Position numbers and translations under genes: made by a program
Assembly (NCBI GenBank): GCA_902572605.1
Contig: CACGGD010000001.1
Location: 1-64,000, forward strand
Direction of reading: 5' to 3'
From: an uncultured Pelagibacteraceae bacterium
Lineage (GTDB): Bacteria > Pseudomonadota > Alphaproteobacteria > Pelagibacterales > Pelagibacteraceae
Length of the DNA stretch: 64,000 bases
Notes under the pieces: model-generated
What the model was told of the DNA's origin: nothing
The model's input: the letters and a program-made list of their open reading frames with translations, nothing else
Databases searched by the model: none
Shown here: positions 1 through 64,000 of the stretch, piece after piece
Layout: every line of letters begins with the position of its first letter
How positions within the stretch are numbered: the stretch's first letter is position 1

Positions 1-356
1 TAGGTAAAGGAGCTGGTGTATTTGCAAAAGTTGCCAAAGCAGCTGGAATTGATCCATCTGGACCATATACTGGGGAGTCTTACGATGCTGCAGCTTTAAT
101 CGTTCTTGCAATGCAAGCTGGTGGTTCAGCAGACCGAGGTTCGATTGCCAAAAATGTAATGTCTGTAGCTAATGCGCCTGGAACTAAAATCTATCCTGGT
201 CAGCTTAAAAAAGGTCTAAATCTTTTAGCTAAAGGAAAAGCAATTGATTATGAGGGTGCTACTGCAGTTAAATTTACAGATGTTGGAGAACACGTTGGTA
301 ATTTCATAGAAAAAGAAATTAAAGGCGGTAAATTTAAAAACAAAAAACAAAGATAA
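1..356 (+). CDS. ABC transporter substrate-binding protein, C-terminal part
   Basis: The reading frame is open from base 3 to the stop at 356, so the gene enters from the left edge and only about 117 C-terminal residues are visible. The residues (SYDAAALIVLAMQAGG, then a lysine-rich end) match the C-terminal lobe of periplasmic type I binding proteins of branched-chain amino acid (LivJ/LivK) transporters. It is followed by a strong terminator and converges on a liv permease/ATPase operon, so it may be that system's binding protein. That pairing is inference, because the two lie on opposite strands. The ligand cannot be told from this fragment. Confidence 0.8.
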   Translation, partial: GKGAGVFAKVAKAAGIDPSGPYTGESYDAAALIVLAMQAGGSADRGSIAKNVMSVANAPGTKIYPGQLKKGLNLLAKGKAIDYEGATAVKFTDVGEHVGNFIEKEIKGGKFKNKKQR

Positions 357-370
357 AATTTAATTTTACA

Positions 371-404
371 AACCTCAGCGGTAAAACCGCTGAGGTTTTT
401 TTTA
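371..404 (+). terminator. Rho-independent terminator after the binding-protein gene
   Basis: A perfect 12-bp inverted repeat (371-382 with 386-397, loop AAA) is followed by a run of T from 398. It lies 14 bases after the stop of the preceding plus-strand gene. The minus-strand side lacks a good T run, so it probably acts mainly on the plus strand. Confidence 0.9.
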
Positions 405-1772
405 TATGTGTTTTATTTTCTCTGGTAAAATTCCTTTAGGCCTGTAACGCATAATTAATAATAAACCAATTCCCATCATTAAAAATCTAAAGTATGGAAT
501 ACTATTGACTAGATGAACTCTAAAAGCATTAGTTTCTTCTAAACCGCTTGTAAAAAAATTGATTAAGAATAATGCGATAGGAGCAGCTTCGACCCATAAA
601 AACCAAACCGCAAAACCTCCTAAAATTGCACCAAAATTATTTCCACTTCCACCAACAATAACCATTACCCAAATTAAAAATGTATACCTCATTGGTCTAT
701 AACTTCCTGGTGTAAATAAACCATCATATGTAACCATCATTGCGCCTGCTATACCTACAATAGCTGAACCAAGAACAAAAATTAAAAGGTGTTGTTTAAC
801 AACATTCTTTCCCATTGCATTAGCTGCTTCTTCATTATCTCTGATGGCTCTCATCATTCTTCCCCAAGGAGAATAAAGTGCTTTTTGAGTAATTATTAAG
901 AGAATTATTACTACAATGGTAAAAAGTCCTGCAAAACATAATTTTACAAATACCGTTGAAGACTCGATGATAAGTTGTTTTAGCGCCTCTTGTCTTTCTA
1001 AAGTATTGGTGATTAAATTTAATGTGCCTTGGTTGAATTTCTCGACTAAATTTATAAACCACTCCTTTGATTGTAAATCCACTTCATATGGAACTGGTCT
1101 TTTTAAGCCAATTACGTTTTTAACGCCCCTAGCTAACCAATCTTCATGTTTTATTACTGAAATAACAATTTCTGATATGAGTAGCGTTGCTATTGCTAGA
1201 TAGTCTGCCCTAAGTCCTAAAGCGATTTTTCCAATAATATATGCCAAGGCGCCAGCAAAAAAAGCTCCTACGATCCAAGAAAATAATATTGGAAGACCCA
1301 TCCCTCCTAAAAAGCCAGTAGTTGCTGGACTCACAGACTCGATTGACTCTATAGCTGGTGCAGATATTAATCTTAAAAGAATTAGTCCAACTATTATAAT
1401 AGCAGCAATTCCATAGCTTCTTTTTTTTGATTGATTATATTTTTTCATAATAAAACGAATGCTAAAAACCATGAAAGCAATCAAAAAGGCACATAAAATC
1501 ATATTAAAACCTCCTACCTGCCATGCTTCTCGAACAGGAGGAACTGAAACCAAAACTGCTGCTAAACCTCCAAGAGCCGTGTAGCCCATTATTCCAAAAT
1601 TGATTAATCCTGCATATCCCCACTGAATGTTAGCTCCCATAGTCATTACTGCAGAGATCAAACAAAGGCACAATATTGATAAGGCCATGCTCCATGACTG
1701 TAAAAATCCTACCAAAATTATCAGTCCTAACATTATTGAATATGCACTTATTATGTCTAGATTTTTTCTCAT
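402..1772 (-). CDS. livM: Branched-chain amino acid ABC transporter permease LivM
   Basis: Inner-membrane permease of a type I HAAT (branched-chain amino acid or related) importer. It is a multi-spanning protein of 456 residues with the family's conserved cytoplasmic loop (WGRMMRAIRDNEEAANAMG, about residues 310-330) that contacts the ATPases. It is longer than many LivM proteins because of a hydrophilic insert around residues 215-270, before the last transmembrane set. Its ATG overlaps the stop of livH by 4 bases, indicating translational coupling. It is the last gene of livG-livF-livH-livM. The substrate is not determined and could be an amide or another amino acid. Confidence 0.9.
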   Translation of the reverse strand: MRKNLDIISAYSIMLGLIILVGFLQSWSMALSILCLCLISAVMTMGANIQWGYAGLINFGIMGYTALGGLAAVLVSVPPVREAWQVGGFNMILCAFLIAFMVFSIRFIMKKYNQSKKRSYGIAAIIIVGLILLRLISAPAIESIESVSPATTGFLGGMGLPILFSWIVGAFFAGALAYIIGKIALGLRADYLAIATLLISEIVISVIKHEDWLARGVKNVIGLKRPVPYEVDLQSKEWFINLVEKFNQGTLNLITNTLERQEALKQLIIESSTVFVKLCFAGLFTIVVIILLIITQKALYSPWGRMMRAIRDNEEAANAMGKNVVKQHLLIFVLGSAIVGIAGAMMVTYDGLFTPGSYRPMRYTFLIWVMVIVGGSGNNFGAILGGFAVWFLWVEAAPIALFLINFFTSGLEETNAFRVHLVNSIPYFRFLMMGIGLLLIMRYRPKGILPEKIKHI

Positions 1773-2779
1773 AAAACTTTCCCTTTAAAGATTCCTGAAG
1801 GTCTAAATAATAAAACTACTACTAAAATTGAGAAAGAGACTGCAAACTTATAATCAGTCGATAGCAATTGTAATAAACCATCGGGTTCTAAACTTTCTGG
1901 AAGCAAATAAACAAAAAATTTTTTGTAAGCATAAGTTAAAAGTATTTCTGAAAATGCAATTACATATCCTCCCAAAAAAGCTCCAAAAGGATTTCCAATA
2001 CCTCCCACGATAGCTGCAGCAAATATTGGAAGCATATTGTTAAAATAGGTAAATGGTTTAAAGCTTTTATCTAAACCATAAAGAGCTCCACCAATAGTAG
2101 CCAAAATTGCGGCTATTACCCAAGTAATCATAACTACTTTTTTAGGATCTATTCCTGATAATAGTGCTAAATCTTCATTATCTGAATAAGCTCGCATACT
2201 TTTTCCAGTTTTAGTCCTATTTAAAAACCAAAATAAGATAGAGACTACAACAACTGTAACAACTAAAGTAATAACTTGGGTTGATTTAATCGTTAATCCT
2301 TCATTTAAACCTGTCATCTCTTTAAATTCATTGGCTTTTAAAATAAATTTTTCTCCGTCAAAAAACCTCCTATCAAATGGTCCGATAATTATTCTTACAA
2401 TTGCTTGTGTAACAAACATTGTTCCTATGCTAACCATTGCCAACATAACTGGAGGGCTTTTTTGTGTGCGATAATAACTAAAAACTAATTTATCCTTAGC
2501 AAGAACGTAAAGTATAGTAATAATAATTCCAAAGGGCATAGCAAGTAATGCCGTAGGAAGAAAACCTAGATTAATTCCAATAGACTGGAAGTACCAAGTA
2601 AATAAGATTGTAAACATGGTTCCGAAAGACATAAGATCACCAGCGGTAAAATATGCAAATCTCAAGATCCCATAAATTAAAGAAACAAAAATTGCTCCAA
2701 GAGCTAATTGAGATCCATAAGATAAAGCAGGTACAAACAAATAATTTAAAAGTAAAACTATTGCGTTTAAAGAATCCAT
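1769..2779 (-). CDS. livH: Branched-chain amino acid ABC transporter permease LivH
   Basis: Second inner-membrane permease of the same HAAT-family importer, 336 residues. It is a multi-spanning protein with the LivH loop around residues 190-215 (TGKSMRAYSDNEDLALLSGID) and the glycine-rich segment AAAIVGGIGNPFGAFLGG. It pairs with LivM to form the channel. Its start is 1 base from the end of livF and its end overlaps livM, so the four genes should form one transcript. It is somewhat longer than the usual 290-310 residues, with an extended C-terminal half before FRPSGIFKGK. Confidence 0.9.
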   Translation of the reverse strand: MDSLNAIVLLLNYLFVPALSYGSQLALGAIFVSLIYGILRFAYFTAGDLMSFGTMFTILFTWYFQSIGINLGFLPTALLAMPFGIIITILYVLAKDKLVFSYYRTQKSPPVMLAMVSIGTMFVTQAIVRIIIGPFDRRFFDGEKFILKANEFKEMTGLNEGLTIKSTQVITLVVTVVVVSILFWFLNRTKTGKSMRAYSDNEDLALLSGIDPKKVVMITWVIAAILATIGGALYGLDKSFKPFTYFNNMLPIFAAAIVGGIGNPFGAFLGGYVIAFSEILLTYAYKKFFVYLLPESLEPDGLLQLLSTDYKFAVSFSILVVVLLFRPSGIFKGKVL

Positions 2780-2780
2780 A

Positions 2781-3488
2781 TCAACCTCCTAAGAAAGAAC
2801 TTCTTACTCGTGGATCGTTTAGAAGTTCTTTTCCAGTTCCTGAGTATTTATTTTCTCCAGTGACTAAGACATAACCTCTGTCCGATATGCTTAGAGCTTG
2901 TTTAGCATTTTGCTCGACCATCAAAATAGCTACATTCGTTTTTTTTACTTTTATAATATGATCGAACAATTCATCCATGACTATAGGTGAAACTCCAGCA
3001 GTTGGTTCATCAAGCATTAAGACCGATGGTTTTATCATTAGCGCTCTTCCTAATGCTACTTGCTGTCTTTGTCCTCCTGACAATTCGCCAACTAATTGAG
3101 ATTTTTTTTCTTTTAAAATAGGGAACAGTTCATAAACTTCATCAATAATTTTTTGAAGATTTTCATCTCTTAAAAAAGCACCCATCTCTAAATTTTCTTC
3201 TACACTTAATCCAGCAAATACATTTCTAGTTTGAGGAACAAATGCTATACCTTGTTTAACTCTATCTTGTGGATTCAAATGAGAAATATCTTTGCCGTTT
3301 ATAATAATCTTGCCAGATTTAAGATTTAACAATCCTAACATAGCTTTCATAGCTGTTGATTTTCCTGCACCATTTGGACCGAGTATTGAAACTATCTCAC
3401 CTTTATTCACATTGACCGAACAGGAAGAAATGATATCAGGGCCGTTGCCATAACCTCCTGTCATTTTTATACCTTCAAAAAAAGCCAT
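2781..3488 (-). CDS. livF: Branched-chain amino acid ABC transporter ATP-binding protein LivF
   Basis: Cytoplasmic ATPase subunit of the importer, 235 residues, the usual LivF length. Walker A GPNGAGKS lies at residues 37-44, the signature LSGGQ at 134-138 and Walker B LMLDEP at 155-160, followed by the switch H-region replaced in the LivF style by VEQNAKQAL. The start codon overlaps the stop of livG by 1 base. The arrangement livG-livF-livH-livM with no binding protein inside the operon suggests the binding protein is encoded nearby, perhaps by the convergent partial gene at the left edge. Confidence 0.92.
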   Translation of the reverse strand: MAFFEGIKMTGGYGNGPDIISSCSVNVNKGEIVSILGPNGAGKSTAMKAMLGLLNLKSGKIIINGKDISHLNPQDRVKQGIAFVPQTRNVFAGLSVEENLEMGAFLRDENLQKIIDEVYELFPILKEKKSQLVGELSGGQRQQVALGRALMIKPSVLMLDEPTAGVSPIVMDELFDHIIKVKKTNVAILMVEQNAKQALSISDRGYVLVTGENKYSGTGKELLNDPRVRSSFLGG

Positions 3489-4282
3489 TAACTTTTATCC
3501 TTTAGTTTTGATCCTCTTCCTAGATAGCTTTCAATAACTTGTTCATTATTTTTAACTTCGTCTGAAGTCCCTTCAAATAAAACAGAACCTTCAGCCATTA
3601 CAATAACTGGGTTACACAATCGACTAATAAATTCCATATCATGCTCAATCATACAAAATGTATAACCTTTCTCTTGGTTTAGTCTCAAGATTGCACTCCC
3701 TATTTCTTTCAATAAAGTTCGATTAACTCCTGCACCAACTTCGTCTAGTAAAACTAATTTAGCATCAACCATCATAGTTCTACCAAGTTCTAATAATTTT
3801 TTTTGACCTCCAGATAAATTTCCCGCAAATTCATTTGAAAGATGTTTTAAATTTAAAAATTCAATAACATCTAAAGCTTTTTCTTTAACTTTTAATTCTT
3901 CTTGCTTAACAATACCCGGTTTAAATAAAGCATTAATTAGATTTTCACCAGACTGTTTTCCAGGAACCATCATTAAATTTTCTAAAACTGTAAGATTTGT
4001 AAACTCATGAGCAATTTGGAAAGTTCTCAAAACACCTTTTGAAAATAACTCATATGAAGGAATATTAGTAATATCTTCATTATTAAATAAAACTGTGCCC
4101 TTAGATGACTTTAGATTTCCAGCAATTAAATTAAATAATGTGGTTTTACCAGATCCGTTGGGTCCTATAATTCCTGTGATAGAGCCTTTTTTAATCTTTA
4201 AGGAACAATTTGATACTGCAGCTAATCCCCCAAAGTATTTAGAAAGATTATTAACTTGCAGAATATTCGTATTTGACTGCAT
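3488..4282 (-). CDS. livG: Branched-chain amino acid ABC transporter ATP-binding protein LivG
   Basis: Cytoplasmic ATPase partner of LivF, 264 residues. Walker A GPNGSGKT is at residues 40-47, the signature LSGGQ at 156-160, and Walker B LVLLDE at 176-181. The residue after the catalytic Glu is Val (DEVGAG) where most LivG proteins have Pro (DEPxAG). The switch histidine is present in IEHDMEF. Only 6 bases separate it from the upstream ProC-like gene, so that gene may share the transcript. Confidence 0.92.
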   Translation of the reverse strand: MQSNTNILQVNNLSKYFGGLAAVSNCSLKIKKGSITGIIGPNGSGKTTLFNLIAGNLKSSKGTVLFNNEDITNIPSYELFSKGVLRTFQIAHEFTNLTVLENLMMVPGKQSGENLINALFKPGIVKQEELKVKEKALDVIEFLNLKHLSNEFAGNLSGGQKKLLELGRTMMVDAKLVLLDEVGAGVNRTLLKEIGSAILRLNQEKGYTFCMIEHDMEFISRLCNPVIVMAEGSVLFEGTSDEVKNNEQVIESYLGRGSKLKDKS

Positions 4283-4288
4283 AGAAAA

Positions 4289-5059
4289 TTATACTTTGTT
4301 TAATCTTTTAAGGATACCATTCAAAGATTTTTCTAAGTTTCGATAAAAACCTGATTTTCTTAGTTGCTTCACTGCTTGTTCGTTTAGTCCTCTAGGTGTT
4401 TGAGAATCTTTGACTAGATACTTTAAATCTTTATTTGAGTTAATCACTGAGTCTTCTGATAAAGCCATAAAAAGAGAAGTGACATACTTTTGAGCTTCAC
4501 TTCTTTTAATCCCTTTTTTAATTAACCAATCAGACATTACTTTTAATAATTCGTAAAAAGGCGCCATCATTCCAGACGTTGCCCAGAAATTTATAGAAGA
4601 TTTTTCATTGTTAATTTCAATTGTTGCACCTAATTGATTAAAAAAACTTTTTACCTGTTTATCAGGAGGACAAATTGGTACTGGTCCCTTTCGAATAGAA
4701 ATTGGCGGAAGAGGAATAGCTCTTATAATCTTAACTTTCCTACCTATAGCCCTTTTTAATTGAGTTAAATTAATTGTAGAAATAAAACTTATAACTTTTT
4801 GATTCTTTTTAAAATTTAGTTTTTTCAAAATTTTATTTCCAACCTTTGGAGTTACTCCTAAAAATACCCAATTCGATTTATCAATTAATTGTTGATTGTT
4901 TCTTGAAATAGATACTTTTTTAAATCTTTTACTTAATTTTTTTGCTATTGTTTTATTTCGAGGGGAGATATAAATTTTTTTGATTTTTAATTTAGACTTA
5001 AAAATACCTTCTATAACTGAAGATGTTATTCGTCCTGTTCCTAGAAAACCTAAAATCAT
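4289..5059 (-). CDS. proC: Pyrroline-5-carboxylate reductase family oxidoreductase
   Basis: Predicted NAD(P)H-dependent reductase of the ProC family, last step of proline synthesis (pyrroline-5-carboxylate to proline). The N-terminal Rossmann motif GFLGTG is at residues 4-9, the family's strand IRAIPLPP lies around 113-120, and the C-terminal helical half contains TPRGLNEQA, like the ProC dimerisation domain (SPGGTT/E). At 256 residues it is slightly short. Sequence is fairly diverged, so a related imine or dehydrogenase activity is possible. Its start codon is only 2 bases from the start of the divergent AbrB-family gene, and it is followed closely by livG. Confidence 0.65.
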   Translation of the reverse strand: MILGFLGTGRITSSVIEGIFKSKLKIKKIYISPRNKTIAKKLSKRFKKVSISRNNQQLIDKSNWVFLGVTPKVGNKILKKLNFKKNQKVISFISTINLTQLKRAIGRKVKIIRAIPLPPISIRKGPVPICPPDKQVKSFFNQLGATIEINNEKSSINFWATSGMMAPFYELLKVMSDWLIKKGIKRSEAQKYVTSLFMALSEDSVINSNKDLKYLVKDSQTPRGLNEQAVKQLRKSGFYRNLEKSLNGILKRLNKV

Positions 5060-5061
5060 GA

Positions 5062-6141
5062 ATGATGCAGAATAACCAAGCTATACCCTTTAATAAAGAA
5101 AATTTTAAACTAATATTTTCTAAAGAATTTGCTCTGGTTATTATAATATCTATCCCTAGTGCCATTGTAGCTGAATTTTTTAATATTCCACTTGCTTGGT
5201 TTTTAGGACCTATGCTGATTACGTCTTTAGCTTCATTAATGGGTTTGAAAACTAAAATGCCCAAGTTGGTGCTTTCAGCAACATTAATTTTGTTAGGTCT
5301 CTACATAGGTAATTATGTTGATAAAATTTTATTTTCTCAAATTCATCAATGGGCTTTTACTTCTTTCATAATGCTTGTTTATATTGTTATCAGTGTTCTA
5401 GTTGTTTCGAGATATCTAGAAATATTTTCAAAATATGATAAGAAAACTTCAATTTTTTCTGCAGCTCCTGGGGCGTTAGGTCCTTTAATGATTCTGGCTG
5501 AAGATGAAAAAACTGATTTAAGTCAAGTAGCTACTTCACATCTGATAAGGTTAATAATCATAATCACAGTTTTTCCATTTATTGTTAACAGCTTTTATGA
5601 AGTTGAAAATATCAAAATTGCAGAGGAAATAATTCAAAATCAGAATATTTTTCATCTAATATTATTAATCATATCTTCTATTCTATTAATCATAGTTTTC
5701 GATAGATTTAGAATTCCAGCTGCTTTACTGTCAGGAACTTTATTTGCTAGTGGATTTTTGCAAATTTCAGATATAGCTTCTTATCAATTGTCACCAAATA
5801 TTATCGACTACTGCTTACTAATTCTAGGATCTTCAGTTGGATGTCGATTTGCTGACAAAACCTTTGGGGAAATAGCTCGAAATGCTTTGCATAGTTTTGT
5901 AGCAACATTTTTGTTAGTTATCTTAGGTTTACTAGCAGCTTTTGCAGCAAGTTTAATTATTGATAAAAATTTCTTTACTCTTCTTCTATCTTACTGTCCT
6001 GGTGGTATTTATGAGGTAGCAGTTATTGCGATCTTCTTTGATCTTGACCCAGAGTTTGTATCTTTTCATCATATAATCAGGCTACTAATGATACTATTTA
6101 TTGTTCCAGTGATATTAAGAATAATAGAAAAAAAAACCTAA
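5062..6141 (+). CDS. AbrB-family (duplicated AbrB domain) membrane protein
   Basis: Integral membrane protein of 359 residues with about ten hydrophobic segments arranged as two similar halves. Each half has a glycine/proline-rich motif (SIPSAIVAEFFNIPLAWFLGPML near 35 and FRIPAALLSGTLF near 215), and each ends in a conserved SxxPGGIYE- or APGALGP-type stretch. This is the pattern of the membrane AbrB family, sometimes labelled ammonia monooxygenase-like or AbrB regulator. Such names are misleading, since nothing in it looks like a DNA-binding protein. Function unknown, perhaps transport. Start codon ATGATG is 2 bases from the divergent proC-like start. Confidence 0.75.
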   Translation: MMQNNQAIPFNKENFKLIFSKEFALVIIISIPSAIVAEFFNIPLAWFLGPMLITSLASLMGLKTKMPKLVLSATLILLGLYIGNYVDKILFSQIHQWAFTSFIMLVYIVISVLVVSRYLEIFSKYDKKTSIFSAAPGALGPLMILAEDEKTDLSQVATSHLIRLIIIITVFPFIVNSFYEVENIKIAEEIIQNQNIFHLILLIISSILLIIVFDRFRIPAALLSGTLFASGFLQISDIASYQLSPNIIDYCLLILGSSVGCRFADKTFGEIARNALHSFVATFLLVILGLLAAFAASLIIDKNFFTLLLSYCPGGIYEVAVIAIFFDLDPEFVSFHHIIRLLMILFIVPVILRIIEKKT

Positions 6142-6158
6142 TTTAATCTATATAACTT

Positions 6159-6188
6159 TTGACTCTAGTTTCCTGATAAGATTATATT
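6159..6188 (+). promoter_or_regulatory. Predicted sigma70 promoter for the DoxX gene, possibly leaderless
   Basis: A -35 TTGACT (6159-6164) and -10 TATATT (6183-6188) are separated by 18 bases. Each box matches the consensus at five of six positions. The -10 box ends only 4 bases before the ATG at 6193, so the transcript would start at or within a base or two of the start codon. Confidence 0.5.
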
Positions 6189-6192
6189 AGGT

Positions 6193-6579
6193 ATGAGCAA
6201 TCTCTTTGATCTTTTAGGAAGAATTTTCATTTCTTCAATTTTTTTATTATCAGGGTACAATAAAATTTTTAATTATACTGATACCGTGACTTGGATGGAA
6301 GGATTTGGTGTTCCGGGATTTTTATTAGCACCTACAATTATTTTAGAAATTCTTCTTCCTGTTTTAATAATTATTGGCTATCGAACTCAAATATCAGCAA
6401 TTATATTAGGGGTATTCTGTATAACAACTGCTTTCATCTTTCATTCCGATTTTTCAAATCAAATGCAAGTAATTGCTTTTCTTAAAAACTTTGCCTTAAC
6501 TGGAGGTTTCATATTTATAGCAGTTAACGGTCCAAAAGAATGGTCTATGGAGAATAAAAAGAAATACGTAAGATTATAA
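6193..6579 (+). CDS. DoxX family membrane protein
   Basis: Small four-helix inner-membrane protein of 128 residues. The N-terminal motif LLGRIFISSIFLLSGYNKI followed by GFGVPG is characteristic of the DoxX/YphA family. The exact role is not known for most members; redox or quinone-linked functions have been proposed for some. It follows the AbrB-family gene by 51 bases that contain a good promoter, so it can be transcribed independently. No Shine-Dalgarno sequence is seen at usable distance, consistent with a leaderless message. A bidirectional terminator follows. Confidence 0.8.
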   Translation: MSNLFDLLGRIFISSIFLLSGYNKIFNYTDTVTWMEGFGVPGFLLAPTIILEILLPVLIIIGYRTQISAIILGVFCITTAFIFHSDFSNQMQVIAFLKNFALTGGFIFIAVNGPKEWSMENKKKYVRL

Positions 6580-6601
6580 TTTTTTAAAAAAACATTTAAA
6601 C

Positions 6602-6640
6602 AAAAAAAAACCCACTTAAATTATAAGTGGGTTTTTTTTA
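6602..6640 (+). terminator. Bidirectional Rho-independent terminator
   Basis: An 8-bp stem (6611-6618 with 6624-6631, loop AATTA) is flanked by a run of A on the left (6602-6610) and a run of T on the right (6632-6639). It sits between two convergent genes and can end transcription from both sides. Confidence 0.9.
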
Positions 6641-6656
6641 TAAATTGTTTTTGTCT

Positions 6657-7325
6657 TTAAAAACCGTAAGATATTCTGAATGCAGTTGTGTCCAAATCAG
6701 CTGTAATAACGTTATTTGGTGAAACACCAGTTCTTGCAACAGAAGAAGTTAATGAAACTTCATCGTAATCTGTATGAACTAATTCCATTTTCACAAATTT
6801 TCCAAAACCATCTATATCTTTTTTAAGACCAAGTCCTACCACGTAACCATTAAGAGTTTCGTTACCGTATTTTGATCCTGTAGCTAAGTTTTCTGTTGTA
6901 TTTAAATCAACTTGAACTCCACCAACTTTTAAGAAAGATTCATCGGTCAACATTACTTCTGCGTAAAGAGTAATGTGATCAGCTAGCTCTGCTTGAGCTG
7001 TTTGATTTCTTGTAGTTGAAGTACTAGTAACAGTGCCAGTAACTGATGTCTCGATGTCAGTTCTTTTGTAAGTTTTATCACTTACATCAGCATCAATAGG
7101 TATATAGTCTAGTCCGATAGTTACTCTATCCAAAACGCCGTACTCAACGAAAAGGGAAGGAACAATTGTAACATGACTAATATCTTTAGTAGTCTTCTCT
7201 CCACCTTCTGTCTCAGTACCACTTGCATCAATTTGAGTTAAAGCTCCAGTTACACCGAAGTTTAATTCTGCGTAAGATGCTCCCATGTAAAGAGTAAAGA
7301 ACAATATTGTTATTAATTTTTTCAT
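6657..7325 (-). CDS. Predicted small outer-membrane beta-barrel protein
   Basis: Protein of 222 residues with a clear Sec signal peptide (MKKLITILFFTLYMGASYA, cleavage near residue 19). The body has alternating hydrophobic and polar residues and ends in a terminal Phe (RISYGF), the C-terminal aromatic signature recognised by the BAM machinery. It fits an eight-strand OmpW/OmpX-like barrel in the outer membrane. A Thr/Ser-rich stretch around residues 95-108 is probably an extracellular loop. No family recognised with certainty; a porin or surface adhesin role is only a guess. It has its own 5' region and terminator, so it is probably monocistronic. Confidence 0.65.
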   Translation of the reverse strand: MKKLITILFFTLYMGASYAELNFGVTGALTQIDASGTETEGGEKTTKDISHVTIVPSLFVEYGVLDRVTIGLDYIPIDADVSDKTYKRTDIETSVTGTVTSTSTTRNQTAQAELADHITLYAEVMLTDESFLKVGGVQVDLNTTENLATGSKYGNETLNGYVVGLGLKKDIDGFGKFVKMELVHTDYDEVSLTSSVARTGVSPNNVITADLDTTAFRISYGF

Positions 7326-7451
7326 AATTTACCTTGTTAAATATATATATTTACTTGATAGGATTCTTAACACTATTTTCCTTAAATAACCAAAAAATGA
7401 TTCAGAATTAATAATGATAAAACTACTATTTTTACAGGTGTTGAAAAAATG

Positions 7452-8954
7452 TCACACTTTTTTCCTTATAAAACTTGAGTAAAATTGCCATGTAATTATC
7501 AATATAATAACCATCATAATTACAACCGTTAGTGGTCTATCCCATAAAAATGACCAGGATCCATCACTAATTAAAAGAGATCTTCTTAAATTCTCTTCCA
7601 TTAATCCTCCAAGAACAAAAGCTAAAATTAGAGGAGGCATAGGAAAATCGTAAAGCCGTAAAATAGTGGCTACTACTGCAATACCAATCATTAAAAAAAT
7701 ATCAAAATTATTGAATGACATTAAATAAATCCCTGTCACCGAAAAGAATAAAATCATTGGAATTAAAAAGGTTCTAGGAACGGCAAGTATTCTTGCAATA
7801 TAAGGAATTAAAGGAAGGTTAAGTATTAGCAAAACTACCATACCTATATACATAGACATTATAACTGACCAAAAAATTTCTGGATTAGTTTCATAAAGCC
7901 TTGGTCCAGGTTGGATGCCAAAACCTAACAAAGCGCCAAGCATAACTGCTGTGGTTCCGCTTCCAGGAATACCTAGTGTAAGTAATGGAACAAAAGATCC
8001 AGAACATGCAGCATTATTAGCAGTCTCAGGTGCGGATAAACCTTGAACACTTCCTTTACCAAATTTTTCTTTTTCTTCACTTTTGACAAAGTTTCTTTCC
8101 ATTCCATAAGCTAAGAAGGATGCAATCGTAGCCCCAGCACCAGGTAATACTCCAACAATAAATCCTAAAATAGAAGAACGAGGTATTGTTACAGCCATTT
8201 GTTTTGTTTCTTCTTTGCTGACTTTAATAGATCCCAAATCTGTTAGTGAAATTTGTTTTGCGGCTTTGGAGGGGTCATTTCCTTTAATTATAATAGTCAA
8301 AGCTTCACTCATAGCAAATGTTGCCATTACTACTAAAACGAAACTAATTCCATCTGACAAGTTCATTGTATTGAATGTAAACCTTGGAATGTCAGATAAA
8401 GTATCTTGACCAATTGATGCTAGCATTAAACCTAAAACACACATCATCATGGCTTTTAAAAAATTTCCTTTTGAAGAAAAGGCAGCAACTGCTGTTAAAC
8501 CTAAAATCATTAAACCAAAATAGTCGGGTGATCTAAATGATAAGCTAACTTTAGATAAACTTGGTGCAGCAATTAATAAAAAAATAGCAGAAATCGTTCC
8601 ACCTGCGAACGAACTGTAAGCAGCGATAGCTAATGCTTTTCCAGCTTTACCTTGCTGAGCCATTGGATAACCATCGAACGATGTTGCCACTGTTCCAGGT
8701 ACACCAGGTGCATTAATTAAAATAGAGGAAGTTGAACCACCAAATACAGCGCCATAGTATACTCCAGCCATTAAGATTAAACCTGTTGCAGGGTCAAAGC
8801 CATAAGTAATTGGTATCATTAAAGCAATAGCCGTCATTGGGCCTAAACCAGGCAACATTCCAATAATAGTTCCAGCAAAACATCCTATCATCACCATCAT
8901 TAGGTTTTGAAAAGATAAAGCAGTTTGTAATCCTATTAGTATTCCTTCTATCAT
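7452..8954 (-). CDS. tctA: Tripartite tricarboxylate transporter large permease TctA
   Basis: Large inner-membrane subunit of a TTT-family secondary transporter, 500 residues, the standard length. It shows the family motif GTIIGMLPGLGPMTAIAL near residue 28 and the repeated VGVLPGAGATIASFLAYG near 267, both part of the substrate and ion site, plus about eleven membrane segments. It overlaps tctB by 4 bases. It works with TctB and the periplasmic TctC encoded immediately upstream. The substrate may be citrate or another di- or tricarboxylate; proximity to csiD makes glutarate or a C5 dicarboxylate worth considering, which is inference only. Confidence 0.95.
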   Translation of the reverse strand: MIEGILIGLQTALSFQNLMMVMIGCFAGTIIGMLPGLGPMTAIALMIPITYGFDPATGLILMAGVYYGAVFGGSTSSILINAPGVPGTVATSFDGYPMAQQGKAGKALAIAAYSSFAGGTISAIFLLIAAPSLSKVSLSFRSPDYFGLMILGLTAVAAFSSKGNFLKAMMMCVLGLMLASIGQDTLSDIPRFTFNTMNLSDGISFVLVVMATFAMSEALTIIIKGNDPSKAAKQISLTDLGSIKVSKEETKQMAVTIPRSSILGFIVGVLPGAGATIASFLAYGMERNFVKSEEKEKFGKGSVQGLSAPETANNAACSGSFVPLLTLGIPGSGTTAVMLGALLGFGIQPGPRLYETNPEIFWSVIMSMYIGMVVLLILNLPLIPYIARILAVPRTFLIPMILFFSVTGIYLMSFNNFDIFLMIGIAVVATILRLYDFPMPPLILAFVLGGLMEENLRRSLLISDGSWSFLWDRPLTVVIMMVIILIITWQFYSSFIRKKV

Positions 8955-9421
8955 CCCATTATTCCTATATATTTTAATAATGGATCTCTAAGATAAACAG
9001 CTAGTACTCCATGCAGGAGATACATAAAAATTGCAACAAATGGAAAAGAAAAAATTATAATATATTTCCATCTTCTCTCTCCTAAAAAATAATAAGAAAA
9101 TACTAAAAAAAGTGAAGTTGATAAAAAGAAACCAACTTTAAGTATAGTTGCCCCATAAACAATCATCGTGAGTACTAATAAGATTGTTTTTTTAAACTCT
9201 AAATATGTTGGATCCACCTCTATTGGTTTTGTATCTGGTAAAACAATCTTTAAACCAGAAAAAAACATTCCTGCATAACCTAAGTAAATTGGAAAGGTTT
9301 TAGCATTAAAAGGAGCGCCTTCATCGAAGGCAAAAACTTGTATTTGATGAGCTGTGTATAAATAAAAAGCTGATAAAACAAAGAAGAGCAGCGAAATAAT
9401 TTTAACTGAATTTATTTTCAC
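8951..9421 (-). CDS. tctB: Tripartite tricarboxylate transporter small permease TctB
   Basis: Small membrane subunit of the TTT transporter, 156 residues with four predicted transmembrane helices. The end YLRDPLLKYIG resembles other TctB proteins. The start codon is GTG (9419-9421), supported by a Shine-Dalgarno AGGAAG whose complement lies at 9426-9431. TctB genes are poorly conserved in sequence, and position between tctC and tctA is the strongest support. Confidence 0.9.
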   Translation of the reverse strand: MKINSVKIISLLFFVLSAFYLYTAHQIQVFAFDEGAPFNAKTFPIYLGYAGMFFSGLKIVLPDTKPIEVDPTYLEFKKTILLVLTMIVYGATILKVGFFLSTSLFLVFSYYFLGERRWKYIIIFSFPFVAIFMYLLHGVLAVYLRDPLLKYIGIMG

Positions 9422-9444
9422 TGCTCTTCCTATAAGTTAAATAA

Positions 9445-10425
9445 CTAGATAACGCCTAGTTTTTTCATTAACTTTGTCATTTCTTTAGTTTGTTTTTTCA
9501 AGAAACTGTCGAATTTATTTCCTGGATTATAAATATTTACCCAAGCATTTCTTTTTCTAACTGTTTCCCATTCTGGAGTTTTTTGAACATCGCCTAACAT
9601 TTTAGCAATCTTCTTAACATCTCCACTTGGCATGCTCTTAGGAGCAAAGAAACCTCTCCAGTTAACAAACTGTACGTCGTATCCTTGTTCTTTTAGAGTT
9701 GGAACTTCTGGAGCGTCGTCTACTCTATTTGGAGCAGTTATACCAATAATTCTTACTTGGTCTCTAGCTCCCATTACTTCTCCTAAACCAGTTGAAAGAA
9801 TTTGAGTTTCTCCTGATAAAAGTCCAGCTAAAGCTTTACCACCAGCATCGTAAGGTACGTACACTACGTTGTTAGGATTTGCACCGGCTTCTTGAAATGC
9901 AAGTGCACCAATTAAATGGTCCATACTTCCTCTTACAGATCCTCCAGCCATTTTGATTGACTTAGGATCTTTTTTGTAAGCATCAACTACATCTTTAAAG
10001 TTTTTATATGGTGAGTTTTTAGCAACTGCGATTGCACCGTAGTCACCAATTACACCAGCAATTGGTTTAACATCTTTGTAAGATAATACACCAGAACCTT
10101 TTACATAACCTTTGTGTCTAGTGATTGATCTTAATACTAAAGGTGTTGATTGAACTAATATAGTCCCCTCAGGCTTCGAATTAATTATGTAAGATAGAGC
10201 TTTTCCGCCACCACCGCCTGACATATTTTCAAATGAAGCACTTTTAAGAAAACCAGCTTTAGTTAAAGCTTCTCCAGTTCCTCTAGCAGTTCCATCCCAA
10301 CCACCGCCAGCACCACCACCGATAATAAAATGTAATTTATCGATTGCAAAACTTGTTGATGAGATTGAAGTTAAAAGAACAGTTGCGAAAACTAAGCTGA
10401 TTAATTTTTTCAATTTATTAAACAT
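9445..10425 (-). CDS. tctC: Tripartite tricarboxylate transporter periplasmic binding protein TctC
   Basis: Periplasmic solute-binding protein of the TTT (Bug) family, 326 residues. A signal peptide (about residues 1-27, ending SSTSFA) precedes the typical first strand LHFIIGGGAGGGWDGTARG, where the glycine loop binds a carboxylate of the ligand. Later landmarks are VPYDAGGKAL near 190 and the conserved C-terminal end. First gene of tctCBA. It has a strong promoter and an AT-repeat 5' leader like that of livJ at 17.2 kb, suggesting high expression of both binding proteins. Confidence 0.95.
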   Translation of the reverse strand: MFNKLKKLISLVFATVLLTSISSTSFAIDKLHFIIGGGAGGGWDGTARGTGEALTKAGFLKSASFENMSGGGGGKALSYIINSKPEGTILVQSTPLVLRSITRHKGYVKGSGVLSYKDVKPIAGVIGDYGAIAVAKNSPYKNFKDVVDAYKKDPKSIKMAGGSVRGSMDHLIGALAFQEAGANPNNVVYVPYDAGGKALAGLLSGETQILSTGLGEVMGARDQVRIIGITAPNRVDDAPEVPTLKEQGYDVQFVNWRGFFAPKSMPSGDVKKIAKMLGDVQKTPEWETVRKRNAWVNIYNPGNKFDSFLKKQTKEMTKLMKKLGVI

Positions 10426-10438
10426 GTTATTTTCCTCT

Positions 10439-10461
10439 GTTAATTAATTAATTTAAATATT
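10439..10461 (-). repeat. TTAA-repeat 5' leader shared with livJ (copy at tctC)
   Basis: On the minus strand, an AATATTTAAATTAATTAATT-type segment sits just before the AGAGGA ribosome-binding site of tctC. A nearly identical segment precedes livJ at 17199-17228. The two genes are unrelated in family, but both encode abundant binding proteins. Confidence 0.6.
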
Positions 10462-10487
10462 AAAAATCAATGAGAGATTAGAGTCAA
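10459..10487 (-). promoter_or_regulatory. Predicted promoter of tctCBA
   Basis: On the minus strand, -35 TTGACT (10482-10487) and -10 TTTAAT (10459-10464) are separated by 17 bases; each matches five of six consensus positions. The expected transcript start near 10452 leaves a leader of about 27 bases carrying TTAA repeats. Confidence 0.6.
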
Positions 10488-10493
10488 CTAGTC

Positions 10494-11390
10494 TTAATTG
10501 AAAAAAGTTCCTCTAATTCTAAGCAATTCTCTACTCAAATTGGTGTTTTCTTTAAATGGTTTTCTTCCATGAAGCCAAAAATAATTGTTAGAAAATATTG
10601 TGGATCCAACTGGTAAGGGAAATTCTATCTTATTTTTGCTTTCTTCTAAACAATCTGAAAGTCTTTGTAAAAACAAACCTTGCTCCATACTTTTTGGTTC
10701 TGGAAATTGATCTATATAAGAAATTGTAGGTTTACCACTCTCATCTTTTTTAAATACAGGATGTTCTACTTTATAGTCTATATTTTTACTTTTTGGTGAA
10801 CCCCACGTAAAATTTTCTTGTCCAACAGGATTGTTACTTAATTCATCTAAATGTTCCCAATCATCTAAATGTAGAATAACACTTTCACCGCCGGAAACTC
10901 CTTGCTCTTCCATTTTTGTCATTATTAACCAATCTGTTTTTTCTTTAACATAAGTGCCATCTGTATGAAGATCTAAATTAGTGTAAGCTTTTCTTAAATA
11001 GGAGTCACTACTGTCTTGGTGCTTAACATAAAATCTTGCATAATACTTTCCTGTCATTGAGTCAAAATTTGGATTTCCTACTAAATAAGCTAAACCTGTT
11101 GAAAGCTTTACTAAAAAATCTTTATCAAATTTTTTATTATTGATTTCTGGTTCAATAATAGCTGTTCCTGTATTTCTATCATTAAGAACTTTTTTTAATG
11201 AACTTCCTAACTTATTTTCAAAAACTTCATCTAAACTTTTAGCTAAACTAAATCTTGAAAATGGTTTGTATTCTAAAGAGGTAATGCTATGTTTTTTAAA
11301 GGGAAATATAATTTTTTCCAGTTCTTGTTCTTTAAGCTTTATTATTTTTATTCTCTTAGATTTGTTGTGGTCTTTAATTTCTAAACTCAT
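10494..11390 (-). CDS. csiD: Glutarate 2-hydroxylase CsiD (GlaH), Fe(II)/2-oxoglutarate dioxygenase
   Basis: CsiD-family enzyme that hydroxylates glutarate to L-2-hydroxyglutarate using 2-oxoglutarate and O2, in lysine/glutarate catabolism. The sequence follows E. coli CsiD closely from memory: SDSYLRKAYTNLDLHTDGTY, then GGESVILHLDDWEHLD, YIDQF, and the end FWLHGRKPF...RELLRIRG. Predicted iron ligands are H142 and D144 (HTD) and H274. At 298 residues it ends just after the RG of RELLRIRG, lacking the C-terminal tail of the E. coli enzyme. It overlaps azlD by 4 bases at the end of a transporter operon. No L-2-hydroxyglutarate oxidase (LhgO) gene is recognisable in the window. Confidence 0.88.
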   Translation of the reverse strand: MSLEIKDHNKSKRIKIIKLKEQELEKIIFPFKKHSITSLEYKPFSRFSLAKSLDEVFENKLGSSLKKVLNDRNTGTAIIEPEINNKKFDKDFLVKLSTGLAYLVGNPNFDSMTGKYYARFYVKHQDSSDSYLRKAYTNLDLHTDGTYVKEKTDWLIMTKMEEQGVSGGESVILHLDDWEHLDELSNNPVGQENFTWGSPKSKNIDYKVEHPVFKKDESGKPTISYIDQFPEPKSMEQGLFLQRLSDCLEESKNKIEFPLPVGSTIFSNNYFWLHGRKPFKENTNLSRELLRIRGTFFN

Positions 11391-11713
11391 ACACTTGTTA
11401 AAACAGATAAAATTATAGCAGAAATTATAGTCGGAAGTACTAGGTTTTTTTTAGTGTATATAAAGATGGAAATACAAATAAAAACCACTAAAATTCTAAT
11501 TATTAATGTAGATTCCGATAGCACTCCAGCAGGAAAAATTATCATTCTGCCCAACAGAGCAGCTAAAGTAGAGTAAGCGACGCAGTTGAACCAATTGAAT
11601 ACTTTTGATTCAACACTAACTTTCTGAGAAGTGATCGCGCCCATTAGTCGAGAAATAAATGTAGCTAAGGAAGTGACCACAATAGCAAGTATTATAATTT
11701 GACTAGACTCCAT
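11387..11713 (-). CDS. azlD: AzlD-family branched-chain amino acid export subunit
   Basis: Small membrane protein of about 108 residues with four hydrophobic segments, fitting AzlD, the small partner of the AzlC exporter of branched-chain amino acids. I chose the ATG at 11711-11713 over the TTG four codons upstream because a GGAG ribosome-binding site (complement at 11720-11723) lies 6 bases before it. The gene overlaps azlC by 11 bases and csiD by 4 bases, so all three should be translated together. Confidence 0.85.
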   Translation of the reverse strand: MESSQIIILAIVVTSLATFISRLMGAITSQKVSVESKVFNWFNCVAYSTLAALLGRMIIFPAGVLSESTLIIRILVVFICISIFIYTKKNLVLPTIISAIILSVLTSV

Positions 11714-12407
11714 TTTTTTCTCCAAATAGAAACGCTACAGTTCCAGCTATTAAACCAGCAAATAACAACGACCATTCAGCTGAGTATAAATAAATTAAAG
11801 GTCCAAGAATTGTACCTAAGATTACTGCTATCGAAATACTAATATTTTTCATTGCACCAATCATCATACAAAAAAAATAAACTGGATTAACAATTGCTAA
11901 TCCTACCATCATATCTTTGTTCAAATATTCTGCTGACAAATATCCAGCGATTGTCATTAGAATTGCAGTTGACCAAGTTCCTACTCCAACTCCTATCCAA
12001 AAGTCTATTCTATTTCTTTTGTCAATTTTTTTATAAGAGTCTTTTGCAATCAACCAAGATGAAACTGCTAAAAAATGACAGGACAAATAATATTTCCATT
12101 TAGGTTGAGACTTATGTACAAGGAGAGGAAACAGAGAAACCGTCATAGGATAAAGTCTGAAATTTACTAACCACACTGCAATAAAGATATTTAAGATGGA
12201 TGCGCCTACTAATAAAGACTCTGCCATTACTAATTGACCAGGTAATGCATACGTAAATAAACTTGAAGCAGCACTTTGCTGTAAATTAAAACCAGCATCT
12301 TTTAATAAAGCACCTAAAGCGATAAAACAGGCTGCCAAAGGAATAGCTGGGGATCTTGAACCTTGTAGAGATTTTAAACCTTGAAAAAAAACTTTAGAAT
12401 TTATCAT
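11703..12407 (-). CDS. azlC: AzlC-family branched-chain amino acid exporter
   Basis: Inner-membrane protein of 234 residues of the AzlC (LIV-E) family, which with AzlD exports branched-chain amino acids or analogues. Characteristic features are the N-terminal IPLAACFIALGALLKDAGFNL, followed by ALPGQLVMAESLL, and LVNFRLYPMTVSLFPLL. Its ATG overlaps the TGA of livF by 4 bases. An exporter coupled to an importer operon could serve to release surplus or exchange products, which is inference. Confidence 0.9.
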   Translation of the reverse strand: MINSKVFFQGLKSLQGSRSPAIPLAACFIALGALLKDAGFNLQQSAASSLFTYALPGQLVMAESLLVGASILNIFIAVWLVNFRLYPMTVSLFPLLVHKSQPKWKYYLSCHFLAVSSWLIAKDSYKKIDKRNRIDFWIGVGVGTWSTAILMTIAGYLSAEYLNKDMMVGLAIVNPVYFFCMMIGAMKNISISIAVILGTILGPLIYLYSAEWSLLFAGLIAGTVAFLFGEKNGV

Positions 12408-13189
12408 CCACCCAGGAATAGTCTTCCCACATCTGGATTCTTTAATAGATCATCACCTTTGCCAGCAATTGCAGTTTGGCCTGAAACTAAAACATAGCCA
12501 ATATCGGCAAACTCAAGTCCTTTTTTTGCATTTTGTTCAACCATAATAATAGTTTTCTTTTCATTTTTTTGAAGATCTGTAAGTATTTCAAAAACCATAT
12601 TGATATACCGTGGTTCTAATCCAATTGAAGGCTCATCTACTAAAAGAATTGAAGGTTTCATTACTAATGCTCTAGAGATTTCTAATAATCTTCTCTCCCC
12701 TCCAGATAAAACTTTCGCAGGTTGATTTCTTCTATTTCTTAATCTTTCATATTTTTTAAAAATTCTCTCTGCTTCTTCATAAGCTTCGTCTTGTTTGTCT
12801 TTAATATAGCCTCCCATCAGAAGATTTTCTTCTACTGTCATATCTGGAAAAACTGAATTATCCTGAAGAATATATGCAATACCTACTGAATTTAGTTTTT
12901 GAGCTGGAGTTAAATTTGTTATTTCTTTTCCTTCAATTTCTATTTTTCCTGAAAAAATATTTGTAAACCCGTAGATAGAGTGAAGAATTGTAGACTTACC
13001 AGCTCCATTAGGACCTATAAGACATAACGATTGTGCTTTGCTTACTGATAAATCAAAATTATGAAGTATTTCCATTTTACCGTAACCAGCATTTAATCCT
13101 TTTATAGTTAAATGAACGTCTTTGGGTGATAGTTTTTTTAAATCCTCTGGACCAGGAGCTTTTCCTAAAACTTCATATTGATTTGCCAT
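12404..13189 (-). CDS. livF: Branched-chain amino acid ABC transporter ATP-binding protein LivF (second system)
   Basis: ATPase subunit of the second HAAT importer, 261 residues. It carries an N-terminal extension of about 25 residues (rich in Pro and Lys) before the ABC domain, absent in the other LivF in the window. Walker A GPNGAGKS is at 59-66, LSGGE at 161-165 and Walker B ILLVDEP at 181-187. The VEQNAKKGLEFAD switch region follows. It overlaps azlC by 4 bases and livG by 1 base. Sequence differs substantially from the LivF at 2.8 kb, so the two systems are not a recent duplication. Confidence 0.92.
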   Translation of the reverse strand: MANQYEVLGKAPGPEDLKKLSPKDVHLTIKGLNAGYGKMEILHNFDLSVSKAQSLCLIGPNGAGKSTILHSIYGFTNIFSGKIEIEGKEITNLTPAQKLNSVGIAYILQDNSVFPDMTVEENLLMGGYIKDKQDEAYEEAERIFKKYERLRNRRNQPAKVLSGGERRLLEISRALVMKPSILLVDEPSIGLEPRYINMVFEILTDLQKNEKKTIIMVEQNAKKGLEFADIGYVLVSGQTAIAGKGDDLLKNPDVGRLFLGG

Positions 13190-13923
13190 TATTGTGCTCC
13201 TAGATAAGCATCAACTACTCGCTTATCAGTTTTAATTTCTTTAGGAGATCCTTTTGCTAGAAGTTTCCCATGAGCCAAACAGAAAATACTTTGGGCTAAG
13301 CTCATTATTACTTTCATATTGTGCTCTATAACTAACAAAGTTATTCCATAATCTTTATTTACTTTTATCAGTCTGTCTATAATTCCATTAATTAAAGTCG
13401 GGTTAATACCAGCGGTAGGCTCATCTAATAAAAGCATTTTAGGCTCATTCATTAATGCCATGGCTAATTCTAAAAGTTTTTGCTGACCAAATGACAAGTC
13501 TCCTGCTCTTAAATTTCTTTTTTGATAAAGTCCTACAAAGTTTAAAAGATTTTCTGCTTTTTCAGTAAGCTCAGCAGGTATTTTTGCAAATATAAATCCT
13601 GAATCACTAGCCTTATGACTAATTAGCATATTTTCTACACAATTCAGTTTAGAATAAATTCGTGTTTGCTGAAATGTTCTCAACAAACCCAGTTTAGCTA
13701 CTGCAGGAACAGGCATTTCTGATACTTCTGTGTTATTGAAAACAATAGATCCTTTATCTATTGGATGAGTTCCTACAATAGAATTAAATAAAGTAGTTTT
13801 ACCTGAACCATTGGGTCCAATTAAACCAACAATTGATCCTTGTTCTACCGAAATAGAAATATCCACGTTGGCTTTCACACCGCCAAAAGATTTACTTACA
13901 CTTTTAACTTCTAAAATACTCAT
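13189..13923 (-). CDS. livG: Branched-chain amino acid ABC transporter ATP-binding protein LivG (second system)
   Basis: ATPase subunit of 244 residues. Walker A GPNGSGKT is at 36-43, the signature is the variant LSFGQ at 143-147 (seen in other LivG proteins), and Walker B MLLLDEP is at 163-169, followed by the VIEHNMKV switch histidine. It overlaps livM by 4 bases upstream and livF by 1 base downstream. With LivF it powers import through LivH and LivM. Confidence 0.92.
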   Translation of the reverse strand: MSILEVKSVSKSFGGVKANVDISISVEQGSIVGLIGPNGSGKTTLFNSIVGTHPIDKGSIVFNNTEVSEMPVPAVAKLGLLRTFQQTRIYSKLNCVENMLISHKASDSGFIFAKIPAELTEKAENLLNFVGLYQKRNLRAGDLSFGQQKLLELAMALMNEPKMLLLDEPTAGINPTLINGIIDRLIKVNKDYGITLLVIEHNMKVIMSLAQSIFCLAHGKLLAKGSPKEIKTDKRVVDAYLGAQ

Positions 13924-14984
13924 TTTAGTTCCACCTGTGCTTTACGATCTTTCTCATCAATTACTTCACCAAATCTCTCAGGATATTTTTCTCTTAACCA
14001 ACCCATCAATCCTTCTGGGAAATAAACCACGATCACAACAATTAAAACTCCTAAAGCAACATATTGCCAACCCAATATAAAAGTCCAAAGACCTTCTTTG
14101 AAAAAATGGAATAAAGTTGCGCCAATAATTGGTCCCCACAAAGTTCCTTTACCACCAAGTATTGCCATAAGAACCATGAAGACTCCCATTTCTCTTCCAT
14201 CAAATGCAACATCGGTGGAGTCTATATATCCAATTAATCCACCCATAATTCCGCCAGCAAGACCACAAAAAAATGCAGAGCACATCCAACCAACAATTTT
14301 ATATTTCATTGTTTGAATACCCATTGCTTCTGCTTTATCCTCGTTATCTCTTATCGCATTTAAAATTAATCTAAATCTAGAGCCGTAAATATATTTAACA
14401 AAAACAAATGCCAGAACTAATACTAAAAAACTTAAGAAGTAGAAAAATTGTCCTCTTGCTTCAGGGTCAACTATTTCTGCTGGAAAAGGTGGTGTAGTGA
14501 AGCCTTGACCTGCACCGATAATTTCTATCCCACCAGCAATTTCTCCTGCTGCAATTCCTAATCCTAAAGTACAAATCGCAAAGTAGTGTCCTCTTAATCC
14601 TAAAATAGCATAGCCAATTGCACCAGCAACAATGGTAGGAACAATAGCTGCAACTAATAACCCGACACCTATTCCTTGAAAATATTGTGCTGTAGTATGT
14701 ACGAATGTTTTTTCTCCACCACTCTCTGTCCATTCTGCTAATGGAAAAAACATTCCAACTTGAACCGATGCGGTAAGGTACATTCCAAGACCATAGAAAA
14801 GAATATTTCCAAAAGAATTGTAACCCATCTCTCCGCCTTGTAAATTCCAAGTCATCGCTAGAACGATCAAGACACAAAGATATGTGAGCTGAACTTTAAA
14901 AGCAGAGAATAAGAAAGGCGCTACTAATCCTAAGATTATTAAGCCTGAATATAAGATCAGATCTTTTTGTTTAATTGCAGTCAT
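13920..14984 (-). CDS. livM: Branched-chain amino acid ABC transporter permease LivM (second system)
   Basis: Inner-membrane permease, 354 residues, multi-spanning. The LivM loop is present as RLILNAIRDNEDKAEAMGIQ near residue 210, followed by the conserved GGKGTLWGPIIGA. It directly abuts livH (no gap) and overlaps livG by 4 bases. The C-terminal tail (about 25 residues, charged) is cytoplasmic. Paired with LivH in one importer. Confidence 0.92.
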   Translation of the reverse strand: MTAIKQKDLILYSGLIILGLVAPFLFSAFKVQLTYLCVLIVLAMTWNLQGGEMGYNSFGNILFYGLGMYLTASVQVGMFFPLAEWTESGGEKTFVHTTAQYFQGIGVGLLVAAIVPTIVAGAIGYAILGLRGHYFAICTLGLGIAAGEIAGGIEIIGAGQGFTTPPFPAEIVDPEARGQFFYFLSFLVLVLAFVFVKYIYGSRFRLILNAIRDNEDKAEAMGIQTMKYKIVGWMCSAFFCGLAGGIMGGLIGYIDSTDVAFDGREMGVFMVLMAILGGKGTLWGPIIGATLFHFFKEGLWTFILGWQYVALGVLIVVIVVYFPEGLMGWLREKYPERFGEVIDEKDRKAQVELK

Positions 14985-15878
14985 TTATTTTAAATACTCC
15001 CTTTTCTTTGAAAGTTTAAATCTTCTATAAACTAGTATGAAAACAAGCAGCATAAACACTGCTCCTATTCTAAATTCTGTTCCTAAAATATAATCTGCAA
15101 ACTCTTCGAATAACCCTAATCCCATTCCTGAAATTGCTACCGCTGGTAAATTACCAAGACCTGCTACAATAACTATCATGAAGGATCTAACTGTATAAGG
15201 AAGTCCTACGTATGGATGAAGAGTAAGAGTGATTGAAATAAGAGCTCCCGCAATTCCACATAACGCAGCATTAATGCCAAAAGTTGCAGCATAAACTTTT
15301 TCAGTATCTACACCGAGAATTTTTGCAGCTCTAGCATTTTGCGCTGTAGCTCTTATAGCTCGTCCAAGTCTAGATTTTTTCATGTAAACAACTAAAGCTA
15401 TTGCATATAAAACACTTATGAAAGCAGAGAATATTTTTGAATTTGGTAGGGTAACTGAATTATCAAATAACATTGTTGTTCCATATTCAGACTGTGCCAC
15501 AACTACGTCTGCACCAAAAATAAAATTCATTAACTGTTGAAATACAATTGCGATACCGAAGGTTGCTAAAATCGAAATAAATAAGTCTCGATCCACTACT
15601 TTATTAATTACTAATTTATAAAGTGCCCAGCCAACAAAATACATTATAATTGGAGATACAATAACTCCCCAAGCTGGATGAATTCCAGCAAGATACATTG
15701 TGTAAGCAATATAGCCTCCAAGGATTACTAAATCACCTTGTGCAATATTAATTATGTTCATTACTCCCCACTGAAGAGCCATTCCGTAGGCAATTAATGC
15801 AAATAAAATCCCTAAAAGAATTCCGTCCAATGAAGCTTGGACCATTAACATTGGAGCTTTAAATATTAGAAAATCCAT
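14985..15878 (-). CDS. livH: Branched-chain amino acid ABC transporter permease LivH (second system)
   Basis: Inner-membrane permease, 297 residues, the usual LivH length. The conserved segment GLLFALIAYGMALQWGVMNIINIAQGD-like start (near residues 20-48) and the loop RLGRAIRATAQNARAAKILGVD near residue 170 are clear. It is preceded by a hairpin separating it from livJ, expected to lower its expression relative to the binding protein. Confidence 0.93.
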   Translation of the reverse strand: MDFLIFKAPMLMVQASLDGILLGILFALIAYGMALQWGVMNIINIAQGDLVILGGYIAYTMYLAGIHPAWGVIVSPIIMYFVGWALYKLVINKVVDRDLFISILATFGIAIVFQQLMNFIFGADVVVAQSEYGTTMLFDNSVTLPNSKIFSAFISVLYAIALVVYMKKSRLGRAIRATAQNARAAKILGVDTEKVYAATFGINAALCGIAGALISITLTLHPYVGLPYTVRSFMIVIVAGLGNLPAVAISGMGLGLFEEFADYILGTEFRIGAVFMLLVFILVYRRFKLSKKREYLK

Positions 15879-15890
15879 AAAGAGTAAATT

Positions 15891-15930
15891 TTATAAAAGA
15901 AATGCCCCCTAAATACTAGGGAGCATTTCT
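15891..15930 (-). terminator. Intercistronic hairpin between livJ and livH (partial terminator)
   Basis: A 13-bp stem with one internal mismatch (15898-15910 with 15918-15930, 7-base loop) is followed on the minus strand by TTTAT-rich sequence. It lies in the 66-base gap after livJ. Such a hairpin commonly lets only part of transcription continue and protects the upstream message, giving more binding protein than permease. Confidence 0.7.
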
Positions 15931-15944
15931 AAATATTAATTAGA

Positions 15945-17186
15945 CTAGCTTCTTTCAGACCACTTAGGTATTGGGTGGTAGAATTTGTCTGATGCCCATT
16001 TAGTTGGAGCAACAACTTTATTCTCACACACATCACCTTTACATCTTACTTGGAACAAGATCATTGGTTTAGCAGTATTTTGACCACCAGGACCAAATTT
16101 AATGTTTCCATAGAAAGTTTGCATTTCAGTAGTTTTCAAAGCATCTCTTACTTTATCTCTATCAAAAGAATTTGCTCTTTCGAACGCATCTTTAAACACT
16201 AGTAAAGCAGCAGATGATTCAGCTGATTGGTAAGGTGGAGCATAACCAAATTCTTTTTTAAAGTCTTTGTCATACTTTTTACCTGAACCAAAAAACTTAT
16301 CTTTATAGCTTAAGTTTTTATGCCACTGAGAAGCACATAGTGCGTATTCTGATTTTTTTCCATGTTGTTTGGAAAGTTTTGCAGCATCGCAATGTGTCAT
16401 CGCTAACATTGGGACATCAACTTTCATTTCAGCTATTTGTCTGATTGCAGTTAACGCACCTTTTGTGTGACCAGATACAACTAGTACATCAGGTTTAGTT
16501 GCTTTAACTTTAGCTAATGTAGCAGCCATATCATTTAACTCTTTTGGCAATTTGTCGTCAATGATGATTTCAGATCCAGTTCTTTTTGCTGCATCTAAGA
16601 TACCAAGTCTCACGTCTTGTGAAAATGCATCTTGTTCAAATGCTTGTGCAATTCTTACTGGCTTTCCACCATTTTTTTCAACAGCAAGATCGATAGCTAC
16701 TTCAAGGTATTGGTTAGCAGGTGATAACACCGCAAACAAATATTTATATCCTTTTGTAAATAAAGATCTTGATGCACCATTCGCTTCAACCATAGGAATT
16801 TTATATTTCTCGGTTACTGGTGCAATGGCTTTCGTTAAACCTGAGCTGTATGGCCCGAGCATGTAATGAACGCCATCTTGTTTAATTAATCTTTCAGCTA
16901 ACTGAGCAGCTCTTTTAGGATTTGACTCATCATCATAATAGATAATTTCAAATTTATAGCTTTTTCCGCCAACATTCACTCCACCCATTTTATTTATTCG
17001 TTCAACAGCCATGTTGTAGCCATTTTGAGTGTGAACACCGTTAGAAGAATATTTTCCTGTAAGAGATATCGCAGAACCTAACACGATGTATTCGCCTTCA
17101 ACTTTTGCAAAAGAAGAAGAGATACTTGCTAGTGTTAAACTTATAGCTGAAATAAATATAGTAAATAGTTTTACTAGTTTATTCAT
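15945..17186 (-). CDS. livJ: ABC transporter periplasmic binding protein, LivJ-type
   Basis: Periplasmic type I binding protein, 413 residues, with a signal peptide (about residues 1-27, ending SSSFA). The first strand IVLGSAISLTGKYSSNG and the following NGYNMAVERINKMGG are typical of amino acid or amide binding proteins of the HAAT family; YYDDESNPKRAAQLAERLI and the GPYSSGLTKAIAPV hinge follow. Two cysteine-bearing segments (CRVRCKGDVCENK-like end) may form a disulphide. First gene of livJHMGF-azlCD-csiD. The ligand is unknown: its operon partner csiD hints at a lysine-pathway compound, but this is inference. Confidence 0.92.
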   Translation of the reverse strand: MNKLVKLFTIFISAISLTLASISSSFAKVEGEYIVLGSAISLTGKYSSNGVHTQNGYNMAVERINKMGGVNVGGKSYKFEIIYYDDESNPKRAAQLAERLIKQDGVHYMLGPYSSGLTKAIAPVTEKYKIPMVEANGASRSLFTKGYKYLFAVLSPANQYLEVAIDLAVEKNGGKPVRIAQAFEQDAFSQDVRLGILDAAKRTGSEIIIDDKLPKELNDMAATLAKVKATKPDVLVVSGHTKGALTAIRQIAEMKVDVPMLAMTHCDAAKLSKQHGKKSEYALCASQWHKNLSYKDKFFGSGKKYDKDFKKEFGYAPPYQSAESSAALLVFKDAFERANSFDRDKVRDALKTTEMQTFYGNIKFGPGGQNTAKPMILFQVRCKGDVCENKVVAPTKWASDKFYHPIPKWSERS

Positions 17187-17198
17187 TAGTTCCCCTTT

Positions 17199-17228
17199 GT
17201 TAATTAATTAATTAATTTCAAATATTTA
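17199..17228 (-). repeat. TTAA-repeat 5' leader shared with tctC (copy at livJ)
   Basis: On the minus strand, an AATATTTGAAATTAATTAATT-like segment with four TTAA units precedes the AAAGGGGA ribosome-binding site of livJ. It resembles the tctC leader at 10439-10461, with one extra AATT unit. Confidence 0.6.
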
Positions 17229-17252
17229 AACAAGAAATAGAGACGAAGACAA
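17224..17252 (-). promoter_or_regulatory. Predicted promoter of the livJ operon
   Basis: On the minus strand, -35 TTGTCT (17247-17252) and -10 TTAAAT (17224-17229) are spaced by 17 bases, each four of six to consensus. Geometry to the start codon matches that of tctC. Confidence 0.4.
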
Positions 17253-17265
17253 CAGTAAGAATAAA

Positions 17266-17880
17266 TTAAAAACTTTGTGTCACAGCAATATAAATTGCTA
17301 TTATAATTAATACACACGCAGAGATTGTATTTAAAAATTTTGGGTTGTTTTTAAACCAAATTGAAACTTTGTTCGCTGCAAAAGCATAAATCATCAAGGT
17401 TAAGAAATCTAAAAATATGTAAGTAATTATCAATATTAAAAATTGGGCAGTGTAGTTTGATGTAAAATCAATGAACGATGTAAAGATTGTTCCAAAAAAT
17501 ATTATTGATTTTGGACTTAATCCAGCAACCAAAAAACCGTCTCTATAAAAAGAAAATACTGACTTTAAACTTTTATTTCTTGAATTAATTATTCTAATTC
17601 TCGAATTGTAACTGTCATAAGCCAAAAAGATAATATATAAAATTCCAGCCCATTTTAATGTTTGAAGTATATTTGGATTGTCGCTTAGAAAGGTTCCTAT
17701 AAAAAATACTACTAGAATCCCTTGGCACAAATTAGCAGATATATCCCCAAAAGCTGTCCAAACAGATCTTTTAATTCCATAGTTCAAAGTATGAGAAACA
17801 ATTACTACACGTGGTGGCCCTGGAGTAATGAATAAAAATAAAATTATTTGCAAAAAAATAAAAAAATCGTTTGGAAACAT
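17266..17880 (-). CDS. LysE/RhtB family amino acid exporter
   Basis: Inner-membrane exporter of about 205 residues with six hydrophobic segments. The N-terminal family motif appears as FITPGPPRVVIVSHTLNYG followed by SVWTAFGDISANL. The frame stays open to 18060 through a TTG, but I chose the ATG at 17878-17880 because LysE proteins begin just before the first helix and the extension would overlap the divergent DUF2805 gene. Substrate unknown; homologues export basic or hydroxylated amino acids. Confidence 0.82.
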   Translation of the reverse strand: MFPNDFFIFLQIILFLFITPGPPRVVIVSHTLNYGIKRSVWTAFGDISANLCQGILVVFFIGTFLSDNPNILQTLKWAGILYIIFLAYDSYNSRIRIINSRNKSLKSVFSFYRDGFLVAGLSPKSIIFFGTIFTSFIDFTSNYTAQFLILIITYIFLDFLTLMIYAFAANKVSIWFKNNPKFLNTISACVLIIIAIYIAVTQSF

Positions 17881-17902
17881 AAGAAAAGTAACTATATAGA
17901 AA

Positions 17903-18202
17903 ATGATGAAGAAAAGAAGTTTAATTCCACAAACAAAAGTTAAGAACCCGGAGCCTAAAGAAAAAGATGATAATTGGGTTATTTGGGCTGCATGGGCAGA
18001 TCGTATTACTTTTGAAGAAATAAGAGAGAAAACCGGAAAAACAGAATCAGATGTAATCAAATTAATGAGAAAGACCTTAAGGCCAGGTTCTTTCAGGCTT
18101 TGGAGAAAAAGAGTTCATAACACAAGTATTAAACATAGAAAAAAATTTAAACTTGGGCGAAAAAAACTCAGGGAAAAAATTAAAATTACTGATATATATT
18201 AA
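17903..18202 (+). CDS. DUF2805 (TIGR03643-type) small basic protein
   Basis: Protein of 99 residues, very basic, with a helix-turn-helix-like central part (WAAWADRITFEEIREKTGKTESDVIKLM) and a C-terminal RPGSFRLWRKRV motif typical of the DUF2805 family. The central part looks like a sigma-factor-region-4 or DNA-binding fold, so a nucleic-acid role is plausible but unproven. It is first in a plus-strand trio with grxC and msrB (gaps of 2 and -1 bases). The 22-base space to the divergent LysE start means their promoters overlap coding sequence. Confidence 0.75.
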   Translation: MMKKRSLIPQTKVKNPEPKEKDDNWVIWAAWADRITFEEIREKTGKTESDVIKLMRKTLRPGSFRLWRKRVHNTSIKHRKKFKLGRKKLREKIKITDIY

Positions 18203-18204
18203 TT

Positions 18205-18462
18205 ATGAAAAAAGTCACAATGTATACTGGAGATCCTTGCTCATTTTGTGAAGCAGCTAAAGCTTTGCTAAAAACAAAAAATGTTGAAATAGAAGAATTA
18301 GATATATGGAAAGATCCGACTAAAGCAAAAGAAATGTTACAACGAACCAACGGTGCAAAAACTATTCCTCAAATATTCATAGGAGATCACTACATAGGTG
18401 GAAATGATAGGCTTCAAGAAGCTAATAAAACTGGTGAATTAGATAAAATTTTAAACTCGTAA
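18205..18462 (+). CDS. grxC: Glutaredoxin 3 (GrxC)
   Basis: Glutathione-dependent disulphide reductase, 85 residues, the normal GrxC size. The redox site is C12-S-F-C15, a variant of the usual CPYC with Ser for Pro, and the glutathione-binding TIPQIFIGDHYIGGNDRL segment (TVP motif and GG-D) is intact. It is cytoplasmic. It overlaps msrB by 1 base, suggesting a joint thiol and methionine repair unit. Confidence 0.95.
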   Translation: MKKVTMYTGDPCSFCEAAKALLKTKNVEIEELDIWKDPTKAKEMLQRTNGAKTIPQIFIGDHYIGGNDRLQEANKTGELDKILNS

Positions 18463-18917
18463 TGCGTAGAAGTTTTTTAAAAATCTTAGGATTATCATTA
18501 ATTTCAACTTTATTTCTACCGTACAACCTTATCAAAGCATCAACAAAAAAACTTTTTAATCAAACCTTAACAGACGAACAAAAAAATATCATGTTTAATG
18601 AAGGGACTGAAAAACCTTTTTCAAGTGTACTTAATAATGAGAAAAGAAAAGGGTTTTATCATTGTGCAAACTGTGGAGCAAAACTTTTTGCTTCAACTTC
18701 AAAATTTGATAGTGGAACTGGTTGGCCTTCATTTTCAGAGGCTTTACCAGGAGCTTTTAAAACAAAAGTAGATCGTAAATTTGGAATGGTAAGAACAGAA
18801 TACCATTGTGCAAAATGTGGAGTTCATCATGGTCACGTATTTAATGATGGGCCAACTACAACCGGAAAAAGATTTTGTAACAACGGTCTATGCTTGATTT
18901 TCAAACCGTCAAATTAA
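18462..18917 (+). CDS. msrB: Peptide-methionine (R)-S-oxide reductase MsrB with a Tat-type signal
   Basis: Reduces methionine-R-sulfoxide in proteins. Residues 1-27 form a signal sequence with twin arginines (MRRSFLKILG), suggesting Tat export to the periplasm. The MsrB domain shows zinc ligands C68, C71, C116 and C119, the GTGWPSF motif at 85-91 and the catalytic C139 in RFCNN. A second cysteine, C144, lies close by. The other MsrB in the window has no signal, so the pair would cover two compartments. It overlaps the convergent ribokinase gene by 17 bases. Confidence 0.92.
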   Translation: MRRSFLKILGLSLISTLFLPYNLIKASTKKLFNQTLTDEQKNIMFNEGTEKPFSSVLNNEKRKGFYHCANCGAKLFASTSKFDSGTGWPSFSEALPGAFKTKVDRKFGMVRTEYHCAKCGVHHGHVFNDGPTTTGKRFCNNGLCLIFKPSN

Positions 18918-19806
18918 TATCTTTTTGAGTTGGCATAGAGTCACCTGCTCCTAATTTTGTAGTTGAAAACCCAGCAACTTTGTTAGCTATTTCTAAACAT
19001 TCATTTATTTTTTTTCCTTTTAGTAATGCAAATGAAAAACCTCCATTAAAAGCATCGCCTGCACCTGTAGTATCAACAGCTTTATCTATAGTTGCTTTAA
19101 TATAAATTTCTTCCTTACCATCTGAATAAAATAATCCTTTTTCACCTAGAGTAATTATTACTTTTTTAATACCCATACCTATTAGTTTTTTTGCACTAAT
19201 TTTTGCATCATTTTCATCGTTGATTTTGACTCCAGTATAAAACTCCGCTTCAGTTTCGTTAGGTGTAAAATAGTCAACCAATTTAAAGAAATCGTTACTT
19301 AGTTTACAAGCGGGGGCAGGATTTAATATATTTACTAAACCATATTCTTTTGCAGCTTTCAAACAATGTAAAGTAACTTCTATTGGTATTTCTAATTGCG
19401 TTAAAAATATTTTTGAATGTTTAAATAAATTGGTGTCAATTTCATTTATGGTTAAGCTAGAAGGAGCGCCTCTAACTACAGTTATAGCGTTTTTTCCGGT
19501 ATTTCTATCAACATGAATACCAGCAACTCCTGTTTTATGTTTGTTTGAAATAATAATGTTTGAAGTATCTATATTGTCTTTTTTAAGTTTGTTTATTGCA
19601 AGCTTTCCATAATCATCATCACCTAACTTAGAAATAAAGTTTACTTTTCCACCCAGCCTTGAAATTGCTATAGCTTGGTTACATCCTTTTCCTCCTGGCC
19701 CTACATTGTAACTATCGCCTAGTATTGTTTCGCCCACGCTTGGAAGTTTATTGCCTGAAAAACTTATGTCTGCAACAAATATGCCTAGAATAGTTATATC
19801 GCTCAT
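18901..19806 (-). CDS. rbsK: Ribokinase (PfkB family)
   Basis: Phosphorylates ribose to ribose 5-phosphate with ATP. The 301-residue protein has the PfkB signature 1 around GPGGKGCNQAIA (37-47) and signature 2 DTTGAGDAFNGG with catalytic D251. NPAPA near 162 is typical of ribokinases. No ribose transporter lies beside it, so the sugar may come from nucleoside turnover. Its start codon overlaps the stop of ccdA by 1 base. Confidence 0.9.
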   Translation of the reverse strand: MSDITILGIFVADISFSGNKLPSVGETILGDSYNVGPGGKGCNQAIAISRLGGKVNFISKLGDDDYGKLAINKLKKDNIDTSNIIISNKHKTGVAGIHVDRNTGKNAITVVRGAPSSLTINEIDTNLFKHSKIFLTQLEIPIEVTLHCLKAAKEYGLVNILNPAPACKLSNDFFKLVDYFTPNETEAEFYTGVKINDENDAKISAKKLIGMGIKKVIITLGEKGLFYSDGKEEIYIKATIDKAVDTTGAGDAFNGGFSFALLKGKKINECLEIANKVAGFSTTKLGAGDSMPTQKDINLTV

Positions 19807-20519
19807 TAACCTAGACTAGTTAGGAAAGGAAACGTTGTCAAAATGTAATAACTAATTACTTGAATTTGATTAGTAGCGATTAAAATTCCTGTTATTAGTA
19901 ATATAATCCCACCTGTTATAGTTATTCTATTATAATATTTACCAAAACCTTTTTTGGAAATTAAGAAGCTGTTCATATAATAACCAGACAAAATAAAAGG
20001 AATTGCTAGTCCTAGAGAATAAAAAGAAAGCAAAAGAATTCCTTTACTTATAGATGCGTCAGTAGCTGATAAAGCTAAAATAGAACCTAGAATTGGACCA
20101 ATACATGGAGTCCAACCAAAAGCAAAAGCTGCTCCAACTACAAAAGGAAATATATAATTATCTTTATATCCTTTTGTATCAATTCGCTTTTCTTGATTTA
20201 AAAGTTGAAAATTTAAAATACCTAGCATTTGCAAAGAAAATAAAATAATTATTACTCCTGCTGCTATTCTTAATTCATTAGATAAAAATAATAAAATATT
20301 TCCAACTGCAGATGCTGTAGCACCAAGTATTATAAATACTAATGAAAATCCTAAAGAAAATAAAATTGTTTTATACAAAACAATTTTTTTATTCTGGTCT
20401 ATTTCAGTTAAATTTTTACCAGTTATGTAAGAAATATATCCTGGAATAATAGGTAATACACAAGGCGTCAAAAAACTTATAAACCCAGCACCAAAAGCAA
20501 AAACTAGCTTAATAATCAT
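19806..20519 (-). CDS. ccdA: CcdA-type cytochrome c biogenesis / thiol-disulphide membrane protein
   Basis: Inner-membrane protein of 237 residues with six helices of the DsbD-beta/CcdA family, which moves reducing power from cytoplasmic thioredoxin to periplasmic thiols. The two expected cysteine motifs are seen: SFLTPCVLPIIPGYISY near residue 15-31 and GWTPCIGPILGS near 134-145. Reduced periplasmic partners could include the Tat-exported MsrB encoded nearby, which is inference. Divergent from the small membrane gene at 20570. Confidence 0.9.
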   Translation of the reverse strand: MIIKLVFAFGAGFISFLTPCVLPIIPGYISYITGKNLTEIDQNKKIVLYKTILFSLGFSLVFIILGATASAVGNILLFLSNELRIAAGVIIILFSLQMLGILNFQLLNQEKRIDTKGYKDNYIFPFVVGAAFAFGWTPCIGPILGSILALSATDASISKGILLLSFYSLGLAIPFILSGYYMNSFLISKKGFGKYYNRITITGGIILLITGILIATNQIQVISYYILTTFPFLTSLG

Positions 20520-20569
20520 ACTCTCTTTATATTTGCCTTTGATATCTCTCGCAATTACAATATTGGCTC

Positions 20570-20914
20570 ATGATAATTAAATACATTGGCTTTTTATTTA
20601 CTCTATTATGGTCTTATACTTTTATTAAATCTCAAAGCATTTTTAAAAAAGGATCAGGTATTTTAATAACTCTTTTCGTATCAAATATTTCTTGGTTAAC
20701 ATTTATTGCAGCCTGCTTTTACGGATTCAAGAATTTCTCATTTTATCAAACATTGCTTGGTATTGTAGTAAGTATTATTTTGGTCCATTTAGCTTTCGCA
20801 AGAATAAGTCTTTATATTAACTCAAAATTTAATGATAAGAAAAATTTAATAATGTTAAAAACAGCGATAGAATATTTAATTATTGCAATTTTTGCCTATT
20901 ATATTTTTTTCTAA
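20570..20914 (+). CDS. Small membrane protein of unknown function
   Basis: Not recognised. A 114-residue, strongly hydrophobic protein with four predicted membrane helices (about residues 1-18, 28-50, 57-78 and 93-114) and a short charged loop near residues 84-94. Real coding is supported by the start placed 50 bases from the divergent ccdA, and by a stop overlapping the convergent phosphatase gene by 4 bases. Confidence 0.6.
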   Translation: MIIKYIGFLFTLLWSYTFIKSQSIFKKGSGILITLFVSNISWLTFIAACFYGFKNFSFYQTLLGIVVSIILVHLAFARISLYINSKFNDKKNLIMLKTAIEYLIIAIFAYYIFF

Positions 20915-21471
20915 TTAGTTAAAATAGTTGAAAGAGTTTTAAAATTTTTGTCTATGATAACAATTTCACCTGATCTCGGTACTACATCTGTTATTGCAGT
21001 TATTATTACGTAATGAGTTACTAATATTAAGTTGCTACCTTTCCCATTCCAATTTTTAATATAATCTTTCAGTTTTTTAATTTGTTTCTTTGCATTTTTG
21101 TCATAGGGCGGCTGAAAAGTAGAATTAAGCGCTGAAAATTCTTTGTAATTTTTAAATGCATATTTAGCAGTGTCTTTACATCTGCACCATTGACTACTTA
21201 AGACCTGATCAATTTTAATTTGATTTATTTTAAATAATTTTCCAATTTTTTTTGATTGTTTTATTCCTTCTTTACTAAGATTTCTTTGAGTCTTACAGTC
21301 CTTAATTTTGAAACCTTGAGGATCTCCAAACCCAGGAGCTTTTGAGTGTCTAATTAAGATAATTTTGTCTCCATCTTTTGCAGGTTCCCAACTTGCATTA
21401 ACAGGATGTGAAATTAAAAAAGAAAAAATAAAGGTAAAGAAAAAAATTTGGGGAACAATGTTTCTTATCAT
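20911..21471 (-). CDS. Periplasmic histidine phosphatase-superfamily protein
   Basis: Protein of 186 residues with a signal peptide (residues 1 to about 27, ending VNA). The mature part begins with the phosphohistidine motif IILIRHSKAPGFGD (R41-H42). A second arginine region SSQWCRCKDTAKYAF and a late catalytic histidine in LILVTHYVIITAI complete the branch 1 phosphatase pattern, similar to periplasmic SixA-like or Ais-like proteins. Substrate unknown. Cysteines near the substrate pocket (QWCRC) and KDCKTQR may form a disulphide. Confidence 0.8.
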   Translation of the reverse strand: MIRNIVPQIFFFTFIFSFLISHPVNASWEPAKDGDKIILIRHSKAPGFGDPQGFKIKDCKTQRNLSKEGIKQSKKIGKLFKINQIKIDQVLSSQWCRCKDTAKYAFKNYKEFSALNSTFQPPYDKNAKKQIKKLKDYIKNWNGKGSNLILVTHYVIITAITDVVPRSGEIVIIDKNFKTLSTILTN

Positions 21472-21593
21472 GGCGGATGAAAAGATAGTCTTACAAACTT
21501 ATGTTGCCTTGGTCTAGTTGACATGGCAAAATAGACTTTAAACTTTTATATAATTAAATTCAAAACACTTCTAAAGCGAAGATGAATAACTTT

Positions 21594-21971
21594 TCAACTT
21601 TTAGGTTTAAATACTAAGCACACGCCATTGTTGCAATAACGCTTTCCCGTTGGTTTTGGACCATCCTCAAAAATATGGCCGTGGTGACCCCCGCATTTTT
21701 TGCAATGATATTCTGTTCTTGGATAACCTATATGCATATCTGTTTTTTCTTCAAACACATCTGGTAGGGATTTAAAAAAAGAAGGCCAGCCTGAACCACT
21801 TTCATACTTTGAATGAGAATCAAATAATTTAGTTCCACAACCCACACAATGATAAGAACCTTCTCTTTTTTCATTGTTTAAAGGGCTTGAGCCTGGTGAT
21901 TCTGTTCCTTCTTGTTTTAAAACATAATTTTGTTCTGGAGTTAAATTTGGGTCCCATTCTTTATTAATCAT
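21594..21971 (-). CDS. msrB: Peptide-methionine (R)-S-oxide reductase MsrB, cytoplasmic
   Basis: A 125-residue MsrB without signal sequence, so probably cytoplasmic. Zinc ligands C42, C45, C90 and C93, the GSGWPSF motif and catalytic C113 in RYCNN are all present. The ATG at 21969-21971 is preceded by AAGGA at a good distance and is preferred over the adjacent TTG. It is similar to the Tat-type MsrB at 18.5 kb across the whole domain, including the NNGxCL sequence with an extra cysteine. Confidence 0.93.
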   Translation of the reverse strand: MINKEWDPNLTPEQNYVLKQEGTESPGSSPLNNEKREGSYHCVGCGTKLFDSHSKYESGSGWPSFFKSLPDVFEEKTDMHIGYPRTEYHCKKCGGHHGHIFEDGPKPTGKRYCNNGVCLVFKPKS

Positions 21972-22038
21972 CAATTTTTCCTTAGTCTTATCATATTTAG
22001 TTTGACTCTTTATTAGGTGAAAAGCTAAATAATGTCTA

Positions 22039-24471
22039 ATGAAATCAAAATCTAAAGTAGTTGTTGTAGGTGGTGGAGTGGTTGGAGTAAGTGTCCTATA
22101 TCATTTAGCTAAAAAAGGTTGGTCTGACGTTGTATTGGTCGAAAGAAAAGAATTAACCTCTGGGTCCACTTGGCATGCTGCAGGTTTGCTGCCTTTGTTT
22201 AATATGAGTTACTCTGTGGGCCAACTTCATAGATATGCGGTTCAACTTTACAAATCTTTAGAAAAAGAAACTGGTAAAAATGTAGGATTTAGCGTTGTAT
22301 CAAATATTCGTTTAGCTCAAACTCAAGACAGAATGGATGAGTATCATCAATATGCTGGGGTAGCAAAAACTATTGGAGTGGATGTGAAATTTTTAAAACC
22401 CGAACAAGTAAAAGAGATTTGGCCTTTAATTAATATTGAAGGATTAGTTGGAGCAATACAACATCCTGAAGACGGCTATATTCAACCTGCAGATTTAACT
22501 CAAGCACTAGCTACAGGTGCAAGGAACTATGGAGCTGAAATCTATAGAAACACAACTGTTACAGCAATTAAACAAACAAAAGATGGTTGGGTGGTTAACA
22601 CTGATAAAGGAGATATAGAGTGTGAACATGTAGTCTCTTGTAGTGGAAATTTCGCTAGACAAACAGGACGTATGGTTGGGTTAGAAATTCCTGTTATTCC
22701 AGTTGAACATCAATATATTGTTACTGAACCTCACCCAGAAATTCAAAAAAGAAGGAAAGAAGGTAAACCTGAGATGGGAGTCCTGAGAGATAGTGACAAC
22801 TCTTGGTACATGAGGGAGGAAGCTGGAGGATTGTTGTTAGGCCCTTATGAAAAAGGCGCACCATGTTGTTATGTTGATGGTCCTTCAAAAGATAGTGAGT
22901 ATGAGTTATTTCAAGAAGATTTAGATCGATTAGCTCCACACATTGAAGGAGCTATAAAAAGAGTTCCTGCATTTGGAGAGGTGGGAGTAAAAAAAGTGTA
23001 TAATGGAGCTATCGCTTATTCACCTGATGGAAATCCAATAGTAGGTCCAGCATGGGGATTAAAAAATTTTTGGATTAATGAAGGTCATAGCTTTGGAATT
23101 ACTGCTGCAGGAGGTGCGGGTTGGCAATTAGCAGAATGGATTATTGATGGAGAGCCCACAATAGATATGCTTGGTGTAGAACCAAGAAGATATGGTTCCT
23201 ATGCAACTAAGTCTTATTTAAAAGCTAAAAATGAAGAAGCATATGCAAATGTATTTACTGTTCATTACCCTGATGAAGAAAGGGAAGCAGGTCGACCTTT
23301 AAGACAAGCGCCTTGTTATGACCGTTTAAAAAAATTAGGAGCTGTTTTTGGAGCAAAGTTCGGCTGGGAAAGAGCAAACTTCTTTGCAAAAGAAGGAGAG
23401 AAACAGGAAGATGACTGGTCTTTTAGAAGATCTAATTGGTTTAAGAATGTTGAGAGTGAATGTAAAAATGTAAAAGAAAATGTTGGTCTTCTAGATATGA
23501 CTGCATTTGGAAAATGTAGAATTAAAGGCCCTGGAGCTGAAGAATTTTTAGATAAGCTTGTTGCTAATAAACTTCCTAAAAAAATTGGAAGAATTAATCT
23601 TTGCCACGCCTTAAATACTAAAGGTGGGGTTCATTCAGAATTTACTATTATGAGAGAGGCTGAAGATAGTTTTTATCTAGTTTCTGCCGGAGCATTTCAA
23701 AGACTTGATCATGATTGGATACATAAATGGATGCCAAACGATGGTACAGTTCAATATGAAAATTTAACTAATAGTATGGGAGTTTTAGTTGTCTCTGGAC
23801 CTAAAGCAAGACAACTAATGCAAAAAGTTTCTAGATCAGATTTTTCTAACGAGAGATTTAAATGGTTAAGCGCACAAAATATTAATATAGGCTTAGCTCC
23901 TTGTAGTGCAATGAGAGTAAACTTTGTAGGAGAATTAGGTTGGGAACTTCATCATCCAATTGAATATCAAAATCATATTTTTGACCAATTAATGGAAGCT
24001 GGAAAAGAATTTGGATTAAAACCTTATGGTATTAGAGCTATGAATAGTTTGAGAGTAGAAAAATCTTATAAACTGGTAGGAACTGAATTATCAATTGAGT
24101 ACTCACCTTATGAATCAGGGCTAGATAGATTTGTTCACCCAAATAAAGGAGATTTTATAGGACGTGCGGCATTAGACAAATGGAGAGCAAAAGGCTTTTC
24201 AAATAAATTGGTGACTATGGAAATACATGGAGTAACTGATGCTGATGTTCTAGGAAATAATCCTATCTATGATAATGGTACAGTTGTTGGAAGAGCAACG
24301 AGTGGTGATTTTGGATTTAGAGTAAATAAATCAATAGCTTTAGGTATGGTTAAACCTGAACTAGCTAAAGTTGGACAAAAATTAAAAATTGATATTCTTG
24401 GAAAAATGCATGAAGCTTCTATTGTGGAAGAGTCTCCATATGATTCTGAAAATAAATTACTAAGAGCTTAA
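22039..24471 (+). CDS. Dimethylglycine/sarcosine dehydrogenase-like FAD protein with GcvT domain
   Basis: Predicted N-methyl-glycine dehydrogenase, 810 residues. Residues 1 to about 390 form a DAO-type FAD domain: GxGxxG at 11-16 and GSTWHAAGLL, where H46 matches the histidine that binds FAD covalently in mammalian dimethylglycine dehydrogenase. Residues about 430-810 form a GcvT/aminomethyltransferase-like folate domain that would capture the methyl-derived carbon as 5,10-methylene-tetrahydrofolate. It is directly followed by etfB, etfA and ETF-QO, the expected electron path. Dimethylglycine is the most likely substrate because sarcosine oxidase is encoded separately at 30-35 kb. The start is discussed in the findings. 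Confidence 0.85.
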   Translation: MKSKSKVVVVGGGVVGVSVLYHLAKKGWSDVVLVERKELTSGSTWHAAGLLPLFNMSYSVGQLHRYAVQLYKSLEKETGKNVGFSVVSNIRLAQTQDRMDEYHQYAGVAKTIGVDVKFLKPEQVKEIWPLINIEGLVGAIQHPEDGYIQPADLTQALATGARNYGAEIYRNTTVTAIKQTKDGWVVNTDKGDIECEHVVSCSGNFARQTGRMVGLEIPVIPVEHQYIVTEPHPEIQKRRKEGKPEMGVLRDSDNSWYMREEAGGLLLGPYEKGAPCCYVDGPSKDSEYELFQEDLDRLAPHIEGAIKRVPAFGEVGVKKVYNGAIAYSPDGNPIVGPAWGLKNFWINEGHSFGITAAGGAGWQLAEWIIDGEPTIDMLGVEPRRYGSYATKSYLKAKNEEAYANVFTVHYPDEEREAGRPLRQAPCYDRLKKLGAVFGAKFGWERANFFAKEGEKQEDDWSFRRSNWFKNVESECKNVKENVGLLDMTAFGKCRIKGPGAEEFLDKLVANKLPKKIGRINLCHALNTKGGVHSEFTIMREAEDSFYLVSAGAFQRLDHDWIHKWMPNDGTVQYENLTNSMGVLVVSGPKARQLMQKVSRSDFSNERFKWLSAQNINIGLAPCSAMRVNFVGELGWELHHPIEYQNHIFDQLMEAGKEFGLKPYGIRAMNSLRVEKSYKLVGTELSIEYSPYESGLDRFVHPNKGDFIGRAALDKWRAKGFSNKLVTMEIHGVTDADVLGNNPIYDNGTVVGRATSGDFGFRVNKSIALGMVKPELAKVGQKLKIDILGKMHEASIVEESPYDSENKLLRA

Positions 24472-25221
24472 ATGAAAATCCTTGTAGCAGTAAAAAGAGT
24501 AATTGATTACAACGTTCAAATAAGAGTTAAAGAGGACGGATCTGGTGTGCATACTGAAAACGTTAAAATGTCTACCAATCCTCCAGATGATAATGCGGTA
24601 GAAGAATCCGTTAAGCTTAAAGAGTCAGGAAAAGTTAAAGAAGTAGTTGCTATCTCTATTGGTGAAGATAAAGCACAAGAAACAATTAGAAAAGCATTGG
24701 CAGTAGGAGCAGATAAAGGAATTCATGTTAAAGCTGATGGCTATTTAGAACCTTTAGGAGTGGCAAAAATATTAAAAAAAATTGTAGAAAAAGAAAAACC
24801 AGATATGGTTTTTTTAGGTAAACAAGCAATTGACGATGACTGTAATCAAACAGGTCAAATGCTAGCTGCGATGCTGAACTGGCCTCAAGCAACCTTTACT
24901 TCAAAAGTGAGTCTAAAAGATAAGTCTGTAGAGATTGTTAGAGAAATTGATGAAGGACTTGAAACAATAGAGGTAAATTTACCAGCTGTAATTTCTTGTG
25001 ATTTAAGATTAAATGAACCAAGATTTGCATCTCTGCCAAACATCATGAAAGCAAAAAAGAAACCTATGGAGCAATTAAATGCTAAAGAGTTAGGAGTCGA
25101 TCTTACAAATAGAATTCAACAAATTAAAGTTGAAGAGCCGCCTAAAAGAAAAGCTGGGGTAAAAGTTGCTAATGTAGCTGAATTAGTAAGTAAACTCAAA
25201 AATGAGGCTAAAGTATTGTAA
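24472..25221 (+). CDS. etfB: Electron transfer flavoprotein beta subunit (EtfB)
   Basis: Beta subunit of ETF, 249 residues, carrying AMP in related proteins. The N-terminal [19 protein letters not shown] and the central [31 protein letters not shown] are hallmark sequences. Starts immediately after the stop of the dehydrogenase and shares a base with etfA (TAATG). It accepts electrons from the FAD dehydrogenase upstream and perhaps from other flavoprotein dehydrogenases. Confidence 0.97.
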
Positions 25222-26174
25222 TGTCAGTATTATTAATAGCAGAACACGACAATACAAAATTAAAACCATTTACTTTAAATGCAATTACAGCAGCATCTAA
25301 AATTGACAGTGAAGTTCATGTGTTGGTTGCTGGAGCTAATTGTGAAAATGTAACTAAAGAAGCAGCGAGTGTCCCGCTTGTTAAAAAAGTTTTATGGTGT
25401 GACTCGCCAAATTATCAAAATTATTTGCCTGAAAATTTAGCACCTTTAGTAACAAAGACTGCAGAAAAATATGATCACATTGTAGCATCTGCAAACACGT
25501 TTGGAAAAAATTTTATGCCAAGAGTAGCTGCTGCATTAGATATTTCACAAGTAAGCGATATTATTAAAGTATCAAGTCCCGATACTTTTATTAGACCTAT
25601 TTATGCTGGAAATGCTTTTGCCACAGTTAAAAGTAATGACAAAAAGAAGTGTGTAACTATAAGACCAACTTCTTTTGACCCTGCCGAAAAAACTGGTGGT
25701 TCTGCGCAAGTTGAAAAAATTGAAGCTGTTGATGTACCGAATACATCAAAATTTATTAAAAGAGAGGAAACAAAATCTGAAAGGCCTGAGCTTGGTACAG
25801 CGAGAATAGTTGTTTCAGGTGGTAGAGGTTTAGAAAGTGGAGAAAATTTTAAATTAATTACAGATATCGCCGACAAGCTTAATGCTGCTGTTGGTGCATC
25901 ACGAGCGGCTGTCGATGCAGGTTACATAAGTAACGATCATCAAGTTGGACAAACAGGTAAAGTTGTAGTGCCTGATTTATATATTGCTGTAGGAATCTCT
26001 GGAGCAATTCAACACTTAGCTGGTATGAAAGAGAGCAAAATAATTGTCGCAATTAACAAAGATGGTGAAGCTCCAATTTTTAGTGTTGCAGACTATGGTT
26101 TAGAAGCAGATTTATTTAAAGCTCTTCCTGAGTTTTTAGCTGAGTTGAACAAACTGAATACTATCCAAAAATAA
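25221..26174 (+). CDS. etfA: Electron transfer flavoprotein alpha subunit (EtfA)
   Basis: Alpha subunit of ETF, 317 residues, binding FAD through its C-terminal domain: VVSGGRGL (197-204), GASRAAVDAGY (225-235), QVGQTGKVV (241-249) and GISGAIQH (258-265). Forms the soluble heterodimer with EtfB that delivers electrons to ETF-quinone oxidoreductase encoded 21 bases downstream. Confidence 0.97.
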   Translation: MSVLLIAEHDNTKLKPFTLNAITAASKIDSEVHVLVAGANCENVTKEAASVPLVKKVLWCDSPNYQNYLPENLAPLVTKTAEKYDHIVASANTFGKNFMPRVAAALDISQVSDIIKVSSPDTFIRPIYAGNAFATVKSNDKKKCVTIRPTSFDPAEKTGGSAQVEKIEAVDVPNTSKFIKREETKSERPELGTARIVVSGGRGLESGENFKLITDIADKLNAAVGASRAAVDAGYISNDHQVGQTGKVVVPDLYIAVGISGAIQHLAGMKESKIIVAINKDGEAPIFSVADYGLEADLFKALPEFLAELNKLNTIQK

Positions 26175-26195
26175 TTAGTTTGATATAGTCATTTC

Positions 26196-27803
26196 ATGGC
26201 AAGAGAAGCAATGGAATATGATGTGGTTATTGTTGGTGCAGGACCAGCAGGCTTAACTACTGCAATAAAACTTAAACAACTCGATCCAAGTTTAAATGTC
26301 TGTATTCTTGAAAAAGGATCAGAAGTTGGAGCTCACATATTAAGTGGAAACGTTTTTGAAACAAAAGCTCTCGATGAGTTGTTGCCTAATTGGAAGAGTG
26401 AAGGAGCGCCAGTAAAAACAAAAGTTTCGAAAGAAAAATTTTTATTCTTAGGAAAAAATTCTTCTCTAAGTTGGCCAACTTGGCTTTTACCTGCCGTACA
26501 AAAAAATCACAAAAATTATATAGTCAGTCTTGCTAATCTTTGCCGTTGGTTGGCCGAACAAGCTGAAAAACTAGGTGTTGAAATATTTCCTGGGTTTCCT
26601 GCAAGTGAAGTTCTTTATAATGAAGATGGATCTATAAAAGGTGTAGCTACTCTAGATATGGGTTTAGATAAAGAGGGTAACAAAAAAGATACTTACCAGG
26701 AGGGAATGGAATTACACGCAAAAGTAACAGTTTTCTCAGAGGGATGTAGAGGTCATTTAGGTAAACAATTAATTAAAAAATTTAATTTAGACGATGGTAA
26801 AAACCCTCAGCAATATGGAATAGGACTCAAAGAAATTTGGGAAGTAAGCGAACAACAACACCAAGAAGGTCTAGTTATGCATACAGCAGGGTGGCCACTT
26901 GATAACAAAACTTATGGTGGAAGTTTTATATATCACGCTGAAAATAGACAAATATATCTTGGATATGTAATTGGTTTAGATTATCAAAATCCACACCTTT
27001 CTCCCTTTGATGAGTTCCAAAGGTTTAAAACACACCCGTCAATAAGAAAGATGTTTGAGGGTGGAAAAAGAATTTCTTTTGGAGCAAGAGCTTTAATTGA
27101 AGGTGGAATTCAAAGTTTACCTAAAATGTATATGCCAGGAGGATTATTAATAGGTTGTGATGCAGGAACTTTAAATATGCCTAAAATTAAAGGTTCTCAT
27201 ACTGCTATGAAGAGTGGAATGATTGCGGCAGAAACTATTATTGAGAATATTAAAAACAAAAAAAATTTATCAATTTATGAAGAAAAGTTTAAAGAAAGTT
27301 GGGTTTATAAAGAGCTTCATGCTGCTAGAAATGTAAAACCTAGTTTTAGTTGGGGTTTAATATTAGGTATTATTTTTACAGGAATCGATCAAATCTTATT
27401 TAGAGGAAAACTTCCTTTCACCTTGAAACATAAACATGCAGATCATGAAGCCTTAAAACCAGCAAGTCAGATGCCTAAAATTGAATATCCAAAACCAGAT
27501 GGCAAGCTAACATTCGATAAAACTAGCTCTGTTTATTTGACAGGAACTAATCATACTGAAAACCAACCTGTCCATTTAAGGTTAAAAGATCCTAATCTAC
27601 CGATAAATTACACTTTAAAAGAGTACGACGAACCTGCTCAAAAGTATTGTCCAGTAGGTGTATATGAAGTTCAAAAGGAGAAGTTTGTTATTAATTCACA
27701 AAATTGTATCCACTGTAAGACCTGTGATATCAAAGAACCTTCTCAAAATATCACTTGGGTTGCCCCCGAAGGTGGAGGCGGACCTAAATACGGTAACATG
27801 TAA
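26196..27803 (+). CDS. Electron transfer flavoprotein-ubiquinone oxidoreductase
   Basis: Membrane-associated flavo-iron-sulphur protein of 535 residues passing electrons from reduced ETF to ubiquinone. The FAD motif VGAGPAG is at 13-19. The C-terminal ferredoxin-like domain has C485, C504, C507 and C510, the four ligands of one [4Fe-4S] cluster. GCDAGTLNMPKIKGSHTAMKSG near residue 325 is a family hallmark. Last gene of the demethylation-to-quinone operon. Because ETF-QO takes electrons from any ETF-linked enzyme, it may also serve acyl-CoA dehydrogenases encoded elsewhere. Confidence 0.97.
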   Translation: MAREAMEYDVVIVGAGPAGLTTAIKLKQLDPSLNVCILEKGSEVGAHILSGNVFETKALDELLPNWKSEGAPVKTKVSKEKFLFLGKNSSLSWPTWLLPAVQKNHKNYIVSLANLCRWLAEQAEKLGVEIFPGFPASEVLYNEDGSIKGVATLDMGLDKEGNKKDTYQEGMELHAKVTVFSEGCRGHLGKQLIKKFNLDDGKNPQQYGIGLKEIWEVSEQQHQEGLVMHTAGWPLDNKTYGGSFIYHAENRQIYLGYVIGLDYQNPHLSPFDEFQRFKTHPSIRKMFEGGKRISFGARALIEGGIQSLPKMYMPGGLLIGCDAGTLNMPKIKGSHTAMKSGMIAAETIIENIKNKKNLSIYEEKFKESWVYKELHAARNVKPSFSWGLILGIIFTGIDQILFRGKLPFTLKHKHADHEALKPASQMPKIEYPKPDGKLTFDKTSSVYLTGTNHTENQPVHLRLKDPNLPINYTLKEYDEPAQKYCPVGVYEVQKEKFVINSQNCIHCKTCDIKEPSQNITWVAPEGGGGPKYGNM

Positions 27804-27849
27804 AAAGACTATTGCTTTTGTCTGTGAGAAAGCATAATGGCTTTCCACC

Positions 27850-29172
27850 ATGTATAAAATTATAAAAAATTCTTGGGCTCTCTTTACTGGCTTCGCAGTA
27901 ATTATGATTTCACATGGTTTTCAAGGAAACCTTTTAGGAATTAGAGCTGTGTTAGAAAATTTTAATTTTATTGCCACAGGTACAATGATGTCTGGTTATT
28001 TTATTGGATATTTCATAGGTGCAAATATTATTCCAAATCTTGTTAGCAAGGTGGGTCATATCAGAGTATTTGCAGCTTTTGCCTCAATGGCTTCGCTTAG
28101 CTCATTAGTTCATGTTGTGTTTGTGGATCCTATTGTTTGGACTTTAGCAAGATTTTTAACAGGCTTTAGTATGATTGGAATTCTTATAATTGTTGAAAGT
28201 TGGTTAAATGATAGAGCAACTAATAAAACAAGAGGTAAAGTTTTATCATTATATATGTTTGTAACTTTTTTTGCATTCGCTTTGGGAAACCTATTGTTAA
28301 ATGTAAGTAGTCCTAAAAATTATGAACCTTTTATATTGATTTCACTATTATTTTCTATAGCTTTAATTCCAATACTTCTTACAAAAAGAAAGCCTCCTAC
28401 ATTCAAAAAAACTAGTTCCATAAAGATTAAGGAGCTTTTTAAAATCTCTCCTTTCGGTAGTTTTTCTACGTTTTGTTCAGGGTTCATTTTCTCAGCTATG
28501 TTCACCATGTTATCAGTTTATGCTGTAACGATGAACTTAACAGTATTAGAAATTTCTATATTACTATTTTCAGTAACTCTAGCAGGTGCACTTTTTCAGT
28601 GGCCAATAGGATCTTTATCGGACAATTATGATAGAAGAATAATAATTATTGGATGTTGTATAACATCATCTATTTTTGCTGTTCTTTCTATAATGGCATC
28701 TGGAATTTCTTTTGAAAATCTTTTTGTAGAAGAAATGTTCAGATTTAACTATTTTTCAACAGATACAAGCATGGATAAAACAAAATTATTTATTTTTATA
28801 ATTCTTTTGTCTGGGATGACTCTTCCGTTATTTGCTTTAAATCTTGCTCTTGTAAATGATTATATTCCAAAAGAAAAGTTTGTTGCAGCTGGAGCTGGTT
28901 TAAACATTATTTTTGGTTTAGGGGCTATAGCAGGACCCATTATGTGTTCAGTTTTAATGAGTATTTTTGGACCAAATGGATTTTTTATTCATTTACTTAT
29001 TTTTTTCTTTGTAATTACTATCTTTGGTGTCTTTAGAATGAACAAAAGAAAATATGAAGACAATCCAGAGTCAACATTTACACCTCTACCAAAAGATATC
29101 ACTCCGTTAGGTATCGAGCTTGATCCAGATACAGGAGTGGATTTATCAAATACTTCAAATGATAAAAAATAG
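27850..29172 (+). CDS. Major facilitator superfamily transporter
   Basis: Integral membrane protein of 440 residues with about twelve helices. The loop after helix 2 and the helix-4/5 region (ARFLTGFSMIGILIIVESWLND) match the MFS_1/YcaD-like subgroup, and a second-half loop GSLSDNYDRRIIII corresponds to the MFS A-motif. The substrate is unknown. A 6-bp hairpin (27828-27833 with 27840-27845) lies just before the ATG, and no Shine-Dalgarno sequence is seen. Confidence 0.85.
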   Translation: MYKIIKNSWALFTGFAVIMISHGFQGNLLGIRAVLENFNFIATGTMMSGYFIGYFIGANIIPNLVSKVGHIRVFAAFASMASLSSLVHVVFVDPIVWTLARFLTGFSMIGILIIVESWLNDRATNKTRGKVLSLYMFVTFFAFALGNLLLNVSSPKNYEPFILISLLFSIALIPILLTKRKPPTFKKTSSIKIKELFKISPFGSFSTFCSGFIFSAMFTMLSVYAVTMNLTVLEISILLFSVTLAGALFQWPIGSLSDNYDRRIIIIGCCITSSIFAVLSIMASGISFENLFVEEMFRFNYFSTDTSMDKTKLFIFIILLSGMTLPLFALNLALVNDYIPKEKFVAAGAGLNIIFGLGAIAGPIMCSVLMSIFGPNGFFIHLLIFFFVITIFGVFRMNKRKYEDNPESTFTPLPKDITPLGIELDPDTGVDLSNTSNDKK

Positions 29173-30067
29173 TTCAGCCGTACTAATTATTTTAATTGCA
29201 GGGCTATTTTGGTCCTTTGGACCTTTAGTTGTAAGATATATAGATGATGCACAATTAATTCCTTGGCAATATCTTTTTTTTAGAGGTTCAATAATTTTTT
29301 TAGTCTTAAATATATATTTATTTTTAGCTGAAGGTCTTAAGTTTACAAAAAATTATAATAAGATTGGTTTATCTGGATTAATTGGTGGAGTAAGTCTTGG
29401 TATTGCTAATATATCTTTTATTCTTTCTATAACAACTACTACTGCAGCGGTGACTATGATGATGCTAGCAACTCAACCATTTGTAGCTGCAATTTTAGCA
29501 TACGTTTTTTTGAAAGAAAAAATTTCAATGACAACTTTTATAGCAATAGTAGTAGCTGCTGGAGGTATAATATTTATGTCTTTAGATAGCAAAGGAGAGG
29601 GTTCTTTGTTTGGTTTGATCAATGGTTTGTTGTCATCTTTAGGATTTGCAGGGTTTACTGTTTCACTTAGGTGGAGAAGAGAAACTCCAAAATTTACTAC
29701 TGTAGCTATAGCGGGTATTTTCTGTGCAGCGGTTGCAATCTTAGTTCTTATATTTAATGACGATAATATTTTTATTTCAGTTAAAAACTCGTCTCTCTCT
29801 GCTTTACATGGATTTCTGGTTTGTTCTGGACTTATCTTATTTTCTATAAAATCAAAAGATTTACCAGCTACAGATTTAACTCTTCTTTCGCTGACAGAGG
29901 TCTTGGGTGGAATTTTCTGGGTTTGGTTGCCAATATTTGGAATTAATGAAGTTCCAACAACAAATACATTAATTGGTGGAGGAATTATAACAACTGCAAT
30001 AATCTTTTATGCCTTTAATACTAAACAGCCTTTATCATCACGATATGTTTGGGTGAAAAAAAAATAA
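29159..30067 (+). CDS. DMT-family (EamA) permease
   Basis: Drug/metabolite transporter superfamily protein with ten predicted helices in two EamA repeats; first repeat from residue 5 (LIILIAGLFWSFGPLVVRY). The ATG at 29159 is preferred over one 13 codons earlier, since homologues begin just before the first helix; it overlaps the stop of the MFS gene by 14 bases. Probably exports a metabolite. It converges on soxG with a 1-base gap and no visible terminator. Confidence 0.85.
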   Translation: MIKNSSAVLIILIAGLFWSFGPLVVRYIDDAQLIPWQYLFFRGSIIFLVLNIYLFLAEGLKFTKNYNKIGLSGLIGGVSLGIANISFILSITTTTAAVTMMMLATQPFVAAILAYVFLKEKISMTTFIAIVVAAGGIIFMSLDSKGEGSLFGLINGLLSSLGFAGFTVSLRWRRETPKFTTVAIAGIFCAAVAILVLIFNDDNIFISVKNSSLSALHGFLVCSGLILFSIKSKDLPATDLTLLSLTEVLGGIFWVWLPIFGINEVPTTNTLIGGGIITTAIIFYAFNTKQPLSSRYVWVKKK

Positions 30068-30068
30068 T

Positions 30069-30590
30069 TTACAATTTAATCGAGTCCTTCAACCTTTCTT
30101 TAAAATAATCCTCGTATGACTTATTGCAGGTTACAATATATTTGTCTTTCAAATTATATATGGTGCAATCTATTTTAGCTATCAAAGTTTGAGCCATTGT
30201 AAAAGCTGGAAATTTTTTTAAACGCAAATCAAAATGAGTTAATTGATTTAAAAATTCATTTTTATTTTTTCCAGAAATTTCAAAGTAAACTTGACCATAA
30301 GAATAATCCGAAGCAAGAATTTCATCATTTGAATTAATTTTAGAAATAAACTTCAAAATTTCTTTATAATCCTGTTCTACTAAATAAATCAGACTCCACT
30401 GATCAAAGGAATTTTTTGCAAATATAAATTTATCATTTGTTGTTACCTCAAGATTTTTAGATGGAGGAAATGTGGAGATTTCCTGGTTTATTTTTTCATT
30501 AAATTGATCTTTTCCATCACCTCTAATGATGATCTGCTGAAAATTTTTTTGAGAAATATCTATGCCTTGAGATGATAATAATTGTGTCAT
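30069..30590 (-). CDS. soxG: Sarcosine oxidase gamma subunit (SoxG)
   Basis: Small subunit of heterotetrameric sarcosine oxidase, 173 residues. Sequence is weakly conserved, but the pattern FDLRLKKFPAFTMAQTLIAKID resembles SoxG, and the gene overlaps soxA by 4 bases as in other sox operons. It resembles a GcvT-like fragment that helps assemble the complex. Identification leans on gene order. Confidence 0.85.
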   Translation of the reverse strand: MTQLLSSQGIDISQKNFQQIIIRGDGKDQFNEKINQEISTFPPSKNLEVTTNDKFIFAKNSFDQWSLIYLVEQDYKEILKFISKINSNDEILASDYSYGQVYFEISGKNKNEFLNQLTHFDLRLKKFPAFTMAQTLIAKIDCTIYNLKDKYIVTCNKSYEDYFKERLKDSIKL

Positions 30591-33574
30591 GATACTAACC
30601 TCTTATTTTCTGGATCAATAAAAACTGGACTAACAACCTCAACCGGTATGTTTTTAGTTCCATAAGTTGAAGAGACAAATAATTTACTACCCATAAGTTT
30701 GTTACCTCCTTTTATCATTGCCATTGCAATACAGTGGTTAAGATTAGGGCTATGGTAGCTTGATGAAACATGGCCAAGATATTCTACTGGAGTTGTTATT
30801 CGTTTAGGCAACCTCTCACATTCTACAACATGTTGCCCTTCTTCGATAAATTCAGATTTATCTAGGGGAATAATTCCAACTAATTGTTTTCGATCATCTC
30901 GAGATGTATCGCTTCTAGTTAAAGACCTTTTTCCAATAAAATCTTTTTTCTTTTTACCTATCATCCAATTAAAATTTAAATCGAGAGGTGTTACGGTTCC
31001 ATCAGTCTCTTGACCTATTACAACATAGCCTTTTTCTGCTCTCAACAAATGCATTGTTTCTGTACCATAAGGCACAAGATCATACGCTTTTCCGAAATGA
31101 AATATTTTTTTCCATAGTTCCAAAGCTTTATTAGGAGTTATATAAATCTCATATCCAAGTTCTCCGGTAAAACTAGCTCTCATGACTCTAACTTCTGTAT
31201 CCATGTAATCAAAAACTTTAAAAGTCATAAAAGGAAAGTTCTCATTACTAAAATCAACATCAGTAAATACTTTGCTCACTATATCTCTTGATTTTGGGCC
31301 ACTAATATTAAATGTGCTAAATTGTTCAGTAATTGAATTCACATAAACTTGAAGATGTGGCCATTCAGTTTGAAGATATTCTTCCATATCAGCTAAAACT
31401 TTAGGAGCTCCCCCTGAAGTAGTCGTTACTATAAAATGTTTATCATTAAATTTGCAGACAATACCATCATCTTTTATCATTCCATCTTCACCTAACATAA
31501 GAGCATACCTCGATGTCATTGGTTTCATTTTAGTAAATGCATTTGTGTACATAAGATTCATAAATTCCAATGCATCTTTTCCTTTAATTTCTATTTTTCC
31601 AAGAGTACTTCCATCTAAAATTCCAGCAGTCTTTCTTGTTTGTTCTGACTCTCTTTGTACAGCTAGATGCATACTTTCCATTTCAAATTTTTTAAAATAC
31701 CATGGTCTTTTCCATTGACCAACGTCTTCAAAAACTGCTTTGTTATCTATGTGCCAATTATGAATAGGAGTTTTTCTTTCAGGATCATAAAATTCATAAG
31801 TATTCCTCCCAGCAATAGCTGAAAAACTAAGTGGAGCGTAAGGAGGTCTATAAGTTGTTGTTCCTACTTCAGAGATTTTCTTTTTTAAAATTTTTGACAC
31901 TATTCCTAAAGAATTAATACTGCTAATCTTTCCTTGATCAGTGCCCATGCTATTTGTGGTAAAACGTTTTAGGTGTTCGATACGATCAAAACCTTCTTTT
32001 ACAGCTTGTTTAAGATCTTTTGTTGTTACATCATTATGTAAATCTATGAAAGATTTAGACCAATTAGATTTTTTTTCATGCTTTGTTTCCCAAAGTTCCT
32101 GTATATTAAAATTATTACTGCCATTCAGCTCTATATTTAATTTAATATTTTTTGCTTTTAAAAAAGATAATTTATTATTAATTTCCTCAATAGTTTTTTC
32201 GTAGTTATAATTTCCACTAACAGATCCTAGGGTAATAGTATTTTGAAAAGGTACATCAGGTTTAAAAGCAAGGAGTTTATCATCCCATTTAACCAATCCT
32301 TTTGATTGAGTGAACAAATGTATATCTGGATTTAAACCTCCAGATATACAAAGCATCGAAGATTTTACTTTAATAGTTTTATTTCTAGATATTCTAATTG
32401 ATATGGTCTTTACCTTTTTATTTCCATCACATCCCTCTACTTCTGAATTAATATAAAAAGGAATATTATTTTTCTCTAAATATTTTAAAAGCTTACTTCC
32501 TATTTTGTTTTTGTTTCTTGCATCTACATAAGCAGCTGGCTTATGACCAAGATCTACCAAAGATTTTAAAAGAGTTCCAGTTGATGAATTATTTGTAAAA
32601 ATTACTGGATTAGTTTCAGGAACCACTCCGTATCGATAGATATATTTTTCAAAAGATGAAGCTAGCATTACTCCAGGCAAATCATTATTTCTAAAAGAAA
32701 TAAATCGTTCTATATGACCATTAGCCAAGATAGTATGTGTTGTCCTAATTTTATGGAGAGTTAACTCAGGTTTATTTTTATCAATTTTTTTGCCGACACA
32801 TTTATCTTCTAAGGCGATTAAATGGTTTGTAAAATTGTAGGAAGTTACTAAAGAGTTTTTTAATATTTTTATGTTTTTTGAAGCATTTATCAGTTTTTCA
32901 GTTTCTTTTATCCATTCAATAGGTTTTTTATTATTAATCTTTTTTACTTTATTTAAATTTCTTAATACTCCTCCTAAAAAACTGTCTTGTTCTAAAATTA
33001 AGACGTCATATTGTGTATCAATCAATTTTCTTGCAGCGATTAATCCACTTAAACCTCCACCAACAATAACAATATCTGCGTTATGATTTTGGTGGATACT
33101 TTTAGACCTGAATTCCTTAGGTGGTTTGCCAAGTCCGGCCGTTCTTCTTATTACTGGCTCATAAATTCTTTTCCAGAACCCTTTTGGACCCATGAAAGTT
33201 TTATAATAAAAACCTGCAGAAAACATAGGAGATAACAGATTATTAATTGATCCAATATCTATATTAAGAGATGGCCAACGATTTTGACTGCTAACTCTTA
33301 TTCCTTCATAAATTTTTTTTACAGTAGCTCTAGTATTAGGTTCATTATGCTCATTTAAAATCTGAACAATTCCGTTTGGTTCTTCTATTCCACAAGTGTA
33401 TATTCCTCTGGGTCTATGATACTTAAAACTTCTAGCAACCAGCTTGACGTTATTTCTTAATAAAGCTGAAGCAATTGTATCTCCCTCATAACCAACATAT
33501 TTTTTTCCATCAAATTTAAAAGAAACCTCTTTATCGCTTATATAAGAAGATTGTTTGTTATCTGCAGCACTCAT
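30587..33574 (-). CDS. soxA: Sarcosine oxidase alpha subunit (SoxA)
   Basis: Large subunit of heterotetrameric sarcosine oxidase, 995 residues, the expected size. Residues about 15-100 form a ferredoxin-like (Fer2_4) domain without iron-sulphur cysteines, residues about 165-480 a dinucleotide domain with VGGGLSG at 171-177 (NAD binding in known enzymes), and residues about 590-995 a GcvT-like folate domain. The complex oxidises sarcosine to glycine, producing H2O2 and 5,10-methylene-tetrahydrofolate (or formaldehyde). Gene order soxB-soxD-soxA-soxG is canonical. Confidence 0.96.
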   Translation of the reverse strand: MSAADNKQSSYISDKEVSFKFDGKKYVGYEGDTIASALLRNNVKLVARSFKYHRPRGIYTCGIEEPNGIVQILNEHNEPNTRATVKKIYEGIRVSSQNRWPSLNIDIGSINNLLSPMFSAGFYYKTFMGPKGFWKRIYEPVIRRTAGLGKPPKEFRSKSIHQNHNADIVIVGGGLSGLIAARKLIDTQYDVLILEQDSFLGGVLRNLNKVKKINNKKPIEWIKETEKLINASKNIKILKNSLVTSYNFTNHLIALEDKCVGKKIDKNKPELTLHKIRTTHTILANGHIERFISFRNNDLPGVMLASSFEKYIYRYGVVPETNPVIFTNNSSTGTLLKSLVDLGHKPAAYVDARNKNKIGSKLLKYLEKNNIPFYINSEVEGCDGNKKVKTISIRISRNKTIKVKSSMLCISGGLNPDIHLFTQSKGLVKWDDKLLAFKPDVPFQNTITLGSVSGNYNYEKTIEEINNKLSFLKAKNIKLNIELNGSNNFNIQELWETKHEKKSNWSKSFIDLHNDVTTKDLKQAVKEGFDRIEHLKRFTTNSMGTDQGKISSINSLGIVSKILKKKISEVGTTTYRPPYAPLSFSAIAGRNTYEFYDPERKTPIHNWHIDNKAVFEDVGQWKRPWYFKKFEMESMHLAVQRESEQTRKTAGILDGSTLGKIEIKGKDALEFMNLMYTNAFTKMKPMTSRYALMLGEDGMIKDDGIVCKFNDKHFIVTTTSGGAPKVLADMEEYLQTEWPHLQVYVNSITEQFSTFNISGPKSRDIVSKVFTDVDFSNENFPFMTFKVFDYMDTEVRVMRASFTGELGYEIYITPNKALELWKKIFHFGKAYDLVPYGTETMHLLRAEKGYVVIGQETDGTVTPLDLNFNWMIGKKKKDFIGKRSLTRSDTSRDDRKQLVGIIPLDKSEFIEEGQHVVECERLPKRITTPVEYLGHVSSSYHSPNLNHCIAMAMIKGGNKLMGSKLFVSSTYGTKNIPVEVVSPVFIDPENKRLVS

Positions 33575-33577
33575 AAT

Positions 33578-33928
33578 TTATTTCTTTACGGTAAAATTTC
33601 CTGATCCCACTTTCGGCTCTCCCGAAGGTGTTTTTAAAGTGTTTGAAAAACTTTCTTTACTTGGCGGATTTTCTCCTAATTTATAAATTTTTAATATTTC
33701 ATCTGTAGATGTGTTTCTAACAGCATTAAACCATTTTCTACATCCATGAGTATGAACCCATCGTTCATAAAAAATTCCTTTAGGATTGTCTCGATAAAAA
33801 ACATACTGTCCCCAGTCCTTATCATTAAGATGATCAGAATTTTCTGGTCTTGCTACGTGAGCTTCACCTCCACTAGAAAACTCTGATTGATCTCTTTCTC
33901 CACAATATGGGCAATTTATTAAAATCAT
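33578..33928 (-). CDS. soxD: Sarcosine oxidase delta subunit (SoxD)
   Basis: Zinc-binding subunit of 116 residues, slightly longer than many SoxD. Ligands expected for the zinc are C6 and C9 (CPYCG), H59 and C63 (WVHTHGCRKWFN). The RDNPKGIFYERWVH motif is typical. It is 2-3 bases from both soxB and soxA, so it is cotranscribed. Confidence 0.96.
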   Translation of the reverse strand: MILINCPYCGERDQSEFSSGGEAHVARPENSDHLNDKDWGQYVFYRDNPKGIFYERWVHTHGCRKWFNAVRNTSTDEILKIYKLGENPPSKESFSNTLKTPSGEPKVGSGNFTVKK

Positions 33929-33930
33929 AT

Positions 33931-35181
33931 CTAATGCGCTACTGCTGCTGCTCCATGTTCATCTATAAGTCTGCCGTCAGAAAATCTTTCCAAATTAAAA
34001 GGAGCATTTATTTTGTGCGGTTCATCTTTAGCTACAGTATATGCAAAAACATTAGCACTACCCGGCGTTGCTTTAAAACCACCCGTTCCCCAACCACAAT
34101 TAAAATATAATCCCTTTACTTCGCACTTACTTATTATTGGGCTGGCATCTGGACAAATATCTACTATACCTCCCCACTGACGTAACATTTTCATTTTTCC
34201 AAATATTGGATATAGCTCTACGATAGCACGTACGGTCTCTTCAATAACATCATAGCCGCCTCTTTGAGTGAATGAATTGTATCCATCAGTTCCTGCTCCA
34301 ATAACTAATTCACCCTTATCTGATTGACTAACATAAGCGTGAACAGCATTGGACATTACCACTGTATTAATTACAGGTTTAATAGGTTCAGAAACTAAAG
34401 CTTGCAAAGGTCTGCTTTGGAGGGGCAATCTTACGCCCGCAGTTTTTGCTAACACACTTGTATGACCAGAAGCTACTACCGCTACCTTCTTGGCTTTTAT
34501 AAATCCCTTAGAAGTTTTAACTCCTTCAACTTTACCATTTCTTGTTTTAATATTCTGAACTTCACAATTTTGAATTATATCAACTCCCATTTCATCAGCC
34601 CTCATTGCAAAACCCCAAGCAATAGCATCATGTCTAGCCACTCCTCCTCTTGGTTGAAAAGCAGCGCCTAATACAGGATATCTTAAATTGTCCGTGTTCA
34701 TTATAGGAACTAATCTTTTAATTTCATTTGTCTCTAACCATCGAGTATCAAGTCCATTAAGTCTATTAGCACTTATTCTTCTTTTCATTTCTTTGATATC
34801 ATGCTCATTGTGAGCCAAATTCATCACGCCTCTTTGGCTAAACATCATATTGTAATTAAGTTCTTGAGATAAATTTTCCCATAGCTTTACCGAGTGATCA
34901 TAAAGAAATGCACTTTCATTCCACAGATAATTAGATCTTATAATTGTAGTATTTCGACCAGTGTTTCCACTTCCTATCCAGCCTTTTTCTATAACTGCAA
35001 TATTTTTTACTCCATGCTCTTTTGCTAAATAATAAGCCGTACCTAATCCATGTCCTCCGCCACCTACTATAATCACATCATAGGTCTTTTTAGGTTCAGG
35101 GTTCTTCCACATCTTTTGCCAATTTTCATTATTGGAAAAAGCATTTTTTATAAGGGTAAAAATTGAATATTTTTTTTTCAC
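33931..35181 (-). CDS. soxB: Sarcosine oxidase beta subunit (SoxB)
   Basis: Catalytic flavoprotein subunit, 416 residues. FAD motif GGGGHG is at 40-45, and the ARHD segment contains H184, corresponding to the histidine that carries FMN covalently in the family. The start is GTG (35179-35181). This choice rests on the conserved N-terminal [11 protein letters not shown]...NWQKMW, which homologues carry from near residue 3; the first internal ATG would remove it. First gene of soxBDAG, divergent from the metY riboswitch. Confidence 0.95.
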
Positions 35182-35284
35182 AGTTCAAACTAGCAAAAAA
35201 GTCAAAAATAACAAAAGAAATCCAGGGCAAAATGGTATCAACAAATATGGTTGTAAAGCTTTAATTTTAGCTATTTTATACAAC
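35182..35284. other. Upstream region of soxBDAG
   Basis: This A/T-rich stretch between soxB and the metY promoter should hold the sox promoter, reading leftwards. A TATAAA box is present on the minus strand around 35276-35281, but I cannot find a convincing -35 at proper spacing. No hairpin or riboswitch is evident in this part; the structured RNA elements of the 315-base gap all lie to its right on the other strand. Confidence 0.4.
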
Positions 35285-35313
35285 TTGACAGTAATTCAGA
35301 AAGATTGTTAAGT
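35285..35313 (+). promoter_or_regulatory. Predicted promoter of the metY leader
   Basis: A perfect -35 TTGACA (35285-35290) and a -10-like TTAAGT (35308-35313) are spaced by 17 bases. The expected start near 35320 falls exactly at the first stem of the SAM-II aptamer, as would be needed for a riboswitch leader. Confidence 0.65.
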
Positions 35314-35317
35314 GTTA

Positions 35318-35376
35318 TTAGCGCTGATTTAATTCAAATTGCTGAGCGCTCAACAAATCCAGCTAAAGCGACAAAG
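35318..35376 (+). promoter_or_regulatory. SAM-II riboswitch aptamer
   Basis: P1 is AGCGCT (35320-35325) pairing with AGCGCT (35345-35350). It is followed directly by the conserved GATTTAA (35326-35332) and later by AGCTAAAG (35361-35368), matching the SAM-II consensus order. It senses S-adenosylmethionine. The 3' part GCTAAAGCG (35362-35370) is perfectly complementary to CGCTTTAGC (35389-35397) in the following terminator, giving an antiterminator when SAM is absent. Confidence 0.88.
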
Positions 35377-35383
35377 TCTAATG

Positions 35384-35412
35384 ACCACCGCTTTAGCCGG
35401 TGGTTTTTTTTT
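35384..35412 (+). terminator. Riboswitch-controlled terminator (expression platform of SAM-II)
   Basis: Stem ACCACCG (35384-35390) with CGGTGGT (35398-35404), 7-base loop, followed by a run of nine T. Its left arm and loop also pair with the aptamer's 3' strand, so the structures exclude each other. High SAM should hold the aptamer closed and allow termination. Confidence 0.85.
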
Positions 35413-35432
35413 GAAATTTTATCAAATTAAAA

Positions 35433-35490
35433 CCGGGTATTTGAACTATATTGTACACCCGACATTTCGTCAAAGTACTAAAAAAGGAGA
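35433..35490 (+). promoter_or_regulatory. SAM-V riboswitch aptamer before metY
   Basis: After the terminator, CGGGT (35434-35438) pairs with ACCCG (35457-35461), followed by GACATTTCGTCAAAGTACT and an A-rich run joined to the ribosome-binding site AAGGAG (35484-35489). TTTG (35440-35443) can pair with CAAA (35471-35474) as the pseudoknot. This matches the SAM-V class of marine bacteria, which blocks the ribosome-binding site when SAM is bound. The start codon lies 7 bases further on. Confidence 0.82.
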
Positions 35491-35496
35491 AAATAA

Positions 35497-36789
35497 ATGG
35501 CTAATTTTAAACATCCAGAAACTATTGGGTTACACGGTGGTGAATATAGAAGCGACCCCGCAACTACTGCAGTAGCTGTTCCAATTTATCAAACTTCTTC
35601 ATACCAATTTAAAAATGCTGAAACTGCTGCAAATTTATTTGGTTTGAAAGAATTTGGAAATATTTACACACGTATCATGAATCCAACATGTGATGTTCTT
35701 GAGAAAAGAGTTGCTGCATTAGAAGGTGGTTTAGCTTCAGTAGCAGTTGGTTCTGGTCAAGCAGCATCAGCCTTTAGTGTACAAAATGTAGCACAAGCTG
35801 GTGATAATGTTGTTGCTTCTACAGATTTATATGGAGGAACAGTAAATTTATTTAAAAATACTTTAAGACAACAAGGTATTGAAGTTAGATTTGCAGATCC
35901 AGCTGACCCAAAAAACTTTGAGAAGTTGACAGATAATAAAACAAGAGCTTACTACGGTGAATCTTGTCCAAATCCTTATCTTCGAGTTTTTCCAATTAAA
36001 GAGGTTGCAGATATTGGTAGAAAAAAAGGAATACCTTTAATTATAGACAACACTGCTTCCCCTGTAATATGTAAACCTTTGGCTCATGGTGCTGCAGTAG
36101 TAATACACTCTTTGACAAAATATATTGGAGGTCACGGAACTTCTATAGGTGGAATCATTGTAGATGGTGGTAACTTTGACTGGACAAAAGACAGAAAAAG
36201 ACAACCATTAATGAACGAACCTGATCAAAGTTATGGTGGCGCTATATGGGCAGATGCAGTTCCTCAGCTAACAGGAGCTAATATTCCTTTTGCAATTAGA
36301 GCAAGAGTGGTTTTACTTAGAGACTTAGGTGCTCCATTAAGTCCATTCAATGCTTTCCAAATTATTCAAGGTTTGGAAACTGTTGCTCTTAGAATGAAAC
36401 AACATTGCAGTAATGCTGAGAAAGTTGTCTCTTTCTTAGAAACGCAAAAGAAAGTTAAAAATATAATCTACCCTACTAATCATCAAGGTGAGATTAAAGA
36501 AAGAGCTAAGAAATACATGCAAGGTGGGTATGGATCATTAGTTGGAATGGATGTTGGTACTAGAGAAGCTGGTTCTAAATTCATTGACAATTTAAAGTTG
36601 CTTTATCATGTTGCTAACATTGGTGATGCTAGAAGTTTAGCGATACATCCTGCTACTACAACTCATAGTCAGTTAAATGATGAAGAATTATTAGCTGCTG
36701 GTGTAACACCAGGTTATGTAAGACTTTCAATTGGTATTGAACACCCTGACGATATCATTGCAGACATTAAACAAGCATTAGCTGCTTAA
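35497..36789 (+). CDS. metY: O-acetylhomoserine sulfhydrylase / aminocarboxypropyltransferase
   Basis: PLP enzyme making homocysteine from O-acetylhomoserine and a sulphur donor. The 430-residue length and the start ETIGLHGGEYRSDPATTA fit MetY rather than shorter MetZ. The PLP lysine is K208 in HSLTKYIGGHG. The double SAM riboswitch in its leader supports a role in methionine/SAM supply. Reduced sulphur is scarce for SAR11-like cells that cannot reduce sulphate, so methanethiol or sulphide may be used directly; this is background inference. Confidence 0.95.
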   Translation: MANFKHPETIGLHGGEYRSDPATTAVAVPIYQTSSYQFKNAETAANLFGLKEFGNIYTRIMNPTCDVLEKRVAALEGGLASVAVGSGQAASAFSVQNVAQAGDNVVASTDLYGGTVNLFKNTLRQQGIEVRFADPADPKNFEKLTDNKTRAYYGESCPNPYLRVFPIKEVADIGRKKGIPLIIDNTASPVICKPLAHGAAVVIHSLTKYIGGHGTSIGGIIVDGGNFDWTKDRKRQPLMNEPDQSYGGAIWADAVPQLTGANIPFAIRARVVLLRDLGAPLSPFNAFQIIQGLETVALRMKQHCSNAEKVVSFLETQKKVKNIIYPTNHQGEIKERAKKYMQGGYGSLVGMDVGTREAGSKFIDNLKLLYHVANIGDARSLAIHPATTTHSQLNDEELLAAGVTPGYVRLSIGIEHPDDIIADIKQALAA

Positions 36790-36797
36790 TAATTAAC

Positions 36798-36836
36798 TCA
36801 TGGCCTCGATTTATTTGATTGAGGCCATGAATTTTT
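36798..36836 (+). terminator. Terminator of metY
   Basis: Stem TCATGGCCTC (36798-36807) with GAGGCCATGA (36821-36830), extendable by GAT/ATT-type pairs, followed by ATTTTT. It also contains the last codons and the stop of the convergent lipoprotein gene. Confidence 0.85.
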
Positions 36837-37295
36837 ATTGTTTTTAATTTTATTTTGAAAAAGTATTGCAAGTTTTCTAGGAGATTCTTTTTTTTTAAAA
36901 AAACTACTTACCAAATCATTTTCTTTCTCTAAAACTATATCTCTAGTTTTAGGATGTTTTTTAGTAATTTCTAATACTTTCTCTTTTACGGTAGTATTAA
37001 CTAAAGACATTTCTTTTTTAGCAATTGTGCAAAATTCTGATCTTGTGCTCTCAATAAAAGAAAAGCAGGTCTCTTTCTTTTTTTCTGGATTTTTTTCTTC
37101 TGCATATGCAAATACGTGGCCTAAAGGAGTTTTTCCTGTATGATGTTTAACTCCATAGCTTATTGCTGAATTTAAAGAAGATTGAAGCATTTTCCCACTA
37201 GATGCTCCTCCAACTGAACTGCCCAGTAAAGCTACGGATTCTGCACATCCATTTAGTAAAATTACGATTGACAATAAAAAAAATACTTTTTTCAT
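36798..37295 (-). CDS. Predicted lipoprotein, paralogue 1 (unknown function)
   Basis: Not assigned to a named family. A lipoprotein signal ends in LLNG-C with the lipid-bearing Cys at residue 17. Residues 18 to about 75 (AESVALLG, GGAS, KMLQSSLNSAISYGVKHHTGK) are almost identical to the next gene. A two-Cys segment (CFSFIESTRSEFC) and a basic C-terminal half of about 65 residues are absent or shortened in the paralogue. The last codons and stop fall within the metY terminator hairpin. Probably anchored in the inner or outer membrane facing the periplasm. Confidence 0.75.
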   Translation of the reverse strand: MKKVFFLLSIVILLNGCAESVALLGSSVGGASSGKMLQSSLNSAISYGVKHHTGKTPLGHVFAYAEEKNPEKKKETCFSFIESTRSEFCTIAKKEMSLVNTTVKEKVLEITKKHPKTRDIVLEKENDLVSSFFKKKESPRKLAILFQNKIKNNKNSWPQSNKSRP

Positions 37296-37429
37296 AGTTT
37301 GTTAGTCTGCTTTGATTAGTTTCGTATAACTGCTTCTTATTTAAATAAAAGTTAATTGTAAGAGTAATAATTTTTATTAACACAACTTATGGTAGTTGAT
37401 ATCTAATATTAGGGTTTTCTTAAGGGTGA

Positions 37430-37753
37430 TTAATTTAAGAATTTTATTTTTGACTTTGTTAAAATTAGTCGTTTTTTTACAATTGCACAAATTTCTGAGT
37501 CGGTTTTTTCAAGAAATGATAAACATGGCTCTTCTTTTTTCTCAGGATTCATTTTTTCAGCATAAGTTTTAATGTGCTCTAATGGAGCTTTACCGGTCTG
37601 CTTTTTGACACCATAACTTATTGCAGAATTTAAAGAAGATTGAAGCATTTTTCCATTTGAGGCTCCACTAACCGAGGTGCCAAGTAATGCGACGGACTCC
37701 GCACAACCATTAAGTAACAACATTGTTGTTAACAATACAAAAATTTTTCCCAT
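37430..37753 (-). CDS. Predicted lipoprotein, paralogue 2 (unknown function)
   Basis: Short lipoprotein of 107 residues with lipobox LLNG-C (Cys17) and a first half matching paralogue 1 nearly residue for residue (CAESVALLG, GKMLQSSLNSAISYGVK, TGKxPLxH). It retains the two-Cys segment (CLSFLEKTDSEIC) but then stops after a few residues, ending about 60 residues before its neighbour. Either a naturally short copy or one shortened after tandem duplication. A 134-base gap separates the two genes. Confidence 0.7.
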   Translation of the reverse strand: MGKIFVLLTTMLLLNGCAESVALLGTSVSGASNGKMLQSSLNSAISYGVKKQTGKAPLEHIKTYAEKMNPEKKEEPCLSFLEKTDSEICAIVKKRLILTKSKIKFLN

Positions 37754-37786
37754 ACTTCTTTCTTATTTAATTAGAAGTTATTGAAT

Positions 37787-37806
37787 TTGTATAAGTATAA
37801 ATACAA
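37787..37806. repeat. Small inverted repeat upstream of the lipoprotein gene
   Basis: TTGTAT (37787-37792) and ATACAA (37801-37806) form an inverted repeat with an 8-base centre. A related AAATACAA occurs again at 37832-37839. It lies in the 5' region of the short lipoprotein gene and could be an operator or part of a promoter. Confidence 0.25.
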
Positions 37807-37855
37807 TCACTCCGTTCATTATGAGTATATCAAATACAACCTGTAATGGAAGAGT

Positions 37856-38806
37856 TTACGAGAGTACTCTTAATGGCTTATTACTTAAGCATCCCTCAAG
37901 ATTTTCTATCATTTGCAAGTAAAACTTTGAATAATTTTCTACGGTAACGAATCCTATATGAGGCAATAGAAGAGCGTTCGAAAGAAATCTTAATTTGTGA
38001 TCTTGAGGAAGAGGTTCCTTATCATAAACATCTAGGCCAGCGCCTGCGATTTTTTCTTCTTTAAGAGCTTCAATTAAATCATCTTCATTAATAATTTGAC
38101 CGCGTGAAGTATTTATTAAGAAAGATGATTTTTTCATCAATTCAAATTCTTTTTTTGTTATTAAATTTTTATATCTTTCTCCAAGTACTAAATGTATTGA
38201 AATAATATCAGCTGTTTTTAATAAATCTTCTTTGCTCATTGGTAAAACTCCAATCTTATTAGCATGAGATAAATCTAAATTTTCGCTCCATGCACAAACT
38301 TCCATTCCAAATGCTTTTCCGACTTTTGCCACTTGAGTTCCTATCTTTCCAAGCCCAATTAATCCTAATAGTTTACCTTTTAATTCTAAACCTATTGTAG
38401 TTTGCCAATAACCTTGAAACATATTATCCACCTCTTGTTTCATATTTCTAAGTAAACCTAATATTAAAGCCCAGGTAATTTCTGCTGCTGGATTAGAGTT
38501 AATGTCTGTTCCACATACAATAATCTTATTTTTTCTAGCAGCTTCTAAATCAATTGCATTATTTCTCATACCAGATGTCATAATGTATTTTAACTTTGGA
38601 AGTCCGGTAATTAAAGATTTAGTAATTGGTGTTCTCTCTCGCATTATAAAAAGTGTTTCGAACTCTTCTAAAGCAACTATTGCTTCATTTTCATTTAAAA
38701 AGGGCTCATTAAAAATCTTAAAATCATACTTTTCTTTATATTTTTGAGTTTCAACTATTTGTTTAAATATATCTTGATAGTCATCTAAAACTGCTATTTT
38801 AATCAT
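37856..38806 (-). CDS. D-isomer-specific 2-hydroxyacid dehydrogenase family protein
   Basis: NAD(P)-dependent dehydrogenase of 316 residues related to phosphoglycerate and D-lactate dehydrogenases. The nucleotide motif GLGKIG is at 151-156; catalytic regions are seen as TSGMRNNAIDL, NTSRGQIINEDDL and LLPHIGFVT (with catalytic His). Substrate undetermined. It overlaps the upstream EamA gene by 8 bases, so the two form an operon with the DadA-like gene. Confidence 0.88.
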   Translation of the reverse strand: MIKIAVLDDYQDIFKQIVETQKYKEKYDFKIFNEPFLNENEAIVALEEFETLFIMRERTPITKSLITGLPKLKYIMTSGMRNNAIDLEAARKNKIIVCGTDINSNPAAEITWALILGLLRNMKQEVDNMFQGYWQTTIGLELKGKLLGLIGLGKIGTQVAKVGKAFGMEVCAWSENLDLSHANKIGVLPMSKEDLLKTADIISIHLVLGERYKNLITKKEFELMKKSSFLINTSRGQIINEDDLIEALKEEKIAGAGLDVYDKEPLPQDHKLRFLSNALLLPHIGFVTVENYSKFYLQMIENLEGCLSNKPLRVLS

Positions 38807-39692
38807 TAACTTTTCTATTTGATAAATAAATGCCAGTTAATATAAAAGCTGCTCCAGTAAAATGGTATAATTCAAATTTTTCTTTAAAGATTATAATTGC
38901 CATGACTGCACTGAATAAAGGCATCAATTGAACAAACATGGTAGATCTATTAGGACCAATTATCTGAACACCTTTTTGCCAGCAGTAATAAGCAGCAATA
39001 GCTGGAAACACAACCACATAAAAAAGAATCAAAAAAAATGCTTTATTGTAATTTAATTCTAATCCTATTGCTTTTTCATAAAAAAATTGAGGTATCAAAA
39101 AAAGTATCCCAACAGAAACCATTAGCTGAATTAAAGTAAACTGTGAAAATTTAAATTTATGTTTTTTAAGTAAAGTAGTATAAAGAGACCACGTAACTAC
39201 ACAAACTAGCATCCATAAGTCACCTTTGTTAAAACTTAAAGAAATAATTTTTTGAATATCACCGTTGGAAATGATTGATCCAATTCCTATAATTGACAAC
39301 AACAGTCCAAGAATTTGAAAAATATTTGTTTTTTCAATTTTCATTAAAGACGAAAGCACAATTGTTGCTGCAGGAATAGCAGCTAACATTAGAACTGCAT
39401 TTATTACCTGCGTATAATTTAGTGCAAAATAAACAACAGAGTTAAAAGTGCTTATTGTAATTACTCCCATGAAGCTGATAACAAGCCAATTTTTTTTAAT
39501 ATAAGGTAAATTGTTGTAAATTTCTTTATATGTAAAAGGTATTAATATAAACCAAACTGAAATCCATCTAAAAACATTTAAAGTTAGTGGAGGAATTTCA
39601 AATAATGTTGCAAATTTTCCAACAATAAAGTTACCGGACCAAAACAAAGCTGCTAAGATTAGAAATAAATAAGCTAAATAATTTTTTGACAA
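38799..39692 (-). CDS. DMT-family (EamA) permease
   Basis: A 297-residue membrane protein with ten helices in two EamA repeats (LFLILAALFWSGNFIVGKF near the start; AIAAYYCWQKGVQIIGPNRSTMFVQLMPLF in the second). The start is TTG (39690-39692), supported by AGGAG (complement 39697-39701) four bases upstream. It lies between a hydroxyacid dehydrogenase and a DadA-like enzyme, suggesting export or uptake of a related keto or amino acid, which is inference. Confidence 0.85.
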   Translation of the reverse strand: MSKNYLAYLFLILAALFWSGNFIVGKFATLFEIPPLTLNVFRWISVWFILIPFTYKEIYNNLPYIKKNWLVISFMGVITISTFNSVVYFALNYTQVINAVLMLAAIPAATIVLSSLMKIEKTNIFQILGLLLSIIGIGSIISNGDIQKIISLSFNKGDLWMLVCVVTWSLYTTLLKKHKFKFSQFTLIQLMVSVGILFLIPQFFYEKAIGLELNYNKAFFLILFYVVVFPAIAAYYCWQKGVQIIGPNRSTMFVQLMPLFSAVMAIIIFKEKFELYHFTGAAFILTGIYLSNRKVND

Positions 39693-39699
39693 AAAACTC

Positions 39700-40959
39700 C
39701 TAGTTAAATCTCTTCGAGCTGTAGGGAGATAAATCTAAATTTGTTTTCTCTTCTGCAACTATTCCAGAAATAATTTTGCCTGTAATAGCTCCAAGAGTCC
39801 AGCCTAAATGATGATGGCCAAATGCGTAAATGATATTTTTATTGTTTAATGAAGGACCTAGTATTGGTAAAAAATCTGGCAAAGTTGGTCTAAAACCTAA
39901 CCATTCATCATCGTGTTTTTGAAGTTGGGGCAAGAGTTCTTTTGCACATTTTATAATATATTCAATTCTTCTTTTTGATGGAGGATTGATTAAGCCTCCT
40001 AGTTCAACGGTGCCTACCGCTCTTAGCCCCTGAACCATAGGTGTCATACCAAAACCTCTATCTAAAAAAATTACAGGCCTAGAAATTAAATGATCCATAT
40101 TTTTAAAATGAACATGATATCCTCGTTCTGTATCTAAAGGAATTGTTTCTCCCAATTGATCAGTCAATTTTTTTGAAAAGGCTCCTGAGGCTATAACTGT
40201 TTTTTCAAAACTATATTTTTCTCTTTGAGAATAAATAATGGTTTCATTTTCACTAATTTGTTTAAGACTGGTAATATTTTCTTGAACAAATTTTCCACCT
40301 TTATTTTGGAAAAGTTTAAATATTTCTCTTAAAATTCCCTGAGGATTTCTGGCATGCATAGCTCCTTCATAAAATACTCCAGCATCAAAAACTGGTTTTA
40401 AATTAGGTTCTAATTCTAAAATCTCTTTTTGAGATAACAGTTTTTGTTCTATGCCTAAATCATTTCTTACTTTAATCTCAAGTTCTCTGCTTTTAAGATT
40501 TTGATTAGTCCAAACATAAATAATTCCTTTTTTTTCAATTAAATTACTTGTATTAATTTCTTTAAATATTTCTTCATAGGCATCATTAGATAAACTTAAA
40601 ATTTGATGCATATATTTTGCAGTATGCAACATAGATTTTTTATTGCAGTTTTTGAGATAATTTATGAACCAAGGAATCATTTTTGGAACATGATTCCATT
40701 TTAATGCTAAGGGTCCATAAGAACTAAATAACATCTTAGGAACATCGTTTAAGATATCTGGACGATTAAATTGTAAAACAGCATAAGGAGAAAAGTGTCC
40801 TGCATTTCCATAGGAAGCTGGTCGAAAATTTGTAGAGAGAGGCTCGTGACGATCAAATATAGTCACAGGAATATTTCTTTTAATTAATTGAAGTCCAATG
40901 CAAACGCCTTGTATGCCTGAGCCAATAATTCCAACTGATTTACATTTATACTTTTCCAT
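39700..40959 (-). CDS. dadA: D-amino acid dehydrogenase-like FAD oxidoreductase (DadA family)
   Basis: FAD enzyme of the DAO fold oxidising a D-amino acid to its keto acid. The FAD motif GSGIQG and the family segment ASYGNAGHFSPYAVLQ...PKMLFSSYGPL are clear; a C-terminal FGHHHLGWTLGAITGKII block is also typical. The frame continues to a TTG at 40977, but the ATG at 40957-40959 is the better start. Substrate could also be a proline-like or hydroxy amino acid. Confidence 0.85.
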   Translation of the reverse strand: MEKYKCKSVGIIGSGIQGVCIGLQLIKRNIPVTIFDRHEPLSTNFRPASYGNAGHFSPYAVLQFNRPDILNDVPKMLFSSYGPLALKWNHVPKMIPWFINYLKNCNKKSMLHTAKYMHQILSLSNDAYEEIFKEINTSNLIEKKGIIYVWTNQNLKSRELEIKVRNDLGIEQKLLSQKEILELEPNLKPVFDAGVFYEGAMHARNPQGILREIFKLFQNKGGKFVQENITSLKQISENETIIYSQREKYSFEKTVIASGAFSKKLTDQLGETIPLDTERGYHVHFKNMDHLISRPVIFLDRGFGMTPMVQGLRAVGTVELGGLINPPSKRRIEYIIKCAKELLPQLQKHDDEWLGFRPTLPDFLPILGPSLNNKNIIYAFGHHHLGWTLGAITGKIISGIVAEEKTNLDLSPYSSKRFN

Positions 40960-41004
40960 GAGAAATTTATAATGCAAACTTTAGAGATTTTGTAGTGCGG
41001 TAGA

Positions 41005-41469
41005 TTAGGCTATAACTTCAGAGTCTTTGTTTAAATTTGCTTCTGAGCCACCATTTTCTTTAGGTCTTTTTTCCTCTTTTGGTGATTTGCTAAATAAAAA
41101 GTCAGGTTTAAGTTTAGATTTCGATCCATGAGTTTTTTTAATGTATCCATCTATGTCAGCACCATTTTCTGTTCTTAAATTATTACCAAATTCTATATCT
41201 CCTTTGACAGTACCAGTGCTTCCTACAATTACATCATCTCCAGATATTTTTCCGTCCATATGACCATGTATTTCTACTCTGTCTCCTTCGATTGATCCAG
41301 TAATTGAACCTGTTTCCCTGATAACAATTTCTTTTGAAATAACAGGTCCTTTAATTAAACCTGCAACATCGATAGCTCCGGAACTATTTATTGTTCCTTC
41401 AATACTCACTGTCTCGCTTATAAGTGATCTTTCACTATCTTTAATTTTATTTTTTTTATCACCAAACAT
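41005..41469 (-). CDS. Bactofilin
   Basis: Self-assembling beta-helical cytoskeletal protein, 154 residues. The central repeats of G-S/D-V/I hydrophobic pattern (IEGTINSSGAIDVAGLIKGPV, then TGSITGSIEGD, HGHMDGKISGD, TGTVKGDIEFG) build the bactofilin (DUF583) core, flanked by disordered, charged tails. It lies just downstream of the mre/mrd cell-shape genes, fitting a role in morphology or envelope organisation. The 82-base gap before it may carry its own promoter. Confidence 0.93.
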   Translation of the reverse strand: MFGDKKNKIKDSERSLISETVSIEGTINSSGAIDVAGLIKGPVISKEIVIRETGSITGSIEGDRVEIHGHMDGKISGDDVIVGSTGTVKGDIEFGNNLRTENGADIDGYIKKTHGSKSKLKPDFLFSKSPKEEKRPKENGGSEANLNKDSEVIA

Positions 41470-41551
41470 ATAATTTTTTATAATCTAATCACCTATCTAT
41501 TATATTAACAAGCCTTTTCTAAAAAAAAATTTGGTCATTATAGGCTTTTTT

Positions 41552-42676
41552 TTAATTTACTGGCATGTCTTTGTATACTTTACAAGACATTGTTATCCCT
41601 AAACCCAGCATTATTGCCATCATAGAAGAACCGCCATAAGACATAATTGGCAAAGGAGATCCTACAATAGGTAATAAACCTAAGACCATTCCCATATTTA
41701 CTACTACATAAATAAAAAATGCTGTTGCAAAACTATAGCAATAAAGCTTTCCAAAATTACTTCTAGTCATATTTCCTATTCTAACTATTCTTGAAACAAT
41801 TAATCCATAAAGTAACAAGATAAATACTGATCCAAAAAATCCAAATTCTTCTGAAAATAGAGTGAATATAAAATCAGTATGTTTTTCTGGTAAATAATCA
41901 AGATAGCTTTGTGATCCGTTTAAAAAACCTTTGCCAAAAAGACCTCCTGAACCAATAGCAATTTTAGACTGTATAATTTGATATCCAGCTCCTAAAGGAT
42001 CTTTTTCAGGATTTAAAAAAGTTAGTATTCTAGCCTTCTGATACGGTTTCAAAAAAGAAATAGCTAATGGCAATAATGCAATAAAAAATAAAAAGGAATA
42101 AGCAAAAAACTTTGCTCTTACCCCAGCAAGCCAAGCTACAACTACGCCTCCTAAACCAATTAAAATAGCAGTTCCAAGATCTGGTTGCATTACAACTAAA
42201 AGAACTGGGAAAATTAAAACAAAAATTGGGAGAAATAAAAATTTCATCTTATTAATACTTTCTATTGGAACACGATGATAATATTTTGCTAAAAATAAGA
42301 TTAATCCTATCTTCATTAACTCAGAAGGTTGGAGATTCATAAAATAAAAGTTTAACCAACGCTGTGATCCTGAAGATGTTAATCCAAAATATTTAACCCC
42401 TATAAGAAGAATTAGAAAAACAAAATAAATCAAATAACTTGTCGAATGCCAAAATCTTATTTGAACAAAAGACAAGATAATAAACATAAAAAAGAAAACA
42501 AAAAATCTTAAAATATGACTTTCAGTATGATATTTAAATTCTCCACCATCTGTGGAATACATTGCAAACATACTAGTAATTCCCAAAATTAAAATTGAAA
42601 CAACTAAAACATAGTCAATAGAAAAAAGTTTATCTTTAATACTTAGAGATGATTGTATGGATCTTGGTTGAAACAT
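41552..42676 (-). CDS. rodA: Rod shape-determining protein RodA (SEDS glycosyltransferase)
   Basis: Peptidoglycan polymerase of the SEDS family, 374 residues with about ten helices. Hallmarks are NLQPSELMKIGLILFLAKYYH, LVVMQPDLGTAI, the long periplasmic loop ending LPEKHTDFIFTLFSEEFGFFG, and SYGGSSMMAIMLGLGI. Works with PBP2 encoded just upstream (1-base overlap) in lateral wall growth. Confidence 0.96.
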   Translation of the reverse strand: MFQPRSIQSSLSIKDKLFSIDYVLVVSILILGITSMFAMYSTDGGEFKYHTESHILRFFVFFFMFIILSFVQIRFWHSTSYLIYFVFLILLIGVKYFGLTSSGSQRWLNFYFMNLQPSELMKIGLILFLAKYYHRVPIESINKMKFLFLPIFVLIFPVLLVVMQPDLGTAILIGLGGVVVAWLAGVRAKFFAYSFLFFIALLPLAISFLKPYQKARILTFLNPEKDPLGAGYQIIQSKIAIGSGGLFGKGFLNGSQSYLDYLPEKHTDFIFTLFSEEFGFFGSVFILLLYGLIVSRIVRIGNMTRSNFGKLYCYSFATAFFIYVVVNMGMVLGLLPIVGSPLPIMSYGGSSMMAIMLGLGITMSCKVYKDMPVN

Positions 42677-44610
42677 TATATAGAATCTCCTGATAAATTC
42701 TTAATAGACTGTCTTAAATCATGACGCTCTAAAACTTTTTTAATAACTTTTTTTGCAATTGGAGCAGCAGCTTTACTTCCAGTACCACCATGTTCTACTA
42801 CAACACTTATTGCATACTTTGGATCGCTTACAGGAGCAAAAGCAATAAATAAAGCATGGTCTCGATTTTTATATTTTAATTGTTCTTGTTTGACCTCTGC
42901 TTCTCGTTGTGCTTCTGTAAATTTTCTGATCTGAGATGATCCAGTTTTACCTGCAAAAGTAAATCTTTTATCTTCTAGTCTTGATCTATACGATGTTCCT
43001 CCAGGTTCATTTGAAGAAGAGTACATTGCATCTTTTACAATTTTTATATTTTCTTGGTTTTTAAATAGTGGTTTTAAATCAAAATTAGATACTAATAAAT
43101 CTGCGGGTAAAGGTTGACCAGGGTTTTCGTTTTTGAATTTTAAATAATCTTTTAAATTATTTTTTGTTTTATCAAATAGTATTCTAGGTTTAATTTCAAA
43201 ACCACCATTAGCTATTTGAGCTGTCATTAAACATAATTGAATAGGAGTGCTTTGAAAATAACCTTGGCCTATTCCGGAATGTAATGTTTCTCCTAAATAC
43301 CAGTTTTGGCCAACATACTTTTTCTTCCAAGAAGTGCTGGGAACAACTCCTGAACGTTCTTCTACAAAATCTTGTAATACTCTTTTTCCAAGACCAAATT
43401 TTTTTGCCGTCTCCGATAATCGGTCGACACCAAGTCTCCTCGCAACTTCATAAAAATATACATCACACGATCTTTTAATTCCCGATCTCATATTCATTAT
43501 GCCGTGACCCTTCTTTTTCCAGCAATGAAATTTTTCACCAAATAATTCAATTTTACCTGTACACTTAACAGTATCTAAAGGTCGAATTACTTTATTTTCT
43601 AAAGCACTTAATGCTACCAAAGTTTTGATAGTTGAACCTGGTGGGTATAAACCAGATACAGCTTTGTTGATCAAAGGTTTTCTTTCGTTACTAACCAAAC
43701 TGTTCCAGTAAGATTGCTCTACTCCATGCACGAATGCATTGGGATCATAACTAGGTGAAGAAACTAAAGATATTATATCACCATTATAAATATCCATAAC
43801 ACACACGGATGCAGCTTTGTCTGCTAGTATTTCAGAGGTATACTTTTGAACTTCTAAATCTAAAGTAGTTTTAAAGCTTTTTCCTGCCGTGCCTGGGTCA
43901 ACTTTAATTTGTTTAATTCTTTTGCCATAGGCGTTAACTTCATACCTTTGAAATCCAACTTCTCCTATTATTTCCTTGTCTAATCTACGTTCCAGTCCAG
44001 TCTTTCCAACTGCCATGCCAGGAACAGACATATCTTTTAAATATTTTTTATTTTTTAAGTCCTTGGCGCTTACTTGTGAAACATAACCTAGAATATGGGC
44101 AGAAGAATTATCCTTATACAATCTTGCAACTGATACAATAGGTTCTACTCCTTGTAGTTCGTGTAAAAATAAATTTATTCTAGAGAACTCAGACCAATTC
44201 AAATTATCAGAAATAATAATTGGTTCCCAGGGTTTTTGTTTTGCAATTTTCTTTTTTAAAGAAAATATTTTACTATCACTTATCTTCAATATTGTTTTTA
44301 ATCTAAAGAATGTTTCTTCGATACTTTGAGTGTTTTCTGGTATTAAGTGTATTTGATAAACTTGTTTATTTGAAGCTATTTCTTGATTAAAAAAATCTTT
44401 GATCACTCCTCTTTCAGGAGCTAGTTTCCATTCTCTAAATCTATTTTTATCTGATAAAGTCTTATACTTACTGCTTTCATTAATTTGAAGAGTGATCAGA
44501 CGACCTAAAACTCCAACAACAACAATGGCTTTACTGACTGATAACAAAAACATTCTTCTGCTAATTAATTTTGATTTTATTACCGTGTTGCCGGAACCAG
44601 AACTAAACAT
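42676..44610 (-). CDS. mrdA: Penicillin-binding protein 2 (MrdA)
   Basis: Class B transpeptidase, 644 residues, with one N-terminal membrane anchor (about 20-43), a PBP dimer region and a transpeptidase domain. The active-site SxxK is S326-T-I-K329, a CysAsp replaces the usual SxN as SCDV, and KTG is in FAGKTGSSQ. Crosslinks peptidoglycan in elongation with RodA and MreBCD. It overlaps mreD by 8 bases. Confidence 0.95.
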   Translation of the reverse strand: MFSSGSGNTVIKSKLISRRMFLLSVSKAIVVVGVLGRLITLQINESSKYKTLSDKNRFREWKLAPERGVIKDFFNQEIASNKQVYQIHLIPENTQSIEETFFRLKTILKISDSKIFSLKKKIAKQKPWEPIIISDNLNWSEFSRINLFLHELQGVEPIVSVARLYKDNSSAHILGYVSQVSAKDLKNKKYLKDMSVPGMAVGKTGLERRLDKEIIGEVGFQRYEVNAYGKRIKQIKVDPGTAGKSFKTTLDLEVQKYTSEILADKAASVCVMDIYNGDIISLVSSPSYDPNAFVHGVEQSYWNSLVSNERKPLINKAVSGLYPPGSTIKTLVALSALENKVIRPLDTVKCTGKIELFGEKFHCWKKKGHGIMNMRSGIKRSCDVYFYEVARRLGVDRLSETAKKFGLGKRVLQDFVEERSGVVPSTSWKKKYVGQNWYLGETLHSGIGQGYFQSTPIQLCLMTAQIANGGFEIKPRILFDKTKNNLKDYLKFKNENPGQPLPADLLVSNFDLKPLFKNQENIKIVKDAMYSSSNEPGGTSYRSRLEDKRFTFAGKTGSSQIRKFTEAQREAEVKQEQLKYKNRDHALFIAFAPVSDPKYAISVVVEHGGTGSKAAAPIAKKVIKKVLERHDLRQSIKNLSGDSI

Positions 44611-45115
44611 TTTTTCCAGTCGTTATGATTGAATTATAATAAGTAAATAAGACCCAGAAAAATGGAAAGAAGAGTAAAGTAAAAAAAGTGTTATATGATA
44701 CTTCTGTAAAATTTATTCCTATTTCAGAAAAATTACTTAATAAGATAAAAAATATTAAATTTGAGAAAATAATTGCTATAAAAAAGGTAAACCAGTCAGT
44801 TGTTATTCTTGTATTAACAGTCATATTTTTTACATAAGTAGCTACTAGAGACACCACTAAATAAGCTAAAGAACTCAAACCTAAAGGAAATCCCATAATA
44901 ACATCATTTAACAGGCCAGCCAAAAAAATATGGCCACTTCCTAATAATTCTGGTCTTTTTGAAACCCAAAAGTAAATTATGATTAATTGAATATTAAAAG
45001 ATAAAATTTCAAAATAATTTTCAAAATGACTGTCAATTTCACTTATAGATAAATAGTATAAAAGAATGAGAGGACCAAGGTTTAAAATTTTGCTTATCAC
45101 TTTATAATTTGCCAT
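44603..45115 (-). CDS. mreD: Rod shape-determining protein MreD
   Basis: Small inner-membrane protein of 170 residues with about five helices. It has the family's GLLNDVIMGFPLGLSSLAYL segment near residues 68-87. Its assignment is reinforced by position directly after mreC with no gap. Part of the elongasome; role is scaffold-like. Confidence 0.9.
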   Translation of the reverse strand: MANYKVISKILNLGPLILLYYLSISEIDSHFENYFEILSFNIQLIIIYFWVSKRPELLGSGHIFLAGLLNDVIMGFPLGLSSLAYLVVSLVATYVKNMTVNTRITTDWFTFFIAIIFSNLIFFILLSNFSEIGINFTEVSYNTFFTLLFFPFFWVLFTYYNSIITTGKNV

Positions 45116-45967
45116 TTAAAAAACCTCTTTTTTTTGTTTTGAGAAATCAACTTTGACATATGAAAGTTGGCTTGACTCAGAAAATAGTTTTACTTGTCCT
45201 TCTTCGGTCGTAATTCCTATAGGAGATCCTGGAAGGAAAATTCCATCTTTTCCTGAAGTAAACACTTCTAATCCCTCTTCAACTATATAGCCTTCAGGTA
45301 AGTATTCTAGTATTGGCTTTGCTTCTCCATTACCTTTTAAAATTGCTTGAACTCCATCTCCACCAAAAGTCACAGGAATTCTGCTGTTTAAATCATTTAA
45401 AAGTAAAACCCTCGAAGATAAGTAGTTTGTTTCTACAACTCTTCCTACCAAATATTCTTTGTCTAAGACTGGCATGCCTTTCAATATACCTGACTTGGAA
45501 CCCCTGTTAATAATTATTGATTTTAGATATGGACTACTTTTGTCAATTAAAACTTTTGAAAGAATTGTATTTGATTGAAATTGAAATAAAGTTTCATCTG
45601 ACTCTAAAATTTTTCTTAAATTTTTATTTTGATTAGTTAAATATTCAACACTAAGTTCTTTTTGTCTATAAACTTCAAGTGCTTGCTTCAACCTTTTGTT
45701 TTCTTCTTTTATATTAATTAAATTTTTAAATCCCTCTGTTACTTGGGGGGCAAATCGAGAGGGAGATGAAGCTACTAATGAAACTCTATAAATTCCATCA
45801 TTAATTATAGATCTTACTGGTTTCATAAAACCGAAACCATAAATATCTAAAAAAAAAATGATAGTTGCTAAAACTATCAGAGAAATTAATGAAAACTTTT
45901 GTGCTGCACCCCTTTGTAAAAGGGCTGATCGAAACGCTATACCAAAATCATCTCTACTAGAGGACAT
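45116..45967 (-). CDS. mreC: Rod shape-determining protein MreC
   Basis: Periplasmic elongasome scaffold, 283 residues, with one N-terminal membrane helix (about 25-45), a coiled coil around residues 80-125 and a beta-barrel domain from about 130. Features GSKSGILKGMPVLDKEYLVGRVVE and LLNDLNSRIPV are classic MreC. Starts 17 bases after mreB. Confidence 0.95.
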   Translation of the reverse strand: MSSSRDDFGIAFRSALLQRGAAQKFSLISLIVLATIIFFLDIYGFGFMKPVRSIINDGIYRVSLVASSPSRFAPQVTEGFKNLINIKEENKRLKQALEVYRQKELSVEYLTNQNKNLRKILESDETLFQFQSNTILSKVLIDKSSPYLKSIIINRGSKSGILKGMPVLDKEYLVGRVVETNYLSSRVLLLNDLNSRIPVTFGGDGVQAILKGNGEAKPILEYLPEGYIVEEGLEVFTSGKDGIFLPGSPIGITTEEGQVKLFSESSQLSYVKVDFSKQKKEVF

Positions 45968-45984
45968 TTGTCTTTTTAGATTAA

Positions 45985-48592
<2,608 letters not shown>

Positions 48593-48675
48593 ATACTTAA
48601 TACGCATATTACAAGTAAAACGAGAATATGCAAATACTTATGCAAAATTAACTTTATTTTTTTGATCAGATTGGG

Positions 48676-50248
<1,573 letters not shown>

Positions 50249-50249
<1 letters not shown>

Positions 50250-52015
50250 TAGACTAAAATCTTTCCTTCGTCAGAAATTTCCTCATCTTCTTCTGGACCT
50301 AAAAGCATTTGGTTGTGTGGTTTTCCTGATGGTATCATTGGAAAACAATTTTCTGATTTATCTACCACACAATCAAATATTACTGGTTTTTGAACATCAA
50401 TCATTTCTTTTATTTTTTCATCTAATTCATCTGGTGTTTTAGCTCTAATACCAACGCAACCATAAGACTCTGCAAGCTTAACAAAGTCAGGAAGAGCTGC
50501 GGTATAGCTTTCTGAGTAGTTTTTTTCATGTAAAAGTTCCTGCCATTGTCTCACCATACCCATATATTCATTATTTAAGATAAATATTTTTATTGGTAAT
50601 CTATACTGAACTGCTGTCGACATTTCTTGCATAGTCATTAAAACTGATGCTTCTCCTGCTATATCAACAACTAATTTCCCCGGATTAGCTATTTGAACTC
50701 CAATCGCTGCTGGAAGCCCATAACCCATTGTACCTAGCCCGCCAGACGTCATCCATCGATTAGGTTTATTAAATTTATAATGCTGAGCTGCCCACATTTG
50801 ATGCTGGCCAACTTCAGTGGTAATAAAAGTATCTTGATCTTTTGTCAATTCATAAAGTCTTTGAACTGCATGCTGAGGTTTTATTATCTTATTACTATTA
50901 ATAAAATTTAAAGATTTTTTTTCTCTCCATTTGTCAATCTGTTCCCACCATTTAGATGTTTTTTGTTTATTAGAGTTTAAAAAGTTTTTATTCTTTTCTT
51001 TAAACCTTTTTATTAAACTTTTTAAAAGTTCTGAAACATCGCTTACTACGGCTAGGTCAACCTTAATATTTTTTCCTATTGAGGAAGGATCTATATCAAC
51101 ATGTATCTTTTTAGACTTGGGTGAAAACTCATCAACCTTTCCCGTGATCCTGTCATCAAATCTTGCTCCTATATTAATCATTAAATCACAATCATGCATT
51201 GCATTGTTTGCTTCGAAAGTACCGTGCATTCCTAACATTCCTAGAAATTGAGGATCATCTCCAGGATATGCTCCTAGTCCTTGTAAAGTGGAAGTAATAG
51301 GAAAACCTGTTAAAGATACCAACTCTCTTAAATATTTACTAGCATCAGGACCAGAATTTATAACACCTCCTCCAGTATAAAAAATTGGTTTAGTTGATTT
51401 TTTTATCAGTTCAATAAATTTGTCTAACTCTATATTAGATAGCTTGTGAGTAGCTTTGCCATTAATTTTTTTCTTTAAGCTATTTTTTATAAATTTATAT
51501 TTACCTTTTTTAAATTGTATATCTTTAGGAATATCAACTAAAACTGGGCCAGGTCTTCCAGTTGTAGCAACTTCGAAAGCTAAATGCAGAACTCTAGAAA
51601 GATCATTAACATCTTTTACCAACCAATTATGTTTTGTACACGGTCTCGTAATACCTGTTGTGTCGCACTCTTGGAATGCATCCGTTCCAATTAAATGTGT
51701 TGGAACTTGTCCTGAAATACAAACTAACGGAACAGAATCCATGTAAGCATCTGTTAAAGCAGTCACTGCATTAGTTGCACCTGGGCCAGAAGTAACAAGT
51801 AGTACTCCAGGTTTACCGCTTGATCTAGCATATCCCTCAGCAGCATGACCTGCTCCTTGCTCGTGACGAGCTAAAATATGTTTAATCGATTTATGGTTTT
51901 TTAATTCATCATAAATAGGAAGAACAGCGCCACCAGGATAACCAAAAATATATTCCACTTTTTGATCCTCGAGTGCTTTAAAAACTATTTCTGCTCCACT
52001 AATTAATTTAGACAT
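50249..52015 (-). CDS. ilvB: Acetolactate synthase large subunit
   Basis: ThDP-dependent catalytic subunit, 588 residues, making acetolactate or acetohydroxybutyrate. The catalytic glutamate lies in ARHEQGAGHAAEGYAR near residue 50, and the ThDP/Mg motif GDA-like region appears as DIAGEASVLMTMQEMSTA, with NNEYMGMVRQWQ downstream. First gene of ilvB-ilvN-ilvC-leuA. No leader peptide attenuator is seen in its 37-base upstream gap. Confidence 0.97.
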
Positions 52016-52052
52016 AGATACAATCTAGCCTAGAAATGCTTCCCGTCAAGTT

Positions 52053-52970
52053 TTAGCTGACGACTTTTAATGTTTTTTTTAAAAGTATAGAAAAGTCTTT
52101 AGAATAAAGCTTGTTCCACTTCTTCATATGACCTCGAGCCCAAGTATTTTGTCTCTTTGCATATTGCCTTGTCTTTATATTTATAAGCTCTTTACATTGA
52201 TCTAATGAAATTAAACCTTTTAAATAGGCATTGATTTCTTGAACACCGATTAATTTATTGGCTGAAAGAGATTTTTTTAGTTTAAGTAAATTAAATTTTT
52301 TTACTTCTTCAATGCATTTATTTTCAAACATTGACTCAGTTCTTTCAGAGATCTTTTTCAATAATTCTTCTCTAGAGATATCAATAAAAATTTTTTTAAT
52401 TTCAAAATTAATGAAATCTGACTTAGTATTTGCAGTCCAATCAAATAATGACTTTTTTGTTTTTAGAATAACTTCGTAAGCTCTTTGAGCTCTCTGAGAG
52501 TCGGTAGGTAAAATTCTATTTTTAACTTTTGGATCAATATTTAATAGTTTTGTATAGAAATTTTCATAACCCAATCTTTTAAAAAGACTTCTAACTTTAT
52601 TTCTAGTTTTTATATCTATATTAGGTATTTTGCTTATACCTTTGGTAATAGTGTTAAAATATAAACCAGTACCACCGACTATTATCGGAGTTTTTTTGTT
52701 TTTGTGACATTGATTTATTTTATTCTTAGCAAGTTTTAACCAATCTCCAGCTGAGAAATATTTTTTTACAGAAATAACTCCATATAAATGATGTTTGGCT
52801 TTTTTAATTTCTTTATTATCAGGTCTGGAAGATAAAATTGAAAACTCTTTATATACTTGCATGCTATCAGCATTTATAATTTCACCATTTAATTTTTTAG
52901 CTAATTGTAATCCTAATTTTGATTTTCCAGAAGCTGTGGGTCCTGATAAGAGAATTATTTTTTTAGACAA
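52053..52970 (-). CDS. miaA: tRNA dimethylallyltransferase MiaA
   Basis: Adds a dimethylallyl group to A37 of tRNAs reading UNN codons. The 305-residue protein starts with LLSGPTASGKSKLG (P-loop 10-17), then DSMQVY and VGGTGLYFNTI, all typical. Start codon is TTG (52968-52970); no clear Shine-Dalgarno. It follows degP by 1 base. Confidence 0.95.
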   Translation of the reverse strand: MSKKIILLSGPTASGKSKLGLQLAKKLNGEIINADSMQVYKEFSILSSRPDNKEIKKAKHHLYGVISVKKYFSAGDWLKLAKNKINQCHKNKKTPIIVGGTGLYFNTITKGISKIPNIDIKTRNKVRSLFKRLGYENFYTKLLNIDPKVKNRILPTDSQRAQRAYEVILKTKKSLFDWTANTKSDFINFEIKKIFIDISREELLKKISERTESMFENKCIEEVKKFNLLKLKKSLSANKLIGVQEINAYLKGLISLDQCKELINIKTRQYAKRQNTWARGHMKKWNKLYSKDFSILLKKTLKVVS

Positions 52971-52971
52971 A

Positions 52972-54381
52972 TTATTTTAATTTTACACCAATATATCTTC
53001 TTCGATTATTGTTATCTATTATTAAAAGAAGTAGATTTTTATCACCTTGTTTTACGATCTTATCTACTAGATTTTTTAAATCTGAAGAGTTTGTTATAGG
53101 AGTTCTTTTTACTTCTATTATTATATCATTAACATTTAATTGACCGTTTAATGGGCTGCTGCTTGAAACTTCTGTTATAACTGCTCCTTTAGTTATTTTC
53201 AAATCCCTAGAGGATATATCTTCTTTATTTAAATCTCTTACTGTAATTTTTAGTTTTTCAATTTCAAATTCTTTAGTCTTTTTTTGCTTAGATTTTTTTT
53301 CTTTAAATTCTTCTGATGACTCTAATCTTCCTAATTTTAACTTTTTAGTTAGCAGTTTTTTATTTCTCCAAATTTGAATCTCAACATTTTTTCCTACTTC
53401 GGTATTGGCAACTACCTTTGGCAAAGTTCGCATTGTATCAATTGTTTTTCCATCAAATTTTAGAATAATATCTCCTGCTTTAACTCCAGCTTTATCTGCT
53501 GGACTTTTTTCACCGACACTAGCTACTAAAGCTCCTTGAGGTTTTTTCAGTTCAACCGCCTCTGCAATTTCTTTGGTAACTTCTTGAATTCTTACACCTA
53601 ACCATCCTCTTCTTGTTTCTCCATAATTTATCAATTGATCTATTACTTTTGAAGCTGCATTAGAAGGAATAGCAAATCCAATTCCTATAGATCCAGACGA
53701 CTGTCCTGGAGCAATAATAGCAGTATTAATTCCAACAACCTCTCCTTTTAAATTAAAAAGTGGACCTCCAGAATTTCCTTGGTTTATAGATGCATCTGTT
53801 TGAATAAAATCATCGTAACGCGTCATACCGATATCTCTATTTCTAGCAGATACTATTCCTGATGTAACAGTTCCTCCTAATCCAAATGGATTTCCAATCG
53901 CCACCACCCAGTCACCAACTCTTGCTTTGTCAGAGTCTCCAAAATCAACAGACTTAAATTTATCTTTTGTTTCCATTTTTAAAACTGCAATATCCATATA
54001 AGGATCTGCTCCAATAACTTTTGCTTTATACGCTTTAGAATTTACTGTAACCAAAATATCATCGGCACCTGCAATAACATGATTGTTGGTAATAACTATG
54101 CCGTTTTCTTTAATTATAAAACCAGATCCTAAAGATGATGCTTTTCTCTCAGTTGGTTTCTGAAAGTCTTTAAACATGTCTTCAAATGGATGGCCAGGAG
54201 GAAACTGAAAAGGAAATTGATTTGATGTTGTTCTTACAGTTTGAGTGGTTGAAATGTTAACAACTGATGGCATTAATTTTTCCGCTAAATCAGCAAACGA
54301 ATCTGGAACCGCTCCTGCATTTGAATAGGAACTAAGTTTAAAAAGGACTATAATTAATAATGTTTTTTGGAAAAATCGCAT
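52972..54381 (-). CDS. degP: Periplasmic serine protease DegP/DegQ (HtrA)
   Basis: Do-family protease/chaperone, 469 residues, with a signal peptide (about 1-22). Catalytic triad H101 (NNHVI), D130 (MDIAVLK) and S204 (GNSGGPL). Two PDZ domains follow (about 265-350 and 385-465). Degrades misfolded envelope proteins. Downstream of hflKC and DUF2065, forming a quality-control block. Confidence 0.96.
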   Translation of the reverse strand: MRFFQKTLLIIVLFKLSSYSNAGAVPDSFADLAEKLMPSVVNISTTQTVRTTSNQFPFQFPPGHPFEDMFKDFQKPTERKASSLGSGFIIKENGIVITNNHVIAGADDILVTVNSKAYKAKVIGADPYMDIAVLKMETKDKFKSVDFGDSDKARVGDWVVAIGNPFGLGGTVTSGIVSARNRDIGMTRYDDFIQTDASINQGNSGGPLFNLKGEVVGINTAIIAPGQSSGSIGIGFAIPSNAASKVIDQLINYGETRRGWLGVRIQEVTKEIAEAVELKKPQGALVASVGEKSPADKAGVKAGDIILKFDGKTIDTMRTLPKVVANTEVGKNVEIQIWRNKKLLTKKLKLGRLESSEEFKEKKSKQKKTKEFEIEKLKITVRDLNKEDISSRDLKITKGAVITEVSSSSPLNGQLNVNDIIIEVKRTPITNSSDLKNLVDKIVKQGDKNLLLLIIDNNNRRRYIGVKLK

Positions 54382-54567
54382 TTACTTTTTTATATACCAA
54401 ATTATTAAAAAACCTATAAGCAAAAATACAACTCCAAAAGTCCTTAATTTATTTTCTGGTGTATTCTTAATTAATTCAAGCATACTTTTGATTCTTGACG
54501 GGAAAATGGCAATTAATAAACCCTCTATAAAAAAGATTAATCCTATAGCAGTAATTAACTCGTTCAC
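54382..54567 (-). CDS. DUF2065 (YjeT-like) small membrane protein
   Basis: A 61-residue protein with two hydrophobic helices and the conserved FPSRIKSMLELIKNTPENKLRTFG turn of the DUF2065 family. The start is GTG (54565-54567). It lies between hflC and degP; similar genes neighbour hflKC in enterobacteria, supporting the call. Confidence 0.88.
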   Translation of the reverse strand: MNELITAIGLIFFIEGLLIAIFPSRIKSMLELIKNTPENKLRTFGVVFLLIGFLIIWYIKK

Positions 54568-54579
54568 AATTGAATTAAA

Positions 54580-55452
54580 TTATCTTTTTTTAATAGTTGG
54601 ACCAACTGATTTTCCAAAAAATTTGAAAAATTCACTGTCTGGAGATAAAACTAAAGAGGTTTCACCTCCTATAAGAGCTTTTTCGTAAGCTTGCATAGCT
54701 CGATAAAAAGCAAAGAATTGGGGATCTCTTCCAAATGCATTGGCAAAAATTTTATTTCTTAGACCGTCTCCTTCACCTTTCATAATTTCAGATTTTTTAT
54801 TCGCATTTGCTAGGATCACAGTCACATCTTTGTCAGCTGTAGATCTAATCTTTTGAGCTATTTCAGCTCCTTGTGCTCTAAATTCTTTTGCCTCTCTTTG
54901 TCTTTCTGTTTGCATTCTAGAATAAATGGCTTCACTGTTAGCTGGAGGTAAGTCAGCTCTTTTAATTCTTACATCTACGATTTCAATTCCAAAATTTTCT
55001 GCCTCTGTGTTCACATCATTTTGAATTATCGACATTTGTTTTGCACGATCAGTAGATAATAAAGTTGCTAATTCTTGTTTTCCTAATACACCTCTTATTC
55101 TTGAATTTATGATTGTTGATAATCTTGATCTTGCGACTCTTTCATTCCCAACTGAGATATAAAACTTTAAAGGATCAATAATTTTAAACCTTGCTATTGC
55201 ATCTACAATTAATCTTTTCTGATCTGCTGCTATAACTTCTTCAGGGGCGCTATCTAGATTTAAAATTCTTTTATCTAAATAAACCACATTTTGAATAAAT
55301 GGTAATTTAAAATTAAGTCCTGCTTTAGTAATTATTTTTTTAGGATCACCAAATTGTAATACAATGGCTTGGCTAATCTCTTGTACAATAAATACAGATT
55401 GAAATATGACAACTCCAATTATAATAATTAAAGGAACTATAATTCTAGGCAT
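54580..55452 (-). CDS. hflC: HflC, SPFH-domain FtsH modulator
   Basis: Membrane protein with one N-terminal anchor and SPFH/band-7 domain, 290 residues. IVQEISQAIVLQFGDPKKII and the coiled-coil region with ADLPPANSEAIYSRMQTERQREAKEFRAQG mark HflC. Associates with HflK and FtsH to modulate protein turnover in the inner membrane. Its ATG overlaps the stop of hflK by 1 base. Confidence 0.95.
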   Translation of the reverse strand: MPRIIVPLIIIIGVVIFQSVFIVQEISQAIVLQFGDPKKIITKAGLNFKLPFIQNVVYLDKRILNLDSAPEEVIAADQKRLIVDAIARFKIIDPLKFYISVGNERVARSRLSTIINSRIRGVLGKQELATLLSTDRAKQMSIIQNDVNTEAENFGIEIVDVRIKRADLPPANSEAIYSRMQTERQREAKEFRAQGAEIAQKIRSTADKDVTVILANANKKSEIMKGEGDGLRNKIFANAFGRDPQFFAFYRAMQAYEKALIGGETSLVLSPDSEFFKFFGKSVGPTIKKR

Positions 55453-56564
55453 TAATTTTTTTCTCCCGATTTTTTAAGTTCTGGCAAAGGTAAGTAAGGT
55501 ACAACTCCTGATCCAGATTCCTTATCGATAATTACTTTATCAATATCTGCAAGAACTTTTTCCATTGTTTCAAGATACATTCTTTCTTGAGTAACTTGTT
55601 TTGCATTTTTATACTCATTATATATTGCTAAAAATCTACTTGCTTCACCTTCTGCTTTTGCAACAACTTCTTTTTTATAAGCTTCTGCTTGTTGTAGTAT
55701 TTGCTCGGCTTCTCCTCGTGCTCTAGGTATTACATCATTAGCATAAGCTTCGGCTTCATTTTTTGCTCTCTCTCTATCCGCTCTAGCAGCTTGTACATCT
55801 CTAAACGCATCAATTACTTGCGCTGGTGGATCGGCTTGTTGAGTTTGAACTTGAGTTATTTGAATCCCTGATCCATATTCATCTAAAATCTTTTGGGTGA
55901 TTTCTTGAACTTCTACTTCAATATTAGATCTTCCTTGAGTTAAAATTGTTTGTATTTCATTTTTTGCTATTACTTCTCTCATTGCAGTTTCAGAGGTTGC
56001 TTTGACAGTTTCTACTGGACTTTGAATATTAAATAAAAATTTTTGTGCATCTTTAATTACCCAGAAAACTGAATAGTTTATATCAACAATATTTTCATCT
56101 CCAGTTAACATTAAACTTTCTTCCGGAACGTTACCAACTCCAGATGTTCTTCCGCTATCACTAGCAGGTCTAAAACCAACATCTACTCTGTTAACCTTTG
56201 TTACTTTAGGAGTTAAAACTCGTTCAAATGGTAATGGTAAATGATAATGCAATCCTGGTTGGGTCGTATGAACATATTTACCAAATCTAAGAACTACTCC
56301 CTGTTCGTCTGGTAAAACTCTGTAAAGACCACTAGCTATATAAAGTACAAGAATAATTAAAAGTCCTAAAATTATAGGTCTTGATCCTCCAGATTTTCCA
56401 CCAGAGAATTTATTAATTTTTTTTTGAAAATTTTTAATTAAATCATCCAAGTTAGGGGGTTCTCTTCTAGTTCCAGAACCATTTCCGCTAGATCCTCCTC
56501 CATCTCCTCCAGGAGGTGCGCCCCAAGGGGACTGATTTTTGAAAATCATATCTTTAAAACTCAT
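55452..56564 (-). CDS. hflK: HflK, SPFH-domain FtsH modulator
   Basis: Partner of HflC, 370 residues. N-terminal Gly/Pro-rich cytoplasmic stretch (PWGAPPGGDGGGSSGNG), one helix (about 62-80), then the SPFH domain with EQGVVLRFGKYVHTTQPGLHYHLP. A coiled-coil of Ala/Glu/Arg repeats runs about 255-320. First of the hflKC-DUF2065-degP-miaA set, divergent from mrp. Confidence 0.96.
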   Translation of the reverse strand: MSFKDMIFKNQSPWGAPPGGDGGGSSGNGSGTRREPPNLDDLIKNFQKKINKFSGGKSGGSRPIILGLLIILVLYIASGLYRVLPDEQGVVLRFGKYVHTTQPGLHYHLPLPFERVLTPKVTKVNRVDVGFRPASDSGRTSGVGNVPEESLMLTGDENIVDINYSVFWVIKDAQKFLFNIQSPVETVKATSETAMREVIAKNEIQTILTQGRSNIEVEVQEITQKILDEYGSGIQITQVQTQQADPPAQVIDAFRDVQAARADRERAKNEAEAYANDVIPRARGEAEQILQQAEAYKKEVVAKAEGEASRFLAIYNEYKNAKQVTQERMYLETMEKVLADIDKVIIDKESGSGVVPYLPLPELKKSGEKN

Positions 56565-56618
56565 GACACTTTATATAGTGACTTTTCATACAAAAACAAG
56601 TTAAGTAACAGCGGTATT

Positions 56619-57446
56619 ATGACCAATAAAAAAGAAGAAATGGACCGAACTATTAAAGAAAAGCTTGCTCCGAAGAAATTTATAAAGAATCCCATTAATG
56701 GAACAAAATTTACTTTATTAATCTCAAGCGCTAAAGGAGGAGTAGGTAAATCTACGATTGCTGTAAATTTAGCTTTTGCTTTACAAAATCTCGGAATGAA
56801 AGTTGGTATCTTAGACGCTGATGTTTATGGACCTTCTCTTCCAAAATTAATTAATTTAAATAAAAAACCAGAAAGTAAAGATGGCAAAGCAATGCTGCCT
56901 CTAGAAAAATATGATGCTCAATGCATGTCAATGGGATTTTTAGTAGAGGAACAAACACCAATGATATGGCGTGGTCCTATGGTTATTAGTGCTTTAAAAA
57001 CAATGACTCAAAAAGTTTTATGGAAAGATAGAGATGTAATCGTTATTGATATGCCTCCTGGTACAGGTGACACTCAACTTACTTTTGCTCAAGAAGTAAA
57101 AATTGATGGAGCAATTATAGTCTCGACTCCTCAGGACTTAGCTTTATTAGATGTAAAAAGAGGAATACAAATGTTTGACAAAACTGGTGTTAAAATATTT
57201 GGACTTATAGATAATATGAGTTTCTTCAAAGGTGACGATGGAAAAGAGTATAAAATTTTTGGAGAAGGGGGAGTGGAAAAAACAGCAAAGGAATTTAATA
57301 AAAATTTTCTTGGTAAAATTCCTTTAAATGAGGATTTAAGAAATTCAGCTGATAAAGGAGATCCTTTAACTCACTCAGATCCTGATCATGAGGTATCAAA
57401 AATATTTATAAATATTGCTGAAAAAATTAAACAAGCTTTTCAGTAA
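56619..57446 (+). CDS. mrp: Mrp/NBP35-family iron-sulphur carrier ATPase
   Basis: P-loop ATPase of 275 residues involved in Fe-S cluster delivery. Deviant Walker A KGGVGKS is at 39-45; [12 protein letters not shown] and [14 protein letters not shown] follow. Oddities: no N-terminal DUF59 domain is evident, and the CxxC pair that usually follows the ENMS motif is absent (the stretch reads [20 protein letters not shown]), with only one Cys in the whole protein. It converges on thyX with a 20-base overlap. Confidence 0.9.
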
Positions 57447-58374
57447 ATCCAAAGGAAGTCATGAGTTCATTCCATTCTCTCTTTGATAAACCAGAACTTT
57501 CTAAATCACACTTTTCACCCTTGATCATTTTTTGAATTACTTTTTTGCCTTGAGCAGAAACATGAACTGCGCCAATTCTATAATCTAGGAAAGCAGCGTG
57601 AGATATTGGAACCCATTTCTTTACTGTTTCAAGCATTGCTTCTGCATAAACCCTAATTTCATATTGAGCGTGACTGTCAGCTCTGAGAAATAAAAAATTT
57701 AAAAGATTTAATAAATCTGTCTTCCAATACCATTGGGTATAAGAGTTTAATGTTAAATTCATTCTAGCTAGCTCTCTTGCTAGACCAGCTTTATTTTCGT
57801 CAATTACACTTCCGTCAAATCTTTCGTTAAGCATTGTTTCATAATTATCATAAGTTCTAGTAGCATCATCTTTTAAAATTTTAAGAACTTCATCTGCTTG
57901 GTCTCCAGTAATTAGATCTCCTCTACCTTGTCTATTACTTGTAGATTGAGCAGATAATTGTTCTTTGGCAGGAATATAAAATTCTTTATCTAGGATAGAA
58001 TATCTAGCAGAGTATTCATTAACATTTGCTGTTCGATGTCTTATCCATTGTCTTGCGATAAAAATTGGAAGCTTAACATGATATTTAATTTCGCACATTT
58101 CAAAAGGAGTTGAATGCCAATGTCTCATCAAGTATTTAATTAATCCCTCATCAGTCGAAACTTTTTTAGTACCCTTTCCGTATGAAACTCTTGCTGACTG
58201 AACAATAGAAGTATCGTCACCCATATAATCAACTACTCTTACAAATCCATGATCTAAAACTGGAATGGCTTCATAAAGAATTTTTTCTAATTCTGGAGAT
58301 GTCACTCTTTTAGTGTGATTTTTTTGTGACTGTTGATCTAAAATCTCTTGTTTTTGTTCTTTTGTGAGTTTCAT
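57427..58374 (-). CDS. thyX: Flavin-dependent thymidylate synthase ThyX
   Basis: Makes dTMP from dUMP with methylene-tetrahydrofolate and FAD/NADPH. The ThyX motif RHRx7S is present at residues 112-122 ([11 protein letters not shown]). At 315 residues it is longer than many ThyX proteins, with a 30-residue N-terminal extension and an insert near 140. Use of ThyX fits a streamlined genome without thyA and conserves folate-linked one-carbon units made by the demethylases in this window. Confidence 0.96.
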
Positions 58375-59696
58375 TTAGAAATACTTTTAGAGTAATTAAA
58401 TTTAGTTATAATTCCAAGTTGAGAACGTTCCTCGAGCGCCAGTAAGATTTGATTTCCATTTTCTCTATAATTCAAGTCTCTTATTCTTTCTCCAATATAA
58501 ATTTTTTCCTTATATATTAATCTATTGTAAGCAGAGTTAAACTTTACTCTGTATAAACTTCTGTCATTTAGTGTGGATACTAAATAATTATCCTTGAAAA
58601 AATGCTCTGAAAACTCGTCATTAATTTTAATTAGCTCACTTATTCCAACAGAAGGAACAAACGAAAATAAGGGTTCTTCTAAACCTTCTTTTTCATGGTC
58701 TTTTTTAAAGTAAGGAGTTTCACCGTATTTGAAGCTGTACTGTTCTCCATAGGAGGCTATTGGCCAACCATAATTTTTTTTAAACTCTATTTTATTTATT
58801 TCATCGCCTCCTCTAGGGCCATGCTCAGTTGATAGAATTATATTCTTTTCTCTATCCACAAAAAGTCCTTGAGAAACTCGATGTCCTTTAGAAAATACCA
58901 TTGAATTTTTATTTTCTAAATCAATAAATATAGTTTTACCAAAAATTGAGTTATCCGACTGAGGTTTCTCATCAACTATAGGTCTAGAGTCGTTGGATAA
59001 AGTTAAAATTATCCCCTCTTTTCCTAAATGGTTATAAGCTTGCATTCTTCCACCTCCAACAGATTTTGCACATTCAGCTGGACTATAAAAATCTTCGAAT
59101 GCTAATAGATTATAATCTATTTTTGCACGAGATATTACGATTGAAAAACACTTTTTATTTTTTAAAAAGCTTTTATAAGAAACAAACAGATCATTATTTA
59201 AAATAAAACTATCCAAATAAAATCCATCTTTTAAATTTGATGGAATAGATGCTAAATTAATTTCTTTTTTTTTTAAAGATAAATCACCATCTTTAATTCT
59301 ATAAATGTTACCTAAGTAATCTAATAAAATTATATTTTCTTTTTGGGTTTCAATATGAAAAGGCCTCCATGAAGACCAGTGAGATCCTTGATCAAGATTC
59401 TTGGTATAATATTCATCGGAGAACTTTAATTTTACTTTTCTCAGTTTAATTTTTTCATACTGAGTATTCGGTAAGAATTTTTCATTATAATCATTTCTAA
59501 GATTTTCTAATGGTATTCTGTGATATAGGGCTTTTAAATACGATTGATACTTAGGATAATTAGAATACTTAGGATAATTTTTAACAACAAGATCAGTAAC
59601 CTTATAGATACTGAATAATACTACGAATAAAATTAAAACAAAAAACAAAAGATTAAAAATTATTAACTTTAAATTTTTTTTTACAAATTTAATCAT
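58371..59696 (-). CDS. Membrane-anchored beta-propeller protein, glucose/sorbosone dehydrogenase-like
   Basis: Protein of 441 residues with one N-terminal membrane helix (about 10-32) and a propeller-like domain. The region [13 protein letters not shown]...[13 protein letters not shown] is the strongest tie to PQQ-dependent sugar (glucose/sorbosone) dehydrogenases and related YliI-type proteins. Sequence is otherwise diverged, so activity and PQQ use are uncertain. Cotranscribed with thyX (4-base overlap) and the downstream cluster genes. Confidence 0.65.
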
Positions 59697-59701
59697 AATA
59701 T

Positions 59702-60307
59702 TTATTGATCAAGCAGTTTTAACCAAATTTTTGAACATTTAAAAGAGGTCATAATAGCATCAGGCATAAATTTAAGTTTTTTCATCAAAAGGTAATATCT
59801 TTTTATATCTCTTTGTCGATTCCATCTTTCGGGACAGACTAAACAAGATTTAAATTTTTTTATAAATCTTAAATTTTTATTATCTATTGGAAATTTTTTA
59901 TATGTATCAAGCCAAATCCAATTAACTTTATTAATTAGTTTTCTACTTAAGTCTATAGTTTCATATTCTGAGAATCTTACTGCTATATTCTTATTTAATT
60001 TTTCATCCAATGTTTTAAAAATGTAAGGGAATTCTACATCTAATAAAAAATAAGATTTAATTTTATGTTTTTTTACCAATTTTAAAACGTTTTGTTCTAT
60101 ACCACTTTCTTTTATATTGAGAATTAAAGTTCCTTTTTTTTTTTTATATTCAGATAAATAATTCTCTAAACTATCTCCTTTAGCAAAAGGATCGTGTGAT
60201 AAAATTAGCTTAGAGGAAGACGATCTTATATCAATTTCAGTTCCAAAATTGTTTGATATGCTTTTTAATTTTTTAATCGTATTGACTCTGTGTATTATAA
60301 TTTCCAT
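59702..60307 (-). CDS. GDPD-like phosphodiesterase fold protein
   Basis: A 201-residue protein related to glycerophosphodiester phosphodiesterases or PI-PLC-like TIM barrels. The expected catalytic features lie in H6-R7 (IIHRVN), E24-x-D26 (GTEIDIR) and H38-D39 (LSHDPF). It is shorter than usual GDPDs (about 240-250 residues) and Lys/Ile rich. In this cluster it may process phosphodiester-linked surface sugars, which is inference. Confidence 0.6.
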   Translation of the reverse strand: MEIIIHRVNTIKKLKSISNNFGTEIDIRSSSSKLILSHDPFAKGDSLENYLSEYKKKKGTLILNIKESGIEQNVLKLVKKHKIKSYFLLDVEFPYIFKTLDEKLNKNIAVRFSEYETIDLSRKLINKVNWIWLDTYKKFPIDNKNLRFIKKFKSCLVCPERWNRQRDIKRYYLLMKKLKFMPDAIMTSFKCSKIWLKLLDQ

Positions 60308-60311
60308 AAAA

Positions 60312-61022
60312 TTATTTATTAAATTTTAACTTGTATATGAAATTAAACGTCCTGACTATTAATTTGATTTTTCCTAGTAATGTTCCTCCACCTTTAGCTT
60401 TTCCCTTTTTTCTCTCATACAAAATAACTGGATGTTCAACTACATTTAAATTTTTTTTATTCGCCATAAGAAGAAAAAAAAGGTCAAGTGAAAAGTCTTT
60501 GGGGTAGTTCTTCAAGATATCTTTTTTGAAAACTTTAGAAAATATTTTTGGTTGGGCGTTGATATCACTTAAATTCACATGAAAAAGATAATTCACAACT
60601 AATGACATTAGATAGGTAAAGAAATTATCAAACAAGCTTCTATTTATCCTTTTTCCCTTTACTATTACAATATTGTTTGTCAATTGTTCAGTGTTTGATA
60701 GATAAGCTGAAACAACATCTTTTAGTTTTACCTGTAAGTCAGAGTGACACCAGGCTATAACTTTTCCTGTACTTCTTCTGACACCTGACATTATTCCATG
60801 ACCGTAACCAATATTGTCTTTAATATTAATTTTTAAAATATTTTTATTCTTTATAGAATTAAGTAAATTTTTTGTATTATCAGTTGAACCATTATTAACA
60901 AGAACAAATTGGATAGATTTATTCTTTTTTAAAATAGATTTAATTGAACTAATCAAAGTTTTGAGATTTTTTTCTTCATTGTAACAAGGTATTACGACAC
61001 TTAAATTAATCATTTTATTCAT
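60312..61022 (-). CDS. Family 2 glycosyltransferase
   Basis: A GT-A glycosyltransferase of 236 residues. SVVIPCYNEEKNL near the start, VNNGSTDNTK at about 43-52 and CHSDLQ near 92 (replacing the DxD motif) are like polyprenyl-phosphate sugar transferases of the DPM1/ArnC group. It lacks membrane helices. Start may be either of two in-frame ATG codons (61022 or 61013). It overlaps the nucleotidyltransferase gene by 8 bases. Confidence 0.8.
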   Translation of the reverse strand: MNKMINLSVVIPCYNEEKNLKTLISSIKSILKKNKSIQFVLVNNGSTDNTKNLLNSIKNKNILKINIKDNIGYGHGIMSGVRRSTGKVIAWCHSDLQVKLKDVVSAYLSNTEQLTNNIVIVKGKRINRSLFDNFFTYLMSLVVNYLFHVNLSDINAQPKIFSKVFKKDILKNYPKDFSLDLFFLLMANKKNLNVVEHPVILYERKKGKAKGGGTLLGKIKLIVRTFNFIYKLKFNK

Positions 61023-61746
61023 AAGATTTCAGTGCATTGGGAGTTCCAAAATTTTTATAATTAGAAACATTAATATATCCAACCTTGTAACCTAATAATA
61101 ATGCATTTTTAGCAACAACATCCATATAATATTCATTATTAATTTTTTGTTTTTTTCTAATCATAAATTTAAATGATTTAACAAAAACTTTTTTATTTTT
61201 AAAAGAGAACGCTCCGAGTATCACAAAGTCTTTCTTTGGTTCTAAGCTAACTTTCTTTTTACAACTTATTTTTTCTATTTGGTTTTCTTTAGCTTTTTTA
61301 ACCCAACCATATTGATTAGGATTTCTAAGCATATTTTTATCAGGCCTAGTAACAAAAACAATTAGATCAAACTTTTTTATAAAATTTCCAAACTTTTTTT
61401 TATTGAACTTGTAATCATAATCACAAGACCCAAAAGTTACTGAATATCCGAGAGGTATTTGATTTATAGCTTGATAACAAGTAACTGCTTGGCCTGAATT
61501 TTCTTTAAAAAGTTTAATAAATTTAAAATTTCTAAAATACTTTTTAAACACTTTATTTAGTTTAAAAGTTTTGAAATGAGTATTTCTACAGATAAATACT
61601 TTTTTTTTTGAAAATGGTAAGCTTCTAACTGAGTAGAGAATTATTGGTTTTTTTCTAAACAATATTAATGGTTTAATAGTTTTAAAACCCTTGGTAGCAA
61701 ATCTTTTTCCACTTCCGGCCATGGCAATAACATTAATATTTTTCAT
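61015..61746 (-). CDS. Sugar-phosphate nucleotidyltransferase-like protein
   Basis: A 243-residue protein with the start of the NTP-transferase fold: VIAMAGSGKRFATKGFKTIKPLI (GxGxRF...KP near 8-26), then FGSCDYDY (metal-binding Asp near 108-112). Likely activates a sugar phosphate to an NDP-sugar for the adjacent glycosyltransferase. The sugar is unknown. It overlaps the 2H phosphoesterase gene by 4 bases. Confidence 0.72.
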   Translation of the reverse strand: MKNINVIAMAGSGKRFATKGFKTIKPLILFRKKPIILYSVRSLPFSKKKVFICRNTHFKTFKLNKVFKKYFRNFKFIKLFKENSGQAVTCYQAINQIPLGYSVTFGSCDYDYKFNKKKFGNFIKKFDLIVFVTRPDKNMLRNPNQYGWVKKAKENQIEKISCKKKVSLEPKKDFVILGAFSFKNKKVFVKSFKFMIRKKQKINNEYYMDVVAKNALLLGYKVGYINVSNYKNFGTPNALKSYE

Positions 61747-62345
61747 TTGAAACTCATGGTGTGAAGTTTTTTATGTTGATTTTTATTTATACGCCATATT
61801 GAAATTTTTTTAACGTTATAGGTTATTGATATCTTTTTTTTAATAAGGAATTGAATTTTTTTTAAATTATGCTTTTTACTAATTGAGGAAATTGTGAAAT
61901 GGGGTATCCAATTTTTTCCGACAAAAGGATAACCATATCTTCTATAATCTTTTTTTAATTTTCCATCAAATTTATTTTTTTTAACAATGTTCTTACTTTC
62001 AACTATTTGATTCAAAAACCTAATCATTTTCATTTGAAAATTATTCAATGAAGTATTTTTTTTTAATGAAAAAAACATTGTATGACCTTTTGTTTGGGGA
62101 TCACTATAAAAAAATTTTATTTTAGATATCTTTATTTTGATATTTTTAAAATTTTTAACAAATTTAGTTATTTTTATGATCTTGTCTTTAGCCAATTTTC
62201 TTTTAACTGACATAGTAAATAAGGTTAAGTGGGCAGGATGAGATAAGTATATTTGATTGCCATAATTTTTTTTAACTGTTCTTTTAAAATTAATTATAAT
62301 TTTCTTTAATTTTTTATCTGGTTCTATAAAAAATCCTATAAACAT
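61743..62345 (-). CDS. 2H phosphoesterase (2'-5' RNA ligase-like) protein
   Basis: A 200-residue protein with the two HxT/Sx motifs that define the 2H superfamily: H39-L-T-L and H149-F-T-I. Known members act on 2'-5' RNA links or cyclic phosphates. It is highly Lys/Ile rich, even for this genome. Gene context (nucleotidyltransferases, glycosyltransferase) leaves a nucleotide-sugar, cyclic phosphate or RNA substrate open. Confidence 0.7.
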   Translation of the reverse strand: MFIGFFIEPDKKLKKIIINFKRTVKKNYGNQIYLSHPAHLTLFTMSVKRKLAKDKIIKITKFVKNFKNIKIKISKIKFFYSDPQTKGHTMFFSLKKNTSLNNFQMKMIRFLNQIVESKNIVKKNKFDGKLKKDYRRYGYPFVGKNWIPHFTISSISKKHNLKKIQFLIKKKISITYNVKKISIWRINKNQHKKLHTMSFK

Positions 62346-63799
62346 TATTTAAAAACTCTTCCTAAGAAATGTTCTCTATTAATATTTGGCAACAATTTTT
62401 TTTGATAATATATAAATTCAATTTTTTCTAGATGATTTATTTGAATTTTATGCCACTCAGATAAAGGTAATTTGAATTCACTCCCAATTAAACATCTAAG
62501 AACTACATTATGAGTTAATACAGCAATATTTTGTTTAGAATTATTTTTAGCTAAAAATTTCAGGAGATTTTTCTTAAATTTTTCAATTCTTAAATAAACA
62601 TCCTCATCACTTTCACCTTCTGGAAACTTTGGGTCCTTTTTTTTGTTCCATGCTTGCTTGATATATAAAAATTTTTTAATTAAAGTTTTATAATTCATTC
62701 CTTCAGCGATGCCATAATTTTTTTCATTTAAATCATTGTCTAGTATAATTTTTTTAGAGTTTATTAATCTAGCTGTTTGTACACTTCTCCTGAGGACACT
62801 TGAAAATATTAAAGAAACATTTTCTTTTTTAATTTCTTTAATCTTTCTACTTAAATCTTTATTTATTATTATTTCTGGATCTCTGCCTATACCTAGAAAT
62901 GAATTATCATTCAAATTTGTTTTAGCATGTCTTAGAAAAATTATCTTTATACACTTCTCTTTCTCATTTTTAAGATATTTTTGAAATATATTAACAAAAT
63001 TTTTTACCCAAATTGAAAAAATATTCGCTTTTAAATCAAGATTATATTTTTTTGCTTTAAAAATTAAATCATATTTTTTTATATTCGATCGACTTTTTTT
63101 CTTATAAATTTTTTTCAATATTGAAGAATATTGATTTTTATTTGGTTTTATATTTTTTTGTTTTAATAATTTATAATAATTAAATATTAAGTTTTTTACG
63201 ATGTGGTAATAAAACTCTTTTTTCTGAAAAGATTTTATTTTAAAATTTTTTTTTCTTAAGAATATTTTTTTATTAATAAATGAATACTCTCTGTAAGAAA
63301 TAATATTTCTACCTAAATCTTTTAAATATTCATCAGATCCTCTTCTGCTAGAAAAAAAATCTTGAAATTGAATTTTGCCTGCTGAAAGTAAATTGCCTAA
63401 ATTTTTCCCTTTAAAAAATTTTGTTCTTTCCCAATCAAAACATGTAAAAGGACTCTTAATCACGTGGTTGAAATGACTTTTTAAATCGTAAACCATTAAG
63501 TGAAAAATTAATTGATTTTTTGTATCAAATTTAAGAGGTCCAAAAGAAGTATTAATTTTAATTTTATATTCACTAAGACCTAATTTTTTTGTATTTATAC
63601 TTTCGATTAAATTTTTACATTTTTGAAATTTTTTTATGCTCAGTTTGTCTAAAATAACTACTATATCTATATCTCTATAATTTGAGCTTTTAGGATTTTC
63701 CCAAAAGGAACCAACTAAATTTACCGAAACAACTCCTTTAATTCTTATAAATCTATTTAAAATAAAGTTTTTTAATTCTAGATATCTTTTTTTTTGCAT
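62345..63799 (-). CDS. Fusion of a pol-beta-type nucleotidyltransferase and a histidine phosphatase
   Basis: Two recognisable domains in one 484-residue chain. The N-terminal part (about 1-100) has VGSFW (29-33) followed by DID (43-45), the GS-x(n)-DxD pattern of minimal nucleotidyltransferases. A helical, very Lys-rich middle (about 110-280) is unassigned. The C-terminal part (about 284-484) is a branch 1 histidine phosphatase: R290-H291-A, R337 in SSVLRRSVQTA, E394 in PEGES and H430 in LTHN. The frame is continuous with no sign of error. A 1-base overlap links it to the 2H gene. Confidence 0.72.
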   Translation of the reverse strand: MQKKRYLELKNFILNRFIRIKGVVSVNLVGSFWENPKSSNYRDIDIVVILDKLSIKKFQKCKNLIESINTKKLGLSEYKIKINTSFGPLKFDTKNQLIFHLMVYDLKSHFNHVIKSPFTCFDWERTKFFKGKNLGNLLSAGKIQFQDFFSSRRGSDEYLKDLGRNIISYREYSFINKKIFLRKKNFKIKSFQKKEFYYHIVKNLIFNYYKLLKQKNIKPNKNQYSSILKKIYKKKSRSNIKKYDLIFKAKKYNLDLKANIFSIWVKNFVNIFQKYLKNEKEKCIKIIFLRHAKTNLNDNSFLGIGRDPEIIINKDLSRKIKEIKKENVSLIFSSVLRRSVQTARLINSKKIILDNDLNEKNYGIAEGMNYKTLIKKFLYIKQAWNKKKDPKFPEGESDEDVYLRIEKFKKNLLKFLAKNNSKQNIAVLTHNVVLRCLIGSEFKLPLSEWHKIQINHLEKIEFIYYQKKLLPNINREHFLGRVFK

Positions 63800-63803
63800 T
63801 CAC

Positions 63804-64000
63804 TTATCTAAAGTATTTTCCGAATGTTTTCAGAACCATGATGGCATTTCTTGGATTTTCATTGTTTAAAACAGCAGATCCCGAAACGATATATTGTGCT
63901 TTAATTGATTTAATATTTTGTTTATTCACTCCTCCATCAATATGCAAATTAAACTGTTTTCTATTATCAAGATTATTGATCTGATTAATGAGTTTGTAGG
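63804..64000 (-). CDS. Ribulose-phosphate 3-epimerase-like protein, C-terminal part
   Basis: The frame enters from the right edge and stops at 63804. The visible 65 residues contain the diagnostic IDGGVNKQNI...IVSGSAVLN segment of Rpe/hexulose-phosphate epimerases, which holds the phosphate-binding loop. It is 4 bases upstream of the fusion gene, so likely cotranscribed with the cluster. It may be a dedicated epimerase for the cluster's sugar rather than the central pentose-phosphate enzyme; undecided from a fragment. Confidence 0.8.
   Translation of the reverse strand, partial: YKLINQINNLDNRKQFNLHIDGGVNKQNIKSIKAQYIVSGSAVLNNENPRNAIMVLKTFGKYFR

Follow-up and report, generated by a model that had tools for sequence, protein, structure and literature searches.

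A tandem SAM-II/SAM-V leader of metY in an uncultured Pelagibacteraceae bacterium, with a conserved strand shared by aptamer and antiterminator

The window analysed here is a 64,000-nt contig stretch of an uncultured Pelagibacteraceae bacterium, and the locus of interest is the metY leader on its + strand. Very probably, this leader is repressed by SAM through two sensors of different timing, SAM-II stopping transcription and SAM-V blocking translation. By direct reading, the leader has TTGACA first, then SAM-II, then an intrinsic terminator with its nine T, and after this SAM-V and AAGGAG; the metY ATG is at 35497. The order and coordinates given in a preliminary description of the locus were confirmed.

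In the proposed mechanism, the SAM-II aptamer would be transcribed first. With SAM bound, its P2 helix would hold GCUAAA, the terminator would form and transcription would stop. Without SAM, GCUAAAGCG would pair with the emerging CGCUUUAGC before the 3′ arm of the terminator is complete, and the polymerase would read on. In the read-through mRNA, SAM-V would bind SAM and cover AAGGAG, leaving metY untranslated; both stages would lower metY when SAM is plentiful. From the sequence of the leader, we infer SAM binding by both RNAs of the window, termination and control of the ribosome site. Statements on the papers cited by PMC number refer to the parts of those papers that were available to us.

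The metY leader and its two aptamers

The metY gene (35497–36789, + strand) encodes a 430-aa protein of the O-acetylhomoserine aminocarboxypropyltransferase family (561.1 bits with TIGR01326, cut-off 495.1). Sarcosine oxidase-type genes are located divergently from metY on the minus strand (30069–35181), their beta and delta families scoring above cut-off and alpha slightly below; the neighbours are otherwise ordinary as far as seen. Upstream of the aptamers lies the candidate −35 element TTGACA (35285–35290, + strand). TTGACA is frequent in the upstream stretches of the genus, it was found within 60 bases 5′ of P1 in 96 of 118 own-genus leaders (at −37 in 73 and at −36 in 22). The weak −10 candidate TTAAGT (35308–35313, + strand), which was assigned by position only, is 17 bases 3′ of TTGACA and of poor consensus; a consensus promoter scan reported no + strand promoter at the metY leader. 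Owing to the poor −10 candidate, the promoter of the preliminary description is taken as plausible, its −35 element being present and its −10 element remaining doubtful.

The SAM-V aptamer (35426–35492, + strand) scored 71.5 bits with RF01826 (gathering score 41); nothing else in the 64-kb window matches an Rfam model at gathering level. The match includes the ribosome-binding site at its 3′ end: it extends through the Shine–Dalgarno sequence AAGGAG (35484–35489, + strand), which is directly 3′ of the SAM-V core, as had been described for this locus. When the leader is folded as a whole, the end of the terminator and the T tract pair with AAAACC just 5′ of SAM-V (35402–35435), a computed pairing that is a possible link between the two stages.

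The SAM-II aptamer occupies 35316–35374 on the + strand. Helix P1 is formed by 35320–35325 and 35345–35350, and P2 by 35339–35342 and 35362–35366, with 35364 left for SAM. SAM-II RNAs are characterized by a P1/P2 pseudoknot, GAUUU in L1, UUGC, and GCUAAA in the 3′ strand, a motif that is in part the RF00521 consensus. All these elements are present in the window aptamer, the core of which reads GCGCTGATTTAA..AATTGC..GAGCGC..GCTAAA. With RF00521 itself, the aptamer reached 15.3 bits, below the gathering score of 36 that serves as the Rfam working criterion. Searching Rfam for SAM-II, whether with gathering cut-offs or with E values up to 1, returned nothing; RF00521 listed the aptamer only when the query was a stretch of 121 bases and E values up to 10 were allowed. 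The preliminary description had proposed a covariance search with both Rfam models as its check and the lack of a significant match as its refutation; SAM-V came through this check, whereas the SAM-II half fails it if Rfam alone counts.

RF00521 is too narrow here, because a published SAM binder, the SAM-II aptamer of the bhmT tandem of HTCC1062 (KD 1.2 μM, cited in PMC5069961), fails the cut-off as well. In this control, the bhmT-tandem and metX SAM-II aptamers of HTCC1062 scored 15.5 and 26.7 bits, respectively, so that SAM-II fell below the RF00521 cut-off in both SAR11 genomes tried, the window's and HTCC1062. We therefore relied on an independent model built from 13 SAM-II aptamers of other genera, with zero own-genus members. 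It scored the window aptamer at 74.4 bits, with E values of 4.2e-18 in 120,212 bases and 3.1e-17 in the whole genome; at one of the other, weak matches of the SAM-II models in this genome (C2:190991), no SAM-II-like leader was seen on reading. In an alignment of 17 diverse SAM-II aptamers, no P1 or P2 cell is unpaired; both sides have changed in two pairs of P1, and P2 is invariant. When 99 genomes drawn from Pelagibacteraceae were searched with the same SAR11-built model, 95 had one or more SAM-II at E 0.001, and SAM-II is probably under-annotated in this family.

One base of the own-genus SAM-II aptamers departs from the usual motif. GATTTA is replaced by GAGTTA in 92 of 119 of them (e.g. 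L053) and by GACTTA in one, whereas position 35328 of the window carries the usual U. The changed base is U10, numbered among the SAM-II ligand-binding sites in PMC11508383; in our own alignment, its SAM-V counterpart touches U47, the base of SAM-V that pairs SAM (PMC6061858). Judged from sequence, the change may alter affinity or specificity.

A strand shared by aptamer and antiterminator

The intrinsic terminator (35383–35412, + strand), identified by pattern scan, has a stem formed by 35383–35390 and 35398–35405, a loop at 35391–35397 and nine T at 35404–35412. The end of its 5′ arm together with the loop constitutes the 3′ strand of the antiterminator, CGCUUUAGC (35389–35397, + strand; CGCTTTAGC by direct reading), as supported by fold and alignment. 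The 5′ strand, GCUAAAGCG (35362–35370, + strand; GCTAAAGCG by direct reading), is its exact complement, and the first five bases of this strand are the 3′ strand of P2. Because the antiterminator 5′ strand contains the P2 3′ strand, aptamer and antiterminator are mutually exclusive, as the preliminary description had argued from this perfect 9-base complement. Nine bases is also the longest Watson–Crick match between 35351–35376 and 35378–35410; 9 of 2000 dinucleotide-shuffled versions of the second stretch, which comprises linker and terminator, reach this length.

The minimum free energy fold of 35318–35412 is the antiterminator, at −26.3 kcal/mol compared to −20.6 kcal/mol for the terminator fold, and 3 of 200 shuffles were at least as good. 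It adds two outer pairs (35359–35360 with 35399–35400) and an inner GUC/GAC hairpin (35376–35385, + strand; 35376–35378 with 35383–35385), which takes bases of the terminator stem. When the growing chain was folded, the antiterminator was best at 35394 and at every later end tried, that is, before the terminator 3′ arm is complete; these folds omit the pseudoknot, SAM and kinetics.

The same arrangement occurs a second time in the window's genome. Another SAM-II aptamer (G000:C3:12524–12580, leader L292; 46 bits with the independent model) lies before metX, which was identified by NF001209. The metX terminator, GCCCAGTTTAGCTGGGC followed by nine T, has a stem different from that of metY; it likewise contains TTTAGCT, which is complementary to AGCTAAA, and these two strands are paired in the best fold.

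Among 151 own-genus genomes, 120 have a SAM-V match. The full unit is present in 119 of 122 own-genus loci, with GCTAAAGCG in all 119 and nine T in 118. Three loci lack it: L137 and L162 are compact-type leaders from a single genome flagged as 7% contaminated, and L185, a SAM-II leader, scores below the SAM-V cut-off. All nine antiterminator pairs, G-U counted, are kept in 117 of the 119 own-genus terminator strings; both leaders with a broken helix have A at the outermost place. Of 118 own-genus leaders, 102 have the antiterminator as minimum fold and 17 the terminator, one leader being a tie; among the 20 other leaders, the numbers are 12 and 8.

We also aligned 44 leaders from several genera and two families, hand-picked from 138. 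The antiterminator cells pair at 96.9%, compared to at most 52.5% for a slid register. At least one of the nine pairs is broken in 11 leaders, one in L075, L080, L084, L085, L089, L165, L176, L241 and L244 and two in L259 and L281. In L265, from another family, GCTAAAGTG faces CGCTTTAGT and all nine positions still pair via G-U. L281 is a tandem-like leader before a peroxiredoxin family protein, its SAM-V score being 28.7 and below cut-off; L259, also tandem-like, precedes a protein that matches methionine synthase weakly. The 44 leaders contain no antiterminator covariation: the strands vary too little, and none of the pairs has a two-sided change; shuffles of the 3′ letters equal the data. 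Covariation was therefore rejected as proof of the antiterminator, which is supported instead by conservation, fold energy and the second instance at metX. Overall, the earlier reading is upheld in its order of elements, riboswitch classes, terminator, exclusive pairing and adjoining ribosome site, all of which are present and conserved in the genus.

Published tandems and leader types among relatives

Tandem SAM-II/SAM-V leaders, together with their transcription-then-translation logic, have already been published (PMC9481103), with 120 original examples and 149 in a 2022 survey. In every original tandem, a terminator follows SAM-II and SAM-V lies at the ribosome site; the window leader has the three elements that define a tandem in that work, SAM-II, an intrinsic terminator and SAM-V at the ribosome site. 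Since both the pair and the two-level logic were described before, the window leader is a further tandem of the published class, with metY as its gene; that the class pair was known, as the preliminary description stated, is also evident from the tandem reported at bhmT in HTCC1062 (PMC5069961, PMC2704228). In this organism, sulfur depletion raises metY, bhmT and mmuM (PMC5069961). The bhmT tandem has the same order of SAM-II, nine-U terminator and SAM-V, and its antiterminator, of 8 pairs, is in the same place. Different from the window, its gene is bhmT and a second ribosome site is located further down, whereas the AAGGAG of the window is directly before the start. The metY SAM-V of HTCC1062, known from a crystal structure (PMC6061858), likewise precedes metY and has the ribosome site at its 3′ end. 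The SAM-II aptamer of Sinorhizobium meliloti metZ is predicted to favour a Rho-independent terminator, like that of the window; unlike the window, no following SAM-V is described for it in the available part of PMC9373788.

HTCC1062 metY and mmuM were reported with SAM-V alone (PMC5069961, PMC2704228), whereas the window metY has SAM-II and a terminator upstream. In both HTCC1062 leaders, we observed a compact SAM-II-like element without terminator (metY, L076:252–405; mmuM, L077:167–317; alignment A1). In genus g3, to which HTCC1062 belongs, there are 99 distinct leaders with GCCGAUUU..CC..UAUUGC.GGC..GCUAAA..GG just 5′ of SAM-V, with no nine-T run in between; two of them are from the contaminated own-genus genome, and the 147 loci scanned also comprised leaders of the terminator type, duplicates, wrongly cut stretches and some loci from other genera. 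Model R2, which contains no terminator-less elements, matched 14 of 15 loci at E 0.01 or better, HTCC1062 metY and mmuM included, and L042 at E 0.11. In the whole HTCC1062 genome, its sister model R1 gave mmuM only E 0.057 and did not list metY up to E 1. In the terminator-less elements, two P1 pairs are changed on both sides, the outermost pair is unpaired in 44 of 98, and P2 is invariant.

Just 5′ of SAM-V in these leaders, AAUCGGUA is complementary to UGCCGAUU of P1/L1, and 90.5% of the cells pair over the 99 leaders, among which no two-sided change was found in this duplex. It beats 95% of dinucleotide-shuffled linkers in 83 of the 99, the failures including several mmuM leaders. By pairing with P1/L1 of SAM-II, the AAUCGGUA strand could couple the two aptamers.

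The terminator-type leaders differ in what follows SAM-V. In 90 of 138 (80 own-genus), the SAM-V AAGGAG is followed by a CUUCUCC-like strand and then by a second GGAG or AGAGGA; in 37 (32 own-genus), AAGGAG is directly 5′ of metY, 10 were unclassified and one was too short. The window metY belongs to the direct group. SAM-V is followed by an anti-SD strand and another GGAG in L075 (HTCC1062 bhmT), L050, L053–L056, L058, L062–L074, L083–L088, L241 and L244. For 69 distinct segments, pairing of the anti-SD beats 95% of base shuffles with the first ribosome site in 68 and with the second in 64, HTCC1062 bhmT failing for the second (13 of 200). These leaders have lineage-specific compensated stems and often an ORF of 2–38 codons from the first ribosome site. 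To judge from these sequences, the SAM-V AAGGAG of such leaders looks like a decoy that relays to the real ribosome site downstream.

At 80 named metY loci (L301–L380), the SAM-V ribosome site is 90–94 bases upstream in 50 and 6–8 bases upstream in 15; the remaining 15 have no SAM-V by the pattern used in up to 420 bases upstream, and in one of them, HIMB058, coding sequence is upstream. A micro-ORF of ∼15 codons (e.g. MNETIRETVRGKING) overlaps the metY start in ∼50 of the 80, and may couple its translation to that of metY. The window metY has no micro-ORF, its start directly follows AAGGAG. Judged from these relatives, direct occlusion by SAM-V of the ribosome site of the gene itself would fit the window metY, where the preliminary description had noted that the two adjoin, but neither the bhmT leader of the published work nor most own-genus leaders examined. 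Among the parts of the SAM-riboswitch literature searched, the 2009 SAM-V paper aside, we found no description of a terminator-less SAM-II before SAM-V or of a decoy relay after SAM-V. The 2009 paper is reportedly the one in which SAM-V was named.

Timing of the two sensors and alternative readings

In the 177-base bhmT tandem of HTCC1062, SAM-II is silent to SAM, whereas the truncated SAM-II responds; PMC11508383 attributes the silence to the linker and states that the reason is not understood. Using the numbering of that paper, confirmed by its printed primers, bases 45–52 pair with 66–73, which is the same antiterminator with 8 pairs, and its computed occupancy in the first 167 bases is 0.997 at 37°C. 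In retrospect, the antiterminator offers a reason for the lost SAM-II response in the full-length RNA, because in refolded RNA it would bury the SAM-binding strand. The published rescue by an oligonucleotide is not reproduced by energy rules alone, since blocking 83–102, the site of published primer 3, barely shifts the terminator: at 37°C the antiterminator goes only down to 0.979 and the terminator only up to 0.018. Blocking 96–116, 100–120 or 125–144, which approximates primer 2 (98–117) and primer 1 (128–147), has practically no effect.

The silence of the bhmT SAM-II also fits an inactive SAM-II, and the same could be said of metY: SAM-II might be vestigial or rarely used, the terminator a fixed attenuator, and SAM-V the only regulator. 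The unresponsive full bhmT leader (PMC11508383) and an antiterminator computed to be so stable that read-through could be the default speak for this reading. We consider it unlikely, as every recognised leader of the own genus keeps the core and the P2 strands, P2 does not vary over the 17 aptamers, the truncated bhmT SAM-II does answer SAM (PMC11508383), and strand sharing between a SAM-II and a terminator loop occurs twice in one genome, with terminators that are unrelated. That same recurrence at metX, together with the 9 in 2000 shuffles and a terminator loop that is otherwise free to vary and yet stays complementary across the genus, makes it very unlikely that SAM-II controls the terminator by another route and that the complement is a by-product or chance, even though covariation is lacking and some other-genus members (L259, L281) keep a partial helix. 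S. meliloti SAM-II leaders yield riboswitch small RNAs (PMC9373788), and the main product of the first stage could likewise be a short terminated RNA acting in trans; nothing here points to a trans target, and we regard this as extremely improbable.

Under the preferred reading of SAM repression at two stages, a formed antiterminator would leave SAM-II hardly responsive; SAM-II would therefore sense mainly during transcription, and SAM-V would stay reversible. It is possible, if somewhat short of probable, that this extends to the SAR11 tandems jointly. SAM-II would then be a one-shot sensor at transcription time, its SAM-binding strand being buried by the antiterminator, and SAM-V a reversible one, which would explain the silent refolded bhmT SAM-II. 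The tandems would form a platform family with a terminator type (the window), a terminator-less type (Pelagibacter metY and mmuM), in which the strand 5′ of SAM-V could couple the aptamers, and a relay type, in which the SAM-V AAGGAG would be a decoy holding or freeing the anti-SD for the downstream ribosome site.

SAR11 bacteria count among the ocean's most abundant cells. They rely on these RNAs in their sulfur economy (PMC5069961), and an explicit, conserved antiterminator makes the puzzle of bhmT, a sound SAM-II aptamer that is silent in the full leader, experimentally addressable.
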